Under the pieces are notes generated by a model, which worked only from the letters and a program-made list of their open reading frames with translations, was not told the DNA's origin and did no database searches. Source: an uncultured Dokdonia sp. (GTDB lineage Bacteria; Bacteroidota; Bacteroidia; Flavobacteriales; Flavobacteriaceae). Taken from it: 64,000 nucleotides of DNA. Positions 1 through 64,000 of this stretch are shown here, piece after piece (position 1 is the first letter of the stretch; every line of letters begins with the position of its first letter). The stretch lies in NCBI RefSeq assembly GCF_937910895.1, contig NZ_CALEMI010000160.1, positions 1-64,000 of the forward strand, read 5' to 3'. A program made the translations under genes and the position numbers.

Positions 1-166
1 AAAAGTAGTTGCCTTTAATGTAGACCCGTTATTTAACAATGCCGTAGACGGGCTTATGTATATACGCATTGCAGATCTTCCTGAAAGCACCGTCAAACCT
101 GTCATGGAAGAGTTTCAAGCAGAGCTAGAAAAGAAATACGGTCACAAAAGCCAAGAAGAAGAGTAG
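1..166 (+). CDS. C-terminal end of a gene cut by the window edge
   Basis: An open frame enters from the left edge (frame 2) and ends at TAG 164-166, giving the last 54 residues of a protein (KVVAFNVDPLF... to ...GHKSQEEE). The tail is mixed charged and carries no motif I can name with confidence. From memory it resembles the C-termini of hemolysin-like GNAT/PlsC acyltransferases of ornithine- or glycine-lipid synthesis (DPLFNNAVDGLMY followed by a short helix), but this is a weak resemblance. It converges on the M28 peptidase gene, with a palindromic repeat between them. Confidence 0.6.
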   Translation, partial: KVVAFNVDPLFNNAVDGLMYIRIADLPESTVKPVMEEFQAELEKKYGHKSQEEE

Positions 167-179
167 TTTTTCTAAATAT

Positions 180-194
180 GCTTTCGCGAAAGCG
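180..194. repeat. Palindrome GCTTTCGCGAAAGC, intergenic copy 1
   Basis: Perfect copy of the window-wide palindrome (core CTTTCGCGAAAG 181-192), between two convergent genes. It has no T-run, so it is not a standard terminator, although it can form a hairpin. Confidence 0.9.
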
Positions 195-209
195 CACGCA
201 ACCCTAAAA

Positions 210-1679
210 CTAGTTTTTATACAATGCTTTTCCTGCTACTTCATATTTGTCGCCAACCGTCCAAGTAGGTGTAACTGGGTCATTTCCTATATTTCGACCT
301 GCGAGCACATACGCGCTAAAAAACTTATACAAATAGTCGTAATCTAATGTTTGTGCCTCGTCGCCTGGTCTGTGATAATATTTAGTCACATCACCATTAA
401 ATGCAGTAAAACCTAAAGAAAATGTAGGTGCTGGAATCCCTTTTGCAGCAAATCTAACATTATCACTTCTATCAAAAAGACCTTGTTCTGGAGCAGGATC
501 ATCCACCGCAGTTAATCCAAAAGCACTTGCCGCATCTTTGATATGTTGACTTGCCGTCGTTCTAGGCAATCCGATAATTGTTGCGAGTGATGTATCATTA
601 TACCCTGCATTATCACTATTAAAACAATAAACCATTTGCTTAAGGGGCAATACTGGATTTTCTACGTAAAACGAACTCCCTAGTAGTCCTTTTTCTTCAC
701 CCGTAAATAAAATAAATAACGCCGATCGTTTTGTAGGATACTTCGCGAGGTTTTCAGCCATACTCAATACGGTAGTGGTACCTACTGCATTATCTCTTGC
801 ACCATTATAAATCGTATCTCCTGTTGCATCTGGAGTCCCTATTCCTACATGATCATAGTGTCCTGAGTATATGATATATTCTTCTTTTAATACGGGGTCT
901 GTACCCTCTACAATACCAATTACATTTTGAGATGTTACAACCTCCTCTTTAGGACCGCTCATGCTAATGGCAATAGATATAGATTTGTTTTTTGTTAGAC
1001 CATTAGCCATTTTGTTTTCTTTATCTAATACCCATACATAAGGCATTGTCCCTTTTTTTTCTTTTTTGGCAACCCCAAGAGAGGATGCATTAAAATTATG
1101 CTCTATAAAACCCCACATCTGCTCTTCTGCATTCAATAACTCAATGACAGCTACGGCTCCTTGTGTTTTTGCTAATTCGCTTTTCTGGTCCAATAGTCCA
1201 AAAGCAGCACGTGTGTCTTTTGTATCTGCACTACCTCCTTTTACAATCACTACCTTTCCATCTACAGATTTTCCTTTATAATCTTGCTCTAGACCGTATC
1301 CTACATACACAGCTCCTTTAGAAAAATCAATGGCTGCCACATCTAATAAAGCGTAGTCTTTTATAATAGTACCATTAATAGAAAGATTAACATCAGAAGG
1401 AGGTGTTGTTTTTTGGAGATTTACTTCTTGATAATACGTTTTTGTTTGAGGATTGGGTTGTACACCGTAACTACGTAGTGTATTTGCTAGATAAGAAGCT
1501 GCTATTTTATTTTCTGGAGTTCCTGTCTCTCGCCCTTTCAATAAATCATCGGCAAGAAAATAAATATGACCTTCTATTTTTGATTTTGTAACGGTTTCTT
1601 GGACTTTATCTTTATCACTCTGCCCAAAAATCGTAAAGGTACTTACGAATGCCAATACTAGGAATATTACTTTTTTCAT
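210..1679 (-). CDS. M28 family zinc aminopeptidase, secreted
   Basis: 489 aa with an N-terminal signal peptide (about residues 1-20, ending FGQ). The zinc-dependent M28 core is complete: GHYDH (H274, D276), GARDN (D296, bridging), FTGEE (E328 catalytic, E329 ligand), NSDNAG (D356) and YYHRPGD (H436). The segment of about 110-240 before the core is consistent with a PA-like insert. Family members remove N-terminal residues from peptides outside the cytoplasm, so a role in extracytoplasmic protein or peptide scavenging is likely. The substrate cannot be read from the sequence. The gene is monocistronic and divergent from the DUF5995 gene. Confidence 0.93.
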   Translation of the reverse strand: MKKVIFLVLAFVSTFTIFGQSDKDKVQETVTKSKIEGHIYFLADDLLKGRETGTPENKIAASYLANTLRSYGVQPNPQTKTYYQEVNLQKTTPPSDVNLSINGTIIKDYALLDVAAIDFSKGAVYVGYGLEQDYKGKSVDGKVVIVKGGSADTKDTRAAFGLLDQKSELAKTQGAVAVIELLNAEEQMWGFIEHNFNASSLGVAKKEKKGTMPYVWVLDKENKMANGLTKNKSISIAISMSGPKEEVVTSQNVIGIVEGTDPVLKEEYIIYSGHYDHVGIGTPDATGDTIYNGARDNAVGTTTVLSMAENLAKYPTKRSALFILFTGEEKGLLGSSFYVENPVLPLKQMVYCFNSDNAGYNDTSLATIIGLPRTTASQHIKDAASAFGLTAVDDPAPEQGLFDRSDNVRFAAKGIPAPTFSLGFTAFNGDVTKYYHRPGDEAQTLDYDYLYKFFSAYVLAGRNIGNDPVTPTWTVGDKYEVAGKALYKN

Positions 1680-1801
1680 GTCTTGATTATTTGTGCTTTA
1701 AAAATAGGGATTCTAGATCACATAGAATATGCTATAATTTATTTGACCGTCTAGTCACTTATCTCTAACTTTATTTTTTCTAACTACCTGATTAGATTAC
1801 T

Positions 1802-2554
1802 ATGAAACAAGCTACAACAATAGATGAAGTGATCTCCATACTAGAACGCATTATCATTACAGAAGTAGCAGACAACAGTAATCTTGCGTTCTTCCCTATT
1901 CTTTATAAAAAAGTAACCGAGCGAATTAAAGAAGGAATTGCTCAAAAAGAGTTTGATGATAATCCAAGAATGGAGCGTCTGGATGTCATTTTTGCTAATA
2001 GATATCTAGAAGCATACTTTACCTATAAAGAAGGTCAAAAACCTTCTTTATCTTGGGAAAACGCTTTTCTGGCTGCCAAAGATCAAAAATTCTTAATCTT
2101 ACAACACCTGCTCTTAGGTGTCAATGCACATATCAATCTAGATTTGGGTATCGCTGTTTCAGAAACTATCAGACCTCAGGGAAACTTACAAAACATACAT
2201 ACTGATTTTAATAAAATTAATGCCATTTTAGCTAGTATGGTCGATGGTGTACAGCAAAGAATAGGACGTGTCTCTCCTTTCTTTCATTTGCTGGATAAAG
2301 TAGCAGATGGCAAAGAAGACCTTATCGCTACCTTTAGTATTAATATTGCGCGTGACGAGGCATGGATATTTGCCAATAAGTACCATAATGCTTTAGATAC
2401 CGAAGCGGTTTTTACAAAACGTGACAGATCTATTGGGAATATAGCACTTCAACTCACTACCACAAAAAGCAGAATTTTACGATGGGTGATTCGATTTATA
2501 CGCTGGTTTGAGAGTAAGAATATATCAAAAGTCGCTAAGATTTTGAGTAGTTAA
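1802..2554 (+). CDS. DUF5995 family protein
   Basis: 250 aa, soluble, mostly helical. It carries family-like segments: an FANRYLEAY-type motif near residue 65 and LLGVNAHINLDLGIA near residue 105, whose conserved His/Asn/Asp suggest an unproven metal or active site. The last 30 residues are basic and amphipathic (RWVIRFIRWFESK). It stands alone, divergent from the M28 peptidase. The biochemical function of DUF5995 is unknown to me. Confidence 0.8.
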   Translation: MKQATTIDEVISILERIIITEVADNSNLAFFPILYKKVTERIKEGIAQKEFDDNPRMERLDVIFANRYLEAYFTYKEGQKPSLSWENAFLAAKDQKFLILQHLLLGVNAHINLDLGIAVSETIRPQGNLQNIHTDFNKINAILASMVDGVQQRIGRVSPFFHLLDKVADGKEDLIATFSINIARDEAWIFANKYHNALDTEAVFTKRDRSIGNIALQLTTTKSRILRWVIRFIRWFESKNISKVAKILSS

Positions 2555-2568
2555 AAATTTGCTTAGAC

Positions 2569-2733
2569 TTAATTTTTCTTTTTTTTATAGCTAGCATATG
2601 CCATTAAAAGCATACCTATTATAAAAGGGACGTGCGTGAGTAATGGTAGGTTTTCAGCTTCATCATTATCACCAAACCTATCATAAACTGCGATTAATGA
2701 TGAAATTACACAAAACCCTATGGCTACAAGCAT
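2569..2733 (-). CDS. Small two-helix membrane protein, possibly truncated
   Basis: A 54-aa frame from ATG 2731-2733 to TAA 2569-2571, with two hydrophobic segments (about residues 2-16 and 33-47), an acidic loop between them and a YKKKKN tail. The frame stays open upstream for about 28 codons (a segment reading INKQELVKHSFIKKPN) without an ATG. The real start may therefore be a rare codon, or the gene may have lost its start. I do not recognise the family. It sits in the gap between a plus-strand gene and a minus-strand gene. Confidence 0.4.
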   Translation of the reverse strand: MLVAIGFCVISSLIAVYDRFGDNDEAENLPLLTHVPFIIGMLLMAYASYKKKKN

Positions 2734-2859
2734 TAATGAATTTGGTTTTTTTATAAACGAGTGTTTTACTAACTCTTGTTTGTTAATTTTTAATTGAAAG
2801 GTTAACCAACATATTTACAAATGTTTTATTAAAATTCCAGATACTATTCTTTATCCTAT

Positions 2860-2976
2860 CTCTCGCTTTCACGAAATCGAACTTGTGAGATTCACGACCA
2901 TAGGGAGAGCGAAGCGTTAAAGCAAAAAAACCATCCAACAAATCGTTGAGTGGCTTTATGATCTACTAAAAAGATA
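2860..2976. other. Intergenic region with a degenerate palindrome and a weak hairpin
   Basis: CGCTTTCACGAAATCG near 2869 is a decayed copy of the CTTTCGCGAAAG palindrome. Immediately downstream of the S9 peptidase stop, CCATCCAAC and GTTGAGTGG (about 2929-2955) form an imperfect hairpin that could end the minus-strand transcript. Confidence 0.4.
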
Positions 2977-5427
2977 TTAGTTTTTCAACTCTTGATCATC
3001 AGTGATGGTAGCTGTTTCTTTATTCTTCACATACTTCTCTAGCCATTGATCTTGTTCCCATAAAAGGTGTAGTATAGACTCCTTAGCACGATACCCGTGA
3101 CTTTCTTTAGGAAGCATTACCAGCCTAGCGGTAGCGCCTAATCCTTTTAAGGCATTAAAATAACGCTCACTCTGTAAAGGATAGGTTCCAGAATTATTAT
3201 CTGCAACTCCATGCACGAGGAGCAGTGGTGTTTTCATTTTATCTGCGTGCATAAATGGAGACATATTGTAGTATATTTCTGGTGCTTCCCAATAGCTACG
3301 TTCTTCACTCTGAAAACCAAAAGGAGTAAGCGTTCTATTATATGCACCGCTCCGGGCGATACCCGCTGCAAAAAGGTTTGAATGAGAAAGTAAATTGGCG
3401 GTCATAAATGCACCATAAGAGTGTCCTCCTACTCCTACACGATTCCGATCTATATATCCTAATGCGTCTACAGCATCAATAGCTGCTTTTCCATTGGCTA
3501 CCAACTGTTTTCTAAAGCTATCATTAGGCTCTTCATCACCTTCTCCTACAATGGGAAACGAGGCATCATCTAGCACCACATATCCCCGGGTGATCCAATA
3601 AATCATAGAACCATAATATAGGTACGTAAACTCATTTTTATTTTTTGTAGACTGTGCAGCACTATTCTTATCCTTAAACTCTTCAGGATACGCCCACAAA
3701 ATCATAGGCATCTTTTCCTTCTTTTCTTTATCATATCCTACTGGCAAATACAAAGTTCCTGTCAGTTCTAATCCATCGTCACGCTTATAGGTAATTACTT
3801 CCTTATGTACATCTTGTATACTTGCAAAAGGATTCTCAAAAGCTGTAATCTGCGTAAGCTTATCTTTCTTAATATTCCGTATATAGTAATTAGGATACTC
3901 TGTAGATGACTCAATACGCACTAAGATGTCTCCCTTTTTTATATCAATAGCGCTTTGTAGACTCTCCAACTTGTCCGTATACTGAGATTCATACAGGCGT
4001 TTTGTCTTTCCCGTTTTTATATTCATCGCGTCTATAAAAGGAAATTGTCCTTTCTCGCTATAGCCAGCACCCATTAAGAAGAGTTCGTTATTTTCTAGCG
4101 TAAGAATAGTACGCCCATAATCGTTTTCATGTGTTACAAAATTTCCGGGATCACTATATACATCCTGATAATTACGATCTGTTATAATCTCCCCTGTATT
4201 GCTTGAATTTGAAGGATTAAAAATATATGTTTTTGTATTACGGGTATTCCACCAATAATCATACGCCACAGCGGTTTGGTTGTTACCCCACTGAATCCCA
4301 CTAAAACGACCTACCGTTTGTAATACTTTTTGTGGCGTTTTTGTAAAAGGTGCCTCCTGCATATACACCTGATCACGATATGCAACATCTACTTCGGGAT
4401 CACCATTATCTAGAACCTCTGCCCAAACTAAGGTCGCTGGCGCATCAGAACGCCATTGCATACTACGTTTCCCTTTCCGAGTAGCCATAAATCCTTTAGG
4501 TAATTCTTCTATAAGCGGGACTTCATTAATCTTTTTTACGAGTGTTCCATCTGCTTTATAAACTAGAGATGTTTGCGGAAAACGACGATAAGGAACTATA
4601 TAAGAAAATGGTTTTTCTATCGTAGTAACCATCCAATAGTTTCCATCTGGAGATAGAGAAATATCGCTATACATCGCCGCTTCTTTCCAAGAAGTAATAC
4701 TGCCGTTCAGATCTAGCTTCATAAGGCTAGAAGTCGCTAATTGTTCAAAGTTGAACACATCATTTGGATTTTGTAGTAAATCCTGATAGGTACGGTTTTG
4801 TGCTTTTGATCCGTTGCTTGTTGAGATCGTAGGACCTGTTGGAACTGCTTCTTCAGTATTAATAAGTGCTTTCCTAGATGTGGGAATCACTTTTATAAGC
4901 AAACTATTACCATCTTTAAACCAGCGCAATGGATTTCCCATATTTGCATTAAGTGCAGGGGTTTGTAATTTAGATACTGTCGCTGAAGCAATATCGAGTA
5001 TCCATACCTCTACAGCATCATCTATCGTATTGGTAAGCGCCATTTTAGACTCATCTGGCGACCAACTAAAATTACTTAGTTTTGGGGTGTCAGGTAAGCC
5101 AACAACCTGCCGTGCTTCTTTTTCTGTAACTCCTTTAATTTTTACATTATTAGAATACGTGACACGGCTCCCTATATTGGTTTTTGGATTGATACGAAGT
5201 CCGCCCAGACGTAGTTCTTTTTCAGAAAGGGTCGCAATATCCTTATAACTATCGCGATATAATAATAGCATAGTGTCTCCATCAGAATTCATAATAACGC
5301 TAGGTGCTCGCGGAACATCTACTAGGTCTAAAATTTCTTTGGGAGGTTTTTGATACTCTAAATTAATTTGAGCTATAGCGCCAAAAGTAAACAAGAAAGC
5401 ACTCAGCGTGAGGAATAATTTTTTCAT
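2977..5427 (-). CDS. S9 family peptidase (prolyl oligopeptidase type), secreted
   Basis: 816 aa with a signal peptide (about 1-19, ending AIAQ). The first 520 residues carry beta-propeller-like repeats (WSPDESK, LSPDGNYW) and the C-terminal third is an alpha/beta hydrolase. The triad is visible: Ser in GGHSYGAF (about S670), Asp in VHGVADNNSG (about D743) and His in PKESHGYR (about H777). Members cleave peptides, often after Pro or as dipeptidyl peptidases or acylaminoacyl hydrolases, in the periplasm or outside. The gene is monocistronic. Together with the M28 enzyme it suggests a peptide-scavenging lifestyle. Confidence 0.93.
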   Translation of the reverse strand: MKKLFLTLSAFLFTFGAIAQINLEYQKPPKEILDLVDVPRAPSVIMNSDGDTMLLLYRDSYKDIATLSEKELRLGGLRINPKTNIGSRVTYSNNVKIKGVTEKEARQVVGLPDTPKLSNFSWSPDESKMALTNTIDDAVEVWILDIASATVSKLQTPALNANMGNPLRWFKDGNSLLIKVIPTSRKALINTEEAVPTGPTISTSNGSKAQNRTYQDLLQNPNDVFNFEQLATSSLMKLDLNGSITSWKEAAMYSDISLSPDGNYWMVTTIEKPFSYIVPYRRFPQTSLVYKADGTLVKKINEVPLIEELPKGFMATRKGKRSMQWRSDAPATLVWAEVLDNGDPEVDVAYRDQVYMQEAPFTKTPQKVLQTVGRFSGIQWGNNQTAVAYDYWWNTRNTKTYIFNPSNSSNTGEIITDRNYQDVYSDPGNFVTHENDYGRTILTLENNELFLMGAGYSEKGQFPFIDAMNIKTGKTKRLYESQYTDKLESLQSAIDIKKGDILVRIESSTEYPNYYIRNIKKDKLTQITAFENPFASIQDVHKEVITYKRDDGLELTGTLYLPVGYDKEKKEKMPMILWAYPEEFKDKNSAAQSTKNKNEFTYLYYGSMIYWITRGYVVLDDASFPIVGEGDEEPNDSFRKQLVANGKAAIDAVDALGYIDRNRVGVGGHSYGAFMTANLLSHSNLFAAGIARSGAYNRTLTPFGFQSEERSYWEAPEIYYNMSPFMHADKMKTPLLLVHGVADNNSGTYPLQSERYFNALKGLGATARLVMLPKESHGYRAKESILHLLWEQDQWLEKYVKNKETATITDDQELKN

Positions 5428-5495
5428 CGGAAAAGAGTTTTGCTTAAAATTACAGAAAAAGCAACTTAAAAACTGTTAATATTATATAAGAATAT

Positions 5496-5509
5496 GCTTT
5501 CGCGAAAGC
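5496..5509. repeat. Palindrome GCTTTCGCGAAAGC, intergenic copy 2
   Basis: Perfect 14-bp copy (core 5497-5508) between the S9 peptidase start and the arsC stop, about 70 bases upstream of the peptidase ATG. Confidence 0.9.
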
Positions 5510-5583
5510 ATAGCAAATATTCAAAAAACACCTTTCCCATACGCTGGAACTATAGAAATCTCTACCTGTTATGTAATTGACAC

Positions 5584-6003
5584 TTATATATGTGAGGCTA
5601 CAAAATCTTTACAATACTGTTTTATTTCGTCTCTCGCTTTCGCGAAAGCAGCCTCCGTATCTTCCTTACTTCCTACAAACTTGGACGGATCATAAAAGTT
5701 ATGATGTAATCTAGTGGCATTAGGCGCCGCAATAAACGGACAGTTTTCATACGCATGATCACACACTGTAATGATAAAATCCCAATTGATGCCTTCATAC
5801 TCATTTACGTTATTTGATGTATGTGAGGTAATATCTATGCCGTCTTTTGCCATGGTAGCTGCTGCTCCAGGGTTGATTCCATGCGTTTCTATTCCCGCCG
5901 AATAGATGGTCGCTTTATCACCTGCCATCACATTTAAATATCCATGTGCCATCTGGCTACGGCAACTATTTCCTGTACAAAGTACGAGTATGTTTTTTTT
6001 CAT
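5584..6003 (-). CDS. arsC: Arsenate reductase, low-molecular-weight phosphatase type
   Basis: 139 aa. The N-terminal CX5R loop is intact (C9-TGNSC-R15 within LVLCTGNSCRSQMAHG). A Cys pair follows in TVCDHAYENCPF, matching the resolving cysteines of thioredoxin-coupled ArsC. It reduces arsenate to arsenite in the cytoplasm. It is the last gene of a minus-strand set starting at arsR (8914). A copy of the AFAKA palindrome (core 5637-5648) lies in frame near the C-terminus (AAFAKARDE). No efflux pump follows. A hairpin of the CCGCAAAGGCGG family sits just before its ATG. A closely related protein tyrosine phosphatase is the alternative. Confidence 0.85.
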   Translation of the reverse strand: MKKNILVLCTGNSCRSQMAHGYLNVMAGDKATIYSAGIETHGINPGAAATMAKDGIDITSHTSNNVNEYEGINWDFIITVCDHAYENCPFIAAPNATRLHHNFYDPSKFVGSKEDTEAAFAKARDEIKQYCKDFVASHI

Positions 6004-6017
6004 AATTAATTCACTTT

Positions 6018-6042
6018 TATATCCGCAAAGGCGGATATCTTT
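6018..6042. repeat. CCGCAAAGGCGG hairpin before arsC
   Basis: ATATCCGCAAAGGCGGATAT forms a perfect short hairpin 15 bases upstream of the arsC ATG (minus strand). It belongs to the same family as the copies at 9968, 46455 and 47460. Confidence 0.7.
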
Positions 6043-6119
6043 TTAAATCTTCCTTTACACTTCTTATTTATTTTTATAGGTCTCTACGGCGCTCGATCAA
6101 ACCATATAACCAAAAGGCT

Positions 6120-6617
6120 TCATATCAAATCACTCCTTCTTTCCAGCAACACATTATCATACCAAACCCCGTCACGCATTCCTAACTTCTCTCGTGTTCC
6201 TACTACCCTAAAACCACATTTCTCATGTAGTTTAATACTCGCTATATTCTCTGGGAAAATCCTAGCCTGTAACGTCCAGAATCCAGCACCCTCGCTTTCT
6301 GTTACGAGCTGTTCTAAAAGCTTTTTGCCGATGCCCATACCCTGTGCTTCTGATGCTATGTAAATGGTCACTTCGGCGACACCACTGTACACTTTTCTGG
6401 AAGAAAATGGACTCAAGGCACACCATCCTAAAACGGTATTATCTACTTCTGCAACAAACCGACATTGGAATAAAAATTTAGCATCCCATACTTCCCAATC
6501 GGGGACGATGGTTTCAAACGTAGCGATTCCTGTATCCATGCCCTCTTTATAGATTTTCGCGCAAGCAGCATAATCTTCTTTTTGGAACAAGCGAATGTAT
6601 GCTTGATGTATCATCAC
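6120..6617 (-). CDS. GNAT N-acetyltransferase, phosphinothricin/ArsN-like
   Basis: 165 aa. It has the GNAT fold with the acetyl-CoA loop AQGMGIGKKLLEQL (about 106-118) and the family pattern IYKEGMDTGIATFE near the N-terminus, typical of phosphinothricin/methionine-sulfoximine acetyltransferases. The ArsN1 branch of this family acetylates arsinothricin and is found in ars operons. Its place between a DUF6428 gene and arsC fits that role, by inference. Start could be either of the first two Met codons. The gap to arsC is 116 bases. Confidence 0.8.
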   Translation of the reverse strand: MMIHQAYIRLFQKEDYAACAKIYKEGMDTGIATFETIVPDWEVWDAKFLFQCRFVAEVDNTVLGWCALSPFSSRKVYSGVAEVTIYIASEAQGMGIGKKLLEQLVTESEGAGFWTLQARIFPENIASIKLHEKCGFRVVGTREKLGMRDGVWYDNVLLERRSDLI

Positions 6618-6639
6618 ATAAAATAATAGTTAATTTATC

Positions 6640-6668
6640 AACCTCCCTCCGACAAGCTCAGAGTGACA
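6640..6668. repeat. GACAAGCTCAG-type interspersed repeat
   Basis: CCGACAAGCTCAGAGTGACA between the DUF6428 stop and the GNAT start is a fragment of the same interspersed family seen at 41020-41085 (CCTGAGCCTGTCGAAGGG) and 53283-53306. Confidence 0.5.
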
Positions 6669-6671
6669 ACA

Positions 6672-7163
6672 TTAGCAGCAACCGCCACCTGGAGTGCATC
6701 CACCTGCTTGAGCATTGGCTTCCACAGGCTCTGCAATACCACAGGTTTCTTTTGCTTTACAATCGGTGGGTTGTGTCGCGAGTTTAAGCAATAAATTATT
6801 ACCCCGTATTTCGTAATCATTCACATACAATTGTGCAGTGTGAAAGTTGGCATTGCTATATTCAATACGGACTTCTGCATCCATGACATACGATTTCATC
6901 TGTCCCACTTTAGACAGAATCGCCATCGCTTTATAGGCACTCATAAATTCGGTTTTTCCCAACTCGTTAGGATCTTCCCATAATTGAATAATGGTTTCTT
7001 TCCAAGCATCAACCCCAGCACCACAATCTACAGAATCAATGGTTACGTGCTTTACTTCGGTGATATGATAGTTGGCTCCTACCAGTAAATTTGGTGCATA
7101 TTCAAATAGTAGCGATTTTCCTTGATGCTCCTTTAGCGTGTTTAAAAATTCTTGTGTTTTCAT
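6672..7163 (-). CDS. DUF6428 family protein with Cys-rich tail
   Basis: 163 aa, starting MKTQEFLNTLKEH. The ATG overlaps the TGA of the decarboxylase gene (ATGA at 7163-7160), which supports this start and translational coupling; the frame is open further upstream but only inside that gene. The alpha/beta body resembles DUF6428 proteins, which accompany arsR in flavobacteria. The C-terminus is unusual: a linker rich in Ala/Gly with five cysteines, ending GGCTPGGGCC (C156, C162, C163), which could bind arsenite or a soft metal (inference). No enzymatic motif is recognised. Confidence 0.8.
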   Translation of the reverse strand: MKTQEFLNTLKEHQGKSLLFEYAPNLLVGANYHITEVKHVTIDSVDCGAGVDAWKETIIQLWEDPNELGKTEFMSAYKAMAILSKVGQMKSYVMDAEVRIEYSNANFHTAQLYVNDYEIRGNNLLLKLATQPTDCKAKETCGIAEPVEANAQAGGCTPGGGCC

Positions 7164-8587
7164 ACGATCTTTTTTGCTATTGTTCTTATTTTTTCTACTA
7201 ATTTTTGGGTATGTGTTTCGGTTGTAAATGGATTCATAAATGTGGTACGAAGCCACATTTCTCCTTTTAATACGGTTGACACTATGTAAAATTCTCCGTC
7301 TTCCAATAATGTCTTTCGGATGGCTTTATTGACCTCTTGAATCTGTGCTTCAGGAACACCTCCTGTATATCTAAAACAAACAATATTACTCTGTGCTTCT
7401 AAAGCAATTTCAAAGTCAGAATGGTTTTTGAGCGTTTCAGAAAACGCATGCCCACTATCGTAAAGGGTAGTTACAAAATCATCAAAAAAAGCAACTCCGT
7501 AGGCATTGAGAATCGCATAAAATCGTAAACTCATCATACTCTTAGTACACTCAAACGTGCGTTTGGCATAATTATACCAATCGGGATCGTCGTTTTGCTC
7601 CCACAGATATTGTGCTTTTTGGCTAAAGGTTGCATAGCTATCGGCAGTATTTTTAAAAAGTACTGCGGTAGTGATAGAAGAAGTACCCATCATTTTATGC
7701 CCGTCTATAATGATAGAATCTGCTTTGGTGATCCCTTTTAATAAGTACTTATATTTTTGAGAGAATATGGCAGCTCCTCCATGCGCACCGTCAATGTGAA
7801 ACCAGAGGTTGTTTGCTTTCGCGAAAGCGGAAACACCTTCCAAATCGTCATAGATCCCAGTACTTGTTGAAGGAGCACTGCCTATCACAGCAATGACTTC
7901 AAATCCATCTTTTGTCGCTTGATCATAATAGTGTTGCAAAAGATCAACTCGTATTTTATAATTGTCACCTACAGGTACTTTAACAATCCCCGCTTCTCCT
8001 AGCCCCATAATTCTTGCCGAACGATCTACACAATAATGCGCCTCTTCTGATACCAGAATAGCAAGTTTACGATCGTGACCATCATTCCAAATATCTGAAG
8101 ACGCCTTTGCTTTACGAGCGGCTAATAATGCGGTCAGGTTTGCGAGTGTCCCTCCAGAGGTTAGAAAACCATCTCCATTTTTCCAACCTATGGTTTCTGT
8201 GAAAAATTCGATGACAACTCTTTCTATGGCAGAACTGGCTTGACCCATTTCATAAACCGCCATCCCGTTATTAAGTTGTGCACTTAATAAGGTTGCTAAT
8301 GCTGAAACAGGAACTGTAGGTGCTACTTGATGTCCAATACAATGAGGATGGTGTATGTGTATAGATCGTTTTAAAACAGTTTCAAAAAAAGAGGGTGTTG
8401 GGTGATTTTCTTGTGTATACGTTTTCCAAAAAGCATACTCTTCTTGAGGGTCTACCCACGTATTCATCTTTTTATTTTGTCCTGTGGTGTTTTGCTCCAA
8501 ATAATGACTTATCTGCTGAATAAGATCATTGCCCTGCTCACTAAACAGACGACTATCATACGCTTTATGAAGTAAAGGTGTACTCAT
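7160..8587 (-). CDS. Group II PLP-dependent decarboxylase
   Basis: 475 aa, near family length. The PLP site is clear: IIIDGHKMMG (Lys298 Schiff base), HIDGAHGG (D266, pyridine nitrogen) and EEAHYC (H184, ring stacking). This family decarboxylates aromatic amino acids, glutamate, aspartate or diaminobutyrate; the substrate is not readable. It starts 3 bases after arsR ends and overlaps the DUF6428 start by 4 bases, so it is part of the ars-type operon, an unusual partner. A palindrome copy (core 7816-7827) is read in frame as SAFAKANN. A cysteine-sulfinate or aspartate decarboxylase is possible. Confidence 0.88.
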   Translation of the reverse strand: MSTPLLHKAYDSRLFSEQGNDLIQQISHYLEQNTTGQNKKMNTWVDPQEEYAFWKTYTQENHPTPSFFETVLKRSIHIHHPHCIGHQVAPTVPVSALATLLSAQLNNGMAVYEMGQASSAIERVVIEFFTETIGWKNGDGFLTSGGTLANLTALLAARKAKASSDIWNDGHDRKLAILVSEEAHYCVDRSARIMGLGEAGIVKVPVGDNYKIRVDLLQHYYDQATKDGFEVIAVIGSAPSTSTGIYDDLEGVSAFAKANNLWFHIDGAHGGAAIFSQKYKYLLKGITKADSIIIDGHKMMGTSSITTAVLFKNTADSYATFSQKAQYLWEQNDDPDWYNYAKRTFECTKSMMSLRFYAILNAYGVAFFDDFVTTLYDSGHAFSETLKNHSDFEIALEAQSNIVCFRYTGGVPEAQIQEVNKAIRKTLLEDGEFYIVSTVLKGEMWLRTTFMNPFTTETHTQKLVEKIRTIAKKIV

Positions 8588-8590
8588 GAT

Positions 8591-8914
8591 CTAACAGCAT
8601 TTTATTCTTGTTGCCTCAAAGAAATCCTGAAAGTGTTGTTGTAATTGTTCCCATTTTCTCAAATCAATACTATAGTATTGTGCCTTTCCTTTAAACTGAC
8701 TTTTTAGTAAGCCTGCTTTACGGATGACTTGTAAATGTTGAGAAGTAGTGGGTTGTGATAATCGTATTTTTTCTGCAATATCTTGACACAAACAACCGTC
8801 GCAATCTCCTATATATTCCAAAATAGCTACTCTAGCAGGATTAGAAAGTATCTTTGCTAGGTCTGCCATTTGATTTGCTCTCATCGAGTGAATATGTCTT
8901 TTTGTAACGCCCAT
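8591..8914 (-). CDS. arsR: ArsR/SmtB family repressor
   Basis: 107 aa winged-helix protein. Recognition helix SQPTTSQHLQVIRKAGLL is at about 53-70. A metalloid site is likely at C38, C41 and C43 (CDGCLCQDI), with a second Cys pair at the very end (C106-C107). Members leave DNA on binding As(III)/Sb(III), or other metals in some clades. It is first gene of the decarboxylase-DUF6428-GNAT-arsC set, so autoregulation of the operon is expected. Its 5' leader is made of four tandem ACAAAAG units directly before the ATG. Confidence 0.9.
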   Translation of the reverse strand: MGVTKRHIHSMRANQMADLAKILSNPARVAILEYIGDCDGCLCQDIAEKIRLSQPTTSQHLQVIRKAGLLKSQFKGKAQYYSIDLRKWEQLQQHFQDFFEATRIKCC

Positions 8915-8916
8915 AG

Positions 8917-8944
8917 CTTTTGTCTTTTGTCTTTTGTCTTTTGT
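8917..8944. repeat. Four tandem 7-bp repeats in the arsR leader
   Basis: Exact four-fold tandem repeat of CTTTTGT (ACAAAAG on the coding strand), starting 2 bases upstream of the arsR ATG, so it makes up the ribosome-loading region. Such a tract can change copy number by slippage. Confidence 0.9.
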
Positions 8945-8994
8945 AAAATTAAGAATAAAAAGTAATATAGCAATATTACGATGTTAAATTTTAT

Positions 8995-9026
8995 AAAAAA
9001 GCCTAAAGGATATCTTTAGGCTTTTT
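8995..9026 (-). terminator. Rho-independent terminator of the TM2 gene
   Basis: GCCTAAAG and CTTTAGGC (9001-9021) pair perfectly around a GATAT loop and are flanked by A- and T-runs, so it can work in both directions. It lies 13 bases past the TM2 gene stop and isolates arsR from it. Confidence 0.9.
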
Positions 9027-9038
9027 ATTATTTTCTAA

Positions 9039-9473
9039 TTAGAACCAAGGTTTCTTTCCGACTTGGTAGGTATTATAGAATTCTTCATCACTTTTTGTAA
9101 GGTACATAATTCCTTCTATAAGGCCAACGAGTCCCATTGCCCATACTACAAAAATGCCAATCCCTATGCAAGATAGTACAATTCCTATTATAGAAATAAC
9201 AAGCATAATAATTCCTTCTTTCTGATAGCCCAAGACAAACTTATGAACACCTAACCATCCTACAAATATCGCAAGCAATCCTGCCAGCATTTTCTTATTA
9301 TCCGTACTATTGGTTACTTTATTCCATTCTTCTTTTGCGCTATCGGAAAAATCTTTTGCAGAATCTTTTACATCGTCTGCAAATTCGCTTGCTTTTTCAC
9401 TGGCTTCATCAGCCATTTTTTTTGCTTTGTCTTTAAGGTCGTCCCCTTGACCTTGATTCGTTTCTTCGCTCAT
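9039..9473 (-). CDS. TM2 domain membrane protein with charged N-terminal helix
   Basis: 144 aa. Residues about 10-55 form a charged Lys/Glu/Asp/Ser helix with an 11-residue-like period (DKAKKMADEASEKASEFADD), resembling YtxH/apolipoprotein-type repeats. They are followed by a TM2 domain of two membrane helices (about 60-80 and 88-115) with the GVHKFVLGY turn. The function of the TM2 family is unsettled. The gene is monocistronic with its own terminator. Confidence 0.85.
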   Translation of the reverse strand: MSEETNQGQGDDLKDKAKKMADEASEKASEFADDVKDSAKDFSDSAKEEWNKVTNSTDNKKMLAGLLAIFVGWLGVHKFVLGYQKEGIIMLVISIIGIVLSCIGIGIFVVWAMGLVGLIEGIMYLTKSDEEFYNTYQVGKKPWF

Positions 9474-9582
9474 TGTTTTTAGTTTTAGTGAGATTATAAT
9501 CCTAAAACTATTAAAAAAAGGGCAGAAATTGACTAAAAAAATTTCTTTTCATCCCTAAATAGGTCTTTTACCCCTAACCAGA

Positions 9583-9966
9583 CTAGAGGAAAGCCTTATC
9601 TATAGGTTCCCACAGTTCTATTTTGTTCCCTTCTGGATCTAAAATCCAACCAAATTTCCCATAGTCATATTCTTCTATTTTACCAACAATAGTAACACCT
9701 TCTTCCTTGAGCACTTTGAGTAATGCTGTGAGATTATCTACTCTAAAGTTAAACATAAATGGCTTTTCACTTGGAGAAAAATAGGTGGTATCTGCCCCCA
9801 TAGGACTCCATTGCGTAGAACATTTATTTCCATTTTCGTCTCGCCACCAGAAAGTCCAACCATATTGATCTGTAGGCAATCCTAAGTGTTTTTTATACCA
9901 TTCTTTTTGTGCGTCGGGGTCTTCACTCTTGAAAAACATACCGCCTATTCCTGTGACTCTTTTCAT
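9583..9966 (-). CDS. VOC (glyoxalase-like) family protein
   Basis: 127 aa, a single vicinal-oxygen-chelate unit: GIGGMFFKSEDPDAQKEWY at the N-terminus and the typical GWILDPEGNKIELWEP at the C-terminus (metal-ligand Glu in IELWEP). The substrate is unknown. It lies 39 bases after the DUF4199 gene with a GCCCGCAAAGGCGGG hairpin filling the gap, so it is probably the last gene of the luxR-DUF4199-VOC set. Confidence 0.85.
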   Translation of the reverse strand: MKRVTGIGGMFFKSEDPDAQKEWYKKHLGLPTDQYGWTFWWRDENGNKCSTQWSPMGADTTYFSPSEKPFMFNFRVDNLTALLKVLKEEGVTIVGKIEEYDYGKFGWILDPEGNKIELWEPIDKAFL

Positions 9967-9967
9967 A

Positions 9968-9990
9968 TATATGCCCGCAAAGGCGGGTAT
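9968..9990. repeat. GCCCGCAAAGGCGGG hairpin before the VOC gene
   Basis: ATGCCCGCAAAGGCGGGTAT forms a hairpin of more than 7 bp directly upstream of the VOC gene ATG (minus strand), filling most of the intercistronic gap. Confidence 0.8.
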
Positions 9991-10005
9991 TTATTAATTA
10001 AACAT

Positions 10006-10518
10006 TTACTTCTTTTGTAATAGTAAACCAGAAAGGATCGAAATAATAAGACCTACCAACATTACCGTAATAAACATCAATCCCCCTGAAAATAAGCTCA
10101 AAGCTACTGGTGACATAGATTCAAATTGCTGCATTTGTGCTTTCATTTCTTCTAGTTTTTGTGTGTCTCCAGCTTCTTTTAATACCTTCATCGAAGCTTC
10201 TGAATATTCTTGAAAAAAATCAGGATTAATCACAGAGACGTAAAATCCATCCATTAACCCTATTCCTAGTCCTACAAATACACTAATAAAGAGCCCTAGA
10301 CTAAGTGCTTTTTTAAAAGATAGTTTTCCATTGTTTTCTTGATCTCTGTAATATTTGACACCAAAAAACACGGTAGAAAGTGCGATTACTATGGTTGCAT
10401 ATCCTAAAAATTCTTGAGTTCCGTAATCAAATCTGCTTCCAAAATAAAGCATACAAAAGAATAACATGATTCCAATGATAAAAGCGTAGGCACCAAATTT
10501 CTTGATTGTTTTTTTCAT
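10006..10518 (-). CDS. DUF4199 family membrane protein
   Basis: 170 aa with four predicted membrane helices (about 9-28, 38-55, 68-90, 140-165) and an extended charged loop (about 98-132) between helices 3 and 4. This is the usual layout of DUF4199, of unknown function. It follows the LuxR-type regulator by 99 bases on the same strand. Confidence 0.85.
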   Translation of the reverse strand: MKKTIKKFGAYAFIIGIMLFFCMLYFGSRFDYGTQEFLGYATIVIALSTVFFGVKYYRDQENNGKLSFKKALSLGLFISVFVGLGIGLMDGFYVSVINPDFFQEYSEASMKVLKEAGDTQKLEEMKAQMQQFESMSPVALSLFSGGLMFITVMLVGLIISILSGLLLQKK

Positions 10519-10617
10519 AATTCCTGTATTTAAACTATTGGAGCAAAAGTATCTGAATCCTCAAAAATGTATCTCATACTAAAGTACCAAAGTGATCCTA
10601 CTTTGGTAGGAATCCTG

Positions 10618-11031
10618 TTAAATAGGCAAGATTTGTAACTCTTTTGCCTTTTGAATGGCTTGTGTACGTCGCTTTGCGTCTAGTTTTAAAAAAACGTTAG
10701 AAACATGGGTTTTAATGGTACTTTCTGAAACAAAAAGATGTGTTGCTATTTCTTTATTACTATAGCCAGATGCCATCTCAATAAGCACTTCGTATTCTCG
10801 CTTACTTAAACCAATAGTATCTAGTTGTTTTTGGTCTATTTCTTTGGATTCTGTTTCTTGTTTCCTAAATCGTTTTTGGATAGCTACGCCTATTACAAAA
10901 AACACAATAGCAATCCCGCTTATAATTAGTTCTATGGTTAGGTCTCCAGAAATTAATGCGTATTTGCTCAATTGAAGTAGTGCTAAAATAGCAAATGCAA
11001 GCATCCCAAAAATTAAAACTGTTTTTTTCAT
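10618..11031 (-). CDS. Membrane-anchored LuxR-type transcription regulator
   Basis: 137 aa. Two membrane helices (about 3-22 and 30-50) are followed by a LuxR/GerE helix-turn-helix (about 73-132) containing LSKREYEVLIEMASGYSNKEIA and the recognition helix VSESTIKTHVSNVF. There is no receiver domain, so it is not a standard response regulator. Membrane location suggests it senses an envelope signal or contacts the neighbouring DUF4199 protein (inference). Confidence 0.88.
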   Translation of the reverse strand: MKKTVLIFGMLAFAILALLQLSKYALISGDLTIELIISGIAIVFFVIGVAIQKRFRKQETESKEIDQKQLDTIGLSKREYEVLIEMASGYSNKEIATHLFVSESTIKTHVSNVFLKLDAKRRTQAIQKAKELQILPI

Positions 11032-11038
11032 CCGTCTT

Positions 11039-11198
11039 ATACCAAATAAATATTAAAACAAGCCTTATAATTAGCTTCTATAGCACTTATATTTCACAAT
11101 AAATGAAACCGTAGCTTAGGCTATGCCTGAATTTTCTTATTTATCTAAGCACTATATAATTCAAATTTTATAGGCTTATTTTAAAGTCCATTTGGTAT
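11039..11198. mobile_element. MITE-like element with about 29-bp imperfect terminal inverted repeats
   Basis: The ends read inward as ATACCAAATAAATATTAAAA... and ATACCAAATGGACTTTAAAA..., matching at more than 20 of 29 positions, in a 160-bp span with no ORF. The element fills the gap between the luxR-type gene and the dehydrogenase gene. A non-autonomous transposon remnant is the best reading; no transposase is in the window. Confidence 0.5.
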
Positions 11199-11206
11199 TA
11201 AAAGTA

Positions 11207-12145
11207 CTAAAACTTTCTGAGGATTTTGTCTACAATGGTTTGTGCCAATTTACGTTTGCTTTCTACGGTCCATCCAGCAATATGTGGGGTAAGCAACACA
11301 TTTTTTGAATTTATTAGATATTGTAAGGGGGCTGGCACATCTTCTTTTGAGGTAAAAAGGGTTTCAAAAGATGCCTTTTCATATTCTAATACATCCAACC
11401 CTGCTCCTTTTATTTTTCCGTTTTGTAATGCATTGACTAACGCAGATGTGACCACACTTTTACCTCTAGCCGTATTTATGAGATAGAACGCTTTCGCGAA
11501 AGCGGCAATAAACGCATCATCTACCATCTTATCCGTTTGAGGCGTCCAAGGCGTATGTAAGCTTAGTACATCTGTCTTTGCCTGTAACTCTTCAAGGGTT
11601 ACTTGTCGGGCATTTGCATCTCCCACATTGTTTAAAATATCATAACACAATACGTCGCAGTCAAACCCTTGCAGTTTTTTTGCAAAAGCTTTTCCCATAT
11701 TGCCATAGCCAATAATACCAACGGTTTTTCCTTCCAATTCAAGTCCGCGATTGGACTCTCGATTCCATTGACCTGCTTTGACCTCTGCATCTGCTTGATG
11801 GAGTTTGTTAAATAGCGAAAGGATCATCCCGAGTGCATGCTCTCCCACCGCATTACGATTGCCTTCTGGAGCACTTATAAGATAGATTCCTTTACTTTCT
11901 GCATACGGAATATCAATACTCTCCAAACCTGCGCCAACTCTTGCAATGAATTTTAAATGCTGGGCAGCATCTATAAATTGTCTATCAATCTTAAACCGAC
12001 TTCGTATTACAATCCCATCATAGCCTGAGATGATCTTCTCCGTTTCTTCTTTTGAAATCGTGTAATTTTCTTCATTATCATGTCTTGCAATAGTCAATTG
12101 TTCTATGAGTAATGGATGATTTTGATCTAGATGAAGAATACGCAT
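11207..12145 (-). CDS. D-isomer 2-hydroxyacid dehydrogenase (phosphoglycerate dehydrogenase-like)
   Basis: 312 aa. NAD-binding GYGNMG is at about 146-151, the substrate/NAD arginine is in NTARGKS, and the catalytic His is in LLTPHIAGWT. There is no C-terminal ACT domain, so it is a short-form enzyme. The first step of serine synthesis is possible, but a general 2-ketoacid reductase cannot be excluded. A palindrome copy (core 11491-11502) encodes AAFAKAFY within the cofactor domain. It is followed by cupin and thioesterase genes oriented the same way. Confidence 0.87.
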   Translation of the reverse strand: MRILHLDQNHPLLIEQLTIARHDNEENYTISKEETEKIISGYDGIVIRSRFKIDRQFIDAAQHLKFIARVGAGLESIDIPYAESKGIYLISAPEGNRNAVGEHALGMILSLFNKLHQADAEVKAGQWNRESNRGLELEGKTVGIIGYGNMGKAFAKKLQGFDCDVLCYDILNNVGDANARQVTLEELQAKTDVLSLHTPWTPQTDKMVDDAFIAAFAKAFYLINTARGKSVVTSALVNALQNGKIKGAGLDVLEYEKASFETLFTSKEDVPAPLQYLINSKNVLLTPHIAGWTVESKRKLAQTIVDKILRKF

Positions 12146-12198
12146 ATTTGAGGGAACTATTTAATGAAGGGATAGATTGATTTTATAAATGGTACGTG

Positions 12199-12606
12199 TT
12201 ATATCTTAGGATATTCTGTTTGCGTTTTTTCGTGTTGTACTTCGCCCGTGTGCGCTGTGTTTTGTTTTTCAAAAAGTAACAGATGCACTTCTTCTCCTTC
12301 TTTGGTCGTGGGGTAATGCTCTACGCCTTTAGGCACTACAATAATCTCTCCTTCTTGCACAATTTCTGACCATTCTTTATATTCCTGACTAGAGTCTGTA
12401 CTGAGTGTTATCGGAGTACGAAAGCGCATTTCCAAAACCCCCTTTTGTACATAAAATAACTCATCTTCATTCTTGTGACTATGCCACACAAACTCCCCAG
12501 AAATTTTAGCCAAAATCACTTGCATATCGTCTACCAAAGCTATTTGATGAGGATGCCATTGCTTATCAAACTTGGTCAACTTTTCTTTAACATTAATTGG
12601 TTTCAT
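12199..12606 (-). CDS. Single-domain cupin protein
   Basis: 135 aa, starting MKPINVKEKLTKFDKQWHPHQIALVDD. The cupin motifs are visible: WHSHKNEDELFYVQKG (metal-binding His/His/Glu) and VPKGVEHYPTT (third His). The function is unknown; similar small cupins are common in flavobacteria. Confidence 0.85.
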   Translation of the reverse strand: MKPINVKEKLTKFDKQWHPHQIALVDDMQVILAKISGEFVWHSHKNEDELFYVQKGVLEMRFRTPITLSTDSSQEYKEWSEIVQEGEIIVVPKGVEHYPTTKEGEEVHLLLFEKQNTAHTGEVQHEKTQTEYPKI

Positions 12607-12645
12607 AGCCCTTATTTATCTAAGAAAGATACATAAATCTGTTGT

Positions 12646-13095
12646 CTAAAACAACGCGATAATAGCTTCTGGAATTCGCATCGGTTTTGCTTCTGGCATT
12701 TTGAGTAAACACCAATTTGTCATTGCAGTCACCACTAATTTTTGATCTTTTTTTCGGGTAATTTTTGTGTGGCGTTCTGAGCGAACACCTCCCATTTTCT
12801 CAACAAAAGTGGTGATAACTAATTCATCACCTTCCAAAGCTTCGGCTTTATAAGTAATATGATGATCTAGCACCACCCAAGCCATTTTTTTAATTCCTAT
12901 GCGCTCTTCTGTAGGGTCTTCGTTTTCAAAATAAGTAGCGGTGGCGTGATTCCAATGTTTTGAGGCGACTATTTGCACCCAATCTAGATAGACAACATTA
13001 TTTACATGTCCCAAGACATCTATTGCCGATGGCGGAACGGTAAGTGTGTATTCAAATATTTTTGAGGTCAAAATAAGATCATTTTGGCAATCCAA
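12646..13095 (-). CDS. Acyl-CoA thioesterase, hotdog fold (4HBT)
   Basis: 149 aa. The 4HBT motif IDVLGHVNNVVYLDWVQ is at about 20-36, with the catalytic-type Asp/His/Asn. Members hydrolyse acyl-CoA thioesters. Its start overlaps the 3' end of mgtE by 28 bases, suggesting co-transcription; no closer in-frame ATG lies before the conserved fold. Confidence 0.87.
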   Translation of the reverse strand: MDCQNDLILTSKIFEYTLTVPPSAIDVLGHVNNVVYLDWVQIVASKHWNHATATYFENEDPTEERIGIKKMAWVVLDHHITYKAEALEGDELVITTFVEKMGGVRSERHTKITRKKDQKLVVTAMTNWCLLKMPEAKPMRIPEAIIALF

Positions 13096-14414
13096 AAGTA
13101 AATTAAAATACCAAAAATATCATTGCTTGTTGTGATAAAAGGACCCGTAGCAATAGCAGGATCAATGCCTCGTTTATGTAAAAATAATGGGATAAAAGTC
13201 CCTATGATTCCTGCCATAATAATCACGACAAAAAGAGAGATAGAGATTGCCATCGCTGCTTTATAATCGCCATACCAAATAGCAGTAAAACCAAATAGCA
13301 CAATTCCTAGAATCAACCCGTTAAGTGCCGCTAGGAGCATTTCTTTAAATAACCGATTCCCAATACTTCCTTTTACATCATCATTGGCAAGACCTTGAAC
13401 AATGATCGCACTAGATTGTACCCCTACGTTTCCAGCCATGGCAGCGATCAGGGGTGTATAAAAAAACAATAAGGCATAGTCTTTTAAAATGTCTTCAAAG
13501 CCTCCCATAATCGTAGCAGCTCCTACCCCTCCTATCAAACCTAAAAATAACCAAGGTAATCTTGCTTTTGTAAGCTCTAAGATACTATCATCTGCCTCTA
13601 CTTCTTGTGTAATACCTGCTGCAAGTTGGTAATCTTCTTTTGCCTCATCACGTATAAAATCTACAATATCATCTATGGTAATACGTCCTAAAAGTATGTT
13701 ATTATCATCTACTACAGGAATAGCTTCTAAGTCATATTTCTGCATGATTTTGGCAACATCTTCTGCTTTATCATTAACATGAGCCGAATCTACTTTGGGG
13801 ATATAGATTTCAGATATTTTTGTTTTTGTGTCAGATGTCAGAAGATCTTTAAGAGAAAGTCTTCCTATCAGCACATTTTCTTTAGTTACTACATACACAG
13901 CATGCACACGTGTTACCTCTTCTGCCTGACGGCGCATTTCTCTCACACAGCCAGCAACGGTCCACGTTTCTTTTACTTTGATTAACTCTTTTGCCATCAG
14001 CCCTCCCGCAGAGTCATCATCATACTGCATAAGTTCGCGGATATCCGCCTTATGCTCCTCATCTTCTATATGCCCTATAACCGCTTCTTGAGTCGCCGAG
14101 TCTAACTCTGAAATGGCATCTACCGCATCATCGGTATCCATTTCTTCTATCTCTTCTGCAATCTCCTTCGGTGTAAGGCTATCTAGTAAACGCTCTCGTA
14201 CATCCTCATCAAGTTCCATGAGGGCTTCAGAGGTGGTCTCACTATCGAGTAAACGCAATAGATATACCGCTTCTTCCCAATTTACAGCGTCTAGTGTCTC
14301 TGCAACATCGGCAAAATGCACATCTTCAAAAATTTCATGCAGTGCGGTATCATTTCCAATACGGATATGATCTTTAATTTCTTCTAGTAATATGTCTGTA
14401 ATTTCGAATGACAT
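13068..14414 (-). CDS. mgtE: Magnesium transporter MgtE
   Basis: 448 aa with the full MgtE layout: an acidic helical N domain (about 1-130), a CBS pair (about 135-255) and five membrane helices (about 285-448) containing the pore motif (AGNVGVQSSAI). It is a Mg2+-gated channel-like importer of the inner membrane. Asp/Glu-rich stretches in the N domain match the Mg2+-sensing surface. Confidence 0.95.
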   Translation of the reverse strand: MSFEITDILLEEIKDHIRIGNDTALHEIFEDVHFADVAETLDAVNWEEAVYLLRLLDSETTSEALMELDEDVRERLLDSLTPKEIAEEIEEMDTDDAVDAISELDSATQEAVIGHIEDEEHKADIRELMQYDDDSAGGLMAKELIKVKETWTVAGCVREMRRQAEEVTRVHAVYVVTKENVLIGRLSLKDLLTSDTKTKISEIYIPKVDSAHVNDKAEDVAKIMQKYDLEAIPVVDDNNILLGRITIDDIVDFIRDEAKEDYQLAAGITQEVEADDSILELTKARLPWLFLGLIGGVGAATIMGGFEDILKDYALLFFYTPLIAAMAGNVGVQSSAIIVQGLANDDVKGSIGNRLFKEMLLAALNGLILGIVLFGFTAIWYGDYKAAMAISISLFVVIIMAGIIGTFIPLFLHKRGIDPAIATGPFITTSNDIFGILIYFWIAKMILF

Positions 14415-14452
14415 ACGGTTTCTTTTTGAGCGATCACAAATATAGGGAAACC

Positions 14453-15334
14453 CTATTCCAAATCCGATGCAATATCACTGGTTAGTTTTATGAAATCTTG
14501 AACAGATAATTGCTCAGGGCGTTTATTAAGAATTTCGCTTTCGCGAAAGCGGTCACTTAACACCATCCTTTTTAAACTATTACGCAAAGTTTTACGACGT
14601 TGCTGAAAAGCCATTTTTACCACCACAAATAATTGTTTTTCATCACAACCTATGTCTTTATAATTTTCTTTGCGTCGCAATCGAAGCACCCCACTATCTA
14701 CCTTGGGAGGTGGAATAAAAACGGTGGGAGGTACTGTAAACAAATACTCCGCATCATAAAAAGCTTGTACTAATACCGACAAAATACCGTAGGTTTTACT
14801 TCCGTGCAAAGCACAAATACGCAGTGCGACTTCTTTTTGAAACATCCCAGTAAACTCAGGGATACGTTCTTTATTTTCTAGGGTTTTAAAGACAATTTGT
14901 GTGGAGATATTGTAAGGAAAATTTCCTGTAATGGCAAAAGGTTGTTTTGGGAAAAGTGTTTCGATAGGATATTTTAAAACATCAGCTTCAAGCACTTGAA
15001 ATTTATCTGGACTGCTTATTTTTTGTTCTAACTTAAACGTACTATTTAAATAGGCAATGGATTCTCTATCGAGATCCATGGCAATGAGGTCAATTGGTTT
15101 TTCTAGAATGTATTTGGTTAATACACCTGTGCCTGGTCCTATTTCTAATACATTAGAATAGCCTTCTAGGGTGAGGGTATCGCCTATTTGTTTTGCTACA
15201 TCTTCATCTCCCAAAAAGTGTTGCCCAAGGTGTTTTTTTGCGGTAACTCCCTGGTCACTTTTATTAGATTTTGAGTGTGGCTTTTCGAAAGTACGTTTTG
15301 GCTTCACGTTTGAATTTGAATTTTTTCTACCCAT
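14453..15334 (-). CDS. rsmA: 16S rRNA (adenine1518/1519-N6)-dimethyltransferase
   Basis: 293 aa. The SAM site [11 protein letters not shown] and the catalytic NFPYNIS motif of the KsgA/Erm family are present, after [18 protein letters not shown]. It dimethylates two adenines of helix 45 during 30S assembly. About 30 extra Lys/Ser-rich residues precede the conserved KKHLGQHFL, so a later start is possible. A palindrome copy (core 14538-14549) is read in the less common frame as RFRES near the C-terminus. Confidence 0.95.
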
Positions 15335-15431
15335 GAATTCGTTCTTGTATATAGGTTGCTTCCTATGATACAGACCAAAGGTACACTTCCTTTTTTTACT
15401 TCTTTATTCTAAGATAATTTTTTTGACGGTG

Positions 15432-15884
15432 TTATCTTGATCTACTTGTTTGTAGATCATTAATTCGTTCTTGCAAATGCCTGTCAATCTCTAATTGCTC
15501 ATCCTTTTTGAGCCAAGAAATATTAAGATCTATTCTTCTCCCTGTTTTTAATAGTAGGAAAGGTTCGCTCCCACCTCTAGAGATTTCGTAGTTTTTTATT
15601 TCGCTAAACAGATAGTCACCATTTTTTGTTTTAATACCCTCTTCAGAAATTCCTAAAACAAAATAAACCCCTTCTTTATTAAAAAGAATATCTTGAATGC
15701 CTATCCAATATGATTTTAAAAAATCAATAGGTCCATCCCCTTTGATCCACCAATTAATAAAAAAATCAATTAAAAGTATAATGTATATGTGCTTCCAAAA
15801 GACAACAACAACTATTACATAAACAGCTAATTTTGCTAGAAACCAAAAGGAGATACGTTTTATAAAATATTCTTTATGCATCAA
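15432..15884 (-). CDS. Hypothetical membrane protein
   Basis: 150 aa. A hydrophobic N-terminal half (about residues 10-45, one or two helices) is followed by a soluble, mainly beta-type C-terminal domain with a charged end. I do not recognise a family. Its start overlaps the DUF4286 stop by 4 bases, implying co-transcription. Confidence 0.65.
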   Translation of the reverse strand: MMHKEYFIKRISFWFLAKLAVYVIVVVVFWKHIYIILLIDFFINWWIKGDGPIDFLKSYWIGIQDILFNKEGVYFVLGISEEGIKTKNGDYLFSEIKNYEISRGGSEPFLLLKTGRRIDLNISWLKKDEQLEIDRHLQERINDLQTSRSR

Positions 15885-16189
15885 TGCTGACTTATCACTT
15901 CCAATTCTGTTCTGAAAGCTACAAACTTCCCTGCAAACCGATTGCTCTGCGATCGTAAGCGCTCAGCATCTTGATCATAATAGGCTTGTAGTTTTTCTTT
16001 ACTAGGACAACCGTACTGTACCGAGTAGGTAACACCTCCCATATCTTCTTCTACAAGTACCTTGGTCATTAAGGCTTTGACAAACTTACCGGTGGCAATC
16101 ATCTCTGGAATATGTTCTTGTTGCATCCATGCAAGCCATTCTTGTTCTATAGACTCTTCTATATTTATAGTGACATTATATATAATCAT
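15881..16189 (-). CDS. DUF4286 family protein
   Basis: 102 aa, a compact ferredoxin-like domain typical of DUF4286: an N-terminal beta strand MIIYNVTINIEESIEQEW, then HIPEMIATGKF and a C-terminal AFRTELEVI. Function unknown. It lies between the TPR protein and rsmA on the same strand, an arrangement usual for flavobacteria. Confidence 0.85.
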   Translation of the reverse strand: MIIYNVTINIEESIEQEWLAWMQQEHIPEMIATGKFVKALMTKVLVEEDMGGVTYSVQYGCPSKEKLQAYYDQDAERLRSQSNRFAGKFVAFRTELEVISQH

Positions 16190-16239
16190 GTGATTCTTTT
16201 AATAAAGGGTAATTATGTTTAAAACACGTAAAAAAGCAC

Positions 16240-18033
16240 TCAATTAATCGCATCGCCTCTCAAGGCTCTGAATCGTTTTTGAGCTTCAACGTAGTAAATG
16301 CTATCTGCAAAATCAAAGATAATACGCTCATAGTTATTTTTGGCTTTCTCTGGTTGTTGCAACGGCCCTTCATACAGTTTTGCCAAGCGATAATAGGCAT
16401 CATCTGCGAGAATACCGTCTTTATAAAACTCGATGATGGTGATATAGTTTTTTTCTGCTTTCGCGAAAGCGAACTTTGCTTCATACAACTTTGCCTGTGC
16501 GAGTAACGCCTCATCTTCTATACTCTCACCTTTATGTTCTAACAAAATCTCATCATACATATTTATCGCTAATTCTGGTTTGTTTTGATAGCTTAACAAA
16601 TCTGCTTTTGCATATTTCTTAAGTGCTGTTTGTAACGTATCTTCTTGAGAATTATCCCGTATAACCAATAAAAGTGCTAAGGCATCATTTGCAATAAGCT
16701 GTGTGGCACTCGACTTTAAGACATCTAGCTGGATTTCTGCCCAAGCAAAATCTGTTTTATAATAACTCGTTCTTGCTACTTTAAAGCGTGCTTCTTGAGA
16801 GATCACATTATTTTGGATTTTATTCTGGATTTGCGAATAATAAATTAGTGCTTGATTAAATTTTTCTTGCAATACTAAAATATCAGCAAGCTCCATTTTA
16901 AGTCTTGCTTCATCAAAACGATTCATTTCTTCTTTGATACTTTGTTTTAAAAAGGTAGCGCCTTCGCCAGGTGTTTTCATATCAAAGGCTAGAAAATGTG
17001 CATAATCAATTTGTATCGGTACTGTATACCCATTAATTCCATATTGCTCAAGAAGTGCCTTGTAACGAACGCGGATACGTTCTTGCTCTGAGGTAGTGGT
17101 TGCTTTTTTGATTTCGATTTTTAATAATTGTTGCTCTGCATCTAGTTTTGTCTGATCGTCTACCGACACTTCTTTAATATATTCAAGAATCTCTTGTGCT
17201 TCTTCTAGTGCATTTGCTTCTATGGTGATTCCTGCAAGATCGATGACTCCCGTAATATTTCCATCGGTGCGTTTAAAGATTGCTTTTTCTTGTGTAAAGG
17301 CTTTTTTATATTCTTTTTGTTGAATAAACAGCCAACTTAACAATTCATTATAAATGATGTTTTGTTCGGCTTGAAGGCGTTTAAGAAGTGTTTTTCTAAA
17401 GACAATATTGGCTTCGTTGGTGGGATCTTCTGAGATAAAAAGCGCAAAATTACGTTGCGCCGAAGCTATATAGGCTTGGTTTTCATTAGCCAAATTGAGA
17501 AAGCTGTCAAACATCTTTTCCAGTTGTCCTAATTCGCCATAAATACGTGCGAGTTGCCTATTAAAATTACTATTAGGATTAGCCTCCATGCCTGCCTCAT
17601 ACGCCCTGACGGCTTCTTCTAGCAAGCTATGATCCTCAAGGGTCTTCCCTACACGATAGGCACTCGTCATACGATCTCTAACGAGTTGAATGGCACTATC
17701 ATATTGGATTTTTGCAATAGAATCTTGTCCTTGTAGCTGATAGTTATATCCTAACTCAACAAGGAGTAATCCCTTGTATCGAGATTGATCAATCTCTTTT
17801 TCTATTAGTTTTTTAACCGCGATATAATCTTCTAGTTGTTGATATGTCTTAATAAGACCAACGAGTGCTGCGTTGTTATTGGGTTGCTTTTTTAATGTTT
17901 TTTGATACGAAATAACTGCTTTTTCAAACTGCCCTTGATCAAAGTAATTACGTGCGAGTTGTTCTGATTGCGCTTTCGCGAAAGCGAACACACCAAAAAC
18001 CAACACTATTACAAAAATAAATTGCTTCTTCAT
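16240..18033 (-). CDS. Tetratricopeptide repeat protein, exported
   Basis: 597 aa with a signal peptide of about 22 residues. TPR units run from about residue 25 to the end (ARNYFDQGQFEKAVISYQKTLKKQPNN is the first; more at 150-200 and 380-590). A scaffold or adaptor role in the periplasm or outer membrane is likely. It carries two perfect palindrome copies: core 17973-17984 encodes FAFAKAQ at the signal-peptide cleavage region and core 16458-16469 encodes FAFAKAEK in a late TPR. Confidence 0.88.
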   Translation of the reverse strand: MKKQFIFVIVLVFGVFAFAKAQSEQLARNYFDQGQFEKAVISYQKTLKKQPNNNAALVGLIKTYQQLEDYIAVKKLIEKEIDQSRYKGLLLVELGYNYQLQGQDSIAKIQYDSAIQLVRDRMTSAYRVGKTLEDHSLLEEAVRAYEAGMEANPNSNFNRQLARIYGELGQLEKMFDSFLNLANENQAYIASAQRNFALFISEDPTNEANIVFRKTLLKRLQAEQNIIYNELLSWLFIQQKEYKKAFTQEKAIFKRTDGNITGVIDLAGITIEANALEEAQEILEYIKEVSVDDQTKLDAEQQLLKIEIKKATTTSEQERIRVRYKALLEQYGINGYTVPIQIDYAHFLAFDMKTPGEGATFLKQSIKEEMNRFDEARLKMELADILVLQEKFNQALIYYSQIQNKIQNNVISQEARFKVARTSYYKTDFAWAEIQLDVLKSSATQLIANDALALLLVIRDNSQEDTLQTALKKYAKADLLSYQNKPELAINMYDEILLEHKGESIEDEALLAQAKLYEAKFAFAKAEKNYITIIEFYKDGILADDAYYRLAKLYEGPLQQPEKAKNNYERIIFDFADSIYYVEAQKRFRALRGDAIN

Positions 18034-18047
18034 AGGCTAAAGATACA

Positions 18048-18096
18048 GAAAAGCCCCCAACCCTAAATCCCTTCTCTTAAAGGGAGAAGGGACTTT
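18048..18096. repeat. CCCTTCTC/GAGAAGGG hairpin repeat
   Basis: TCCCTTCTC (18068-18076) pairs with GAGAAGGGA (18084-18092), beside CCCCCAACCCTAAATCC. It matches the CCCCCTTTGGGGGCTAGGGGG type of interspersed element seen near 46.6, 47.5 and 49.6 kb. It may also end the serS transcript. Confidence 0.55.
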
Positions 18097-18118
18097 TAAC
18101 ATTATTTTGTAAAACTTT

Positions 18119-19393
18119 CTAATCTATAATCTCAAATCCGCAATAGGGAACAAGTGCTTTAGGAATTTTAATCCCTTCTGGAGTTTGACAATTTTCAAGA
18201 ATCCCAGCAAGTACACGAGGTAATGCCAATGCACTCCCATTCAGGGTATGTGCTAACATTTTCTTCCCGTCTTTATCTTTGATCCGTAGCTTCAGTCGAT
18301 TTGCTTGAAAGGTTCTAAAATTAGATACAGAACTAATTTCTAACCAACGGTCTTGTGCGGTAGAAAACACTTCAAAATCGTAGGTAAGATGTGCTGTAAA
18401 TCCTAAATCACCTCCACAAAGTCTTAAAATACGATATGGTAATTCAAGTTCATCTAAGATTGTTTTCACATGAGCTACCATCCCATCTAGCGCTGCTGCT
18501 GAGTTGTCTGGGTGCTCTATACGCACAATCTCTACTTTGTCAAATTGATGTAATCGATTCAATCCTCGTACGTGTGCGCCATAAGATCCTGCCTCCCGAC
18601 GGAAACAAGGCGTATATCCTGTACACGTAATAGGTAAATCACCTTCGTTAATCATATCTCCTCTAAACATATTGGTCACAGGTACCTCAGCCGTAGGGAT
18701 TAGGTATAAATTGTCTTCAGTGACGTGATACATCTGCCCTTCCTTATCAGGTAATTGTCCTGTACCAAAGCCTGACTCTTCATTGACCAAATGAGGTACT
18801 TGATATTCTGTATACCCCGCAGTTGTATTCTTGTCCAGAAAGTAACTGATTAACGCACGCTGTAATCGTGCGCCTTTGCCTTTATATACAGGAAAACCAG
18901 CACCTGTAATTTTTGTGCCTAGCTCAAAATCGATAATATCATATTTTTTTGCTAGTTCCCAGTGTGGCTGTGCACCTTCGTATAATACAGGGATATCTCC
19001 TTTGCGAAACACCTCTTCATTATCTTCATCTGTATTTCCTTCTGGAACAGAATCGTGAGGAATATTTGGAATGGTAAACAACAATTGTTGCAAAGCTTCG
19101 CTAGCTTCGTTTAGTTGCTCTTGTAACCCTTTGGATTGTTCTTTTAATCCTGCTGTTTTTTCTTTTAGGATGTTTGCTTTTTGAGCTTCTCCATTTTTAA
19201 ACAGAATCCCAATCTCTTTTGAGAATTTATTACTATCGGCTAAGACTTCATCTAGCTGTGATTGTGTAGAACGACGTGTCTCGTCTAGCGCAAGTACTTG
19301 TTCTAGTAATGCATCGGCTACATCAATATTTCTTTTTTGAAGTGCTTTTGCAAAAGCATCTTTATGTTCTCTTATTTGAGCTACTTCCAACAT
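18119..19393 (-). CDS. serS: Serine-tRNA ligase
   Basis: 424 aa when started at MLEVAQIREHKD (ATG 19391-19393), which is the family N-terminus; an in-frame start 27 bases upstream adds nine unlike residues. The N-terminal coiled-coil arm (about 25-100) and class II catalytic core are present: motif 2 around CFRREAGSYG, the PTAEVPV loop, and a motif 3-like C-terminal segment near ALPRVLAGILEN. It charges tRNA-Ser in the cytoplasm. Confidence 0.96.
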   Translation of the reverse strand: MLEVAQIREHKDAFAKALQKRNIDVADALLEQVLALDETRRSTQSQLDEVLADSNKFSKEIGILFKNGEAQKANILKEKTAGLKEQSKGLQEQLNEASEALQQLLFTIPNIPHDSVPEGNTDEDNEEVFRKGDIPVLYEGAQPHWELAKKYDIIDFELGTKITGAGFPVYKGKGARLQRALISYFLDKNTTAGYTEYQVPHLVNEESGFGTGQLPDKEGQMYHVTEDNLYLIPTAEVPVTNMFRGDMINEGDLPITCTGYTPCFRREAGSYGAHVRGLNRLHQFDKVEIVRIEHPDNSAAALDGMVAHVKTILDELELPYRILRLCGGDLGFTAHLTYDFEVFSTAQDRWLEISSVSNFRTFQANRLKLRIKDKDGKKMLAHTLNGSALALPRVLAGILENCQTPEGIKIPKALVPYCGFEIID

Positions 19394-19448
19394 GATCGTG
19401 TCTTTTATATAAGTTGGCAAATTTAAGGAAATAGTAAAATAAGAAAGC

Positions 19449-20792
19449 TTATTCTTTATCTAAATAATCTCCACTGTCTAAGATCCAAGTGGCATGTCGC
19501 CAAGGATCCCAAGAAACAGCGGCTAAGTCTACCTTATTATCTATAAGCATACGAGATTTCCTTCCGTTTATTCGGACGCGACAATTTACAAATACAGAGA
19601 TATCTTGTCCTTTGGCAGCATATTCTCTTTTAAGGCGTTGCGCAAATTGCCATATCACATCTGGTTTTGTCCGAATGTTACGCATTTGTTTCTGAGATAA
19701 ATACTCATTGAGGTTGATCGCTGTTCTTTTATTTGTTGCCTTATCTAGGATCGTAAAATGACTAGAACCAGACTTTGTGCGTAGCATCATACGCCAACTT
19801 AATCGATGCCCTTCTTCTGCCCATAATACATTGTCTTCTATCAACCAATGCCTAGAGGGAAGTAAAATTTGAAAAACAAAATAAATTCCAATGACTATAA
19901 TACCCAATGTTCGGAATTTAGGCACTCGTATTTCTTGGGTTGCTTTATAAAAAGGTTTCCATCGTTTTAAAAATATGCGATGTATGACTTCCGTTGGAAA
20001 GAAAAATACAGTAAATGCCAAAGACATGTATGGGAAAATTCCTATTTGAAAGACAATAGAATTAAAGAGATGAAAAAATATAGAAATGATAAATGCCCAT
20101 TTACGGGTCTTTTTCCAAAGTAATGCTGGAATAATCAACCCGTCAAAAATAATTCCAACATACGCAACCACCCATGGTACCCATAGTAGTTGCAAAAAAA
20201 CTCCTATGATTTGTGTATTTTTCCTACCAGACATTAATAATTGTGGCGCTGTACCATCCAACCAATCTGGATATACCTTTGCAATAGATGCATACGTATA
20301 CACAATCCATAATTGTGTGATAATAAGTAGCGGCACCCATCTAGGCATACTTTGATCTCGTATGGCTGGATTTCTTTTTGCATCCAAAGAAAAAGAGGTG
20401 TTTGCTGGGAACAACGCCATAATCCATAGCAAGAGCATTAACAGATAGTAATGATTATTGTATGCCGATTTTTGCATGAGATACACCACACTCCACATGA
20501 TGGCATATCCTATAATGGCAAGTCTATAGCGATAGCCTAGCATGACCATCGCTCCAAAGATACCCATCACTATAAAATAGACATACATCTGTGATCCCGT
20601 ACCAGGAAAGCTTTGAAAAAAGTCAAATCCAATAAAATTAAAGGTAAACTCAGGATCTACAAAAATACGTCGTACCCATCCTGTAGCAATTGCGCCCCAC
20701 GCTTCCAGCATAATCAATAGTCCAAAAAACACTCTAAAAACAACCAACGGGCTGTTATCAATACGTGAAAAAAGAAACTGATTCACTTTCAT
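19449..20792 (-). CDS. HTTM-domain membrane protein (vitamin K-dependent gamma-carboxylase-like)
   Basis: 447 aa. Multiple membrane helices (about 12-315) contain the HTTM signature features: RRIFVDPEF early, YNNHYYLLML and later FHLFNSIVFQIGIFPYMSL. A soluble C-terminal domain of about 130 residues follows. Bacterial members resemble the integral membrane half of vitamin K-dependent gamma-glutamyl carboxylase, but carboxylase activity is not established for most. It lies 5 bases after ribF in a pth-ribF-HTTM run. Confidence 0.85.
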   Translation of the reverse strand: MKVNQFLFSRIDNSPLVVFRVFFGLLIMLEAWGAIATGWVRRIFVDPEFTFNFIGFDFFQSFPGTGSQMYVYFIVMGIFGAMVMLGYRYRLAIIGYAIMWSVVYLMQKSAYNNHYYLLMLLLWIMALFPANTSFSLDAKRNPAIRDQSMPRWVPLLIITQLWIVYTYASIAKVYPDWLDGTAPQLLMSGRKNTQIIGVFLQLLWVPWVVAYVGIIFDGLIIPALLWKKTRKWAFIISIFFHLFNSIVFQIGIFPYMSLAFTVFFFPTEVIHRIFLKRWKPFYKATQEIRVPKFRTLGIIVIGIYFVFQILLPSRHWLIEDNVLWAEEGHRLSWRMMLRTKSGSSHFTILDKATNKRTAINLNEYLSQKQMRNIRTKPDVIWQFAQRLKREYAAKGQDISVFVNCRVRINGRKSRMLIDNKVDLAAVSWDPWRHATWILDSGDYLDKE

Positions 20793-20797
20793 AGCGT

Positions 20798-21733
20798 TTA
20801 CTCTTTCAAAGATTGGATATACGAACGAGAAAACACCTCATCTTCTTGCATTGCTTTTATAAGCTCATCTACCGAGTTAAAATGCTGCTCTCCACGGATT
20901 TTACAAAGAATTTCTATTGATAATTGTTTCCCATATAAGTCACTGTCAAAATCAAAGAAATAGGTTTCTACCGTTTGCTCTTTTCCTCCTACCGTTGGAT
21001 TGGTTCCTATGTTCATCATACCGTACACACGTTTTTCCTGTATATAAGAACGTACTACATATACGCCTTGTGCTGGAATGAGTTTATATGCTTTAGGAAC
21101 GTGAAGATTTGCCGTAGGGTACCCTAATTTTTTTCCTAGATGCTTTCCATGTATTACTTTGCCTTGCAGCATAATAGGATACCCTAAATAAGCATTTGCT
21201 TTTTTAATATCACCATCTAGCAATGCTGCTCTAATTTTTGTAGAACTCACCGCTACATCTTCAAGCTCTTGTTTTGAAATTTCTTCTACTTCAAATCCAA
21301 ACTGTTCTCCAAAGCGTTTTAAATCTTCAATATCTGCCTTACGATTGCGTCCAAAACGATGATCATATCCTATAATTACTTTTTTTGCGTGTAATGCTTT
21401 GACAAGAATCTCTTCTACAAAATCTTCGGCTTGCATTCTTGAAAAATCCATCGTAAAAGGATGTACAACAAGATGGTCTAAACCTAATCCTTCCAGAAGT
21501 GTTCCTCGTTCTGTGATCGTATTAATTAACTTTATATCTGTATCTTTTTGTAAAAGCATACGAGGATGTGGAAAAAAGGTAAGGACAACAGATTCCCAAT
21601 CATTAATACGTGCACTTTCTACAAGTCTAGCAATTATTTTTCTGTGACCTATATGAACGCCGTCAAAAGTTCCTATAGTCACTACAGTTCTTTTTTTACT
21701 GGTAAATGTATATGCGCTAGAATGTGTTTTCAA
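20798..21733 (-). CDS. ribF: Bifunctional riboflavin kinase / FAD synthetase
   Basis: 311 aa. The N-terminal FAD synthetase domain has GTFDGVHIGHRKI (about 21-33) and the later SSTKIRAAL; the C-terminal flavokinase domain has LGYPTANLHVP. It converts riboflavin to FMN and then FAD. It begins 2 bases after pth ends, so the two are co-transcribed. Confidence 0.96.
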   Translation of the reverse strand: MKTHSSAYTFTSKKRTVVTIGTFDGVHIGHRKIIARLVESARINDWESVVLTFFPHPRMLLQKDTDIKLINTITERGTLLEGLGLDHLVVHPFTMDFSRMQAEDFVEEILVKALHAKKVIIGYDHRFGRNRKADIEDLKRFGEQFGFEVEEISKQELEDVAVSSTKIRAALLDGDIKKANAYLGYPIMLQGKVIHGKHLGKKLGYPTANLHVPKAYKLIPAQGVYVVRSYIQEKRVYGMMNIGTNPTVGGKEQTVETYFFDFDSDLYGKQLSIEILCKIRGEQHFNSVDELIKAMQEDEVFSRSYIQSLKE

Positions 21734-21735
21734 TC

Positions 21736-22365
21736 TTATTTTCCGTTATATGCATTCATAGTATTTGATATTCCTGCAGCTACAAAAGAGGTAATTACCT
21801 CACAGCTTTTTTCAAAGCGTTCTGGGAGTGATGCTTCTTCTTGAGGAGTCCACTCACCAAGTACATAATCTACTTGACGCCCTTTTGAAAATTGATCACT
21901 TATTCCGAAACGAAATCTATTGTAGGTTGTTGTGTTTAATTGCGCCTGAATATCCTTAAGTCCATTATGACCTCCATCACTTCCTTTGGTTTTTACTCTA
22001 ATTGTACCAAATTCCAGATTTAAATCGTCTGTAATCACTAATAGATGTTCTAATGGTATTTTCTCTTGTTGCAACCAGTACCGTACGGATTTTCCACTCA
22101 GGTTCATATAGGTATTGGGCTTGAGAAGTATAACTGTCTTTCCTTTAATTTTTGTCTTGGCGATGTCGCCTAATTTTTCTGTTTCAAAAGTGGCTTGGTT
22201 TGCTTTCGCGAAAGCGTCCACCACCTTAAAACCAATATTATGCCGTGTATTTGCGTATTTGGGACCGATATTGCCCAAACCTACAATAAGAAATTTTTTC
22301 ATAGGATCTTCAACAGGTATTTCTCTCTCTTTTTTCTTGAAAATGCGATTAAAAAAAGAAAACAT
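21736..22365 (-). CDS. pth: Peptidyl-tRNA hydrolase
   Basis: 209 aa. The core KFLIVGLGNIGPKYANTRHNIGF includes the catalytic His; PNTYMNLSG and LLVITDDLNLEFG follow. It recycles peptidyl-tRNA released from stalled ribosomes. Twenty-one residues (MFSFFNRIFKKKEREIPVEDP) precede the usual start; extensions like this are common in flavobacteria, so I keep the long form, with the internal MKKFLIVG as alternative. A palindrome copy (core 22203-22214) encodes DAFAKANQ. Confidence 0.94.
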   Translation of the reverse strand: MFSFFNRIFKKKEREIPVEDPMKKFLIVGLGNIGPKYANTRHNIGFKVVDAFAKANQATFETEKLGDIAKTKIKGKTVILLKPNTYMNLSGKSVRYWLQQEKIPLEHLLVITDDLNLEFGTIRVKTKGSDGGHNGLKDIQAQLNTTTYNRFRFGISDQFSKGRQVDYVLGEWTPQEEASLPERFEKSCEVITSFVAAGISNTMNAYNGK

Positions 22366-22470
22366 AGTGCGCTGTGAGTTTAAAACATAAAAGTACTAAA
22401 TGCATCACGCCTTGACAAATATCCTTTTAATTATAAATGAATTGATTTACCTTGTGATAACCAGAACGAA

Positions 22471-22500
22471 AAAAGCACCCTAGAAAGGGTGCTTTTACGT
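22471..22500 (-). terminator. Terminator after rplY
   Basis: AAAAGCACCC and GGGTGCTTTT (22471-22496) pair perfectly around TAGAAA; on the minus strand the stem is followed by a T-run. It closes the prs-rplY transcript and separates it from pth. Confidence 0.92.
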
Positions 22501-22518
22501 ACATATAAAAAGATATAT

Positions 22519-23151
22519 TTATTCTTTTACTGCTGCAACATCAGATGTTTCTGTAGCTTCTGTAGTTTCTCCATCTTCATCTTCATCTTCGTCATCTAAA
22601 TCAACTGCGTTACGAGATGTTCTTACTTGACACACAACAGTGTTATCTGGGTGCATAAATTTGTAAGCTTCATTCTCAAGAGCTGTTACATATAATTTAC
22701 TACCAATTCTAAGATCAGTAATATTTGCCTCAACAAAATCAGGAAGATTATCTGGTAAAGCTTTTATTCTTAAAGTACGGTTGTTCTTACGAAGAACTCC
22801 TCCATTAAGTACCCCTTTTGAACTTCCTATAAATCGTACAGGAATGATCATTGTTACCTCTTTATCATCAAAAATTTGATAAAAATCGACGTGTACAATA
22901 CGATCAGTTACTGGGTGAAACTGAATATCCTGAAGGATCGCACGGTATGTGGTTCCTTCAAGTTCAATATCTACCGTATGCGCATCTGGTGTATACACCA
23001 ATCCTTTGAACGCTAACTCTGGTGCGCTAAAATGCATTGGTTGATCCCCTCCGTAGATTACGCAAGGTACCTGTCCAGCATTACGTAAGGCCTTAGTAGC
23101 TTTCTTGCCTACGCTTTCTCTTTTAGATCCTTTGATCGAAATTGACTTCAT
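22519..23151 (-). CDS. rplY: 50S ribosomal protein L25 / general stress protein Ctc
   Basis: 210 aa. The L25 5S-rRNA-binding domain (about 1-90) is followed by the TL5 beta domain (about 95-180) and a very acidic tail ([12 protein letters not shown]), as in long-form bacterial L25. It starts 26 bases after prs, a common bacterial gene pair. Confidence 0.95.
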
Positions 23152-23177
23152 TTTAAAATATATTAAGTATTAATTAA

Positions 23178-24119
23178 TTACATAACAAACTTAGACGCAA
23201 TACTCGTGTTACTGTTTACACGGTGCATTACATCTGCAAATAAGGGTGCACAACTCAGAACTTTTACTTTGTCACTCTTGTGCTCTTTAGGAATCGAATC
23301 TGTGACAATTAATTCTTTAAGTTGACTATTTTCTATTTTTTCATACGCATTACCACTCAAAATAGCGTGTGTACAGATCGCTCGTACACTTAATGCTCCT
23401 TTCTCCATCATCAAGTCTGCGGCTTTTGTTAAGGTACCTGCCGTATCTACCATATCATCTACAAGAACAACGTGTTGTCCTTCTACATTTCCTATAAGTT
23501 CCATGTGAGAGATTACATTTGCTTTGGCACGTTGCTTATAACAAATGACAACATCACTCTCCATCGCTTTGCTATACGCATAAGCTCTTTTACTTCCTCC
23601 CATATCTGGAGAAGCAATTGTAAGATTCTCTAATCCTAAATTTTGTAAATAGGGTAAAAAGATAGTAGATGCAAATAAATGGTCTACTGGCTTTTCAAAA
23701 AATCCTTGAATCTGATCTGCGTGTAAATCCATTGTGATAATACGAGTGGCGCCTGCGGTCTCTAGCAAATTTGCTTTCAATTTTGCTGCAATAGGGACTC
23801 TAGGTTTATCTTTACGGTCTTGACGTGCCCATCCAAAATAAGGAATGACTGCTGTGATATGTCTAGCAGATGCTCTTTTTGCAGCATCTAGCATTAATAA
23901 CATTTCCATCAAGTTATCACTATTAGGCATGGTACTTCCGATAATAAAAACTCTTGACCCACGTACCGATTCTTCAAATGAAGGTTGAAATTCTCCATCA
24001 CTATATGTGGAAGTAATAATATTTCCTAACGGTTGCCCGAATTCTTTTGCAATTGCTTCTGCAAGAACTTTGCTTTTTTGACAAGCAAATATTTTAGGTT
24101 GTGGTACTGTAGCAGTCAT
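23178..24119 (-). CDS. prs: Ribose-phosphate pyrophosphokinase
   Basis: 313 aa. It has the PRPP-binding loop VLVDDMVDTAGT (about 215-226), the catalytic flexible-loop region GGSKRAYAYS (about 164-173) and the TMDLHADQIQGFF motif. It makes PRPP from ribose 5-phosphate and ATP for nucleotide, His and Trp synthesis. It is the first gene of the prs-rplY transcript. Confidence 0.96.
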   Translation of the reverse strand: MTATVPQPKIFACQKSKVLAEAIAKEFGQPLGNIITSTYSDGEFQPSFEESVRGSRVFIIGSTMPNSDNLMEMLLMLDAAKRASARHITAVIPYFGWARQDRKDKPRVPIAAKLKANLLETAGATRIITMDLHADQIQGFFEKPVDHLFASTIFLPYLQNLGLENLTIASPDMGGSKRAYAYSKAMESDVVICYKQRAKANVISHMELIGNVEGQHVVLVDDMVDTAGTLTKAADLMMEKGALSVRAICTHAILSGNAYEKIENSQLKELIVTDSIPKEHKSDKVKVLSCAPLFADVMHRVNSNTSIASKFVM

Positions 24120-24265
24120 CTTGGTAACAGTTAACAGATTGATTAATATGTTCCTTTCTTAAAAAGGAGGTGCAAAAGTAGTAATAAAAATGAGTCTAGC
24201 CTTAGAAAAGTCGGGCTTTTATGAGGTTTGCACAAAATTATTCTTTAATTTTGCTGTTCGTAATA

Positions 24266-24342
24266 GCCGAAATGGCGGAATTGGTAGACCTGTCTGCCGA
24301 CAGGTAGGCGCGCTGCGACTCATCGTTGTAGCTATTGAAATA
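24266..24342 (+). pseudogene. 5' fragment of a tRNA-Leu gene interrupted by a palindromic repeat
   Basis: The first 24 bases (24266-24289) are identical to the intact tRNA-Leu at 24601. An 18-base insert carrying CCTGTC-TGCC-GACAGG follows in the D-arm. Sequence then resumes as GCGCGCTGCGACTCATCG, which resembles a diverged anticodon arm whose loop would read CAT rather than CAA. The T-arm and acceptor 3' half are missing and are replaced by the GIY-YIG reading frame. It cannot fold into a functional tRNA. Confidence 0.75.
24289..24308. repeat. CCTGTCTGCCGACAGG palindrome inside the tRNA fragment
   Basis: CCTGTC/GACAGG stem with TGCC loop. It is the same family as the perfect palindrome at 29947-29966 and the copies at 31095-31180. 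Confidence 0.7.
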
Positions 24343-24600
24343 TTGAAAAGAATCTATGTTTATGCAATATCTAGTATGCATCATAACTACATTTACGTAG
24401 GAATGACCAAGAATCTAGAAGAACGTTTTGATAGGCATAATTCAGGAAGAGAGCGTACTACCAAAGCGTATCTTCCTTATAAAATTATTTATCAAGAGGA
24501 ATGTCTTGATAGAGTTAGTGCTCGGAAACGAGAAAAATATTGGAAATCTGGAGTTGGTAAAGAACAACTCAGAACTATCAGAGATACTCTGATAGCATAA
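24343..24600 (+). CDS. GIY-YIG family endonuclease
   Basis: About 86 aa. The GIY-YIG core is complete: IYVYAISS (first strand), YIYVGMTKNLEERFDRHNSG (YVG in place of YIG, catalytic Arg and Tyr/His region) and ARKREKYWKSG with the metal-binding Glu. No ATG lies between the tRNA fragment and the domain; TTG at 24343 gives MKRIYVYAISS-like N-terminus and is my choice, while an ATG at 24190 would translate the tRNA fragment and is rejected. The TAA is directly followed by the first base of the intact tRNA-Leu. Stand-alone members are frequent in flavobacteria; the target is unknown, but the site suggests a tRNA-targeting homing-type element. Confidence 0.8.
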   Translation: MKRIYVYAISSMHHNYIYVGMTKNLEERFDRHNSGRERTTKAYLPYKIIYQEECLDRVSARKREKYWKSGVGKEQLRTIRDTLIA

Positions 24601-24681
24601 GCCGAAATGGCGGAATTGGTAGACGCGCGCGACTCAAACTCGCGTTCCTTTGGAGTGTGGGTTCGATTCCCACTTTCGGTA
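24601..24681 (+). tRNA. tRNA-Leu (anticodon CAA)
   Basis: GCCGAAA pairs with TTTCGGT to form the acceptor stem; the D-arm is GCGGAATTGGTAGACGC; the anticodon stem CGCGA/TCGCG encloses CTCAAAC (anticodon CAA at 24635-24637); a long class II variable arm and a GTGGGTTCGATTCCCAC T-arm follow. CCA is not encoded. It directly abuts the stop codon of the GIY-YIG gene, so its promoter must lie in or before that gene. Confidence 0.95.
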
Positions 24682-24684
24682 CTG

Positions 24685-24718
24685 AGCCCCTAATCTTAAA
24701 AAGATTAGGGGTTTTTTG
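24685..24718 (+). terminator. Terminator after tRNA-Leu
   Basis: CCCCTAATC and GATTAGGGG form a 9-bp stem around TTAAAAA, followed by a T-run. Confidence 0.9.
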
Positions 24719-25040
24719 TGCTTTGATTTTAAAATTTACCTTTAGGCGCTCTCGTGTAATTTTTAAATATCTCCTAATTAAAAAAGTTCTTGATAGTTTT
24801 ATAGTTTTCTTCATCAAGAGATAAAAAACAAGTAAACATAGTATTAGAAATGCTACATCTATCCCAATATGATGTGACATATAACTTCTATCATAATATT
24901 TTGGATAGTGATACACATTATAAGTACTACATGAGATCGCAAGTTGTGCTAGCAAATTATATTAGTTTACAAAACGAAATCTGGTTTACTTTTTTTACTC
25001 TTCTTTCATTTGCTACTGCAACTTTGAGATTACGGTTTAT
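24719..25040. other. Intergenic region between tRNA-Leu and the first peptide gene
   Basis: About 320 AT-rich bases. Two short frames cross it: one minus-strand with a hydrophobic stretch near LILCLLVFYLLM that runs into the tRNA, and a plus-strand 74-codon frame. Neither has family features, and I see no gene I can support. They may be remains of deleted genes at the tRNA junction. Confidence 0.4.
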
Positions 25041-25079
25041 CCGTAAATTATTTATTATCAATTATTTACACTAACTTAG
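25041..25079 (+). promoter_or_regulatory. Peptide 1 promoter with CCGTAA box
   Basis: CCGTAA at 25041-25046, a -33-like TTTA at 25051-25054 and a -7-like TAACTTAG at 25072-25079, 31 bases before the peptide ATG. The layout matches the promoters of peptides 3-6. Confidence 0.6.
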
Positions 25080-25109
25080 TTGTATTATTAACCTTTAAAA
25101 TCTTCTATC

Positions 25110-25256
25110 ATGTTAAAAAACATTTCAAATCTAAAAGGAGCTCAAACGCTGAACGAGTGTCATCAAAAAGCAATATTAGGAGGGAAAGCTCCTGTCTGTG
25201 AGTATCCACTTGAGCCTATGTATAATCCTGTTACGCATACATGGTCTTGCTGTTAA
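25110..25256 (+). CDS. Double-glycine leader peptide 1 (bacteriocin/RiPP-type precursor)
   Basis: 48 aa, too short for usual gene finders. The leader MLKNISNLKG... ends in AILGG (G24-G25); the predicted core is 23 residues with three Cys (C30, C47, C48), ending THTWSCC. The leader matches those of peptides 4 and 5 (MLKxISNL). Such leaders are normally cut after GG by C39 peptidase-type transporters. It has its own promoter and a terminator 7 bases past the stop. The product's activity is unknown. Confidence 0.75.
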   Translation: MLKNISNLKGAQTLNECHQKAILGGKAPVCEYPLEPMYNPVTHTWSCC

Positions 25257-25262
25257 CTATGT

Positions 25263-25287
25263 AAGCGATCTTCGGATCGCTTTTTTA
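25263..25287 (+). terminator. Terminator of peptide 1
   Basis: AAGCGATC-TTCG-GATCGCTT stem-loop (25263-25282) with a stable UUCG tetraloop, followed by TTTTATT. Confidence 0.92.
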
Positions 25288-25300
25288 TTCTTTTTTCAGA

Positions 25301-25345
25301 TTACAGTGATCTTTTCCCAGCTACGATAGTGGTAAGCTTGTTTTT
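25301..25345 (-). pseudogene. symE 3'-end remnant A
   Basis: On the minus strand this reads KLTTIVAGKRSL then stop, aligning with the last residues KLTITLVEKRSR of the intact symE-like gene at 26573. The 45-base nucleotide alignment has 13 mismatches (about 71% identity, counted by eye). The rest of the gene is gone; the next promoter begins right after it. Confidence 0.65.
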
Positions 25346-25369
25346 ACAGGTACGATTTTTTCTTACTTA

Positions 25370-25399
25370 TTTGACGATCAGATATATTCATTATATTTA
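25370..25399 (+). promoter_or_regulatory. Peptide 2 promoter
   Basis: TTTG (25370-25373), 18-base spacer, TATATTTA (25392-25399), fitting the Bacteroidota TTTG/TAnnTTTG pattern. ACGATCAGATAT after TTTG is identical in the peptide 3 promoter. Confidence 0.75.
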
Positions 25400-25429
25400 A
25401 TGTGTTATTAACTTTATAAATTTAATATT

Positions 25430-25594
25430 ATGAAAAAGAAAAATCTAAAATCTTTGTCTTTACACAAGAATACGATTTCAAAACTCAACGCTATACAAGT
25501 ATTAGGCGGCATTAATAATCTTGAAGAGGAAGGCTCTGGTGTAGAAGGATGTCAAGGAATGGCAACAAGAACTGCCTGCTCAACGGCTTGTTAA
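25430..25594 (+). CDS. Class I lanthipeptide-type precursor peptide 2
   Basis: 54 aa. The leader MKKKNLKSLSLHKNTISKLN ... VLGG (G26-G27) has the KKNLKSLSLxKxxISxL pattern of Bacteroidota class I lanthipeptide precursors. The core of 27 residues has an acidic stretch then GCQGMATRTACSTAC, with three Cys and several Thr/Ser that could form (methyl)lanthionine rings. Paralogue of peptide 3. No LanB or LanC gene is in the window. Confidence 0.78.
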   Translation: MKKKNLKSLSLHKNTISKLNAIQVLGGINNLEEEGSGVEGCQGMATRTACSTAC

Positions 25595-25823
25595 TAGAAA
25601 ATGAACTACCTCGATGCAAGCATATGAGGTATCAAATGACAAAAAGGAAAATCACAAATTCCAAAAAAAAGAAAAATACAGTGCAAGCATCGGTGAATTA
25701 AACCCTCAGAGATTAAACCATAGATCCCGCTTTCAGCGGGATTAGTTCAACTACCTATTTTGTAGGCGTCTTTCAGACTTCACAAAACAGCGTTTCACTA
25801 ATAAATAGTACATTATACTATTG
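25595..25823. other. Long 3' region of peptide 2
   Basis: Holds a perfect hairpin ATCCCGCT-TTC-AGCGGGAT (25724-25742) and a 21-codon frame starting MTKRKITN that I do not call a gene. The true terminator lies at 25824. This region is absent after peptides 1, 3 and 4. Confidence 0.45.
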
Positions 25824-25852
25824 AAAACTCCTGGTCGCTCAGGAGTTTTTTT
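25824..25852 (+). terminator. Terminator of peptide 2
   Basis: AAAACTCCTG and CAGGAGTTTT stem followed by T's. The preceding bases (ACTATTGAAAACTCCTG) are identical to those before the peptide 3 terminator, a sign of duplication. Confidence 0.9.
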
Positions 25853-25865
25853 ATGAAGTACACTG

Positions 25866-25910
25866 TTATTTTCTCTTATCAGCTAGTGTCATTGTATAAT
25901 TACTTTTTAC
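25866..25910 (-). pseudogene. symE 3'-end remnant B
   Basis: The minus strand reads NYTMTLADKRK then stop, aligned with NKLTITLVEKRSR of the intact copy. As with remnants A and C, it sits between a peptide terminator and the next peptide promoter. Confidence 0.6.
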
Positions 25911-25923
25911 ATCTGTGGGTTTA

Positions 25924-25962
25924 CCGTAATTGTTTGACGATCAGATATTTTTAGTATATTTA
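25924..25962 (+). promoter_or_regulatory. Peptide 3 promoter with CCGTAA box
   Basis: CCGTAA (25924-25929), three bases, TTTG (25933-25936), 18-base spacer, TATATTTA (25955-25962), ATG 29 bases further. Confidence 0.8.
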
Positions 25963-25991
25963 ATATAGTATTAACCTTATATATTTATATC

Positions 25992-26162
25992 ATGAAAAAG
26001 AATCATCTAAAATCTTTGTCTTTACACAAAAAAACAATTTCAAAACTTACCGCTACGCGAGTACAAGGTGGGTTTGGACCTCCTTTTGCAGAAGAAGGTA
26101 CTAATGATACAGCATGTCAGGGTAACGTTACAATAACCATTTGCCCGATAAGTGGCTGTTAA
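25992..26162 (+). CDS. Class I lanthipeptide-type precursor peptide 3
   Basis: 56 aa. The leader MKKNHLKSLSLHKKTISKLT ... VQGG (G26-G27) is nearly identical to that of peptide 2. The core FGPPFAEEGTNDTACQGNVT continues to ICPISGC, with Cys at 42, 51 and 56 and Thr/Ser partners. The strong leader and divergent core are typical of a precursor family under diversification. Own promoter and terminator. Confidence 0.78.
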   Translation: MKKNHLKSLSLHKKTISKLTATRVQGGFGPPFAEEGTNDTACQGNVTITICPISGC

Positions 26163-26188
26163 TAGACTTAGGTAGTACTATACTATTG

Positions 26189-26216
26189 AAAACTCCTGTG
26201 TATTCAGGAGTTTTTT
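26189..26216 (+). terminator. Terminator of peptide 3
   Basis: AAAACTCCTG and CAGGAGTTTT stem with TGTATT loop and T-run; same stem as the peptide 2 terminator. Confidence 0.92.
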
Positions 26217-26232
26217 GTGTAGTAAAAGATAA

Positions 26233-26268
26233 TTATTTCTTCTCTACTAGGGTCATTGTGAGTTTGTT
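26233..26268 (-). pseudogene. symE 3'-end remnant C
   Basis: The minus strand reads NKLTMTLVEKK then stop, the closest match to the intact gene's end NKLTITLVEKRSR. An in-frame stop lies directly before it, so only the tail survives. Confidence 0.75.
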
Positions 26269-26285
26269 TTATCTGTACGGATTTA

Positions 26286-26324
26286 CCGTAACTATTTGGT
26301 TATTAATTATTTTAATTAGTTTAG
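26286..26324 (+). promoter_or_regulatory. Peptide 4 promoter with CCGTAA box
   Basis: CCGTAA (26286-26291), three bases, TTTG (26295-26298), 18-base spacer, TAGTTTAG (26317-26324). Confidence 0.8.
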
Positions 26325-26353
26325 ATGTATTATTCATCTTAAAAATTATGATT

Positions 26354-26530
26354 ATGTTAAAAAACATTTCTAATCTTGGTTCATCATTAAGTACACAAGA
26401 ACAAAGGCTAATTCAAGGAGGTTCTCCTGTACTTTGCTCAGTATGTTTAGATTATTGTCGATCACAAAATTTTCAAAGCAAAGAAGAATTTAGTGCTTGC
26501 TTCAATGAGTGTAGACAAGAGCTTTGTTAA
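26354..26530 (+). CDS. Double-glycine leader peptide 4, six-cysteine core
   Basis: 58 aa. The leader MLKNISNLGSSLSTQEQRLIQGG (written here in two parts: MLKNISNLGSS, then LSTQEQRLIQGG) is followed by a 35-residue core with six Cys (28, 31, 35, 49, 53, 58) in a near-symmetric CX2CX3C ... CX3CX4C pattern that suggests disulfides or thioether links. The ATG at 26348 would add two residues; ATG 26354 aligns with the other peptides. An upstream in-frame extension covers the promoter and is rejected. Confidence 0.78.
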   Translation: MLKNISNLGSSLSTQEQRLIQGGSPVLCSVCLDYCRSQNFQSKEEFSACFNECRQELC

Positions 26531-26534
26531 ATTA

Positions 26535-26562
26535 AAAAGCGAACTTCGGTTCGCTTTTCTTT
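26535..26562 (+). terminator. Terminator between peptide 4 and symE
   Basis: AAAAGCGAAC-TTCG-GTTCGCTTTT, perfect 10-bp stem with T-run, 4 bases past the stop; it can act on both strands between the convergent genes. Confidence 0.93.
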
Positions 26563-26572
26563 TCTCTGTATC

Positions 26573-26764
26573 CTACCGTGATCTCTTCTCAACGAGCGTA
26601 ATGGTTAGCTTATTTCTTTGTTGCTTGACGTTGATTTCTTTTCCCTCTTCAAAACCCAATGCCTGTAACCATTTTCCTTCGAGTCTAATCTCAGGAACAG
26701 TGGTATGATCCCACGTTCTAGAACGGAATTTTTGATAGATTTTTAATTTTCTGAATGTTTTCAT
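26573..26764 (-). CDS. SymE-like toxin of a toxin-antitoxin type module
   Basis: 63 aa. The core VPEIRLEGKWLQALGFEEGKEINVKQQ (VPEIRLEGKW then LQALGFEEGKEINV) matches the AbrB-fold SymE family motif P-I-L-G-WL-GF-G. SymE proteins are SOS-type toxins controlled by antisense RNA in E. coli; here a divergent XRE gene is a more likely controller (inference). It is convergent with peptide 4, and its 3' end recurs as remnants before peptides 2-4. Its start codon overlaps operator 1. Confidence 0.8.
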   Translation of the reverse strand: MKTFRKLKIYQKFRSRTWDHTTVPEIRLEGKWLQALGFEEGKEINVKQQRNKLTITLVEKRSR

Positions 26765-26765
26765 T

Positions 26766-26851
26766 TGTCAACTACTTATATGACAAACATATACATTAAA
26801 AGCAATCTGTCAAACTTTTGTATGACAAAAATGTCATATAATTGATTGACA
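26766..26851. promoter_or_regulatory. Three TGTCA-N10-TGACA operators between symE and the XRE gene
   Basis: Three copies with identical spacing: 26766-26785 (extended to TTTGTCA/TGACAAA), 26808-26827 and 26832-26851 (extended ATGTCA/TGACAT). The first overlaps the symE start, the third lies just before the XRE GTG. They are probable sites for a dimeric repressor, most simply the XRE protein itself (inference). Confidence 0.8.
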
Positions 26852-26859
26852 TTTGTTTT

Positions 26860-27075
26860 GTGGATAAAGAACAACTTAAAAAGAAGCTCGGTCAACGTAT
26901 TATTGAACTACGAAGTCAAAAAAGCTGGAGTCAGTCTGATCTGGCTCGGGCTTCTAGTAAAGACAGGCAAGCCATTGAGAAGCTAGAAAATGGAAAAGTC
27001 AACCCAACCATATACTCTCTTTTAGAAATCGCAAAGGCTTTAGAAGTGCCTTTGAAGAAGTTGGTTGATTTTTAG
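26860..27075 (+). CDS. XRE-family helix-turn-helix regulator
   Basis: 71 aa starting at GTG 26860 (MDKEQLKKKLGQRIIELR). The HTH WSQSDLARASSKDRQAIEKLENGKVNPTI (WSQSDLARASS and IEKLENGKVNP) is typical HTH_3. A TTG at 26842 would add six residues inside operator 3 and is less likely. It is divergent from symE with three shared operators, so mutual regulation is expected. No antitoxin toxin-binding domain is seen beyond the HTH. Confidence 0.88.
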   Translation: MDKEQLKKKLGQRIIELRSQKSWSQSDLARASSKDRQAIEKLENGKVNPTIYSLLEIAKALEVPLKKLVDF

Positions 27076-27157
27076 ATGGTGTTTTGAAAAATTATTTCAA
27101 ATTGTATTATATAATCATTCAAGGGTATGAGGAGTTTTCTATAGAGCAATATTTGCT

Positions 27158-27826
27158 CTAGAATAAGTGTCTAATCACATATGCTATGTTTTGAATAATA
27201 ACCCATATAAAAGCTGCAAATCCTAACATATACAGTAAAAAAGAAGTATAGATCAAATAGCTGTTATGAAACTTAACTGTATTGTAGATGCCATTAAAAG
27301 CATTTTTCCTTTCTTCCAAATATTTAGTATTTTGCTTATAATCAACCACTTTCAATGGTTTTTTATTAATATACAGAATGTTTGGCTCACTGTCCATATT
27401 ATCTATATCAATAGGAGCTTTACTTTCAATATATGGTTGTTCAGTAAAGAATGCTGTAGGTTTTGGAACTCTATGTTTTAGGTAAATTTGTTTCAAATAA
27501 CCGTCTGATTCTCCTGAAGTTAAAAACTCTCCGTAATTTTTATATTTCTTTATTAATGAAGGACAACAAAGTTGGTATATCAAAGAACCAATAGCTATTA
27601 CAATAGCTCCAAAATAAAAGTAATACCAACTAAAGGGAAGTTCAATAGTTATTGGAATATTGGCTCCTCCCAATGTCAAATTAAGAGGGTTATTTACTTT
27701 TTCTAATGCTTTTACAATCACAGGAACAATTACCAAATAGTAGTAACTACTTTTGCTAAACTTTAGTTTACCTAAAGAGTTTACTAAAACCCAAGAAACG
27801 GGATTCTCTCTTCTTATTGTTTTCAT
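27158..27826 (-). CDS. Hypothetical three-helix membrane protein
   Basis: 222 aa. Hydrophobic segments at about 28-42, 68-88 and 190-215, with a soluble loop of about 100 residues between helices 2 and 3 (Lys/Tyr/Asn rich). I recognise no family. It lies alone in the accessory region, and its AT-rich codon use resembles the neighbouring unknown genes. Confidence 0.7.
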   Translation of the reverse strand: MKTIRRENPVSWVLVNSLGKLKFSKSSYYYLVIVPVIVKALEKVNNPLNLTLGGANIPITIELPFSWYYFYFGAIVIAIGSLIYQLCCPSLIKKYKNYGEFLTSGESDGYLKQIYLKHRVPKPTAFFTEQPYIESKAPIDIDNMDSEPNILYINKKPLKVVDYKQNTKYLEERKNAFNGIYNTVKFHNSYLIYTSFLLYMLGFAAFIWVIIQNIAYVIRHLF

Positions 27827-28072
27827 TTATAAAAAATATTTCTTGCACACACAATTTACTACAACTATATTAATTCCAGTAATTTATACCTTTCAGGTTT
27901 TCTAAGACCCTACTATTACTTGACTGAGAGGTATTTCCTTACATAAAAGCACTCTTACATATTGATAAAACTAATTTTCATCAGGCAGTTAACTGTATAG
28001 AACCATATAGCTTTAGATGATTATGAAATGTATATGCTAAGATGGATGGTAGATTTGGATGAGCGATAGAAT
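27827..28072. other. Intergenic region, nothing recognised
   Basis: AT-rich, without a supported ORF, hairpin or repeat that I can see; it holds the promoter of the 27826 gene and the 3' end of the 28549 gene. Confidence 0.4.
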
Positions 28073-28549
28073 TTAATTTTCAGGAAGATTATCAGACTCA
28101 ATTCTTTTTAAAACTTTAAGGAAAGCATCTATTTGTCTTGAAAAAATTATTTCTTCTTCATTTTTTATTCCAGATATTAACATTTTCATTCCTGCCATTG
28201 CAACATAAAGTCTTTTGATATTATTTTTAATTTCTATAGCATCAGATTCTGCATTCAATTTTCTAATTTCCGCATTAGCCTTTCTCTTTTGTCCATATAT
28301 TCTATCAATTTCAGCTATAGTAATTACATTATTCTTACTTGTGTCTTTGATTTTATCCTTACCAAATTCTAAAAGTGCTTCAGTGAATTTCACAGTTTCT
28401 TCTCTTATCAATTTATTATTCCTATCATCAATAACAGAATCTAAAAATTCTCTTACAGCTTCTATTAATTTTGGACGCATTTTGCGCCAAATAGACCAAT
28501 CAGCATCTCGAACTTGTACCTTAGTATATTTTTTAAAGCTTTCAGACAT
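28073..28549 (-). CDS. Hypothetical helical protein
   Basis: 158 aa, predicted nearly all alpha-helical and charged (for example ADWSIWRKMRPKLIEAVREF and a long Lys/Glu/Asn helix about 85-125). No motif recognised. It starts 2 bases after the 28552-29202 gene stops, so the two form an operon and may act together. Confidence 0.7.
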   Translation of the reverse strand: MSESFKKYTKVQVRDADWSIWRKMRPKLIEAVREFLDSVIDDRNNKLIREETVKFTEALLEFGKDKIKDTSKNNVITIAEIDRIYGQKRKANAEIRKLNAESDAIEIKNNIKRLYVAMAGMKMLISGIKNEEEIIFSRQIDAFLKVLKRIESDNLPEN

Positions 28550-28551
28550 GA

Positions 28552-29202
28552 CTATGCTAATTCAACTTCATTAATAACTTCAAAAGTTTCTACTTTATCA
28601 ATAATGAGTTCTCCCCCACCTATTGACGTGTACAATTCAGATAACCACATTATAGCATCTGATATTGTTTTATTATCAAATTCTTCATTGTCAAAAATTA
28701 AATCTAGAGGTTCATTGAAAGTATTATCCTGTTTCAATGGATAAAATTGTTTTTTTTGGGACATCCAATTTTTTAAAGAGAAAGAATATTTTTCACTTTC
28801 ACTTAAAATTTCTGATATTTCTACTCTCAATTGGTTAATAATTTTTGTGCGAAGGAATAAACTATCTTCTCCTGAATACGGATAATCTTCAGAAAACAAA
28901 TACGTTAAAATAAATAATAAAGAAGTATTTCCTTTAACAATAAAATCTTTAATAGATATTTCTAATGTCCCCTCATCAATATATTCTTGAGCGATAGAAA
29001 CCACTGAATGCAAAAAAGTTAATGAATATTCATTAAATGTATCTGTATTTCCTTTTGATATCCCTTCAATAAAACGATATTCTTCATATGGGTGAGGAAT
29101 TATTATTCTATCAACAAATTCAAAATATTCATTTAATAATGACTCACTTTCATTATTAATAAGAAATTCGTTCAGTTGCTTGATATTTTTAAAATACATC
29201 AT
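28552..29202 (-). CDS. Hypothetical acidic protein
   Basis: 216 aa, acidic and helical, with one moderately hydrophobic stretch (SLLFILTYLF near 94). A second start one codon in (MYFKNIKQL) is equally possible. No recognised family; upstream partner of the 28073 gene. Low GC and accessory location suggest acquired DNA (inference). Confidence 0.7.
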   Translation of the reverse strand: MMYFKNIKQLNEFLINNESESLLNEYFEFVDRIIIPHPYEEYRFIEGISKGNTDTFNEYSLTFLHSVVSIAQEYIDEGTLEISIKDFIVKGNTSLLFILTYLFSEDYPYSGEDSLFLRTKIINQLRVEISEILSESEKYSFSLKNWMSQKKQFYPLKQDNTFNEPLDLIFDNEEFDNKTISDAIMWLSELYTSIGGGELIIDKVETFEVINEVELA

Positions 29203-29567
29203 ATGTAAAAAATTTCTCTAATATAATTGATTTACAACAAAATACACGAAAATATCTTATTCAAACTCTAAATGCTCACACTACCTTACCCCCGCTAACA
29301 CTCGTCTGTGACAAGCACTTCTCAAAACAACAGATTTAACATCCAATAAAATTATAAAAAGAAAAATACAGATTATAGGCACTCTTATCGTACGGCTTCC
29401 CGTAATCCCATATCAATTTTCGCGGAAGCGAAATCATAAAAATTATCTTTTTAAGAATGAAAAAACTTATTTCATCTTTACAATAGTCACAATAGTATTG
29501 TTCTTCTAGGCATCTATCTTTTGGAATGATCCCCCTATATTCCTGTGTATGCAGCATTACGGTTTTA
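29203..29567. other. Intergenic region before peptide 5
   Basis: No gene supported. A degenerate palindrome (TTTTCGCGGAAGCGAAA near 29417) lies here. A 73-codon minus frame beginning MLHTQEYRG has no family features. Confidence 0.4.
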
Positions 29568-29608
29568 ACGTAACTATCTGGTTATTAATTATTTTTAGTA
29601 AATTAGTT
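29568..29608 (+). promoter_or_regulatory. Peptide 5 promoter with ACGTAA box
   Basis: ACGTAA (29568-29573), then CTGG in the -33 place (29577-29580), then TAAATTAG near -7. The stretch CTATCTGGTTATTAATTATT is almost identical to that before peptide 4. Confidence 0.65.
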
Positions 29609-29635
29609 CTATTAGTAACCTTAAAAATTATAACT

Positions 29636-29812
29636 ATGTTAAAGAGCATTTCAAATTTAGGAACCGTTTTAAATAAAACGCAGCAACGATCTATTCATGG
29701 TGGTGGGTATTACTGTTTTATCTATACGTATAGTGATTTAGTTGCATGTAGTGAACTTGGTGGAGAAATTGTTTATTGTGCGGAGCATCTTGATTGTGAG
29801 GCAGAAGATTAA
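29636..29812 (+). CDS. Double-glycine leader peptide 5
   Basis: 58 aa. The leader MLKSISNLGTVLNKTQQRSI ends HGGG; the predicted core of about 35 residues is aromatic and acidic (YYCFIYTYSDL ... DCEAED) with four Cys (27, 38, 48, 54). Same length and leader as peptide 4. Terminator follows at 29836. Upstream in-frame codons are promoter sequence, not coding. Confidence 0.75.
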   Translation: MLKSISNLGTVLNKTQQRSIHGGGYYCFIYTYSDLVACSELGGEIVYCAEHLDCEAED

Positions 29813-29835
29813 TACCCACTTAAAAACAATACGAT

Positions 29836-29865
29836 AAAGCGGACCAAGGTTCGCTTTTCTTTTGT
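29836..29865 (+). terminator. Terminator of peptide 5
   Basis: AAAGCGGACC and GGTTCGCTTT pair with one G-U, followed by TCTTTT; similar to the peptide 4 terminator. Confidence 0.8.
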
Positions 29866-29942
29866 CTCTTTGTTTTTGGTATTCCTCGAACCACACGTAT
29901 CATTCTTTCTTTTTGATTTAAAAAAGAGATGTATGCTTTATA

Positions 29943-29972
29943 CGCTCCTGCCTGCCGGCAGGCAGGTTCGCC
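29943..29972. repeat. CCTGCCTGCCGGCAGGCAGG palindrome left of the lyase gene
   Basis: Perfect 20-bp palindrome at 29947-29966, in the context CGCTCCTGCC...GGCAGGTTCGC. The same context recurs to the right of the lyase gene. Confidence 0.85.
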
Positions 29973-30062
29973 ATAAGCGGACTCAAAAAAACCACCGTCT
30001 AAAAACGAGAAATTCTATTTTATCCTTACTTTTAACTTCACACAACTCATTGACAAACAGTT

Positions 30063-31094
30063 ATGATACACGAACATACTACCGACACCTCCATAAAAAC
30101 CAACGGAAAAATTACAGAATATTCACTCAATTGGCCCAGCGACCAAACAGGCTCTACGCATGAACTAGTCATTGATGAAAACTTCATTTATGTAACAGGG
30201 CAAAACATGGATAGGATCGCCAAACTTGATTATAATGGGACAATCGTCACTTATTTTGAGATGCCAAAAGGCAGCGGTCCGCACGGATTGTTATTAGATA
30301 CAGATGGGAATCTTTGGGTGTCTTTAGAGTTCAAAGGTACCGTGGTACAACTAGATCCCGATGGATGCATTATTAAAGAAATTGATGTCTGCCTGGATAC
30401 CAAAGGTGCCAAAACGCCTATCAATGTAGCACCACACGGCATAGGCCTGGATGCTGATGGGGAACATATTTGGTTTACAGGAAAACGTACTAGCACGGTC
30501 GGAAAGTTTAACATCGCTACCGAAACCGTGGAGCATTTTGAATTACACAATCTCTCGTCTTTGCCTATTTTCCTATCCGCAGGCCCTAACGGTACGATGT
30601 GGGGAACAGAGTTATTCAGCAGTGCGATCTTAAACGTAACACCAGATGGGACGATCAAAGAATATGCTATTCCAACTGCCAACAGCAGACCTATTGCGGT
30701 CATTCCTGATCCTTCCAAAGCCTGTATGTGGTTTACCGAAGAGACAGGCGTAAAGATTGGAAAAATTGATATGGACGGTACGATTACAGAATATCCTGTG
30801 CCGGCGCTTCAAAAAAATGACATTCTTGCTTCCCTAGCCTTTGACCGCGATCACAATTTATGGGTACAGGTATATGTCGATCATAAAAATGAGCCCAAGA
30901 GCGGCCCTGATTACCTTCTTAAGTTTGACAAATCCATTAGAGAAGTGGCGGGTGCTTCGATTTCTGAAATTCCTTTTAGTATTAATGTGATGCCAAGTAC
31001 AGGAACGATGATGCATCGTATCAAAATGGATCACGATGGTAATTTGTGGTTTACAGAAATGATGACAGATCGCGTTGGGGTACATCGATTTTGA
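30063..31094 (+). CDS. Virginiamycin B lyase-like beta-propeller protein
   Basis: 343 aa without a signal peptide. Repeated blades of the GNLWFTE type (DGNLWVSLE, GEHIWFTGK, NGTMWGTEL, KACMWFTEE, DHNLWVQVY, DGNLWFTEM) form a seven-bladed propeller like Vgb, which linearises cyclic streptogramin B antibiotics. A His late in the chain (MMHRIKMDHDGNLWFTE) lies in the region of Vgb catalytic residues. Base composition is visibly richer in GC than the flanking peptide genes, and palindromic repeats bracket it, so it is probably a later insertion. Substrate unknown. Confidence 0.82.
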   Translation: MIHEHTTDTSIKTNGKITEYSLNWPSDQTGSTHELVIDENFIYVTGQNMDRIAKLDYNGTIVTYFEMPKGSGPHGLLLDTDGNLWVSLEFKGTVVQLDPDGCIIKEIDVCLDTKGAKTPINVAPHGIGLDADGEHIWFTGKRTSTVGKFNIATETVEHFELHNLSSLPIFLSAGPNGTMWGTELFSSAILNVTPDGTIKEYAIPTANSRPIAVIPDPSKACMWFTEETGVKIGKIDMDGTITEYPVPALQKNDILASLAFDRDHNLWVQVYVDHKNEPKSGPDYLLKFDKSIREVAGASISEIPFSINVMPSTGTMMHRIKMDHDGNLWFTEMMTDRVGVHRF

Positions 31095-31180
31095 CGCTCC
31101 TAGCTGCCGATAGGCAGGTTCGCGAAAGCGTAGTTACCAAAAGTCAGATTTGCGAACCTATCTGCTGGCAGACAAGAGCG
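31095..31180. repeat. Inverted pair of palindromic repeats right of the lyase gene
   Basis: Unit 1 (31095-31130, CGCTCCTAGCTGCCGATAGG then CAGGTTCGCGAAAGCG) starts directly after the lyase TGA. Unit 2 (31147-31180) is the same element inverted, with a 16-base spacer, so the pair can form a long hairpin. Unit 1 is directly repeated from 29943. Confidence 0.75.
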
Positions 31181-31223
31181 TAATCTATAAAAATTACACA
31201 GATGTAACAATAGTACGCGAAAA

Positions 31224-31262
31224 CCGTAATTAATTGATAATCAATTATTTTAACTATCTTAA
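31224..31262 (+). promoter_or_regulatory. Peptide 6 promoter with CCGTAA box
   Basis: CCGTAA (31224-31229), then ATTG in the -33 place, 18 bases, then TATCTTAA. Confidence 0.65.
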
Positions 31263-31291
31263 CTGTATTTTTAACCTCAAAACTATTAGTT

Positions 31292-31486
31292 ATGCTAAAA
31301 AAGATTTTAAAAGTAGGCACCGTCTTAAACACATCTGAACAACAAGAAATTACAGGAGGAATGAACCCTACACCTGTTCCTGAAATTTGTGGCGGTACAG
31401 GAGGAAAAAGAACAAATTATTCACAAGCGCAATGTTTTGGTTATGGCTATTCTTGGGAATATGGTGCGTGTTATATTTGTTATTAA
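31292..31486 (+). CDS. Double-glycine leader peptide 6
   Basis: 64 aa. The leader MLKKILKVGTVLNTSEQQEI ends TGG (G22-G23); the predicted core is 41 residues, rich in Gly, Tyr and Asn with Cys at 33, 48, 60 and 63 and ending ACYICY. No clear terminator follows before the peptide 7 promoter region. Confidence 0.75.
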   Translation: MLKKILKVGTVLNTSEQQEITGGMNPTPVPEICGGTGGKRTNYSQAQCFGYGYSWEYGACYICY

Positions 31487-31514
31487 ATCATAGGTACGAA
31501 TCTCATGTCTTTTC

Positions 31515-31560
31515 CATGTGCTTATACATTTGCTATTGTGTATTCAATTGTTTTTTTGCA
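31515..31560 (+). promoter_or_regulatory. Peptide 7 upstream element, type B
   Basis: GCTTATACATTTGCTATTGT is shared (one change) with the region before peptide 8. It contains TTTG of a -33 element; a -7-like TTTTTTTG lies 18 bases on. It lacks the CCGTAA box. Confidence 0.6.
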
Positions 31561-31594
31561 TTTTTAGGTATTATTAATTTTTAAACTAACCACT

Positions 31595-31810
31595 ATGTTA
31601 GAATCAATTTCAAAATTAGGGACTGTACTAAGTAAAGAAAACCAAAAATTTATTCAAGGAGGAAGCAATAGAGGGTGGTGCAATCATGCTTGCCCATCAG
31701 TAGGAGGTAGTTGCACAATAAATGGAAGATCAGGAACATGTAAAGAAGTTTATTGTGATAGTTCTCCTACTAGATTGTGTGTGGCTCCTTTAAGCGCAGA
31801 CCATAAATAG
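31595..31810 (+). CDS. Double-glycine leader peptide 7, six-cysteine core
   Basis: 71 aa. The leader MLESISKLGTVLSKENQKFI ends QGG (G22-G23). The 48-residue core has six Cys (29, 33, 40, 49, 54, 62), basic and Gly/Ser rich, and could be a disulfide-stabilised bacteriocin (inference). The tail after C62 (VAPLSADHK) lacks Cys. Confidence 0.76.
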   Translation: MLESISKLGTVLSKENQKFIQGGSNRGWCNHACPSVGGSCTINGRSGTCKEVYCDSSPTRLCVAPLSADHK

Positions 31811-31886
31811 ATATGATTATTTAGGTAAAGGTTTTTTTGAGATCTTTACCTTTTTCTTTTTCCAACTTTATAGTATTGAATTATCC

Positions 31887-31900
31887 GCTTTCGCGAAAGC
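31887..31900. repeat. Palindrome GCTTTCGCGAAAGC, intergenic copy 3
   Basis: Perfect copy (core 31888-31899) between peptides 7 and 8. It is the only perfect copy between 22.2 and 36 kb. Confidence 0.9.
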
Positions 31901-31976
31901 ATACCAAAAACTAATTCTTACATAAAATAAATACTCTTTTTAACTAAGTCCTTACACTTTTCACGTTTATCCCATA

Positions 31977-32022
31977 CGCTTATGCATTTGCTATTGTGTA
32001 TGCTTTTTAGTAGCTCTAACTT
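31977..32022 (+). promoter_or_regulatory. Peptide 8 upstream element, type B
   Basis: GCTTATGCATTTGCTATTGT then GTATGC; matches the peptide 7 element over more than 20 bases. Confidence 0.6.
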
Positions 32023-32053
32023 CAAGTATTATTTTAATCTTAAATTTTATAAT

Positions 32054-32254
32054 ATGAAAAAAAAGAGCATTAAAGGCTTAAGCCTTAACAAAGACGTAAT
32101 TTCTAGTTTTAATCGTATGCATATACAAGGAGGGGGCAGAGTTTTAGATACACGTGGTTGTAGAGACACCGCACAATCTTTTTGTGGATATGCAACCTGT
32201 GTTACTGATTGTGAGGCAGCTACTGCCTCAGTAGAAACCGTTTGTTGTAATTAA
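32054..32254 (+). CDS. Class I lanthipeptide-type precursor peptide 8
   Basis: 66 aa from ATG 32054 (an earlier in-frame ATG lies inside the promoter element and is rejected). The leader MKKKSIKGLSLNKDVISSFN ... IQGG has the same KKxxIKxLSLNKxxIS pattern as peptides 2 and 3. The core of about 40 residues has six Cys (36, 44, 49, 53, 64, 65) with many Thr/Ser/Ala, ending VETVCCN. Terminator at 32284. Confidence 0.76.
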   Translation: MKKKSIKGLSLNKDVISSFNRMHIQGGGRVLDTRGCRDTAQSFCGYATCVTDCEAATASVETVCCN

Positions 32255-32283
32255 GTGGAAGTGATTTAAAGATCCCTTTTTTT

Positions 32284-32320
32284 CGAAATGTATATGTGTG
32301 TAGATTACATTTCGTTTTTA
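32284..32320 (+). terminator. Terminator of peptide 8
   Basis: CGAAATGTA and TACATTTCG form a perfect 9-bp stem followed by TTTTTAAG. Confidence 0.8.
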
Positions 32321-32326
32321 AGTTTA

Positions 32327-32363
32327 AAAAAGCCCTGATCCTAGTATGGATCAGGGCTTTATT
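32327..32363. terminator. Bidirectional terminator between peptide 8 and the 33432 gene
   Basis: AAAGCCCTGATCC and GGATCAGGGCTTT form a 13-bp perfect stem around TAGTAT, with A- and T-runs on both sides. Confidence 0.93.
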
Positions 32364-32394
32364 TTAGTATTAAAAATTAACTCCGCCTGTCATA

Positions 32395-33432
32395 TCACAC
32401 ACGTGTAGAAGAGAATATATCTATACATTTTTGATAATATAAGATAGACTGTCTTAATAGGTTGATTGCTTCTAGTAATGTCTTACACACAGGAATCAAG
32501 TCATCTTCTATCACTTCTTTTGAAGCTTTTTTTACTTTATGCAGTATGGATTGAAGTTGTAAGGGCTTTTTAATTTCAACCAAAAACGGTGGTATCCTTA
32601 TATACTTCTCAACCTCTTCTCCTGTCATCACATCTATAATAGGTGCTTTTGTTTGTAGCAGATCGTCTGCAACATTTGCGATGGTTGTTGTCTGTTGCTG
32701 TAAGGCTTTCTGAAAACCGCGTTCAAAATCATTGTCATATAGCGTATTTATTTTTTTAAGCTCGGTAAGTACTTCTTTGTAAAGTGCTATTTTATTCTGG
32801 ATAAGAATACACTCTGCTTCGCATACTTGTTGTTTTTGCTCTTTTATTGTCGCTACAGCAGTACTTGTATCTTTTTGGAGCAGTTCTTTTGTCATGACTA
32901 CTGTCGCATTTGCTATGGCAGTAAATCGGTGATGTTGCTCTTCTGTAAATACAATATCTTCAAAATACCCATCACTTTTTTGACTAAAGTCATTAATGGC
33001 TTTTAAGAAGTCGTTTGCGACTAGTAGTGCCTTAAGGCTTTCTTTTACTTTTGAAGATTGCTTTTCTACAATTTGATAGATTAAATTTTCCCATATAAAG
33101 ATCTCTTGTGCTTCTGTTAATAAGGCTGTCCGTTTTATATTTCTCTTAATACTACTATAGGAAAGCTCATTTTTATGTTCGGTAAGCCATCGTGAAAAAT
33201 CATATATTGATGAAAATGCACCACGTACTTCTATACTCGTTTCAAACACATTATAGGTCCTTGCTGCTTTTTGCATAGCGGCACTTCTTTTCTCTTTATT
33301 CTTTATTCGTGCAATTTTGACAAAATGACTTGTTCTATTTGCTGGAGGATATATAAGATGCTGATTATTGCTCTTGGAATTTGATACTGGTTGAATCAAG
33401 GCCACACCTGCCTTTGAAGAATGGTTCTTCAT
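32395..33432 (-). CDS. Hypothetical helical protein
   Basis: 345 aa, almost entirely alpha-helical with long charged heptad-like stretches (about 115-260). No signal peptide or membrane helix. I recognise no family. It closes the peptide array with convergent orientation; whether it belongs to the array is not shown by sequence. Confidence 0.72.
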   Translation of the reverse strand: MKNHSSKAGVALIQPVSNSKSNNQHLIYPPANRTSHFVKIARIKNKEKRSAAMQKAARTYNVFETSIEVRGAFSSIYDFSRWLTEHKNELSYSSIKRNIKRTALLTEAQEIFIWENLIYQIVEKQSSKVKESLKALLVANDFLKAINDFSQKSDGYFEDIVFTEEQHHRFTAIANATVVMTKELLQKDTSTAVATIKEQKQQVCEAECILIQNKIALYKEVLTELKKINTLYDNDFERGFQKALQQQTTTIANVADDLLQTKAPIIDVMTGEEVEKYIRIPPFLVEIKKPLQLQSILHKVKKASKEVIEDDLIPVCKTLLEAINLLRQSILYYQKCIDIFSSTRV

Positions 33433-34108
33433 CTGAATCTTTTTTTTTAAATTAATGCTTTAAAAATGGCTTATAGGGAAGCCTATTATGCTTTTTTTGA
33501 TGTGGTGCATAAAAAAGTCATAGTATTGGTGTTTCCAATTCTGAAATACCAATAGGTCAAGTGATGCAATATATTATTACATATCACACAACTTACGATT
33601 CATGTAAAAAGCTGTTGTCCCCCAACAATGACTTTTATATCGTCGATTTTAATGCTCTGTTTTAAAAGAGCAAGTACACGTATTTTCCTTAAAGTGTGGT
33701 GTGGAAAAAATTAGCTATTCTAAAAGGGATAGAATCGCGTGGAGTTGTTTTAAAACATGCCTTGCATGTAAAAACGCAAAAAGGAATTGAGTTGCTTTTT
33801 CATTACTTTAAAAAATTAAAATTATACAATGTTTTATTACTAAAAACAAAACGCTCTTCTAAAGTGGTGCTTAAAGGCGAACAGACATCCTTTTGAGATA
33901 TCAACTGTTTTATATTCAGGTGCATTTTATAACGCATAAATACCAAATCTTAGTATATAAATATCAGATATTTAGCAATTATTTTTATACGCTATTTTAC
34001 ATATCAAACTTAAAAAATATTTTTGAGTTTTACTACGTAAGCACTGTTAAACGTATTACAAAAATCAAGCCACGGCTATTGAAGAATCTATATGTTTTCT
34101 TAAAAACA
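33433..34108. other. Long AT-rich intergenic region
   Basis: Contains an imperfect 11-bp inverted repeat ATTGGTGTTTC/GAAATACCAAT at 33525-33553 (possible operator) and a weak GCTCT/AGAGC hairpin at 33654-33671. Two plus-strand frames (33696-33896 and 33893-34156) have no recognisable features and I do not call them. Confidence 0.5.
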
Positions 34109-34465
34109 TTATTTGGCAGTCCGTCTCACCAATGCATAATACTCCCCACCGTCTAAAGGCAAATATCCTTGATCATATACAAAATAATAGATGGTGCCTG
34201 CCTTTGTCGTATAGGTACTCGTGAAATAATTAAAATCAAAATCGGCTGATGTCAATTTTGCTTTTGTTGTTTTAGTTTTATCACTAGGATTAAGCATTTC
34301 TAGAATACGGTAATTTTTACGCAACCTATTATTAATTGTCCGCACAAGGTTTTTTGAATCTTTATTAAATTTATTATTATAACTGTTGCGACAAGAATCG
34401 TTGCAGAATTTTTTATCTGCTCTTCCTATAATACGTGTCCCACATTCTAGACATTTTTTTTCCAT
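34109..34465 (-). CDS. Small zinc-ribbon protein
   Basis: 118 aa when started at MEKKCLECGTRIIGRADKKF (ATG 34463-34465); an upstream in-frame start adds 30 unlike residues. A zinc ribbon CLECG ... FCNDSCRNSY (four Cys) occupies the first 27 residues, followed by a basic helix and a beta-rich C-terminal half. Similar short proteins are common in flavobacteria; function unknown, nucleic-acid binding is plausible. Confidence 0.78.
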   Translation of the reverse strand: MEKKCLECGTRIIGRADKKFCNDSCRNSYNNKFNKDSKNLVRTINNRLRKNYRILEMLNPSDKTKTTKAKLTSADFDFNYFTSTYTTKAGTIYYFVYDQGYLPLDGGEYYALVRRTAK

Positions 34466-34737
34466 ACAATCATTTTGGTCGTGATAGCATCCATAAATAA
34501 GGATCAGGTTTTGATACATTTTAAATGGATGACAATCACAAAATAACATTCTCACATTAAAAGTAACAAAATAATACGAGTGGTTTTTTAAAAACTCCTT
34601 TTACGAAGTAAGAAATACAACGGTTTTTCCGTAAGGATTGTAAGAATTTGTGTATTTCATCGATTAAATGCAACATTGTGACGTTTATGTGCATTTTTAT
34701 TCTATTTTAGTAATCCCAAATCATAATACCCCAAATC

Positions 34738-35232
34738 ATGAAGTTAATCACAAATACCCTATTTGTCATGGGATTGGTATGCCTACTTGTATCGTGTAGC
34801 CCAGAAGAAATTGATGATACAACATCATCTGCAAATTTTGAAAGTGAATTAAGTATTGAGAATAATAATGCCATGTCTAGCGAGATTTTAACAATCATTA
34901 ATGATTACAGAGCCACTCTAGATCTTCCTCCTTTTTCTACACATCATTTAGCGAAAGAAGAAGCATTAGATCACACAGCGTATATGATTATAAATAATAG
35001 AGTAAGCCACGACAACTTCTTTGAACGTTCTGATTATCTAAAAGACAATGGCGCTTCCGTTGTAAGTGAAAATGTTGCTTTTGGATATCGCACGGCACAA
35101 GCGGTAGTTGATGGATGGTTGAACAGTCCGAGTCATAAAGAAGCTATAGAAGGCAATTTTACCCATTCAGGTATTAGTGTGGCACAAACAGAAAATGGAA
35201 TTAACTTTTTTACCCACATATTTGTGAAATAA
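34738..35232 (+). CDS. CAP/SCP-domain lipoprotein
   Basis: 164 aa. A lipoprotein signal (MKLITNTLFVMGLVCLLVSC) with lipobox Cys at 20, an acidic linker, then a CAP domain from about 45: IINDYRATLDLPPF, the HTAYM and SHDNFFERS His motifs, SENVAFGY and the WLNSPSHKEAI signature. It is anchored on the cell surface or periplasmic face. The molecular role of bacterial CAP proteins is mostly unknown. Confidence 0.9.
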   Translation: MKLITNTLFVMGLVCLLVSCSPEEIDDTTSSANFESELSIENNNAMSSEILTIINDYRATLDLPPFSTHHLAKEEALDHTAYMIINNRVSHDNFFERSDYLKDNGASVVSENVAFGYRTAQAVVDGWLNSPSHKEAIEGNFTHSGISVAQTENGINFFTHIFVK

Positions 35233-35256
35233 AGATCCCCAAACCATAATTGGTTT

Positions 35257-35292
35257 ACAGCCCTGTTGGTTCTACTAGCAGGGCTGTTTTTT
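35257..35292 (+). terminator. Terminator of the CAP lipoprotein gene
   Basis: ACAGCCCTG and CAGGGCTGT form a perfect 9-bp stem with T7 following. Confidence 0.92.
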
Positions 35293-35365
35293 TGTACTAA
35301 TTTATAGAGTAGGCTGAGTGATGTATACGAGATTATTGTATTTTTATACAAATACTTTTTAGACC

Positions 35366-35905
35366 ATGGCAATAGCAAAACCTTTTAATCTGAATCAATG
35401 GATAGAAGAAAACAGAGATCTTCTTAAACCACCTGTAGGAAATAAGAATTTATACAAAGACGCAGGAGACTATATTGTCATGATTGTGGCAGGTCCCAAT
35501 GCTCGTAAAGACTATCATTATAACGAGACCGAAGAGTTATTCTTTCAATTAGAAGGAAACATTGAAGTCCACATCCAAGAAGATGGGCAGAAAAAAACAA
35601 TGCCTTTAGGACCCGGAGATATGTATTTACATCCCGCTGGCGTACCTCATTCTCCAGTACGTCATGAAGGATCTATAGGGCTAGTCATAGAGCGCAAAAG
35701 AGATGACCTTGAAGGGAAAGATGGTTTATTGTGGTTTTGTGATAACTGCAATCATAAATTGTATGAAGTATATTTTCCGCTTCACGATATAGAAAGTGAT
35801 TTCTTAACTCATTTTAAAGACTTTTATGGTGATAAGGAAAAACGTACGTGCTCCAATTGTGGAGAAGTCATGCCTACCGATAAACGTTTTGTGACTACAG
35901 AGTAG
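35366..35905 (+). CDS. 3-hydroxyanthranilate 3,4-dioxygenase
   Basis: 179 aa, the bacterial single-cupin form. Fe(II) ligands H51 and E57 (YHYNETEELFFQ) and H95 (PAGVPHSPVRH) are present, and the C-terminal rubredoxin-like site has C125/C128 and C162/C165. It opens the ring of 3-hydroxyanthranilate in the kynurenine route from tryptophan to quinolinate/NAD. The next gene downstream is an ALDH7-type dehydrogenase. Confidence 0.94.
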   Translation: MAIAKPFNLNQWIEENRDLLKPPVGNKNLYKDAGDYIVMIVAGPNARKDYHYNETEELFFQLEGNIEVHIQEDGQKKTMPLGPGDMYLHPAGVPHSPVRHEGSIGLVIERKRDDLEGKDGLLWFCDNCNHKLYEVYFPLHDIESDFLTHFKDFYGDKEKRTCSNCGEVMPTDKRFVTTE

Positions 35906-35966
35906 TTACACTTCAACCTGAAAATTCATAGAATAGTATGGCAAAAAATGTAGTTATGTAGGGTTC

Positions 35967-35980
35967 GCTTTCGCGAAAGC
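35967..35980. repeat. Palindrome GCTTTCGCGAAAGC, intergenic copy 4
   Basis: Perfect copy (core 35968-35979) about 60 bases after the dioxygenase stop; with the A-run after it, it could also act as a weak terminator. Confidence 0.9.
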
Positions 35981-36211
35981 GAAAAAAACAGCAATCTATT
36001 GATAAATCAGCTCATTGAAGAAAATGGAAGATCAACCCCTACCACATCGAATTTCTTGAGTTTATACTTCTTGATAATACAATAAATACCATCTAGAAAA
36101 ATAGTAATACGCCGCAGAATTACTGCTAGAATAAAGACGCTGTATCCTTTTTCAAGCATAAGATTATCTGTATCTTCGCAAACGATTTCTTTAATATAAA
36201 AATAAAACAAA

Positions 36212-37765
36212 ATGAGCACAATCGCTACAGATTTTGGTATAGATGAAGCTTTAAAACAGCTTGGTGTAAAAGATATAAATGATGGAACTTCAACAGGAAA
36301 CAAATGGTTTTCTCATGGAGAGATCATCGAGTCACACTCCCCAGTGGATGGTCAACTTATAGGAAAAGTAACCGCTACCACCCGCGCAGATTATGATAAG
36401 GTTATGGATGCGGCTACAGCTGCCTTTAAAACTTGGAGAAAAAAACCAGCTCCATTAAGAGGAGAAGTAGTTCGCCAGTTTGGTCAAAAGTTACGCGAAC
36501 TTAAAGAGCCTTTAGGTAAATTGGTTTCTTATGAAATGGGAAAATCTTACCAAGAAGGACTAGGTGAAGTGCAAGAAATGATAGACATCTGTGATTTTGC
36601 AGTTGGTCTTTCTCGTCAGTTACATGGTCTTACGATGCATTCTGAACGTCCAGGACACCGTATGTATGAGCAATACCATCCACTAGGTGTGGTAGGGATT
36701 ATTTCTGCATTTAACTTCCCCGTAGCAGTTTGGGCTTGGAATACAGCTTTAGCTTGGATTTGTGGAGACGTATGTGTTTGGAAGCCATCAGAAAAGACGC
36801 CTTTATGTGGTGTTGCATGTCAAAACATCATTGCCGCTGTGTTAAAAGAAAATGAGCTACCAGAAGGAATTTCTGGTCTTATTAACGGAGATTACAAAGT
36901 AGGTGAGTTTATGACAACAGATGCTCGTATTCCTTTAGTTTCTGCGACAGGAAGTACGCGTATGGGTAAAATTGTATCTCGTACCGTAGGAGAACGTCTT
37001 GGAACTTCGCTATTAGAGTTAGGAGGAAACAACGCTATTATTGTCACCCCAGATGCAGACATTAAAATGACAGTTATTGGAGGTGTATTTGGTGCTGTAG
37101 GAACCTGTGGACAACGTTGTACTTCAACAAGACGTATCATTATACATGACAGTATTTATGACAAAGTAAAAGATGCTATTGTTGCTGCTTATGGACAACT
37201 ACGTATCGGAAATCCTCTTGATGAGAATAACCACGTAGGGCCATTAATTGATACTGATGCTGTTGCAAATTATAACAATGCTTTAGAGCAAGTAGTAGCA
37301 CAAGGAGGAAAAATTATCGTAGAAGGAGGTGTTCTTTCTGGAGAAGGATATGAAAGCGGATGTTATGTAAAGCCCGCGATTGCAGAAGCCGATAATAGTT
37401 TCCCAATTGTACAACACGAAACATTTGCTCCTGTTTTATATCTTATTAAATACTCAGGAACTGTAGAAAATGCTATCGAAGCTCAAAATGGTGTTGCACA
37501 AGGATTATCTAGTGCGATTATGACAAACAACCTTCGTGAAGCAGAGCATTTCTTAAGTGTTGCAGGATCTGATTGTGGTATTGCAAACGTAAATATTGGA
37601 ACTTCTGGAGCCGAAATAGGAGGTGCCTTTGGAGGAGAAAAAGATACTGGAGGTGGACGTGAGTCAGGTTCTGATGCTTGGAAGGTATATATGCGTCGTC
37701 AAACAAATACGATTAATTATACAACCGAACTGCCGTTGGCACAAGGAATTAAATTTGATTTATAA
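36212..37765 (+). CDS. Aldehyde dehydrogenase, ALDH7 (aminoadipate semialdehyde) type
   Basis: 517 aa. Catalytic Cys in GTCGQRCTSTRR (about 300), Glu in LLELGGNNAII, and the IISAFNFPVAVWAWN NAD-binding motif. The N-terminal sequence and HGEIIESHSPVDGQLIGKV fit ALDH7 (antiquitin), which oxidises 2-aminoadipate 6-semialdehyde in lysine breakdown. Proximity to the dioxygenase leaves room for another semialdehyde substrate. Confidence 0.9.
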   Translation: MSTIATDFGIDEALKQLGVKDINDGTSTGNKWFSHGEIIESHSPVDGQLIGKVTATTRADYDKVMDAATAAFKTWRKKPAPLRGEVVRQFGQKLRELKEPLGKLVSYEMGKSYQEGLGEVQEMIDICDFAVGLSRQLHGLTMHSERPGHRMYEQYHPLGVVGIISAFNFPVAVWAWNTALAWICGDVCVWKPSEKTPLCGVACQNIIAAVLKENELPEGISGLINGDYKVGEFMTTDARIPLVSATGSTRMGKIVSRTVGERLGTSLLELGGNNAIIVTPDADIKMTVIGGVFGAVGTCGQRCTSTRRIIIHDSIYDKVKDAIVAAYGQLRIGNPLDENNHVGPLIDTDAVANYNNALEQVVAQGGKIIVEGGVLSGEGYESGCYVKPAIAEADNSFPIVQHETFAPVLYLIKYSGTVENAIEAQNGVAQGLSSAIMTNNLREAEHFLSVAGSDCGIANVNIGTSGAEIGGAFGGEKDTGGGRESGSDAWKVYMRRQTNTINYTTELPLAQGIKFDL

Positions 37766-37790
37766 CGCCAGATTAACTTTATAAAAACCA

Positions 37791-37823
37791 AAAACCCTCA
37801 TACATTAATGTAATGAGGGTTTT
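37791..37823 (+). terminator. Terminator of the aldehyde dehydrogenase gene
   Basis: AAAACCCTCAT and ATGAGGGTTTT form an 11-bp stem with a T-rich end. Confidence 0.93.
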
Positions 37824-38096
37824 CTTTTGTGTAGTTTTGTAGTTTTAATTAAGTTTTTCTTTCGCTGTAGTCTCTTAACAGAGATAACACAAGTAGGATT
37901 AAGAACTAGTTATCTTGTCATGATTTCCAGTTAAAAAAACTTAATCTCAATCAGTAGGATTCGTATGTTTGATTATAAAACAACAATCTCCTACTTATTC
38001 CTACCCTCTATCACTGTTTTATTTTTTTTTAAGCAAAGTCAGCGACCTAAATTGATAGTTATTCTCTATTTTACAGACGTATAATGCATCTTATAA
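37824..38096. other. Intergenic region, nothing recognised
   Basis: About 270 AT-rich bases before the MFS gene. GTAGGATT appears twice, and there is no supported gene. It must contain the MFS promoter. Confidence 0.4.
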
Positions 38097-39290
38097 TTGA
38101 TAGCTATTTTGATCAACAAAGCACACGTTCCTAAATGGATTCTACCAGTTATTGTCCTATCACAATTTTGCGGCACCTCTCTTTGGTTTTCTAGTAATGC
38201 TATATTACAAGATCTTAGTATTCATTTCTCATTGCCCGAAAACTCCCTTGCACATATCACCTCTGCTGTACAATTTGGATTTATAGTAGGGACACTCGTA
38301 TTTGCGATCCTCACTATTGCTGATCGATTCTCCCCTTCAAAAGTATTTGTGATAAGCGCATTGATCGCTGCATTGTTTAATCTTGTTATTATTTGGGACC
38401 ATCATACACTTACAAGTATTCTTATTTTGCGATTTCTAACTGGGTTTTTCTTAGCAGGGATTTATCCCATAGGAATGAAAATTGCTGCCGATTATTATGA
38501 TAAAGGCTTAGGAAAGTCTTTAGGGTTTCTGGTAGGTGCTCTTGTGTTGGGAACTGCGTTTCCTCACTTATTAAAAGGCTTTACCGAGCAACTCCCTTGG
38601 AAAACCATCCTTATTATTACCTCTATCATTGCGATTTTGGGTGGACTTCTTTTGTTTTTTTTGGTGCCCGATGGACCTTACAGGAAAAAAAGTCCTTCAT
38701 TAGACTTTTCTGTGATTGGTAAAATTTTTAAAATTAAGAAGTTTAAAGCGGCTGCCTTTGGTTATTTTGGGCATATGTGGGAGTTATATGCATTCTGGGC
38801 ATTTGTTCCTTTTATCTTGACAACATATACTTCTATACATTCAGATAGTTCACTAAATATTGCGCTTTCTTCATTTATAGTCATTGCAATAGGAGCCGTC
38901 GCCTGTGTGATGAGCGGTTATATTTCCTTATACAAAGGAGCAAAAAAAACATCATTTGTATCTCTTACACTCTCTGGTATTTTTTGTATCATCTCTCCTT
39001 TATTATTTATGATCCCTTCGCAAACCTTATTTATGACAATGCTCTCTCTTTGGGGAATGGTTGTGATTGCAGACTCTCCTTTATTTTCAACACTTGTTGC
39101 TCAACATGTAAACCCTATCTATAAAGGCACAGCCCTTACTATTGTTAACTGTATTGGTTTTGCAATTACGATTGTGAGCATTCAACTTATACTTCTTTTA
39201 CAATTGTATATAAACCCTATCTATCTCATGTTTGTATTAGCAATCGGCCCCATATTTGGTGTTATTTCTTTAGTAAAGATTAAAAAATAA
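38097..39290 (+). CDS. MFS transporter
   Basis: 397 aa with about twelve membrane helices. The first loop has the MFS-like ADRFSPSKVF region. No ATG precedes the first helix in frame; TTG at 38097 or 38109 must start it, giving ...INKAHVPKWILPVIVLSQFCG. It is related to nitrate/cyanate-type MFS members by its short helices and NPxY-like segments, but the substrate is not readable. Confidence 0.85.
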   Translation: MIAILINKAHVPKWILPVIVLSQFCGTSLWFSSNAILQDLSIHFSLPENSLAHITSAVQFGFIVGTLVFAILTIADRFSPSKVFVISALIAALFNLVIIWDHHTLTSILILRFLTGFFLAGIYPIGMKIAADYYDKGLGKSLGFLVGALVLGTAFPHLLKGFTEQLPWKTILIITSIIAILGGLLLFFLVPDGPYRKKSPSLDFSVIGKIFKIKKFKAAAFGYFGHMWELYAFWAFVPFILTTYTSIHSDSSLNIALSSFIVIAIGAVACVMSGYISLYKGAKKTSFVSLTLSGIFCIISPLLFMIPSQTLFMTMLSLWGMVVIADSPLFSTLVAQHVNPIYKGTALTIVNCIGFAITIVSIQLILLLQLYINPIYLMFVLAIGPIFGVISLVKIKK

Positions 39291-39414
39291 TAACAATGAA
39301 TAATCGTAAAGATGTTAGTGCTGAGCATACCCTTAGTAACATTAAAATTACGTAGTCTCTTTTTGTTACTCTTTTTTAGTAACTTTAAAAAACTATTAAC
39401 CAAAACTAACCAGA

Positions 39415-40335
39415 ATGAGTAAGAAAACGAGATACCTCTTTGGTATTTTGCTTACGATTGTTACAGGTACGATTTTAATGTGGTCGATGTGCTGTAATTC
39501 AGATACGAACGACTCCTCAGAAGATCTTGAAAACAATCAAAAAGAAGTGACTCCAACAGTGGTCACAAACAAAGGGTTTACGTTTAAAGATCCTAATCCT
39601 GATGGTAGCTTTGCATACACAAGCAATGATAATTTTAACTTTAATGTTTCTGATTACTCGATCCTAACTCCTGTATCTCAAGGAGTCATTATAGGGATTC
39701 CTGCATTACATGTGTACCTCAAAAATCATCCTAAAAAGTCTGTTGATATTACTGGACATTATACTTCTGATGAAAAAAATTCATCTGCATTTCCTAATCT
39801 AGGTATTGCAAGAGCAAATGCTATTAAAAACTATTTAGTTACTAACGGAATCGCTTCTAATCAGATAAACATCTTTGGAGAAGAAGACAATACACTTATA
39901 ACAGACGGGATACGATATGAAGGACCTGTAGACTATGAGATAAGCGAAAACGTCAATAATGAAGCACAAGAATTAGAAGCACTAAAGAAAAGGATCAATG
40001 ATGATCCATTGACACTTAATTTTGGAAATGCGCAAGCATCTATAGACTTCACAACAGCGCAACGTCAAAAAATTGCAGACATCAGTCGCTATTTAGATCA
40101 AGTAGAAGGTGCTTCTATAACAATAGAAGGACATACAGATAACATTGGGAGTCGCACAATTAATATAAATCTTGGTCAAAAGCGAGCAGCTTATCTTAAA
40201 GAGTATTTTGTTAGTAATGGTATCCCTGAAACAAAAATTATTACAACATCAAAAGGTCCAGACATATCTATTGCACCAAACACCACTGAAGAAGGACGAG
40301 CAAAAAATAGACGCTCTATCGTCACCATCAACTAA
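39415..40335 (+). CDS. OmpA-family protein, anchored in the envelope
   Basis: 306 aa. A signal/anchor (about 10-28) is followed by Cys-Cys-Asn and an acidic linker. Two OmpA-like units are seen: a degenerate one (about 95-165, ITGHYTSDEKN) and a canonical peptidoglycan-binding one (about 200-300, IEGHTDNIGSRTIN ... EGRAKNRRSIV). A peptidoglycan-tethering role is likely. Confidence 0.88.
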   Translation: MSKKTRYLFGILLTIVTGTILMWSMCCNSDTNDSSEDLENNQKEVTPTVVTNKGFTFKDPNPDGSFAYTSNDNFNFNVSDYSILTPVSQGVIIGIPALHVYLKNHPKKSVDITGHYTSDEKNSSAFPNLGIARANAIKNYLVTNGIASNQINIFGEEDNTLITDGIRYEGPVDYEISENVNNEAQELEALKKRINDDPLTLNFGNAQASIDFTTAQRQKIADISRYLDQVEGASITIEGHTDNIGSRTININLGQKRAAYLKEYFVSNGIPETKIITTSKGPDISIAPNTTEEGRAKNRRSIVTIN

Positions 40336-40358
40336 CGAATCATCATAAATAAAATAAT

Positions 40359-40946
40359 ATGAATTTATCAAATATACCCTGTTGGCTTATCCCATTATTA
40401 GTGGGTCTTATATGTGCCATTTTAGGATATGTATTAGGACGTCTTTCTGGAAAAGGAGACGATCCGAGTAATGACCTTGATTTATGGAAACGTAAAAATG
40501 CTTCTTTGCAAGCAGATCTAGATGCCTGCCGTTCAAAACTTCAAATAGCATCTGACTCACCCTTTGCAGCAAGTAGCAGTGCTAGTATGGCTTCCTCATT
40601 TACAGCTAAAACCATGGATACGACTCCTGCTACCGTTACAGTCACTCCATTTGATGCCACAGTAGCAAAAGCTGCTTTTGGCAAGGCTATCAAAGAAAAC
40701 GACCTAACTATTGTAGAAGGTATTGGTCCAAAAATAAGCGAACTCTTCCATAATTTTGATATAAAAACATGGGCTTCACTTGCAGAAACTTCTGTAGAAA
40801 AATGTCAAGAAATACTTAATAGTGGTGGAAAACGATTTGAAATACATCGTCCTAAAAATTGGCCCTTACAAGCAAAACTAGCTGCCGAAGGAAAATGGGA
40901 CAAACTCAAAAAATGGCAAGATGAACATAACTATGGGAAAGAATAA
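40359..40946 (+). CDS. Membrane-anchored helix-hairpin-helix protein
   Basis: 195 aa. One N-terminal membrane helix (about 6-27) with a small-residue GLICAILGYVLGRLSG pattern, a coiled region, a Thr/Ala-rich linker (about 65-105), and a C-terminal HhH-like domain from about 115 (LTIVEGIGPKISELFHNFDI ... WASLAETS). It starts 23 bases after the OmpA gene, so the two are probably an operon. Function unknown. Confidence 0.82.
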   Translation: MNLSNIPCWLIPLLVGLICAILGYVLGRLSGKGDDPSNDLDLWKRKNASLQADLDACRSKLQIASDSPFAASSSASMASSFTAKTMDTTPATVTVTPFDATVAKAAFGKAIKENDLTIVEGIGPKISELFHNFDIKTWASLAETSVEKCQEILNSGGKRFEIHRPKNWPLQAKLAAEGKWDKLKKWQDEHNYGKE

Positions 40947-40977
40947 ACGTAGTCCAATAACAGCTATAATTCTCAAG

Positions 40978-41106
40978 AGGCTATCTAAAAAGTGCTAATA
41001 TATGTTAATTGTCATCCTGAGCCTGTCGAAGGGATCTTGATAACTAAAAGATTAAAAACTTCGGTAAGCTCAGTTTGACAAGCTAAAAGTAATTTTTAGA
41101 TAGCCT
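40978..41106. mobile_element. 129-bp element with 14-bp perfect terminal inverted repeats
   Basis: AGGCTATCTAAAAA (40978-40991) and TTTTTAGATAGCCT (41093-41106) are exact inverted repeats. Inside lie two inverted-type fragments of a widespread repeat (CATCCTGAGCCTGTCGAAGG and CTTCGGTAAGCTCAG). It has no ORF. MITE-like or a large hairpin terminator. Confidence 0.6.
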
Positions 41107-41120
41107 TATATATTTATTAT

Positions 41121-41864
41121 ATGAGCATCATTCCAACATGGCTTATCTCCACCCCCATCGCCCATCGTGGTTTGCATGATGGAAATCATAAAATTCCTGA
41201 AAATTCTTTATCCGCTTTCGCGAAAGCAATAAAAGAAAAATACCCAATAGAACTTGATGTACAAATAATAAAGGACGGCACCGTTATTGTCTTTCACGAC
41301 GCAGATTTAAAACGTGCTTGTAGTAATCCGAAAAAGACAAAACATTTACGACAAGAAGAACTAACCACCCATACCCTTTTTAAAACAACGCAAACCATTC
41401 CTACGCTTCAGGAAGTGCTGGACTTTGTAAATGGGCAAGTCCCCTTACTCATCGAGCTTAAAACGCATCGCTTTTCTAAAAAGCTAGAAAAAAACACGCT
41501 TTTATTGCTTAAAAAATATGAAGGAGAGGTTGCTTTACAATCTTTTAATCGATCTTCTGTAAAATGGCTGAGTAAACAAAACCATAATTATCCCGTAGGA
41601 CAGCTCGCAGAACCTTCTCTTGCGATCCAACCGCTAAATTACATCTACAACTACCTACAACTCAATAAAAACATGCGACCCGATTTTGTCGCTTATGACA
41701 TAGATGACCTAACGAATAAAAGAGTCTCTTATTTTAAAGAAAAAGGAGTGCCTATACTCCTTTGGACTGTGAGAAATCAAGCCCAAATAGATAGGTATGC
41801 GACATTATTTGACAATATTATTTTTGAAGGATTTACGCCTTCTTTAGATCATAAAAAATACTAA
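41121..41864 (+). CDS. Glycerophosphodiester phosphodiesterase
   Basis: 247 aa. The GDPD core has AHRGLHDG (catalytic His), PENSLSAF, the ELDVQ Glu/Asp pair, FHDADLKRAC (second His) and LLIELK. It hydrolyses glycerophosphodiesters to glycerol 3-phosphate plus alcohol. No signal peptide, so cytoplasmic. A palindrome copy (core 41214-41225) is read in frame as SAFAKAIK, fitting into the conserved SAF position. Confidence 0.92.
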   Translation: MSIIPTWLISTPIAHRGLHDGNHKIPENSLSAFAKAIKEKYPIELDVQIIKDGTVIVFHDADLKRACSNPKKTKHLRQEELTTHTLFKTTQTIPTLQEVLDFVNGQVPLLIELKTHRFSKKLEKNTLLLLKKYEGEVALQSFNRSSVKWLSKQNHNYPVGQLAEPSLAIQPLNYIYNYLQLNKNMRPDFVAYDIDDLTNKRVSYFKEKGVPILLWTVRNQAQIDRYATLFDNIIFEGFTPSLDHKKY

Positions 41865-41873
41865 TTCACAGTA

Positions 41874-42986
41874 CTATCCCTCCGCTTGTTGTCCAAAATA
41901 AATGGCAATTCCTACAACTATTAACACGAGAAGTACTGCAAAAAAGATTTTCCAAAAAGAATAAGGTCTACTTCCTGAAACAGCTCCTGTCTCTCCATTT
42001 ACAAAGAAATTATACTCTTTACCATTATATCTGTATGAGCTTACATAGACAGGAAGTAATATGTGCTTAAAGGTTTCTTCAGAGAGTTTCATATCTATAC
42101 TATTCACGCGCTGTGTATCTCCACCTATATCTTGTCTACACCAACGGTCTGCAATACGACGTGCTTCTTCCTTAGACTCAAGATGTCCTTCTTGCAACGG
42201 AATGGTATATTTTTCAGTAATAAAACCTCTTAGAAAACTACTATTAAAAGGTTGTAATTTTTTTAAATCCCAACGTGCAATATCCTTTGGGATTCGTCCT
42301 GCTTTTTGCTGTGAAGCCTTTATAAGCGTATCATCTACAAAACCTGAAACCTTTCCCGAAGCAGGATACCATCGTGTTTTGCGCACACGGCGTGTGCGAT
42401 AATTCCCTTTACTATCCTTATAGGATTGCGTTTCATAATAATAGATACCTCGTTGCCCTGTATAATTTGCTCTTAGTTGTGCGTCAAACGTCCAAAAAGG
42501 TAAATACAGTCCTTTTGTAAATTGCGGATCTAAGGAAGCTTTTTTAAGATTATTGGGTGCCCACCAAAGACCGCTTACCCATCTTTTAAACGTTTGAAAA
42601 GATTGTTTTTGATCTATTTGAAAAGGTAATACAGCACCCGGTAAAATCCAGTCTTCTATATACATATCTTCTACAATCAAAGGCATACTACAATACACAC
42701 AATGTAGCGATTTGTAATTTTCTTCTATATGCTGATTGGCCCCACAGTTTTTACAATGCAACATAGAGATTTTTTCACTATGCGACTGTGCGCCCATCTC
42801 TTTAAGATATGGAGAAAGCTCTAGCTCTTCAAAACCATTTGGATCAACCATTATCTCTTCTTGATGACCACAATATGCACACGTAATAGAGGAGGTGCCA
42901 GGCTTATAGGTAAGCTCTGCTCCACAGTTAACACATGATTTTTTAAGCTCTGCCTGTTGTTGTACAGCGGGTTCTGATGTTGCCAT
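41874..42986 (-). CDS. Double zinc-ribbon protein with C-terminal membrane helix
   Basis: 370 aa. Two zinc ribbons at the N-terminus (CVNCGAEL ... CAYCG at about 16-41, and CKNCGAN ... CVYCS at about 77-100), a central soluble domain and one C-terminal membrane helix (about 345-365). Similar proteins have been called TFIIB-type zinc-finger proteins and pair with SPFH proteins. The SPFH gene lies 72 bases upstream on the same strand. Confidence 0.83.
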   Translation of the reverse strand: MATSEPAVQQQAELKKSCVNCGAELTYKPGTSSITCAYCGHQEEIMVDPNGFEELELSPYLKEMGAQSHSEKISMLHCKNCGANQHIEENYKSLHCVYCSMPLIVEDMYIEDWILPGAVLPFQIDQKQSFQTFKRWVSGLWWAPNNLKKASLDPQFTKGLYLPFWTFDAQLRANYTGQRGIYYYETQSYKDSKGNYRTRRVRKTRWYPASGKVSGFVDDTLIKASQQKAGRIPKDIARWDLKKLQPFNSSFLRGFITEKYTIPLQEGHLESKEEARRIADRWCRQDIGGDTQRVNSIDMKLSEETFKHILLPVYVSSYRYNGKEYNFFVNGETGAVSGSRPYSFWKIFFAVLLVLIVVGIAIYFGQQAEG

Positions 42987-43058
42987 ATAGTCGTGTAATT
43001 ACACTTTTAAAAAGTGCAACCTAAGATAAATTTACTAATGTCTATTTCTTCTGCCTAT

Positions 43059-44192
43059 TTATGAATTCGGTAAAGGGGGTGGTGTATTTCCTCCCAAGAA
43101 TGATTTAAGTTCTTCAACCTCGTTAAGTGCTGTCCAACTTCCCATTCCTTGTTTCCAAATCAGGCTATCCCGATTAATGGTTCTACTAGCAAAAAGTGCT
43201 TTCAACTGATCAAAAGATACAGGACCATGCTGTACGCCGTTTGCTGCATAAAAATACTGCACTTGAACGGGTAATGATGGTGGTGACATAGGTGCCTGTT
43301 GCTGCATCTGCTGTCCTCCACCCATTTGTGGAGACATCATACCGCCCATTTGCTGTGCGAGTACAAAGCCCATTCCCATTCCCATTCCAGCCCCTGCAGT
43401 ACCTCCTTCATTGGCAGCAGCAGCTTCTATAGCTTTGGCAGTTTTGAATTTGGTTAACTTATCAAGGTCTAGTTTATCAATACGACTATATTCAAAAATC
43501 TCCTTCTTAAGCTCTTCTGGCATAGAGACATTTTCAATATAAAATCGCTCAAGAGAAATTCCGACAGACATAAACTCTGGTTGCATCACTTCTTGACAGG
43601 TTTCAGAAAGCTCTGAGGTGTTGGCTGCATACAATTCTATTGGGAGATTTGCTTCTCCTACCGTATCTGTAAAGCGAGTCGCAATAAGACTTTTTAAATG
43701 CTCATTAATTTCAAAATTGGTAAAATTACTATCCGTACCAACAATATCTACAATAAACTTTCCTGGGTCAGATACCTTAAACGCATACGTTCCAAACGCA
43801 CGGATCTCCACAAGACCAAAACGCTCATCACTCAAAGTAATAGGGTTTTTTGTTCCCCATTTTTCATCAGTAAAAAGATGTGTGTTTACAAAATAGACTT
43901 CTGCTTTGAAAGGCGAGTTAAAACCATACTTCCATCCTTTAAGCGTGGTTAGAATAGGTAGGTTTTGTGTGGTAAGATCGTATGTTCCTGGTGTAAATAC
44001 ATCGGCAAGTTGTCCTTCATTTATAAAAACAGCCGCTTGTCCTTCACGTACAATAAGCTTTGCTCCGTTTTTTATTTCGTTTTGATACCGTTCAAAACGG
44101 TGTGCAATCGTGTCATCTGTATAATCAAGCCACTCAACGATATCAATAAATTCATTCGTAAGTTTCTCTTTTATTTTATCAAAAAGTCCCAT
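43059..44192 (-). CDS. SPFH-domain protein with C-terminal GYF_2 domain
   Basis: 377 aa. The N-terminal SPFH/virion-core-protein-like domain (about 25-260) is followed by a Gly/Met/Gln-rich linker (about 265-315) and a GYF_2-type domain (about 320-370, YFYAANGVQHGPVSFDQLKAL). No signal peptide. SPFH proteins form membrane-bound rings; pairing with the zinc-ribbon gene downstream suggests one complex (inference). Confidence 0.87.
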   Translation of the reverse strand: MGLFDKIKEKLTNEFIDIVEWLDYTDDTIAHRFERYQNEIKNGAKLIVREGQAAVFINEGQLADVFTPGTYDLTTQNLPILTTLKGWKYGFNSPFKAEVYFVNTHLFTDEKWGTKNPITLSDERFGLVEIRAFGTYAFKVSDPGKFIVDIVGTDSNFTNFEINEHLKSLIATRFTDTVGEANLPIELYAANTSELSETCQEVMQPEFMSVGISLERFYIENVSMPEELKKEIFEYSRIDKLDLDKLTKFKTAKAIEAAAANEGGTAGAGMGMGMGFVLAQQMGGMMSPQMGGGQQMQQQAPMSPPSLPVQVQYFYAANGVQHGPVSFDQLKALFASRTINRDSLIWKQGMGSWTALNEVEELKSFLGGNTPPPLPNS

Positions 44193-44552
44193 AGTTGATT
44201 GATTTTAAATTTTATGTCCTAAATCTACAAAATCTATAACAAAAAAACGTCCTCTACTCCCCCAAGTATCGGACGTTTTTAATATTCAAAAGGACTATCT
44301 GTGGTGCACATAGTCACCTAAGCGCTTATATCAAAATTCACAAAAAGTTATTTCCCCCTTTTTTAACTGTATTGATATTGAATTACATTCAATATCAAAA
44401 TCATTATTTACAAACAATATAAGTTAAGTATGTATAACTCGTGAACAAGATTTTATAAGGCTTATTGTTTTGAATGGTTAATATGTTGCAAATATCAGGT
44501 AGTTGTCTAAGTATGACAAGGGGTAAATACCCCTTTTTTTTTCGATTTTTAA
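44193..44552. other. 360-base intergenic region with hairpins and an unexplained plus-strand terminator
   Basis: Holds three structures: a 10-bp stem AAAAACGTCC/GGACGTTTTT (44245-44281) with T-runs both ways; a perfect 12-bp inverted repeat TTGATATTGAAT/ATTCAATATCAA with 3-base loop (44372-44398); and AAGGGGTAAATACCCCTT followed by T8 (44518-44542), which is oriented as a plus-strand terminator although no plus-strand gene precedes it. Confidence 0.6.
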
Positions 44553-45314
44553 TTATATAAGTGCGTTTACCCCTATAAATGATCGATCATTACGCCCTTT
44601 TTCTTTAGGATATAACTCCCATACAGGGTCACTTTGCCAGAATTCTTTTGTGTCTACGTCCAACACAGAAATACTTCCCATAAAGGCAGCGCCTGTATCT
44701 ATATTCCAAACATTTGCTTTTTGTAAAGGAACTGCAGACCCTACTCTTGTGACAGGAGTATGCCCTATATATATTTCTTTAAAAAGCTGTAACCGTTTTG
44801 GATATAACGTATCATCAGGCGTGAGATCTTCTCTCATCGCACATACCATCTCCCACAGCGTACGATCCCAATAAAAAGCAGTACTATGCCATTCATGACT
44901 CGGTCCATTAAGATTTTGAAATCCCGCATGACAAAACATACGGTTTTGGTCATCTATATAATAATCTTCAAGGCTTTCATAAAAAGGCAGATGGGCTTCC
45001 CGCTCTTTATCCGACAATATTGCATACGCATCTTTTGTACTTTGACCTCCATGTTCTATCCACTTAGAGCTCATGTCCTTCCCTTTTAACCATTGATAGA
45101 CAAGATCATCATGATTCCCACGAATTAAGGTGATTTCTTGTTGCAATGAGAGCGATGTCAGAAAATCAATTACTCCCACACTATCACTCCACCCATCTAC
45201 ATAATCGCCTAAAAAAACCAAACGATCCTCTTTGGTAACCGCTGCTCGTTCTAATACTTGTTTAAGCGCTATTAATCCTCCGTGAATATCTCCTACAACT
45301 AATGTTCTACTCAT
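44553..45314 (-). CDS. Metallophosphoesterase (PPP / ApaH-like serine/threonine phosphatase)
   Basis: 253 aa. The metallophosphoesterase signature is complete: GDIHGG (about 8-13), GDYVDGWSDS (about 36-45), RGNHDD (about 65-70), and later CHAGF and GHTPV. It dephosphorylates proteins or cleaves diadenosine polyphosphates. Its start lies 1 base after the Schlafen-type gene stop, so the two are translated from one message. Confidence 0.9.
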   Translation of the reverse strand: MSRTLVVGDIHGGLIALKQVLERAAVTKEDRLVFLGDYVDGWSDSVGVIDFLTSLSLQQEITLIRGNHDDLVYQWLKGKDMSSKWIEHGGQSTKDAYAILSDKEREAHLPFYESLEDYYIDDQNRMFCHAGFQNLNGPSHEWHSTAFYWDRTLWEMVCAMREDLTPDDTLYPKRLQLFKEIYIGHTPVTRVGSAVPLQKANVWNIDTGAAFMGSISVLDVDTKEFWQSDPVWELYPKEKGRNDRSFIGVNALI

Positions 45315-45315
45315 A

Positions 45316-46452
45316 TTAATTATATCTTACTTTACGCAAAATGCGCATGGTTTCTTTATATCGGTTATAAATATCTCCTTGATATTTTTTAAGAAATGGC
45401 TTTACTTCTTCCAACTTATGAATGGCACCTTCAAAACCATTTAGGTAACAGATTAAATACGTATTAGGCAATTCGTACAAATCGTTATACTCGCCTTGAT
45501 TGAGTTCCATTTTACGTTTCAGCTTATAGAAAATAACGTTGTTATTATTATAAATATGATACAAGGTGCGTTTATCAACCTTCGGCGGATCAAAAATCAA
45601 TTGCGTATCAATGGTGTAGGTTCCGCTTTCGCGAAAGCGTATAACCACCTCCTCCAACGGGTAATATTTAAACTGTTCCTGAACGCCAAGATGTACGTAC
45701 TCTAGTATAGAAAACGAATCTTCGTCATAAGAGATGGTCACCTCATCTAACGCTGAATAAAACAACCGAACTTGCTCATTAATGAGTTCAATATCTACTC
45801 TTGAGTAATACGTCTCGCCTTTGACTACTTTTTTGTTTCCTGCCCAACACAACACAAACTGTTCTTTAAACACTTTATACTGGCTTTCCATATCGCTATG
45901 ACGATGATTTATAAAATCCATCACACCATCCAGTGTCAGCTCAATGTTATTTTTTGCATGGTTTTCTATGGCGGCAACAATCACACTGTTTACGTCTTCT
46001 ACATCCGATTTAAAAACCTTTGGCATCGACATACTACCGTCTCTAAAAAAAACAGTGCCTCCCCAATATTTCCAGATATTCTTTTTTAATGCCGTAAGTT
46101 TATTTTGTGACCGAATCGTCACAAGACCCACTACTTTATCTTCTGGCAAGTTTGGAAAAGGAATATTCTCATACGAGATAATCGGCGGATTTTCTAAATA
46201 AGCATTGATCAGATTTTGTAATTTACTATCATCAAAAAAAGGAACTCCAGAAATCGCATTATCTCCATCTTCTACCCCAATCACTATAAAAGAATTGTTT
46301 TTAGGGTTGGAATTGGACAACGCACAAATATGTTTTAAGAACTTCGCTTTCCCTTCTTTATGACTAATATCAATCTTACGCTTCTTGTCATAAAAACTGT
46401 TCTCATCATTATGAGCCAGTAAATTTTTGATAAGAAGTCGTTTATTAATCAT
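45316..46452 (-). CDS. Schlafen/AlbA_2-type ATP-binding domain protein
   Basis: 378 aa. The first 160 residues carry the AlbA_2 (Schlafen) pattern: KRKIDISHKEGKAKFLKHI, then ALSNSNPKNNSFIVIGVEDG and later KYWGGTVFFRDGS. The C-terminal half is unassigned. Members are regulatory or RNA-acting proteins. It pairs with the phosphatase gene. A palindrome copy (core 45626-45637) is read as IRFRESG. Confidence 0.8.
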   Translation of the reverse strand: MINKRLLIKNLLAHNDENSFYDKKRKIDISHKEGKAKFLKHICALSNSNPKNNSFIVIGVEDGDNAISGVPFFDDSKLQNLINAYLENPPIISYENIPFPNLPEDKVVGLVTIRSQNKLTALKKNIWKYWGGTVFFRDGSMSMPKVFKSDVEDVNSVIVAAIENHAKNNIELTLDGVMDFINHRHSDMESQYKVFKEQFVLCWAGNKKVVKGETYYSRVDIELINEQVRLFYSALDEVTISYDEDSFSILEYVHLGVQEQFKYYPLEEVVIRFRESGTYTIDTQLIFDPPKVDKRTLYHIYNNNNVIFYKLKRKMELNQGEYNDLYELPNTYLICYLNGFEGAIHKLEEVKPFLKKYQGDIYNRYKETMRILRKVRYN

Positions 46453-46476
46453 GGCAACTTCCCGCGTAGGCGGGAA
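46453..46476. repeat. CCCGCGTAGGCGGG hairpin before the Schlafen-type gene
   Basis: TTCCCGCGTAGGCGGGAA, 8 bases upstream of the ATG on the minus strand; variant of the GCCCGCAAAGGCGGG family. Confidence 0.7.
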
Positions 46477-46479
46477 TCT

Positions 46480-46631
46480 TTTTCTTTTTTATCCCTCTCT
46501 GCCCTTTGGGCATGTCTCCCAAAGGGCAGAGAAACTTACTTTTTAAGTTTTTAGTTTCTATCAAATTCTTAAAATAGAGTATTACTCTATTTTAGAACAC
46601 TACTCTATTTTTATTCCAAACAATCCGAGAA
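46480..46631. repeat. Cluster of short repeats before the SDR gene stop
   Basis: CTGCCCTTTGGG/CCCAAAGGGCAG (about 46499-46529) forms a long stem, and AGAGTATTACTCTATTTT recurs imperfectly. It holds the end of the SDR transcript and the start region of the Schlafen-type gene. Confidence 0.5.
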
Positions 46632-47456
46632 CTATTTTGTTCCCCCTTCGGGGGTTAGGGAGCTTTTATTAATAATCGTACTACTCGCTTGCGCTGTAGA
46701 CATCACCACAAGATCTGCGATATTTACATGATAAGGCCTTGATACGACAAAATAAATAATATCCGCAATATCCTCTGGTTGTAACACATCAAACCCTTGG
46801 TATACTTTATCAGCACGTTCTGTATCTCCCTTAAAACGAACTTCGCTAAACTCTGTAGCCACCATCCCAGGGTTGACAGCGCCGACTCTAATATTATGCT
46901 TATTGAGATCGATCCGCATTCCTTGGTTAATAGCATCTACGGCGTGTTTACTTGCGCAATACACATTCCCGTTAGGATACACTTCTTTGCCTGCAGTAGA
47001 TCCTATATTAATAATATGACCCTCTTTTCGATCAATCATTTGCGGAATAATTGCTTTACTTACGTACAGCAATCCTTTTACATTGATATCAAGCATTGCA
47101 TCCCAATCATCTGTATTCCCCGTTTGGATAGGATCAAGCCCATGTGCATTCCCAGCATTATTAATTAAGATATCTATCTGTTTGAAATCTGATGGCAAAC
47201 TATTTATTTGTTGTGCTACTTTTTCTTTATCGCGTACATCAAAGTTGAGCGTGTGTACTTTTACCTGATGTTGTAGTGCTTGTTGTAATTTGTCAAGGCG
47301 TTCCTGCCTTCTTCCACAAAGAATCAAGTTGATCCCCTCTTTTGCAAACCGCTCTGCCGTTGCTTTCCCTATACCACTCGTGGCTCCTGTTATTAATGCG
47401 AACTCCCTAGCCCCTAAAGGGGTGACAGAGGGATGTTCTTTACTGTTATCTTTCAT
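46632..47456 (-). CDS. Short-chain dehydrogenase/reductase
   Basis: 274 aa from MKDNSKEHPS (ATG 47454-47456); an earlier ATG adds five residues. Rossmann motif TGATSGIGKATAE, NNAGNAHG, and catalytic YCASK (Tyr/Lys) are intact, so it should be an active NAD(P)-dependent reductase of the YdfG type. Residues about 6-17 (KEHPSVTPLGAR) are encoded by a copy of the CCCCTAAAGGGG-type repeat, an added N-terminal tag before the fold starts at FALITG. It is downstream of the aldo/keto reductase gene. Confidence 0.92.
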   Translation of the reverse strand: MKDNSKEHPSVTPLGAREFALITGATSGIGKATAERFAKEGINLILCGRRQERLDKLQQALQHQVKVHTLNFDVRDKEKVAQQINSLPSDFKQIDILINNAGNAHGLDPIQTGNTDDWDAMLDINVKGLLYVSKAIIPQMIDRKEGHIINIGSTAGKEVYPNGNVYCASKHAVDAINQGMRIDLNKHNIRVGAVNPGMVATEFSEVRFKGDTERADKVYQGFDVLQPEDIADIIYFVVSRPYHVNIADLVVMSTAQASSTIINKSSLTPEGGTK

Positions 47457-47457
47457 A

Positions 47458-47528
47458 ATGTATGCCCGCAAAGGCGAATATCTTTTTATCTGTTATATAA
47501 ATCAGTTCCCCCTTTGGGGGCTAGGGGG
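47458..47528. repeat. Two repeats between the SDR and aldo/keto reductase genes
   Basis: GCCCGCAAAGGCGAATAT (hairpin family, upstream of the SDR ATG) and CCCCCTTTGGGGGCTAGGGGG (47504-47528) fill the 73-base gap. Confidence 0.7.
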
Positions 47529-47529
47529 C

Positions 47530-48402
47530 CTACGGCACCTTATGCCCTTGACTTTCTATAAGTAGTGCAAACCAATCTTGTATTTCTAGCGTTATGTCTA
47601 TAGCTTTTACAGCATTTGTAATCCGATCTTTGCTGGTCGTTCCGATTACGGGGTTCACACCAGACGGATGTTGCATAATCCAAGCCAACAGCAATTGGTC
47701 TTCTGTTGCATTGTATTTTTCTGTCAAAGTCTCCAATAACTTTTTGACACGTTGCGTTTGAGGTGTATCGTCTCTAAAAATACTTCCCAGCGGACTCCAA
47801 CTCATAGGCGTAATTCCATTGATTTGCATGTGGTCTAAACTTCCATTATGCATCGCGCTGTGTTGTGTAAGACTAAACTCTATTTGATTTACGGTTACGA
47901 TCGATGTTCTCGTGATTAAATCAGTTTGAGAAGGCGTAAAATTAGAGACGCCAAAATCCAAAATCTTACCCGCTGCTTTTAATTGTTCGATGGCTTTTTG
48001 CACCTCTTCGGCTTGCATTAAAGGACTCGGCCTATGCAATAACAAGAGATCTAAATACTCCGTTTGTAACAGCTTCAATGACCTTTCTACGCTCCAAATA
48101 ATATAGTTGGAAGTGTACTCATAATGCTTCACTCGATTTTCAGGTCGTGCTTTTCCTGTGTATTGTATGCCACATTTGGAGATCAGCTGGATCGTGGATC
48201 GGTCTATGTTCGCTTTCGCGAAAGCGGTTCCAAAATCAGCTTCTGTACTGTAATCACCGTAAATATCTGCGTGATCAAACGTCGTTACACCCTGCGATAT
48301 ACAGTGATGCATGAGGTCAATCATTTGTGTGGCATCAAGTTGCTTTCCCCAAGCACCCCATGTCATGCAGCCTTGAATTATTTTTGAAAATTTTGTCTTC
48401 AT
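47530..48402 (-). CDS. Aldo/keto reductase (YdhF-like)
   Basis: 290 aa. The catalytic tetrad is visible: DHADIYG (Asp and Tyr), LISKCG (Lys) and LLLHRPSP (His). The (TIM) barrel is complete. It reduces aldehydes or ketones with NADPH; substrate unknown. A palindrome copy (core 48213-48224) encodes TAFAKANID. First gene of the reductase pair. Confidence 0.92.
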   Translation of the reverse strand: MKTKFSKIIQGCMTWGAWGKQLDATQMIDLMHHCISQGVTTFDHADIYGDYSTEADFGTAFAKANIDRSTIQLISKCGIQYTGKARPENRVKHYEYTSNYIIWSVERSLKLLQTEYLDLLLLHRPSPLMQAEEVQKAIEQLKAAGKILDFGVSNFTPSQTDLITRTSIVTVNQIEFSLTQHSAMHNGSLDHMQINGITPMSWSPLGSIFRDDTPQTQRVKKLLETLTEKYNATEDQLLLAWIMQHPSGVNPVIGTTSKDRITNAVKAIDITLEIQDWFALLIESQGHKVP

Positions 48403-48563
48403 TTTTTATTTTGAGTTCTCATAAAAATACGAGTTCCTAAGATAGAAAAATACGTGGGAAGCCCTTTATTTAATAGATTTTTTAACCAATTGTTAACAAG
48501 AAGTTTGCGAATAAAACCGCACTTTGCAGTGTTTTAAAATACCACTAAAATTAATTTCAAAGT

Positions 48564-49568
48564 ATGGAAGAAAATATGACAACGATAGATATAAGCGCTA
48601 TCAATGAAAAGATAGAAAAAGAGAGCGCTTTTATAGATATCTTGACTATGGAGATGAACAAAGTGATTGTAGGTCAAAAGCATATGATAGAACGATTACT
48701 TATCGGTCTTTTAGGTCGCGGTCACATCTTACTAGAAGGAGTGCCTGGTCTTGCAAAAACACTTGCTATTAATACCCTCGCCCAAGCAGTACACGGTTCT
48801 TTCAGCCGGATACAGTTTACACCCGATTTACTTCCTGCCGATGTGGTAGGTACGATGATTTATAATATGAAGGTCAATGACTTTAGTATTAAGAAAGGTC
48901 CCATTTTTGCCAATTTTGTACTCGCCGATGAGATTAACCGTGCGCCTGCCAAAGTACAGTCTGCACTTTTGGAAGCGATGCAAGAAAAGCAAGTAACAAT
49001 AGGTGATGAAACTTTTGTACTAGACAAGCCATTCCTAGTAATGGCAACTCAAAACCCAGTAGAACAAGAAGGAACCTATCCATTACCAGAGGCACAAATT
49101 GACCGTTTTATGCTTAAAACAGTTATTGATTATCCTAAAATGGACGACGAGCAGATGATTATTCGTCAAAACTTAAAAGGCGGTTTTGAAAAAATAAATC
49201 CTGTCGTTTCGGTAGAGCAAATCCTTCGTGCTCAAGACGCTGTAAAGGATGTCTACATGGACGAAAAAATAGAAAAATACATTCTTGATATTGTTTTTGC
49301 AACACGATACCCAGAAAATTATAAACTAGCAGATTTAAAACCACTTATTAATTTTGGAGCTTCCCCTCGTGGAAGTATCAATCTTGCGATTGCTGCAAAA
49401 TGCTACGCCTTTATAAAGCGTCGTGGTTATGTGATTCCAGAAGATGTGAGAGCCGTTGTACACGATGTCTTACGCCATCGTATTGGTATTACGTACGAAG
49501 CAGAGGCAGAAAACATTACCACAGTCGATATTATCAACAAGATTGTCAATCAAATCGAAGTGCCTTAA
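48564..49568 (+). CDS. MoxR-family AAA+ ATPase
   Basis: 334 aa. Walker A in EGVPGLAKT (about 59-66), Walker B VLADEINR (about 119-126), and ATQNPVEQEGTYPLPEAQIDRF (as ATQNPVEQEG and LPEAQIDRF) are MoxR hallmarks. MoxR ATPases act as chaperones with VWA partners. First gene of the bat operon. A methionine four codons in is an alternative start. Confidence 0.95.
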   Translation: MEENMTTIDISAINEKIEKESAFIDILTMEMNKVIVGQKHMIERLLIGLLGRGHILLEGVPGLAKTLAINTLAQAVHGSFSRIQFTPDLLPADVVGTMIYNMKVNDFSIKKGPIFANFVLADEINRAPAKVQSALLEAMQEKQVTIGDETFVLDKPFLVMATQNPVEQEGTYPLPEAQIDRFMLKTVIDYPKMDDEQMIIRQNLKGGFEKINPVVSVEQILRAQDAVKDVYMDEKIEKYILDIVFATRYPENYKLADLKPLINFGASPRGSINLAIAAKCYAFIKRRGYVIPEDVRAVVHDVLRHRIGITYEAEAENITTVDIINKIVNQIEVP

Positions 49569-49710
49569 AGCCCCCTAGCCCTCAAAAGGGGGATTTTTAC
49601 TAGGATGGTTTATAGTTAACCTTCAAATTTGAAATGAAACATCTAATTATTTTTAGAAAAAACGCATAAAACAAAAGAATCTAGTTCCCCCTTTGGGGGC
49701 TAAGGGGCTT
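49565..49710. repeat. Two CCCCCTTTGGGGG-type repeats between moxR and the DUF58 gene
   Basis: AGCCCCCTAGCCCTCAAAAG (49571-49590, extending to GGGGG) and CCCCCTTTGGGGGCTAAGGG (49686-49706) are inverted to each other around about 95 plain bases, the second ending 3 bases before the DUF58 ATG. Confidence 0.8.
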
Positions 49711-50577
49711 ATGGATACAAAGGAATTACTTAAAAAAGTACGTAAAATTGAGATCAAGACACGACGGCTGTCTGATCATATTTTTGGAGGTGAGTATCAC
49801 TCAACGTTCAAAGGTCGTGGTATGACTTTTAGTGAGGTACGACAATATCAATTTGGAGACGATGTACGTAATATTGATTGGAATGTAACGGCTCGATATA
49901 ACGAACCCTTTGTAAAAGTATTTGAAGAGGAACGCGAACTTACAATGATGTTGATTGCAGACGTGAGTGGCTCTGAATTTTTTGGTACAGACAAACAGTT
50001 TAAAAATGAAATTGTTACAGAGGTCGCTGCAACACTCGCTTTTAGTGCCATGCAGAATAATGATAAAATAGGATTGATCTTATTTACAGATGAGATCGAA
50101 CTATATATTCCTCCGAAAAAAGGAAAATCACACGTGCTGCGGATTATACGTGAACTTTTAGAGTTTAAGCCAAAATCTAAAAAAACAGATCTCGCACAAG
50201 CGATTAAGTTTTTAAGTAGTGTCATGAAGAAAAAAGCAATCACCTTTATTCTTTCGGATTTTATTGCAGATGACTATGAGATGGCACTTAAAATTGCTGG
50301 TAACAAACATGATATTACAGGCATACGTATCTATGATCAGCGAGAAGAGGCGATTCCAAGTTTAGGAATGGTACAAATGGAGGATGAAGAAACAGGACAA
50401 TTAGTGCTTGTGAACACTTCTTCTAAAAAAGTACGTAGAAACTATGAGATTTTCTACAAAGAGCGTGTCGCTTATTATGAAGAAAGCTTTAAAAAGAGCG
50501 GTTCTGGTGTAATAAGCATTCGTACAGACGAGAGTTACGTAAAAAAATTATTAGGTTATTTTAAAAGAAGAGGATAA
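49711..50577 (+). CDS. DUF58 domain protein of the bat operon
   Basis: 288 aa from MDTKELLKKVRKIEIKTRRL. The DUF58 signature GRGMTFSEVRQYQFGDDVRNIDWNVTAR (GRGMTFSEVRQYQFGDD, IDWNVTAR) precedes a VWA-like domain with DVSGSE near residue 100. An in-frame extension upstream runs into the repeat and is rejected. Partner of MoxR and the Bat VWA proteins. Confidence 0.93.
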   Translation: MDTKELLKKVRKIEIKTRRLSDHIFGGEYHSTFKGRGMTFSEVRQYQFGDDVRNIDWNVTARYNEPFVKVFEEERELTMMLIADVSGSEFFGTDKQFKNEIVTEVAATLAFSAMQNNDKIGLILFTDEIELYIPPKKGKSHVLRIIRELLEFKPKSKKTDLAQAIKFLSSVMKKKAITFILSDFIADDYEMALKIAGNKHDITGIRIYDQREEAIPSLGMVQMEDEETGQLVLVNTSSKKVRRNYEIFYKERVAYYEESFKKSGSGVISIRTDESYVKKLLGYFKRRG

Positions 50578-50586
50578 AAAAAAGAG

Positions 50587-52245
50587 ATGATGTACCCCTA
50601 TAGTGACACAGTAAGAACAAAGCATATCAAACGCACGCTTCGTGTGTCTGTAGTATGCATTCTTTTCTCTTTTCTATCAGTACAGGCTCAGACAGCACCT
50701 ACTGTAAAAGCAAAGATCGACACGACTAAAATTCGTCTTGGTGAACAAATTAATTATACAGTTACTGTTGAAGCAGACCAATTAGACGTCGTTATTTTTC
50801 CAGAAGGCCAGACCTTCTCTCCTTTAGAAATGATTGAGAGTTATAAGGTAGACACTTCTTTCGCGCAAGCGAGAATGACATTGATTAAAAAGTACGGGCT
50901 TACGCAATTTGATAGTGGTTCCTATAACATCCCAAGACAACGAATCCTTATAGGAGATCGCACGCTACAAACTGATTCTTTTCAGGTTGACGTCAATAAT
51001 GTGGTGTTAGACACCGTAAACCAAGGGCTATATGACATCAAACCGGTGATAGAATTGCCTACAGATTATAGCAAGTTTTGGAAATATCTTTTATGGATAG
51101 TACCCGTCATTCTAGCGATTGCTCTCTTTTTATTTTGGTTACTACGCAGACATAAAAAACGTGTGGAAGCAGAAAAATATATACCTCCATTTGAGCAAGC
51201 ACTCGCCTCTTTACGTCAACTTGATGAAAGTGGTTTTATCGCTTCCGCGAAATACAAAGAATACTACTCTACTCTTACCGATACGGTACGTCGTTATTAT
51301 GATGAAAAAGTATATGACCGAGCGTTAGAGAGTACCACAGACGAACTCATAGAACGATTAGAATTAGAAAAGAACAGTGGGCATATTGATTTTAATTCAG
51401 AGACCATAAAGCAACTTAAAGAGATCTTTAAACGTGCTGATTTGGTGAAATTTGCACGTATTAATCCACCATCTGGAAAAGCCGAGGCAGATAGACTTGC
51501 CATAGAGCAAATCGTAAAAGAAACAAAAGAAGTACTTCCTGAACCTACGGTAGAAGAACTTATGAAAGATCAGAGCTATCGAGAAGCTTTGGAACGTAAA
51601 CGCACTCGTAAATTATGGGGTACTGGAATTGCGGGTGTAGCAGGAATTTTACTCGTTGCCTTAATTGCAGGAATTGTTATTAAAGGCTATGATGAGGTTA
51701 AAGATTTTGTGTTAGGTAATCAATCACGTGAACTCGCAGAAGGCAATTGGATCACCAGTGAATATGGTTTTCCAAGTATAGTCATTAGCACACCTAAAGC
51801 ACTAGAGCGAAAAGAGGTTAATCTCCCTCAAGAAGCTCAAGGAAAAATTGAAGCATCATCTTTTGTTTGGTTAAGCAAACCCCCTGCATTTACTGTTGCC
51901 CTTTTTCAAACACAATATCCTGAAGGCACAAAAGCAACAGTTGAACCAGTCATAAATGTTAGATTAAAATACTTTGAAGAAATTGGATATAATTTCAGCC
52001 TTGTTAAAAATGAAAAATTTCAAACGCCGAATAACGCTGAAGGCGTCAAGGCTTATGGCTCTGGGACAACAAATTTCTCAGGCAACTCAAAGTTAATGGA
52101 TATGGAATATACCTTATTAGTGTTTGTCGCTGAATCGTATGTTCAAGAACTATTTATAAGTTGGCCTTCAAATGACTCTTATAGTAAACAAATTGCAGAA
52201 CGTATTATCAATAGTGTCGAACTTCAAAAAGCCCCAGCAAAATAA
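50587..52245 (+). CDS. DUF4381-like membrane protein of the bat operon
   Basis: 552 aa. A signal peptide or anchor (about 18-34), a beta domain (about 40-150), a membrane helix (about 160-182), a helical domain with RQLDESGFIASAKYKEYYS as in DUF4381 (about 200-320), a second membrane helix (about 343-368) and a C-terminal beta domain. Its stop overlaps the batA start by 1 base (TAATG). An adaptor role in the Bat complex is likely. Confidence 0.85.
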   Translation: MMYPYSDTVRTKHIKRTLRVSVVCILFSFLSVQAQTAPTVKAKIDTTKIRLGEQINYTVTVEADQLDVVIFPEGQTFSPLEMIESYKVDTSFAQARMTLIKKYGLTQFDSGSYNIPRQRILIGDRTLQTDSFQVDVNNVVLDTVNQGLYDIKPVIELPTDYSKFWKYLLWIVPVILAIALFLFWLLRRHKKRVEAEKYIPPFEQALASLRQLDESGFIASAKYKEYYSTLTDTVRRYYDEKVYDRALESTTDELIERLELEKNSGHIDFNSETIKQLKEIFKRADLVKFARINPPSGKAEADRLAIEQIVKETKEVLPEPTVEELMKDQSYREALERKRTRKLWGTGIAGVAGILLVALIAGIVIKGYDEVKDFVLGNQSRELAEGNWITSEYGFPSIVISTPKALERKEVNLPQEAQGKIEASSFVWLSKPPAFTVALFQTQYPEGTKATVEPVINVRLKYFEEIGYNFSLVKNEKFQTPNNAEGVKAYGSGTTNFSGNSKLMDMEYTLLVFVAESYVQELFISWPSNDSYSKQIAERIINSVELQKAPAK

Positions 52246-53249
52246 TGTTAGAGAATTTTGAATTTTCAAATCCGCAATTTTTCTGGTTGTTTCTGGCACT
52301 TCCAGTAGCTATTGCTTGGTATATCTGGAAGCGTAAAAAACAAACGCCATCTGTAAAACTGTCTAGTATCAAAGGGTTTAAAGCAGGGAGTAGTTTTTTA
52401 CCTAAACTACGCCCACTATTGTTTTTATTACGCCTTGTCGCTTTGGCGGCGCTTATTACGGCAATGGCACGTCCTCGTACGGTAGATGTGTCAACGCGAA
52501 CAAAAAGCACCAAAGGAATTGATATTATTATCGCTATAGATGTCTCTGCAAGTATGCTCGCCAAAGACTTACGCCCCAATCGTTTGGAAGCATTAAAAAT
52601 AGTCGCTGCCGATTTTATAAAAGGAAGACCTAACGATCGTATTGGTCTCGTAGAATATGCAGGAGAAAGCTATACCAAAACACCAATCACAAGTGATAAA
52701 AGCATTGTGCTAAGTTCGCTTAATAGCATTCGTTATAATAATATTATAGAAGGTGGAACTGCGATTGGGATGGGGCTTTCTACTTCGGTAAATAGATTGA
52801 AGGACAGCAAAGCAGTCAGTAAAGTTATTATTCTAATGACCGACGGAGTTAATAATGCAGGGTTTATAGATCCTAAAATAGCGAGTGAACTCGCTTTAGA
52901 ATTTGGAATAAAAACATATACTATCGGTGTAGGAACCAATGGTATGGCACTTTCACCTGTAGCAATAATTAATAACGGATCGTTTAAATATGATAACGTT
53001 CAGGTTGAGATTGATGAAGACTTATTAAAAGAAATTGCAGAAGTGACAGGAGGAAAATACTTCCGAGCGACAAATAATGAAAAGTTAAAAGACATTTATG
53101 ACGAGATAGATAAACTAGAAAAAACAGAAGTAGAGGAATTCAAGTATACCAATTATGAAGAAAAATACCGTCCGCTTATCCTATTGGCAGGTATTTTGCT
53201 ATTACTAGAATTGCTCCTTAAGTTTACGGTGTTTAGAAGTTTTGTTTAA
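52245..53249 (+). CDS. batA: BatA, VWA-domain aerotolerance protein
   Basis: 334 aa. Membrane helices at about 12-28, 57-75 and 310-328 flank a VWA domain with a full MIDAS: DVSAS (D99, S101, S103), a Thr in GGTAIG and MTDG. The VWA domain faces the periplasm. Named for the Bacteroides aerotolerance locus; molecular role is unresolved. Confidence 0.94.
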   Translation: MLENFEFSNPQFFWLFLALPVAIAWYIWKRKKQTPSVKLSSIKGFKAGSSFLPKLRPLLFLLRLVALAALITAMARPRTVDVSTRTKSTKGIDIIIAIDVSASMLAKDLRPNRLEALKIVAADFIKGRPNDRIGLVEYAGESYTKTPITSDKSIVLSSLNSIRYNNIIEGGTAIGMGLSTSVNRLKDSKAVSKVIILMTDGVNNAGFIDPKIASELALEFGIKTYTIGVGTNGMALSPVAIINNGSFKYDNVQVEIDEDLLKEIAEVTGGKYFRATNNEKLKDIYDEIDKLEKTEVEEFKYTNYEEKYRPLILLAGILLLLELLLKFTVFRSFV

Positions 53250-53263
53250 TTAAAAAAGATTTC

Positions 53264-53314
53264 CGCTTTCGGTATAGCCGAAGTTAATACTGAGCTTGCC
53301 GAAGTACGAAAGCG
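53264..53314. repeat. AFAKA palindrome split by a 35-bp insert
   Basis: CGCTTTCG (53264-53271) and CGAAAGCG (53307-53314) are the two halves of the window-wide palindrome, separated by a GAGCTTGCCGAAG-type repeat (53272-53306). It lies between batA and batB. Confidence 0.75.
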
Positions 53315-53322
53315 TATACAAT

Positions 53323-54357
53323 ATGTATCTATTAGAAGAAAAAATATGGTTTTGGTTATTGCTGGTAATCCCAGTGATCATCCTGCTGTTTTTAGGAGTA
53401 CTTTTCTGGCAACGCTCGGCTCAAAAGTGTTTTGCAGACAGTGCTTTGCTTAAAAAATTAAGCCCAGAACGTTCTTTATTTAAACCAACGCTTAAAATTC
53501 TTGTGCTGAGCCTTGCTATTTTTTTCTTAGTCGTAGCGCTCGTAAATCCTAAAATGGGAACCAAATTAGAAACGGTCAAACGAGAAGGAGTCGATGTTGT
53601 TTTTGCAATAGATGTTTCAAAAAGTATGCTGGCAGAAGACATTGCACCTAATCGTATGGAGAAAGCAAAGCAACTCGTGACTCAGATTATAAACAATTTG
53701 GGAAGTGATCGTATCGGGATCATTGCGTATGCAGGAAGTGCCTATCCTCAACTCCCAATTACCACCGACTACAGCAGTGCAAAACTGTTTTTGAGTCAGA
53801 TGAATACGGATATGCTTTCCAGTCAAGGTACTGCGATTAGTGAGGCGATTGAGCTTGCTAAGACCTACTATAATGACGAAGAGCAAACCAATAGAGTGCT
53901 CTTTATCATTTCTGATGGAGAAGATCACGTAGGAGAATCTTCCAATATTGCAGAACAAGCAAATCAAGAAGGGATTCGTATTTTTACCATTGGCGTAGGC
54001 GAAACGACGGGAGGCCCTATTCCTCTTAAACGCAATGGTATTGTACAGTCTTACAAGAAAGATCAAAATGGAGAAACTGTCATCACAAAACTAGATGAGC
54101 AAACCTTAAAAGATATCGCCTCAGAAGCCAATGGCGAATATATTTTTGGAAAAAATACCGAAGAAGTTACCGATAGAGTAAAGGAAATCCTAAATGGGAT
54201 GAATAAAAAAGAGTTTGAAGCCAAGCAATTTGCCGACTTCAAAGATCAGTTTCAATGGTTTTTAGGTGCAGGGCTTTTGTTACTGTTCCTAGATATCTTT
54301 TTATTAGATCGCAAAACAAGTTGGCTTAAAAAATTAAACTTATTTAATGAAAATTAA
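53323..54357 (+). CDS. batB: BatB, VWA-domain aerotolerance protein
   Basis: 344 aa from ATG 53323 (MYLLEEKIWFWL); a TTG start 27 bases upstream would read the repeat and is rejected. Membrane helices at about 8-28, 56-74 and near the C-terminus. MIDAS DVSKS (D97, S99, S101), SQGTAIS and ISDGEDH are present. Paralogue of BatA in the same complex. Confidence 0.94.
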   Translation: MYLLEEKIWFWLLLVIPVIILLFLGVLFWQRSAQKCFADSALLKKLSPERSLFKPTLKILVLSLAIFFLVVALVNPKMGTKLETVKREGVDVVFAIDVSKSMLAEDIAPNRMEKAKQLVTQIINNLGSDRIGIIAYAGSAYPQLPITTDYSSAKLFLSQMNTDMLSSQGTAISEAIELAKTYYNDEEQTNRVLFIISDGEDHVGESSNIAEQANQEGIRIFTIGVGETTGGPIPLKRNGIVQSYKKDQNGETVITKLDEQTLKDIASEANGEYIFGKNTEEVTDRVKEILNGMNKKEFEAKQFADFKDQFQWFLGAGLLLLFLDIFLLDRKTSWLKKLNLFNEN

Positions 54358-54366
54358 AAGAACGTT

Positions 54367-55236
54367 ATGAAACACATTCTTTACATATACCTGTTATTAT
54401 TTTCTGTGACCGTCATGGCTCAGAACAAGAAGCAGGTGCCTATCAATCCGTATGCAAATACGGCTAGAGAACTAGTTTTGGATGGTAACGAACATCTTTC
54501 TGAGAACGCTTTCGCGAAAGCGGAAGTAGCCTACAGAGAAGCTATCTCGTTAGACCCATCAAGCGTTCCTGCAAAATACAATGCAGGAAACAATTACTAC
54601 GTGAATAAAAAATATGAGGAAAGTACCGCTTCTCTCGTAAAAGCATCGGAAGTAGCACAAACCAAAAAGGAAAAACATAAAGCCTTTCATAATTTAGGAA
54701 ATGCACTCTACCAACAAGAAAATTGGAAAGGTGCTGTCGAAGCCTATAAAAATGCTTTACGTAACGATCCCAACGACGAAGAAACACGTTATAACCTGAT
54801 GCTAGCCAAAAAGAAGAAAGACGAAAATGGTGGCGGCGGAGGCGGCGGTGACGATGAAAATGAGAATCAAGATAAAGATCAGAATCAAGAGAAGGATAAA
54901 AACGAAAAAGATAAAGACGGAGAAGGAGAAGAAAAAGAAAGTGACGATGGCGAAAAAAAAGAGACTGATGATAAAGGAGAAGAAAAAGAAGACAAAGGAG
55001 AGCAAAAAGAAGATGAAAATGGAAAGCCTGAGGATAAACAGAAGGAAGAGTCTAGTGACAAAGGAGAAGAAAAGAAAGAGCAACCTAAACAGCAGGCTCC
55101 TCAACCTGGACAATTATCACCTCAACAGGTGCGTAGTCTTCTAGAAGCCATGCGTAATGAAGAACAAAAAACGCAAGAAAAGATCAATGCCAAAAAGCAA
55201 AAAGGAGCAAAAATAAAAACCGAAAAAGATTGGTAA
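54367..55236 (+). CDS. batC: BatC, TPR protein with charged tail
   Basis: 289 aa. Signal peptide (about 1-19), TPRs (about 35-150), then a Gly7-containing joint near 155 and about 80 residues almost purely of Asp, Glu, Lys, Gln and Asn, before a short C-terminal helix (SPQQVRSLLEAM). The low-complexity stretch is encoded by a GA-rich tract that gives long antisense frames. A palindrome copy (core 54509-54520) encodes NAFAKAEV in the first TPR. Confidence 0.92.
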   Translation: MKHILYIYLLLFSVTVMAQNKKQVPINPYANTARELVLDGNEHLSENAFAKAEVAYREAISLDPSSVPAKYNAGNNYYVNKKYEESTASLVKASEVAQTKKEKHKAFHNLGNALYQQENWKGAVEAYKNALRNDPNDEETRYNLMLAKKKKDENGGGGGGGDDENENQDKDQNQEKDKNEKDKDGEGEEKESDDGEKKETDDKGEEKEDKGEQKEDENGKPEDKQKEESSDKGEEKKEQPKQQAPQPGQLSPQQVRSLLEAMRNEEQKTQEKINAKKQKGAKIKTEKDW

Positions 55237-55251
55237 ACCCTTAATATCACT

Positions 55252-57024
55252 ATGAAACTAAAACTGTACATATTCTCTCTCATCTTGCTTTCTATAGCAA
55301 CGGTATCTGCACAGGATGTGTCTTTTACTTCCAAAGTAAATAAGAAAAAACTAGGGATTAATGAACGATTACGGATTGATTTTGAAGTAAATCAAGATGG
55401 GGATAATTTTACAAGACCCGATTTTGAAGGATTCACTATTTATTCAGGACCTAATCAGGCGGTGAGCAGAAGTTGGGTGAATGGAAAAGGAACGTACTCT
55501 AAAACATTTAGTTACATCCTGATTCCTACAAAAAGAGGAGATTTTACTATAAAACAAGCAGAAATTACCATTAATGGAGAAGTATATAAATCGCCTCCTG
55601 TAGAAGTTACGGTAACCGCTGCTGTAGACAAGCCAAAAGACGGGAATGATGCCGTTTACACCGCTTCTGAAAACATTCATCTAGTCGCAGAGGTTTCAAA
55701 AAGTAATCCTTATCTCAATGAAGCCTTCACCGTTGTTTATAAATTGTATGTTTCTCCAGAAGCTAGCGTAAGTAATTGGAGAGAAATAGACTCTCCAAAA
55801 TTTGCCGATTTTTGGAGTCAAAATATTGACGAAAAGCAGTTTAAGGTGTACGACACAGAATACGAAGGAGAACCTTATCGATACGTGATTTTAAGACGTA
55901 CAGTATTATATCCTCAAAAAACAGGAAAACTTAATATTGAGCCTTTAAGTCTTAGTGTCTCCGTCGCAGTTCCTACAAATAGACGTGATATTTTTGGAAG
56001 ATTCTTAACGCAAAATGCAAACATTACCGTTGCTGCAAAAAATAGAACGGTAGATGTTAAGCCACTCCCATTAAAAGGAAAACCTGATGACTTTACAGGC
56101 GCTGTTGGAGAATTTGATTTTACTGTAAAAACAGACAAAACATCACTAGATGCTTCTGAAGCTTTTCAACTAAGTGTAGAAGCCAGTGGAAATGGAAACT
56201 TAAAACTTTTTGAACTTCCAAAACCTAATCTACCAAGCAAACTGGAAGTATATGAACCAGAAAATGCAGATCAAGTTCGTACCAATTTAAGTGGAATGAG
56301 CGGTCTCAAAAGAAGTACTTATACCGTAGTACCGGCGTATAAAGGAAAATATCCGATCCCTTCATTATCTTTTAGTTACTTTAATCCAATCACAGAACGT
56401 TATGAGCGCAAAATCTCTGATGAAATTGTTATAGAAGTCAAGAACGGACCTGTGGACTCAAATTCAGAAAACACGGCGATTACAACAAACGAGACAAACA
56501 AACAACAAGTTGTTGTTGCCAACAAACAGTTTGCGTATATAAAATCTACTCCTAATCTTCAATCGATTACAAAAAAGCAGTTTTTTAAATCTAGCTTGTT
56601 TTGGGCATTATTAGGAGGTCCTTTCTTATTGATTCCTATTGCAATGATCGTTCGTAAAAAACGGCAAGCTTATACAAGTGATGTACAAGGCAGTCGTATC
56701 CGTAAAGCAGACAAACTTGCTCGTAAGTTTCTAAGTGAAGCAAAAAAGAGCTTAGGTAATCAAAAAGAATTTTATATCGCGATGGAGCGAGCACTTCATA
56801 ACTATCTTAAAGCAAAACTCAATATCCAGACGAGTGATATGAGTAAAGATCGTATCACAAGGTTACTTAAAGAACGTGAAGTAGATGAGTCCACTACTAT
56901 TGAATTTATAAGTCTTTTAGAAAGTTGTGAGTTTGCTAGGTATACCCCGTCAAGTAACGTGGCTATGCAACAGGACTATGACAAGGCAGTTCGTGTAATA
57001 TCAACTATGGATAAACAATTATAA
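55252..57024 (+). CDS. batD: BatD, oxygen-tolerance protein
   Basis: 590 aa. Signal peptide (about 1-21), tandem beta-sandwich domains (about 22-420, starting VSFTSKVNKKKLGINERL), a membrane helix (about 447-467) and a cytoplasmic helical domain. Typical BatD layout. It ends 1 base before batE starts. Confidence 0.94.
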   Translation: MKLKLYIFSLILLSIATVSAQDVSFTSKVNKKKLGINERLRIDFEVNQDGDNFTRPDFEGFTIYSGPNQAVSRSWVNGKGTYSKTFSYILIPTKRGDFTIKQAEITINGEVYKSPPVEVTVTAAVDKPKDGNDAVYTASENIHLVAEVSKSNPYLNEAFTVVYKLYVSPEASVSNWREIDSPKFADFWSQNIDEKQFKVYDTEYEGEPYRYVILRRTVLYPQKTGKLNIEPLSLSVSVAVPTNRRDIFGRFLTQNANITVAAKNRTVDVKPLPLKGKPDDFTGAVGEFDFTVKTDKTSLDASEAFQLSVEASGNGNLKLFELPKPNLPSKLEVYEPENADQVRTNLSGMSGLKRSTYTVVPAYKGKYPIPSLSFSYFNPITERYERKISDEIVIEVKNGPVDSNSENTAITTNETNKQQVVVANKQFAYIKSTPNLQSITKKQFFKSSLFWALLGGPFLLIPIAMIVRKKRQAYTSDVQGSRIRKADKLARKFLSEAKKSLGNQKEFYIAMERALHNYLKAKLNIQTSDMSKDRITRLLKEREVDESTTIEFISLLESCEFARYTPSSNVAMQQDYDKAVRVISTMDKQL

Positions 57025-57025
57025 G

Positions 57026-57799
57026 ATGACAAAAATTTCAAAACTTCTTCTTGTTGTTGTTACTTTTCTTTTAAGTTGCACAACGTACGCACAACAAACA
57101 GAGCTTCTTTTTGAAGCAGGTAACGAGCATTATGCACAAGGAAGATTTCAAGAAGCTGTAGATGCGTATAAGAGAATCCTAGATCAAAAAGTAGAATCTG
57201 CGGCACTGTATTTTAACCTTGCAAACGCTCATTATAAATTAAACAATGTAGCTCCTACGGTGTATTATTATGAAAAAGCATTACAACTTGCTCCTTCAGA
57301 TCCAGATATTCGTAATAATGCTGCTTTTGCAGAAAATATGAAAATAGATGCTATAGAGCCACTTCCTAAGAATACACTTCAAGAATGGATCAATAGCGTT
57401 GTACGTTTATTTACGATAGATGGATGGGCAAAAATTGCTATTGTATGTATGATCCTTTTTGTGCTTAGTTTTCTAATCTATTATTTTTCATACAACACGA
57501 CCAAAAAGCGTCTGTTCTTTATCTCATCTATCGCCGTATTGATTTTGGGGATTATAAGTGTGAGTTTTGCGTATACCGCTTTCGCGAAAGCGGGAAAAGA
57601 CAACCCTGCTATTGTATTTACACCTGAAGTAGAAGTAAAGAGCGAACCCAACCTCTCCAGTACGCTTGCCTTTACCCTACATGAAGGGACAAAAGTCTTT
57701 GTTCTAGAAGAGGTAAATGAATGGAACCGAATCAAGCTTATAGACGGTAAAACTGGATGGATTCCTAAAAATGACATCAAGTTGTTAAACAATTTTTAA
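57026..57799 (+). CDS. batE: BatE, TPR and SH3-domain protein
   Basis: 257 aa. Signal peptide (about 1-23), TPRs (about 28-110), two membrane helices (about 135-155 and 165-185) and a C-terminal bacterial SH3 domain (about 200-255, GWIPKNDI). A palindrome copy (core 57579-57590) encodes TAFAKAGK in the loop just after the second helix. Last gene of the bat operon. Confidence 0.92.
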   Translation: MTKISKLLLVVVTFLLSCTTYAQQTELLFEAGNEHYAQGRFQEAVDAYKRILDQKVESAALYFNLANAHYKLNNVAPTVYYYEKALQLAPSDPDIRNNAAFAENMKIDAIEPLPKNTLQEWINSVVRLFTIDGWAKIAIVCMILFVLSFLIYYFSYNTTKKRLFFISSIAVLILGIISVSFAYTAFAKAGKDNPAIVFTPEVEVKSEPNLSSTLAFTLHEGTKVFVLEEVNEWNRIKLIDGKTGWIPKNDIKLLNNF

Positions 57800-57844
57800 G
57801 TTGTTTTAGCTTAGATATATTTCAAAATTAGCTATTTTAGTAGT

Positions 57845-58144
57845 ATGCGAAGTATTTTTACCATATCGTTGGCTTTTATGTTGTCCATATCTATATTGGG
57901 ACCTTCTTTTGTGGTACTTATAGATAATCAGGTTGATATTGAAGTTGCATTGGATCTTGGTGAAGATGAAAACAAAAAAGAAACAAAGAAAGAACTTGAT
58001 GAAAAAGATACTTTCTTTCAGGTATATGCTACTTCGGTGATCGTAAAGAAATGTCATCTAAGCTTACAAAACAACCATACATTACATCAATATAGAAATC
58101 ATATCATTGATGTACAATCTCCTCCTCCCAAACATCTTGTTTAG
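57845..58144 (+). CDS. Small exported protein of unknown function
   Basis: 99 aa. Hydrophobic N-terminus (about 3-24), an acidic/Lys-rich middle (DLGEDENKKETKKELDEKD), then a His/Asn/Gln-rich end with PPPKHLV. Small proteins like this occur before transporter genes in flavobacteria; I do not know a function. It is 45 bases after batE and about 120 bases before the SulP gene. Confidence 0.65.
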   Translation: MRSIFTISLAFMLSISILGPSFVVLIDNQVDIEVALDLGEDENKKETKKELDEKDTFFQVYATSVIVKKCHLSLQNNHTLHQYRNHIIDVQSPPPKHLV

Positions 58145-58267
58145 ATTAAACTGTACATCTTCATAGGTAGAGAAGTACCAAATTGTTTCCTATTTAGACC
58201 TAAGTACCCACTATTATTTTAAACTAAACAGCTATGCGCTTCTTGTCATAGCACTATATTATGTATT

Positions 58268-59848
58268 ATGTTCAAATATTTAAAGAACGATCTTCCAGCT
58301 AGTGTCGTTGTGTTTTTTGTTGCACTCCCCCTGTGTCTTGGGATTGCACTTGCCAGTGGCGCCCCTCTTTTTTCAGGACTTATTGCGGGTATTATCGGAG
58401 GTATTGTAGTTGGTGCTTTAAGTGGCTCTCAAATAGGAGTGAGTGGTCCTGCAGCAGGACTTGCCGCCATTGTTCTCACAGCGATAGGTACTTTAGGAGG
58501 GTATGAAAACTTTCTGGTTGCCGTAGTTTTAGGGGGTGCTATTCAACTACTTTTTGGCTTTTTAAAAGCGGGTATAATTGGCTATTATTTTCCTTCTTCA
58601 GTAATTAAAGGAATGCTTACTGGAATTGGGATTATTATTATTTTAAAACAGATTCCTCATTTTTTCGGATATGATGTAGATCCCGAAGGAGATTTTGCCT
58701 TTTTCCAAGTGGATGGAGAAAATACCTTCTCAGAAATTTTAAATGCAATAAACTTTATAAGCCCAGGAGCTACGTTAATTGCTTTTATTGGCCTAGGGAT
58801 ATTACTTTTATGGAGTAACGTACTTTCTAAGAAAGGAAAAATTTTTAATATCATTCAAGGACCTTTGGTTGCGGTAGCAGCTGGTATTATTTACTATATC
58901 ACTACACAAGGTTCTGACACATTCTCAATCTCTCAAGAGCACTTAGTAACTGTTCCTATACCTGATAGTATTGATGGCTTTCTAGGGCAATTTTCTTTCC
59001 CAAATTTTGGGGTTATCACAAGACCTGAAATATGGGTAACTGCTTTTACAATTGCACTTGTTGCTAGTTTAGAAACGCTTTTGTGTGTGGAAGCAACAGA
59101 TAAGATAGATCCAGAAAAAAGAGTCACTCCAACCAATAGAGAATTACTCGCACAAGGTACTGGAAACATACTTTCAGGATTAATTGGAGGTTTGCCAGTA
59201 ACGCAAGTAATTGTTCGAAGTTCTGCTAACATACAATCTGGAGGAAAAACAAAAATGTCTTCGATTATCCATGGGTTTTTATTATTAATCTCTGTCATCC
59301 TTATTCCTACGTTACTTAATAAAATTCCGCTTTCTGTTCTTGCTGCGATTCTATTCATTGTGGGTTACAAATTAGCAAAGCCTTCTACATTTAAAGCGAT
59401 GTGGACAGCTGGTTGGAAACAATTTGTTCCTTTTATTGTCACTGTAGTAGGTATTGTATTTACCGATTTATTAATCGGAATAGGTTTAGGGCTTGCAGTA
59501 GGAATTGTTGTTGTACTCTATAAAAGTTATCAAAACTCGCATTTCTTACATAAGGAGGATGTGAGTAATGGAAAGCAAAAAATGAAAATGACCCTCGCAG
59601 AAGAAGTAACCTTCTTTAATAAGGGAGCAATATTAAAAGAATTAGATCGACTACCAGAAAATACTTATCTTGAGTTAGACGTAAGAAATACTCGATTCTT
59701 AGATAACGATATCATAGAAATACTAGATGATTTTGTTGAGAAAGCAAAAAATCGAAATATTGATATTAAACTTATTTCTCAAAAGGGTGTTATAGAAAAC
59801 CCTGAGAGTTTTATAGAATTTTTTAACTTAAGATCTAAATCAGCATAA
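58268..59848 (+). CDS. SulP-family anion transporter, likely bicarbonate
   Basis: 526 aa. About eleven or more membrane helices with the SulP start LPASVVVFFVALPLCLGIAL and SQIGVSGPAAGL, and a C-terminal STAS domain (about 445-520). The gene 11 bases downstream encodes carbonic anhydrase, which favours bicarbonate as substrate (BicA-like); this pairing is known from marine flavobacteria. Sulfate cannot be excluded. Confidence 0.9.
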   Translation: MFKYLKNDLPASVVVFFVALPLCLGIALASGAPLFSGLIAGIIGGIVVGALSGSQIGVSGPAAGLAAIVLTAIGTLGGYENFLVAVVLGGAIQLLFGFLKAGIIGYYFPSSVIKGMLTGIGIIIILKQIPHFFGYDVDPEGDFAFFQVDGENTFSEILNAINFISPGATLIAFIGLGILLLWSNVLSKKGKIFNIIQGPLVAVAAGIIYYITTQGSDTFSISQEHLVTVPIPDSIDGFLGQFSFPNFGVITRPEIWVTAFTIALVASLETLLCVEATDKIDPEKRVTPTNRELLAQGTGNILSGLIGGLPVTQVIVRSSANIQSGGKTKMSSIIHGFLLLISVILIPTLLNKIPLSVLAAILFIVGYKLAKPSTFKAMWTAGWKQFVPFIVTVVGIVFTDLLIGIGLGLAVGIVVVLYKSYQNSHFLHKEDVSNGKQKMKMTLAEEVTFFNKGAILKELDRLPENTYLELDVRNTRFLDNDIIEILDDFVEKAKNRNIDIKLISQKGVIENPESFIEFFNLRSKSA

Positions 59849-59859
59849 AATATATAATT

Positions 59860-60489
59860 ATGAAAGCACATACTGCCGAATCACAATCAACAATGACCCC
59901 TCAAAAAGCACTAGATTTTCTAAAAGAAGGAAACTTACGCTTTCAGAATAACCTAAAGGCAAATCGAAATTTACTTGAACAAGTAAATGACACCTCAGAA
60001 GGTCAATTTCCATTTGCTACTATACTAAGCTGTATAGATTCTAGGGTTTCTGCAGAGTTGGTCTTTGACCAAGGACTAGGGGATATATTTAGTATTCGTA
60101 TTGCTGGAAATTTTATAAACGAAGATATTTTAGGAAGCATGGAATTTGCCTGTAAAGTAGCAGGAACTAAACTTCTTGTTGTATTAGGTCACACTAGTTG
60201 TGGCGCTATAAAAGGGGCCTGTGATCACGTGCGTTTAGGGAATCTAACGGCATTGATTAATAAAATAGAGCCTGCTGTTGCTGCTGTTGTTCAGCGTAAA
60301 AACGAACCATCTCTTACTTCTGAAAATTTAGATTTTGTGAATGAAGTTGCCATAGAAAATGTACAAATTGCCATTGAAAATATAAAATCGCGAAGTGTTG
60401 TTCTTAAACAAATGGAGCAAAATGGTGAGATTCAAATTATTGGTGCTATGTATGACATTAATGATGGAAATGTAACGTTCATGGAGTAA
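59860..60489 (+). CDS. Beta-carbonic anhydrase
   Basis: 209 aa. Zinc ligands C58, H111 and C114 (SCIDSR; GHTSCGA) with the D60-R62 dyad are intact. It interconverts CO2 and bicarbonate in the cytoplasm. Operon partner of the SulP transporter. Confidence 0.94.
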   Translation: MKAHTAESQSTMTPQKALDFLKEGNLRFQNNLKANRNLLEQVNDTSEGQFPFATILSCIDSRVSAELVFDQGLGDIFSIRIAGNFINEDILGSMEFACKVAGTKLLVVLGHTSCGAIKGACDHVRLGNLTALINKIEPAVAAVVQRKNEPSLTSENLDFVNEVAIENVQIAIENIKSRSVVLKQMEQNGEIQIIGAMYDINDGNVTFME

Positions 60490-60514
60490 GCAATTCTTAC
60501 ATAAATATAACCTT

Positions 60515-60552
60515 AAAAAAGAGGAAAGACATATCAGTTTTCCTCTTTTTTG
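60515..60552 (+). terminator. Terminator after carbonic anhydrase
   Basis: AAAAAAGAGGAAA and TTTCCTCTTTTTT pair over 13 bp, giving a T-run on both strands. Confidence 0.92.
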
Positions 60553-60602
60553 ATTTAAAAAGCAGCTTAAAATATTTAAAAGCAATAACTAAGGCTGTGT
60601 AC

Positions 60603-60616
60603 GCTTTCGCGAAAGC
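60603..60616. repeat. Palindrome GCTTTCGCGAAAGC, intergenic copy 5
   Basis: Perfect copy (core 60604-60615) just past the cvpA stop, between convergent genes. Confidence 0.9.
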
Positions 60617-60635
60617 GGTCTCTAGAAGAGAATAA

Positions 60636-61169
60636 TTATTCTGCTTCCTCCTCTTTCTTGTCTGGGTTATAAATATTCTCTTCTTTGGCTTTTGCCAAGA
60701 TGGAAGGCAAAATCATTGGTGCAAATGATTTTACTGGAGTAAAAAGAACGGATTCTTCCATAGCTTCTTCGCTTACGAAACCAATACGATCATTTGCTTC
60801 ATTTACGAACATAATAACTACACTTAATAGAAAAGCATATTTAAGTACTGCAAAAGCAGCACCTGCTATTTTATTGACAATCCCGAGCATGGCAAAATCG
60901 GCTATTTTGGTAAGCAGTTTTCCTGCCATAGAAATCGCGAGGACAATAATAATAAACGTAATCGCAAAGGCGGTAAGATTGATAGCTTGTTCACTCCAAG
61001 ATGTTTTCTCTGCAAGCCAATCTCCCACAAAATGAGAAAAATAAATAGCTCCAAAAATTCCTGCTATAAGCCCCACTAGCGACGCTAGTTCTACAAACAA
61101 TCCCTTTTTGAAACCTTGAATAGCTCCTAAAATGAGAATAATCCCAAAAACAATATCGATCGTATTCAT
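60636..61169 (-). CDS. CvpA family membrane protein
   Basis: 177 aa. Four membrane helices (about 3-20, 27-45, 62-85, 100-120) in the CvpA arrangement, with the IVFGIILILGAIQGFKKG N-terminus, and an acidic C-terminal tail (KKEEEAE). CvpA proteins were named for colicin V production; many act in envelope homeostasis. Confidence 0.88.
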   Translation of the reverse strand: MNTIDIVFGIILILGAIQGFKKGLFVELASLVGLIAGIFGAIYFSHFVGDWLAEKTSWSEQAINLTAFAITFIIIVLAISMAGKLLTKIADFAMLGIVNKIAGAAFAVLKYAFLLSVVIMFVNEANDRIGFVSEEAMEESVLFTPVKSFAPMILPSILAKAKEENIYNPDKKEEEAE

Positions 61170-61219
61170 GCTATAAATATAGTAATTTAACCTATGTAAG
61201 GTTATCTTTGTTACGATTT

Positions 61220-61576
61220 ATGGCAAGAGACACACAATTAAAAGAACGATGGGAAACCGTTGTAAACCGACTTTCAGGTCGTTTTGCAGACGGTGATAGA
61301 CTAGACCTTGAAAGTATCATATATCTTATTGGTATTCAAGAGTTAGGACAACTAGATACTACCTTTAAAAAAGATGATAAAGTAAATTTAATGCATATTG
61401 CCATCTGTAGATTACTTGAACCCTTTGGGTATTATCAATTTGATTTTGAAGACCCTGACGGATGGCCGCATTATAAAGTTCTAGAACCGCTACCTCCTTT
61501 AAAAGCTGGAGAACAACAAATTTTAATGAAGGAAGCCATTGTACAGTATTTTATAGAAAAAGAACTTATTTCTTAA
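61220..61576 (+). CDS. Conserved hypothetical protein
   Basis: 118 aa starting MARDTQLKERWETVVNRLSG (ATG 61220; a TTG four codons upstream is less likely). Soluble, acidic, with a PFGYYQFDFEDPDGWPHY segment that looks like the core of a small flavobacterial family of unknown function. Promoter divergent from cvpA. Seven bases before the phosphatase gene, so one operon. Confidence 0.75.
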   Translation: MARDTQLKERWETVVNRLSGRFADGDRLDLESIIYLIGIQELGQLDTTFKKDDKVNLMHIAICRLLEPFGYYQFDFEDPDGWPHYKVLEPLPPLKAGEQQILMKEAIVQYFIEKELIS

Positions 61577-61583
61577 TATACAC

Positions 61584-62138
61584 ATGGGGTTAGATTATGC
61601 AGACGGTTGTGTAAATTTTAGAGATGTAGGTGCTTTTATCAATCTGATTTCTGAAAAAAAATTACTTCCTGAGGGTCGTGTGTATAGAGGAGGAAGTATT
61701 GATTATGTAAAAGAACACAAGGAAATCGATCATGTACAATCAATCATTAACTTAAGGAACAGTGAAGATCCAGATGACTTTGATATTAGATATTTTCATT
61801 TTCCGATGTCCAATAAAATTGAAAAATATGATACGACCCAAAAAGAGGTTCGTACTTGGTTAAATAGAATTATAGGCACTTTTGAAAACTCTGCTTTACC
61901 CTATCCTGTATTGATTCATTGCCTTTCTGGAAAAGATAGAACAGGAATTGTTATAGTAGCTATACTACTTATTCTAGGAATTGACAAGAAGCTAATTATT
62001 GAAGAGTATTTACTTAGTGATGGAGACGTAGATAAAGACCTTATCGCGAAGTCTATTGAAGGTATGGGGATACTCGAAAACTACTTTAATAGTGTTGATC
62101 TTATAAAAGTGAAGGAAAATATTCTCAATAGAAATTAA
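61584..62138 (+). CDS. Tyrosine/dual-specificity phosphatase
   Basis: 184 aa. CX5R loop HC113-LSGKD-R119 with the Lys and Asp typical of the lipid-phosphatase-like PTP (DSP/Y_phosphatase3) branch; NFRDVGAF motif near the N-terminus. It may act on phosphotyrosine or phosphoinositide-like substrates. Operon with the small unknown gene upstream. Confidence 0.87.
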   Translation: MGLDYADGCVNFRDVGAFINLISEKKLLPEGRVYRGGSIDYVKEHKEIDHVQSIINLRNSEDPDDFDIRYFHFPMSNKIEKYDTTQKEVRTWLNRIIGTFENSALPYPVLIHCLSGKDRTGIVIVAILLILGIDKKLIIEEYLLSDGDVDKDLIAKSIEGMGILENYFNSVDLIKVKENILNRN

Positions 62139-62210
62139 AAGTGATATTATTTTTTTCCTCTCAATGGCATTTAAAATACCAACTAAAACCAACTAAAGAG
62201 CATCATTTAG

Positions 62211-62336
62211 ATACTAAAATACACGCTTATTTATCGAATTTATTTTCTGCTTGATGGGGCTTTTCACACTTTACAGCGTGTTTGTTGAGAGATAAGATCA
62301 ATAAGCTACTAGAAACAATAGTGTATTTTAGTATAC
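62211..62336. mobile_element. 126-bp element with 14-bp perfect terminal inverted repeats
   Basis: ATACTAAAATACAC (62211-62224) and GTGTATTTTAGTAT (62323-62336) match exactly, with CACGCT/AGCGTG nested inside. It has no ORF. MITE-like, or the terminator region of the phosphatase and the minus-strand peptide gene. Confidence 0.5.
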
Positions 62337-62356
62337 ATTACATTTCATTCCTCAAA

Positions 62357-62533
62357 CTACCAAGGAATACATTCTCCCGACATACAAGTTCCTGGGCAAT
62401 GCTTACCACCTCTATAACACGTTGAACCATTTGGGCCACTGCACGGATACGGGACATAACCACCACTTACACTTTTTTGATCTTTTGAACTAAGCTCCTT
62501 AGTTCCCTTGCATTCTAATACTTTTTTTAACAT
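62357..62533 (-). CDS. Orphan double-glycine leader peptide 9
   Basis: 58 aa from MLKKVLECKGTKELSSKDQK (ATG 62531-62533; the adjacent ATG adds one residue). The leader ends VSGG (G24-G25) and the core of 33 residues is rich in Gly, Pro and Ser with five Cys (31, 39, 46, 50, 55), ending GECIPW. C8 lies in the leader. It is of the same type as the array at 25-32 kb, 30 kb away, with no neighbouring maturation gene. Confidence 0.75.
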   Translation of the reverse strand: MLKKVLECKGTKELSSKDQKSVSGGYVPYPCSGPNGSTCYRGGKHCPGTCMSGECIPW

Positions 62534-62760
62534 CATGTTACTTTTTTGATTCCTTATAAAGATATACAAAAAGAGAGATGATTATTTAAATTTTACTGTT
62601 AAATAATTGTTCTCCAGATACAAACACTCTTCTACACTTATAATAATAGCAGTATCCTTGTTTAAATACGAGAAAGCATTATTCTTTAGATATACATCAC
62701 AAATACACGTTTTTTACTAAATTTGCACCTCCCTATTTTTTGAGGGATAAAACAGGAATT

Positions 62761-63780
62761 ATGTTAGATAGAATAAAGCAACTCATGTCCGAAGTTGAGA
62801 CTTTTACAGCAAACTCTAAAGAAGAGGTAGAGGCATTTCGTATTAAGTTTTCTGGGAAGAAAGGGCTTGTTAATGATATTATTGCCGACTTTAAGAGTGT
62901 ACCTAATGAAATGAAGAAGGATTATGGGCGTGCCATGAATGCGCTTAAAGATGCTGCTTTAGAGAAAGTGAATACGCTTAAAGAAGCATTAGAAGATACA
63001 GATACTACTGCGAGTGTCACAAACGATCTATCTAGACCTGGAGATGCTATAGAAATAGGAGCACGTCATCCTATCTCCATCGTAAAAAATCAAATTATAG
63101 ATATATTCTCTCGTATAGGATTTAATGTGTCTGAAGGTCCTGAGATTGAAGACGATTGGCATAATTTTACAGCCTTGAATTTGCCAGAATATCATCCTGC
63201 TCGTGATATGCAGGATACCTTCTTTATCCAGACAAATCCAGATGTATTACTACGTACGCATACCTCATCGGTACAAGTACGTTATATGGAAAACAACAAA
63301 CCTCCTATACGTACCATCTCCCCAGGACGTGTCTATCGCAATGAGGCTATAAGTGGTCGTTCGCATTGCTTTTTTCATCAAGTAGAAGGATTGTATATCG
63401 ACAAGGATGTCTCTTTTGCAGATTTAAAACAAACACTACAGTACTTTACTACAGAAATGTTTGGAAAAAGTAAGATTAGACTGCGTCCTTCTTATTTTCC
63501 ATTTACAGAACCTAGTGCCGAAGTTGATGTCTATTGGGGTCTGGAAACAGAAACCGATTATAAGATGACTAAAGGTACCGGGTGGTTAGAAATTATGGGT
63601 TGTGGTATGGTAGATCCTAACGTACTTGAAAACTGTGGTATTGATAGTAAAGAGTACAGTGGTTTTGCCTTTGGTATGGGGATAGATCGTATTGCATTAT
63701 TACTACACCAAATTTCGGATATCCGAATGCTTAGTGAAAATGATATTCGTTTTTTAGAGCAGTTTAAAAGTGCTTTATAA
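62761..63780 (+). CDS. pheS: Phenylalanine-tRNA ligase alpha subunit
   Basis: 339 aa from MLDRIKQLMSEVETF (ATG 62761; an upstream in-frame TTG adds seven residues). N-terminal coiled coil (about 1-90), then the class II core: motif 2 FHQVEGLYIDKDVSF, and motif 3 GFAFGMGIDRIALL. The beta subunit gene is not in the window, so the two subunits are unlinked here. Confidence 0.96.
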   Translation: MLDRIKQLMSEVETFTANSKEEVEAFRIKFSGKKGLVNDIIADFKSVPNEMKKDYGRAMNALKDAALEKVNTLKEALEDTDTTASVTNDLSRPGDAIEIGARHPISIVKNQIIDIFSRIGFNVSEGPEIEDDWHNFTALNLPEYHPARDMQDTFFIQTNPDVLLRTHTSSVQVRYMENNKPPIRTISPGRVYRNEAISGRSHCFFHQVEGLYIDKDVSFADLKQTLQYFTTEMFGKSKIRLRPSYFPFTEPSAEVDVYWGLETETDYKMTKGTGWLEIMGCGMVDPNVLENCGIDSKEYSGFAFGMGIDRIALLLHQISDIRMLSENDIRFLEQFKSAL

Positions 63781-63787
63781 CTATTTT

Positions 63788-63801
63788 GCTTTCGCGAAAG
63801 C
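63788..63801. repeat. Palindrome GCTTTCGCGAAAGC, intergenic copy 6
   Basis: Perfect copy (core 63789-63800), directly after the pheS stop. Confidence 0.9.
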
Positions 63802-63878
63802 GAAACTAAGATACTTAGAATCTAAAGTATCTACTTACTGCAAATGATCATTTTGTCTTACCCTGAAATGTAAAGGTT

Positions 63879-64000
63879 ATGGAAGCATACACTTTTGAAA
63901 CGGAACGCCTTGGTATGCGTCCTGCACACATAGAAGACGCTGCTTTTGTCTTGGAATTACTCAATACTCCTAAGTGGCTCTCCTACATTGGAGATCGTAA
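63879..64000 (+). CDS. GNAT N-acetyltransferase, start only
   Basis: First 40 residues before the window ends: MEAYTFETERLGMRPAHIED then AAFVLELLNTPKWLSYIGDR. ETERLGMRP and the following pattern are typical of RimJ/RimL-type GNAT acetyltransferases. Truncated by the window edge. Confidence 0.75.
   Translation, partial: MEAYTFETERLGMRPAHIEDAAFVLELLNTPKWLSYIGDR

Follow-up and report, generated by a model that had tools for sequence, protein, structure and literature searches.

Eight short peptide genes with double-glycine leaders

The window, a stretch of 64,000 nt from an uncultured Dokdonia sp., carries eight plus-strand open reading frames of 48–71 codons, located exactly where an earlier note had placed them (Table 1). 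Each has a Gly-Gly site after residue 23, 25, or 27, followed by a core with three to six cysteines. Two leader classes are mixed in the array, MLK/MLE-type (peptides 1 and 4–7) and class I lanthipeptide-type (peptides 2, 3, and 8). The cores are unrelated, with 13–28% identity between them, the exception being peptides 2 and 3 (37%). All eight reading frames exist and are intact, but the count of eight was short by one, as a ninth, similar gene on the minus strand had been overlooked.

A pattern combining leader, GG site, and cysteines finds nine genes in the window, the eight and one other, and nothing in 15 Markov-2 randomisations; because it was tuned on the same genes, this is a weak test. 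Stronger grounds for taking the array genes as not due to chance come from the NF038153 model (curated cut-off, 22 bits), which is passed by peptides 2 (25.8 bits, 8.6e-6), 3 (23.7), and 8 (23.1), and from orthologues with conserved cores, found for peptides 2, 4, 6, and 8 in other genomes of the genus.

Table 1. Peptide genes and predicted regulatory sites, in window coordinates
Feature	Position	Strand	Details
Peptide 1	25110..25256	+	MLK-type leader 25 aa, core 23 aa, 3 Cys
Peptide 2	25430..25594	+	class I lanthipeptide-type leader 27 aa, core 27 aa, 3 Cys
Peptide 3	25992..26162	+	class I lanthipeptide-type leader 27 aa, core 29 aa, 3 Cys
Peptide 4	26354..26530	+	MLK-type leader 23 aa, core 35 aa, 6 Cys; orthologue in G007
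Peptide 5	29636..29812	+	MLK-type leader 23 aa, core 35 aa, 4 Cys
Peptide 6	31292..31486	+	MLK-type leader 23 aa, core 41 aa, 4 Cys
Peptide 7	31595..31810	+	MLE-type leader 23 aa, core 48 aa, 6 Cys
Peptide 8	32054..32254	+	class I lanthipeptide-type leader 27 aa, core 39 aa, 6 Cys
Ninth peptide	62357..62533	-	MLK-type leader 25 aa ending GG, Cys-rich core
Palindrome before peptide 1	25030..25046		TTACGG-N5-CCGTAA, exact, operator-like
Palindrome before peptide 4	26275..26291		1 mismatch; exact in G007 orthologue
Palindrome before peptide 5	29557..29573		1 mismatch
Palindrome before peptide 6	31213..31229		2 mismatches; 1 in G011 orthologue
-7 box candidate, peptide 1	25072..25079	+	TAnnTTwR, 25 nt downstream of palindrome
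-7 box candidate, peptide 4	26317..26324	+	
-7 box candidate, peptide 5	29599..29606	+	
-7 box candidate, peptide 6	31255..31262	+	
Predicted terminator downstream of peptide 1	25263..25282	+	
Predicted terminator downstream of peptide 4	26535..26558	+	
Predicted terminator downstream of peptide 5	29836..29857	+	
Predicted terminator downstream of peptide 7	31823..31851	+	
Predicted terminator downstream of peptide 8	32329..32360	+	

Peptides 2, 3, and 8 have 5, 5, and 8 Ser/Thr residues in their cores, beside the cysteines of Table 1. By sequence they are putative orphan class I lanthipeptide precursors, an assignment limited to the type of precursor gene. Leaders of this class in Bacteroidetes follow LxLxKx5L, many end in Gly-Gly, and their genes often cluster with a C39-family protease (PMC7268733). 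Peptides 2 and 3 fit the motif, and in peptide 8 the motif ends in F. Unlike such precursors, those of the array have no adjoining LanB, LanC, or C39 gene (neither Lan enzyme is clustered with them among the 25 window ORFs of at least 300 aa); such genes lie on another contig. In prochlorosin-type repertoires, numerous precursor genes lie at a distance from the gene for the enzyme (PMC7268733). By description, and not by sequence comparison, the array is alike in the distance of its precursors from enzyme genes. Presumably the leader families and enzymes of the two systems differ.

The array belongs to a dispersed set

Two leader profiles give 54 matches at E<=0.01 in the genome (MLK 42, NF038153 12), spread over 31 contigs, and the genome stretches retrieved contain 56 intact small ORFs with leaders of this kind. 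The earlier note had proposed a repertoire of secreted peptides with conserved leaders and diversified cores. This description holds for leaders, cores, and the exported type of the peptides, but the array makes up only a minor share of a dispersed set that exceeds 50 members. On balance, we regard it as a local cluster within a genome-wide set of short peptides destined for export. The family tried first, TIGR04149, had no match in the genome or in 14 controls and was uninformative. A search of PDB sequences with one Cys-rich member gave no match at E<=10.

Could these genes be relics, or a selfish array of decaying precursors without function? The window lacks local machinery, one member on contig C168 carries a stop, some other family members are decayed, and no MLK-type match at E<=1 turns up in 10 of 18 genomes of the genus. 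Against this stand the intact reading frames of the array and a pN/pS of 0.23–0.53 in the cores for between-genome pairs of peptides 2, 3, 4, 6, and 8. The cores of peptides 6 and 8 are conserved in G011 and in a Dokdonia metagenome-assembled genome; peptide 6 shares 34 of 40 core residues with its G011 orthologue, and 9 of 23 in the leader. Promoter palindromes are also kept at the orthologues of peptides 4 and 6. A relic origin is therefore very unlikely for the array. For peptides 2, 4, 6, and 8 it is rejected, as the check on relatives that the earlier note called for found their orthologues intact, with cores under purifying selection. Orthologues of peptides 1, 5, and 7 were absent from the loci fetched from relatives. 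In the totals over 101 between-genome pairs, pN/pS is higher in cores (0.41) than in leaders (0.285), and so cores are constrained, but less than leaders.

Peptides 1, 4, 5, and 6 share a promoter layout

A search for sigma-70 promoters gave no excess in the region (34 matches versus 36.4 in shuffles), and Bacteroidota-type boxes were used, with TAnnTTwR and its range picked after the sites had been seen. The palindrome TTACGG-N5-CCGTAA adjoins the -33 position. It is common to peptides 1 and 4–6 and also lies before scattered members of the set. Six sites in the genome are exact, two of which (C87 and C91:17160) have no such peptide downstream. Thirteen further sites have one mismatch, against eight for a control pattern with up to one mismatch, and for this reason a LytTR response regulator on contig C91, itself preceded by a one-mismatch palindrome, is only a lead to a possible regulator of the palindrome.

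Terminator-like sites number 10, versus 3.4 +- 1.6 in shuffles, and two of the 10 are promoter palindromes. The claim that several genes have their own terminator narrows to predicted sites after peptides 1, 4, 5, 7, and 8. Separate switching of each gene, also proposed earlier, may hold for transcription units, but peptides 1, 4, 5, and 6 look co-regulated, because their promoter layout is common to them and to scattered members.

Candidate machinery is encoded elsewhere in the genome

No C39 peptidase, ABC exporter, LanB, or LanC family is matched by any of the 25 window ORFs of at least 300 aa, contig C160 has no C39 match, and the window has no VKOR gene. The expectation that any processing would come from elsewhere was borne out by a whole-genome search, which returned four C39 matches together with LanB and LanC. 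Since candidate machinery is thus encoded elsewhere, an array without machinery was dropped as a puzzle in itself. Contig C31 encodes LanC (PF05147, 1e-55), the LanB N- and C-terminal parts (PF04738, 1e-146; PF14028, 5e-74), a C39-ABC protein (PF03412, 2e-34), and HlyD (PF13437, 1.5e-12). Contig C85 carries a grasp-with-SPASM locus (TIGR04192, 2e-78; TIGR04193, 1e-100) with its own C39-ABC and HlyD. These two are the only full C39-ABC genes in the genome, and both lie in loci with other modifying enzymes, which, like the lack of machinery and VKOR in the window, counts against the reading that we prefer below.

The C85 locus raises the question of whether its enzymes install side-chain crosslinks in the MLK-type peptides, with export by the C85 C39-ABC protein. 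The locus is complete, its exporter is one of only two candidates, and peptide 6 has a sub-threshold match to TIGR04194 (14.5 bits, cut-off 33). That precursor family is matched at E<=1 by only one of five MLK peptides, far under the cut-off, and on the 7.8-kb contig of G001 L063 no other large ORF resembles a grasp-with-SPASM enzyme (judged partly by eye). We consider this route unlikely.

A different partner is suggested by the relatives. C39 is present in 8/8 genomes of the genus with an MLK-type match and in 2/10 without one. In G001, G007, G011, and G024, a C39-like/VKOR/thioredoxin protein adjoins MLK-class peptides, and in G001 L063 these occur together with VKOR/thioredoxin, C39-ABC, and HlyD genes. 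The organism's own copy is divided between two contigs, C86 and C95; the C86 end has a foreign stretch, and the tail of the gene stands before peptide genes on C95. Six cysteines of the VKOR and thioredoxin parts are invariant in 7/7 aligned copies, and none of the seven has a cysteine in the first 70 alignment columns. The C39-like domain reaches the Pfam cut-off in L061, L059, and L315; in L063 and L053, for which no Pfam match to this domain is reported, it rests on the alignment. Lacking the catalytic cysteine, this N-terminal domain could only hold the leader. The protein suggests a possible route for oxidising the peptides before export.

Bacteroidetocins have a GG leader, a Cys-containing core, and a locus with a thiol oxidoreductase and a C39-ABC transporter (PMC6671954). 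The same locus logic is seen in relatives of the array: this pair of genes is absent beside peptides 1 and 4–7 in the window and present beside the same leader class in G001 L063. The differences from the bacteroidetocins described there are threefold. Their leaders are 15–16 aa (PMC6671954), versus 23–25 aa in peptides 1 and 4–7; each occupies its own small region, whereas the genes here are dispersed, some alone and others in arrays; and here the oxidoreductase carries a C39-like domain.

In the most likely scheme, the conserved leader ending in GG would act as an address label. C39-type peptidase/ABC exporters from other loci would bind it, cut after GG, and, with their HlyD partner, export the Cys-rich core. 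Before that, the LanB/LanC of contig C31 would dehydrate peptides 2, 3, and 8 and close their rings. The cysteines of the MLK-type peptides (1, 4–7, and the ninth) would be oxidised by the membrane VKOR/thioredoxin protein. Peptides 1 and 4–7 are most likely exported peptides of a class II-like kind with disulfide bonds, and the products most likely serve competition, in the manner of bacteriocins.

GG leaders with C39 export also serve signalling peptides, and a receptor-matched signal (a pheromone or contact cue) would fit the shared promoters and the conservation of cores between orthologues. Yet with dozens of unrelated Cys-rich cores in each genome, many receptors would be needed, and no receptor candidate was recognised adjoining the array. 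A signalling role in place of an antimicrobial one thus seems improbable.

A covarying pseudoknot precedes many sister genes

Upstream of many sister genes, but not of the array genes, lies a pseudoknot with strong covariation. A general script search for pseudoknots overlapped its own shuffles below a score of ~29, and we therefore used only the aligned motif and the covariation counts. From 53 candidate sites, five were removed by eye before A3 was compiled. Four of these (window:26321, L067:2214, L061:2651, and L033:1437) looked like chance pattern matches or poor fits, and L080:2114 was removed for poor pairing in helix 2, so the selection favours structure in A3 but not in A5. In 22 of the 23 other sampled genera that have the pseudoknot it precedes GG-type peptides (73/79 sites), and in those Flavobacteriaceae genera the peptides include leader classes absent from the query.

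Identity with DUF805b or another Rfam family was rejected: the 4227 Rfam models gave no match at E<=1 in six loci carrying the pseudoknot, and DUF805b RNA (RF02914) is a separate element. It too is a cis-element that here precedes GG-type peptides (7/16 sites examined), but it also stands before lipoprotein-like genes and a protease-like gene (judged by eye), whereas the pseudoknot of the MLK-type sister genes lies almost only before GG-type peptides. Searches of the open-licence PMC literature listed no report of the pseudoknot, the palindrome, or the C39-like/VKOR protein.

Discussion

We think it likely that some Flavobacteriaceae hold large, dispersed repertoires of disulfide-rich exported peptides, a varying part of which is marked by a new class of regulatory RNA. 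The class would be an H-type pseudoknot, often with a front hairpin, at a fixed distance from the start codon and before several unrelated leader classes, and would serve as a common switch or stability element. A second novelty would be leader-guided oxidation by the C39-like/VKOR/thioredoxin fusion. The RNA is the most novel part of the findings.

More than 50 candidates for exported Cys-rich peptides are encoded in this single genome, mostly away from recognised enzyme genes, and gene-cluster mining could therefore miss such peptides. The activator-like palindrome and the covarying pseudoknot allow them to be found and grouped independently of the leader. If our reading is true, the pseudoknot would be a handle on peptides that leader searches miss.

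Array genes and their neighbours

The eight open reading frames (ORFs) of the array lie exactly where the earlier note had placed them, each with a GG after 23–27 residues and 3–6 cysteines in its core. Pairwise core identity is 13–28%, the exception being peptides 2 and 3 (37%). Peptides 2, 3 and 8 score above the curated threshold for the class I lanthipeptide-type family NF038153, and peptides 1 and 4–7 (MLK-type leaders) reach no NCBIfam or Pfam cut-off. A ninth peptide gene lies outside these eight (see table). The reported absence of LanB, LanC, C39 and an ABC exporter held when the 25 window ORFs of at least 300 aa were searched at thresholds from 1e-5 to 10; HlyD was likewise without a match among them. 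As molecules, the array peptides belong to a common kind, GG-leader peptides; what is unusual is how they are organised. Their cleavage, export, modification and activity are predicted from sequence.

Other genes are interspersed. The SymE-like gene is divergent from the HTH gene, a putative toxin–antitoxin-like pair. The virginiamycin-B-lyase-like gene is 79% identical to a gene of an uncultured Dokdonia, and the full-length matches that follow, at 70–72%, come from Nitrosomonas and a Methylococcales MAG, which suggests horizontal transfer. A second uncultured Dokdonia contig (L172) carries relatives of peptides 6 and 8, and we assign the window to the genus Dokdonia.

Features of the window and of related loci
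Feature	Location	Strand	Annotation
Ninth peptide gene	62357-62533	minus	
SymE-like toxin gene	26573-26764	minus	PF08845 3e-11; within array
HTH gene	26842-27075	plus	Cro/C1-type; within array
Two genes	28073-29202	minus	neither with a Pfam family above cut-off; 158-aa protein, weak LmuB match in PADLOC (1e-4)
Virginiamycin-B-lyase-like propeller gene	30063-31094	plus	PF24684 4.6e-44; inside array
HTTM/gamma-carboxylase gene	19449-20792	minus	HTTM (1.2e-71) and vitamin K-dependent gamma-carboxylase lumenal domain (2.2e-50) in one protein
LytTR response regulator gene	L183 659-1402	minus	1-mismatch palindrome upstream
Palindrome	L177 1501-1517		between MLK-type peptide and divergent lipoprotein-like gene (193 aa)
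DUF805b	L053 215-250, 4444-4479, 4825-4860, 5254-5288		Rfam
Machinery	contig C31		LanC, both LanB parts, C39-ABC, HlyD
Machinery	contig C85		grasp-with-SPASM enzymes, C39-ABC, HlyD
C39-like domain	contig C86		at contig end
VKOR/thioredoxin-type protein, tail	contig C95		at contig start, then peptide genes
C39 match	contig C91		weak
C39-like/VKOR gene, divided between C86 and C95	L056 11236-12230; L131 1-1052		

Putative array promoters

The operator-like palindrome TTACGG-N5-CCGTAA has six exact copies in 4.8 Mb, against about 0.2 expected by an estimate from base composition. Four of them lie 74–81 nt upstream of MLK-type peptides, including peptide 1; the remaining two have no MLK-type peptide downstream. 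With up to two mismatches, the palindrome is found upstream of 16 of 131 genus peptides, compared with 0.15 in randomised upstream sequences and 1 in stretches downstream of genes. Within the array, mismatches number zero (peptide 1), one (peptides 4 and 5), two (peptide 6) and three (peptide 3); peptides 7 and 8 have different upstream sequence.

One of the 16 sites (L102) resembles a site of the Rfam RNA family DUF805b and was excluded from the spacing count, leaving 15. TTG or CTG starts 4 nt past the palindrome in 14 of these (the exception is peptide 1), and a TAnnTTwR box starts 23–26 nt past it in all 15, where shuffles give 2.4 of 15 over a range of 22–34 nt. The flavobacterial -7 box is given as TAnnTTTG in PMC9723704. 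Abutting the -33 box, the palindrome would occupy the position of an activator site. The LytTR response regulator is a lead as the palindrome's regulator.

DUF805b itself has 15 sites above cut-off in the source genome and precedes GG-type peptides in 7 of 16 sites examined. By eye, lipoprotein-like genes and a protease-like gene also lie behind it, which points to a wider regulon.

Candidate processing and export machinery

The source genome has four C39 matches. On C31, four lanthipeptide-type precursors lie immediately upstream of the machinery, and the locus also contains a VKOR/thioredoxin gene. In a related genome (G001) the genes run VKOR/thioredoxin, C39-ABC, peptide, HlyD, peptide; the VKOR/thioredoxin protein adjoins MLK-class peptides in G007, G011 and G024 as well. 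G025 has a protein of similar size, assigned by its C39 match only, close to peptides and a C39-ABC gene. C39 is present in all eight genomes with MLK-type matches vs two of the ten without (raw genome counts, kinship ignored).

An active C39 domain carries its nucleophile close to the domain start. The C31 transporter has a cysteine at position 15, near the start of its C39 domain, which we take to be catalytic. Seven aligned VKOR/thioredoxin proteins, candidate oxidoreductases with a C39-like N-terminal part, share Cys 194, 202, 274, 277, 391 and 394 (first-sequence numbering), and none has a cysteine within alignment columns 1–70. The C39-like part gives a Pfam match at loci L061, L059 and L315 and none at L063 or L053. 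The C86 part of the C39-like/VKOR gene continues in frame into an alpha/beta-hydrolase stretch; this junction is perhaps an assembly chimera at a common GHSLG stretch.

Size of the repertoire and selection on it

The source genome comprises 4.81 Mb in 169 contigs, with the window on C160. A profile built from five MLK-type peptides matches it at 42 places (E<=0.01), rising to 49 at E<=1 and 57 at E<=10; NF038153 matches 12 places at E<=0.01 and 19 at E<=1. Because the lists do not overlap at E<=0.01, they add up to 54 places, spread over 31 contigs. The one at C168:1070 is interrupted by an internal stop, and some carry a variant of the GG. From fetched stretches, 56 small ORFs with such leaders were read, with 3–8 cysteines apiece. 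MLK-type matches at E<=1 occur in 8 of 18 genus genomes (49, 44, 39, 36, 6, 3, 2 and 1), the other ten having none at this threshold, and a leader-only profile is positive in 34 of 199 sampled Flavobacteriaceae genomes (E<=0.1).

Comparing peptides 2, 3, 4, 6 and 8 between genomes gives pN/pS values, from few sites each, of 0.23–0.53 in cores and 0.20–1.35 in leaders. Peptide 6 is identical to its orthologue in G011 at 34 of 40 aligned core positions and at 9 of 23 positions of the leader. This pattern is atypical of the family, because leaders are more constrained overall: across 101 non-independent between-genome pairs, cores have a pN/pS of 0.41 and leaders one of 0.285, and only 16 pairs are more alike in the core than in the leader.

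A predicted pseudoknot upstream of sister genes

Many family members outside the array have, about 60 nt upstream of the ATG, a stretch resembling AGACAC..CCTTGA.GTGTCT..TAAATG.TCAAGG, in which two interleaved helices are possible. We aligned 48 genus sites, chosen by the helix 1 pattern, with 5 of 53 removed by eye. In this alignment 88.9% of cells pair and 68 show a change on both sides (shuffles 25.6 ± 5.4, slid controls 11–19); of the two outer helix 2 pairs, one fails to form at 27 and the other at 20 of the 48 sites. Searching the source genome at E<=1 with a model built from this alignment gives 25 places, 18 of which belong to the training set. An intact peptide gene follows directly at 23, including five of the seven non-training places, a decayed gene at one and another site at one; two of the peptides have GA or AG replacing GG. 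None of the 25 places is on C160, and therefore the array lacks the element.

Another 79 sites (76 distinct) came from 23 other genera, none used in training, and their alignment to the model used helix 2, not helix 1. Here 91.4% of cells pair, with 132 both-side changes against 51.3 ± 5.5 in shuffles and 14–29 in slid controls; the outermost helix 2 pair is unpaired in 62 of 76. A GG-type peptide follows 72 of the 79 by a loose pattern and 73 by eye, the other six by eye being three decayed remnants and three something else. Among the 73, one is truncated to 33 aa and several have G-x-G, GA, GS or AG. At least three further leader types, including lanthipeptide-type, were seen by eye behind the element in these genera. 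A hairpin just upstream of the pseudoknot scores at least 5 at 75 of 127 sites vs 18 in shuffles, and at least 8 at 1 of 127 vs 1.5.

The pseudoknot occurs in 24 of 199 family genomes (E<=0.01), 22 of which also have the leader, compared with 34 of 199 overall. Class-wide, under stricter filters, it occurs in 5 of 296 genomes at E<=0.001, all within the family. Six pseudoknot loci matched no Rfam family at E<=1. The pseudoknot appears to be an uncatalogued RNA-like element; we infer its working as RNA, and its role.

At L243, L301:337, L290:353 and L211, decayed GG-type peptide genes still have the pseudoknot upstream. Such decayed genes with a retained pseudoknot point to birth and death of family members.
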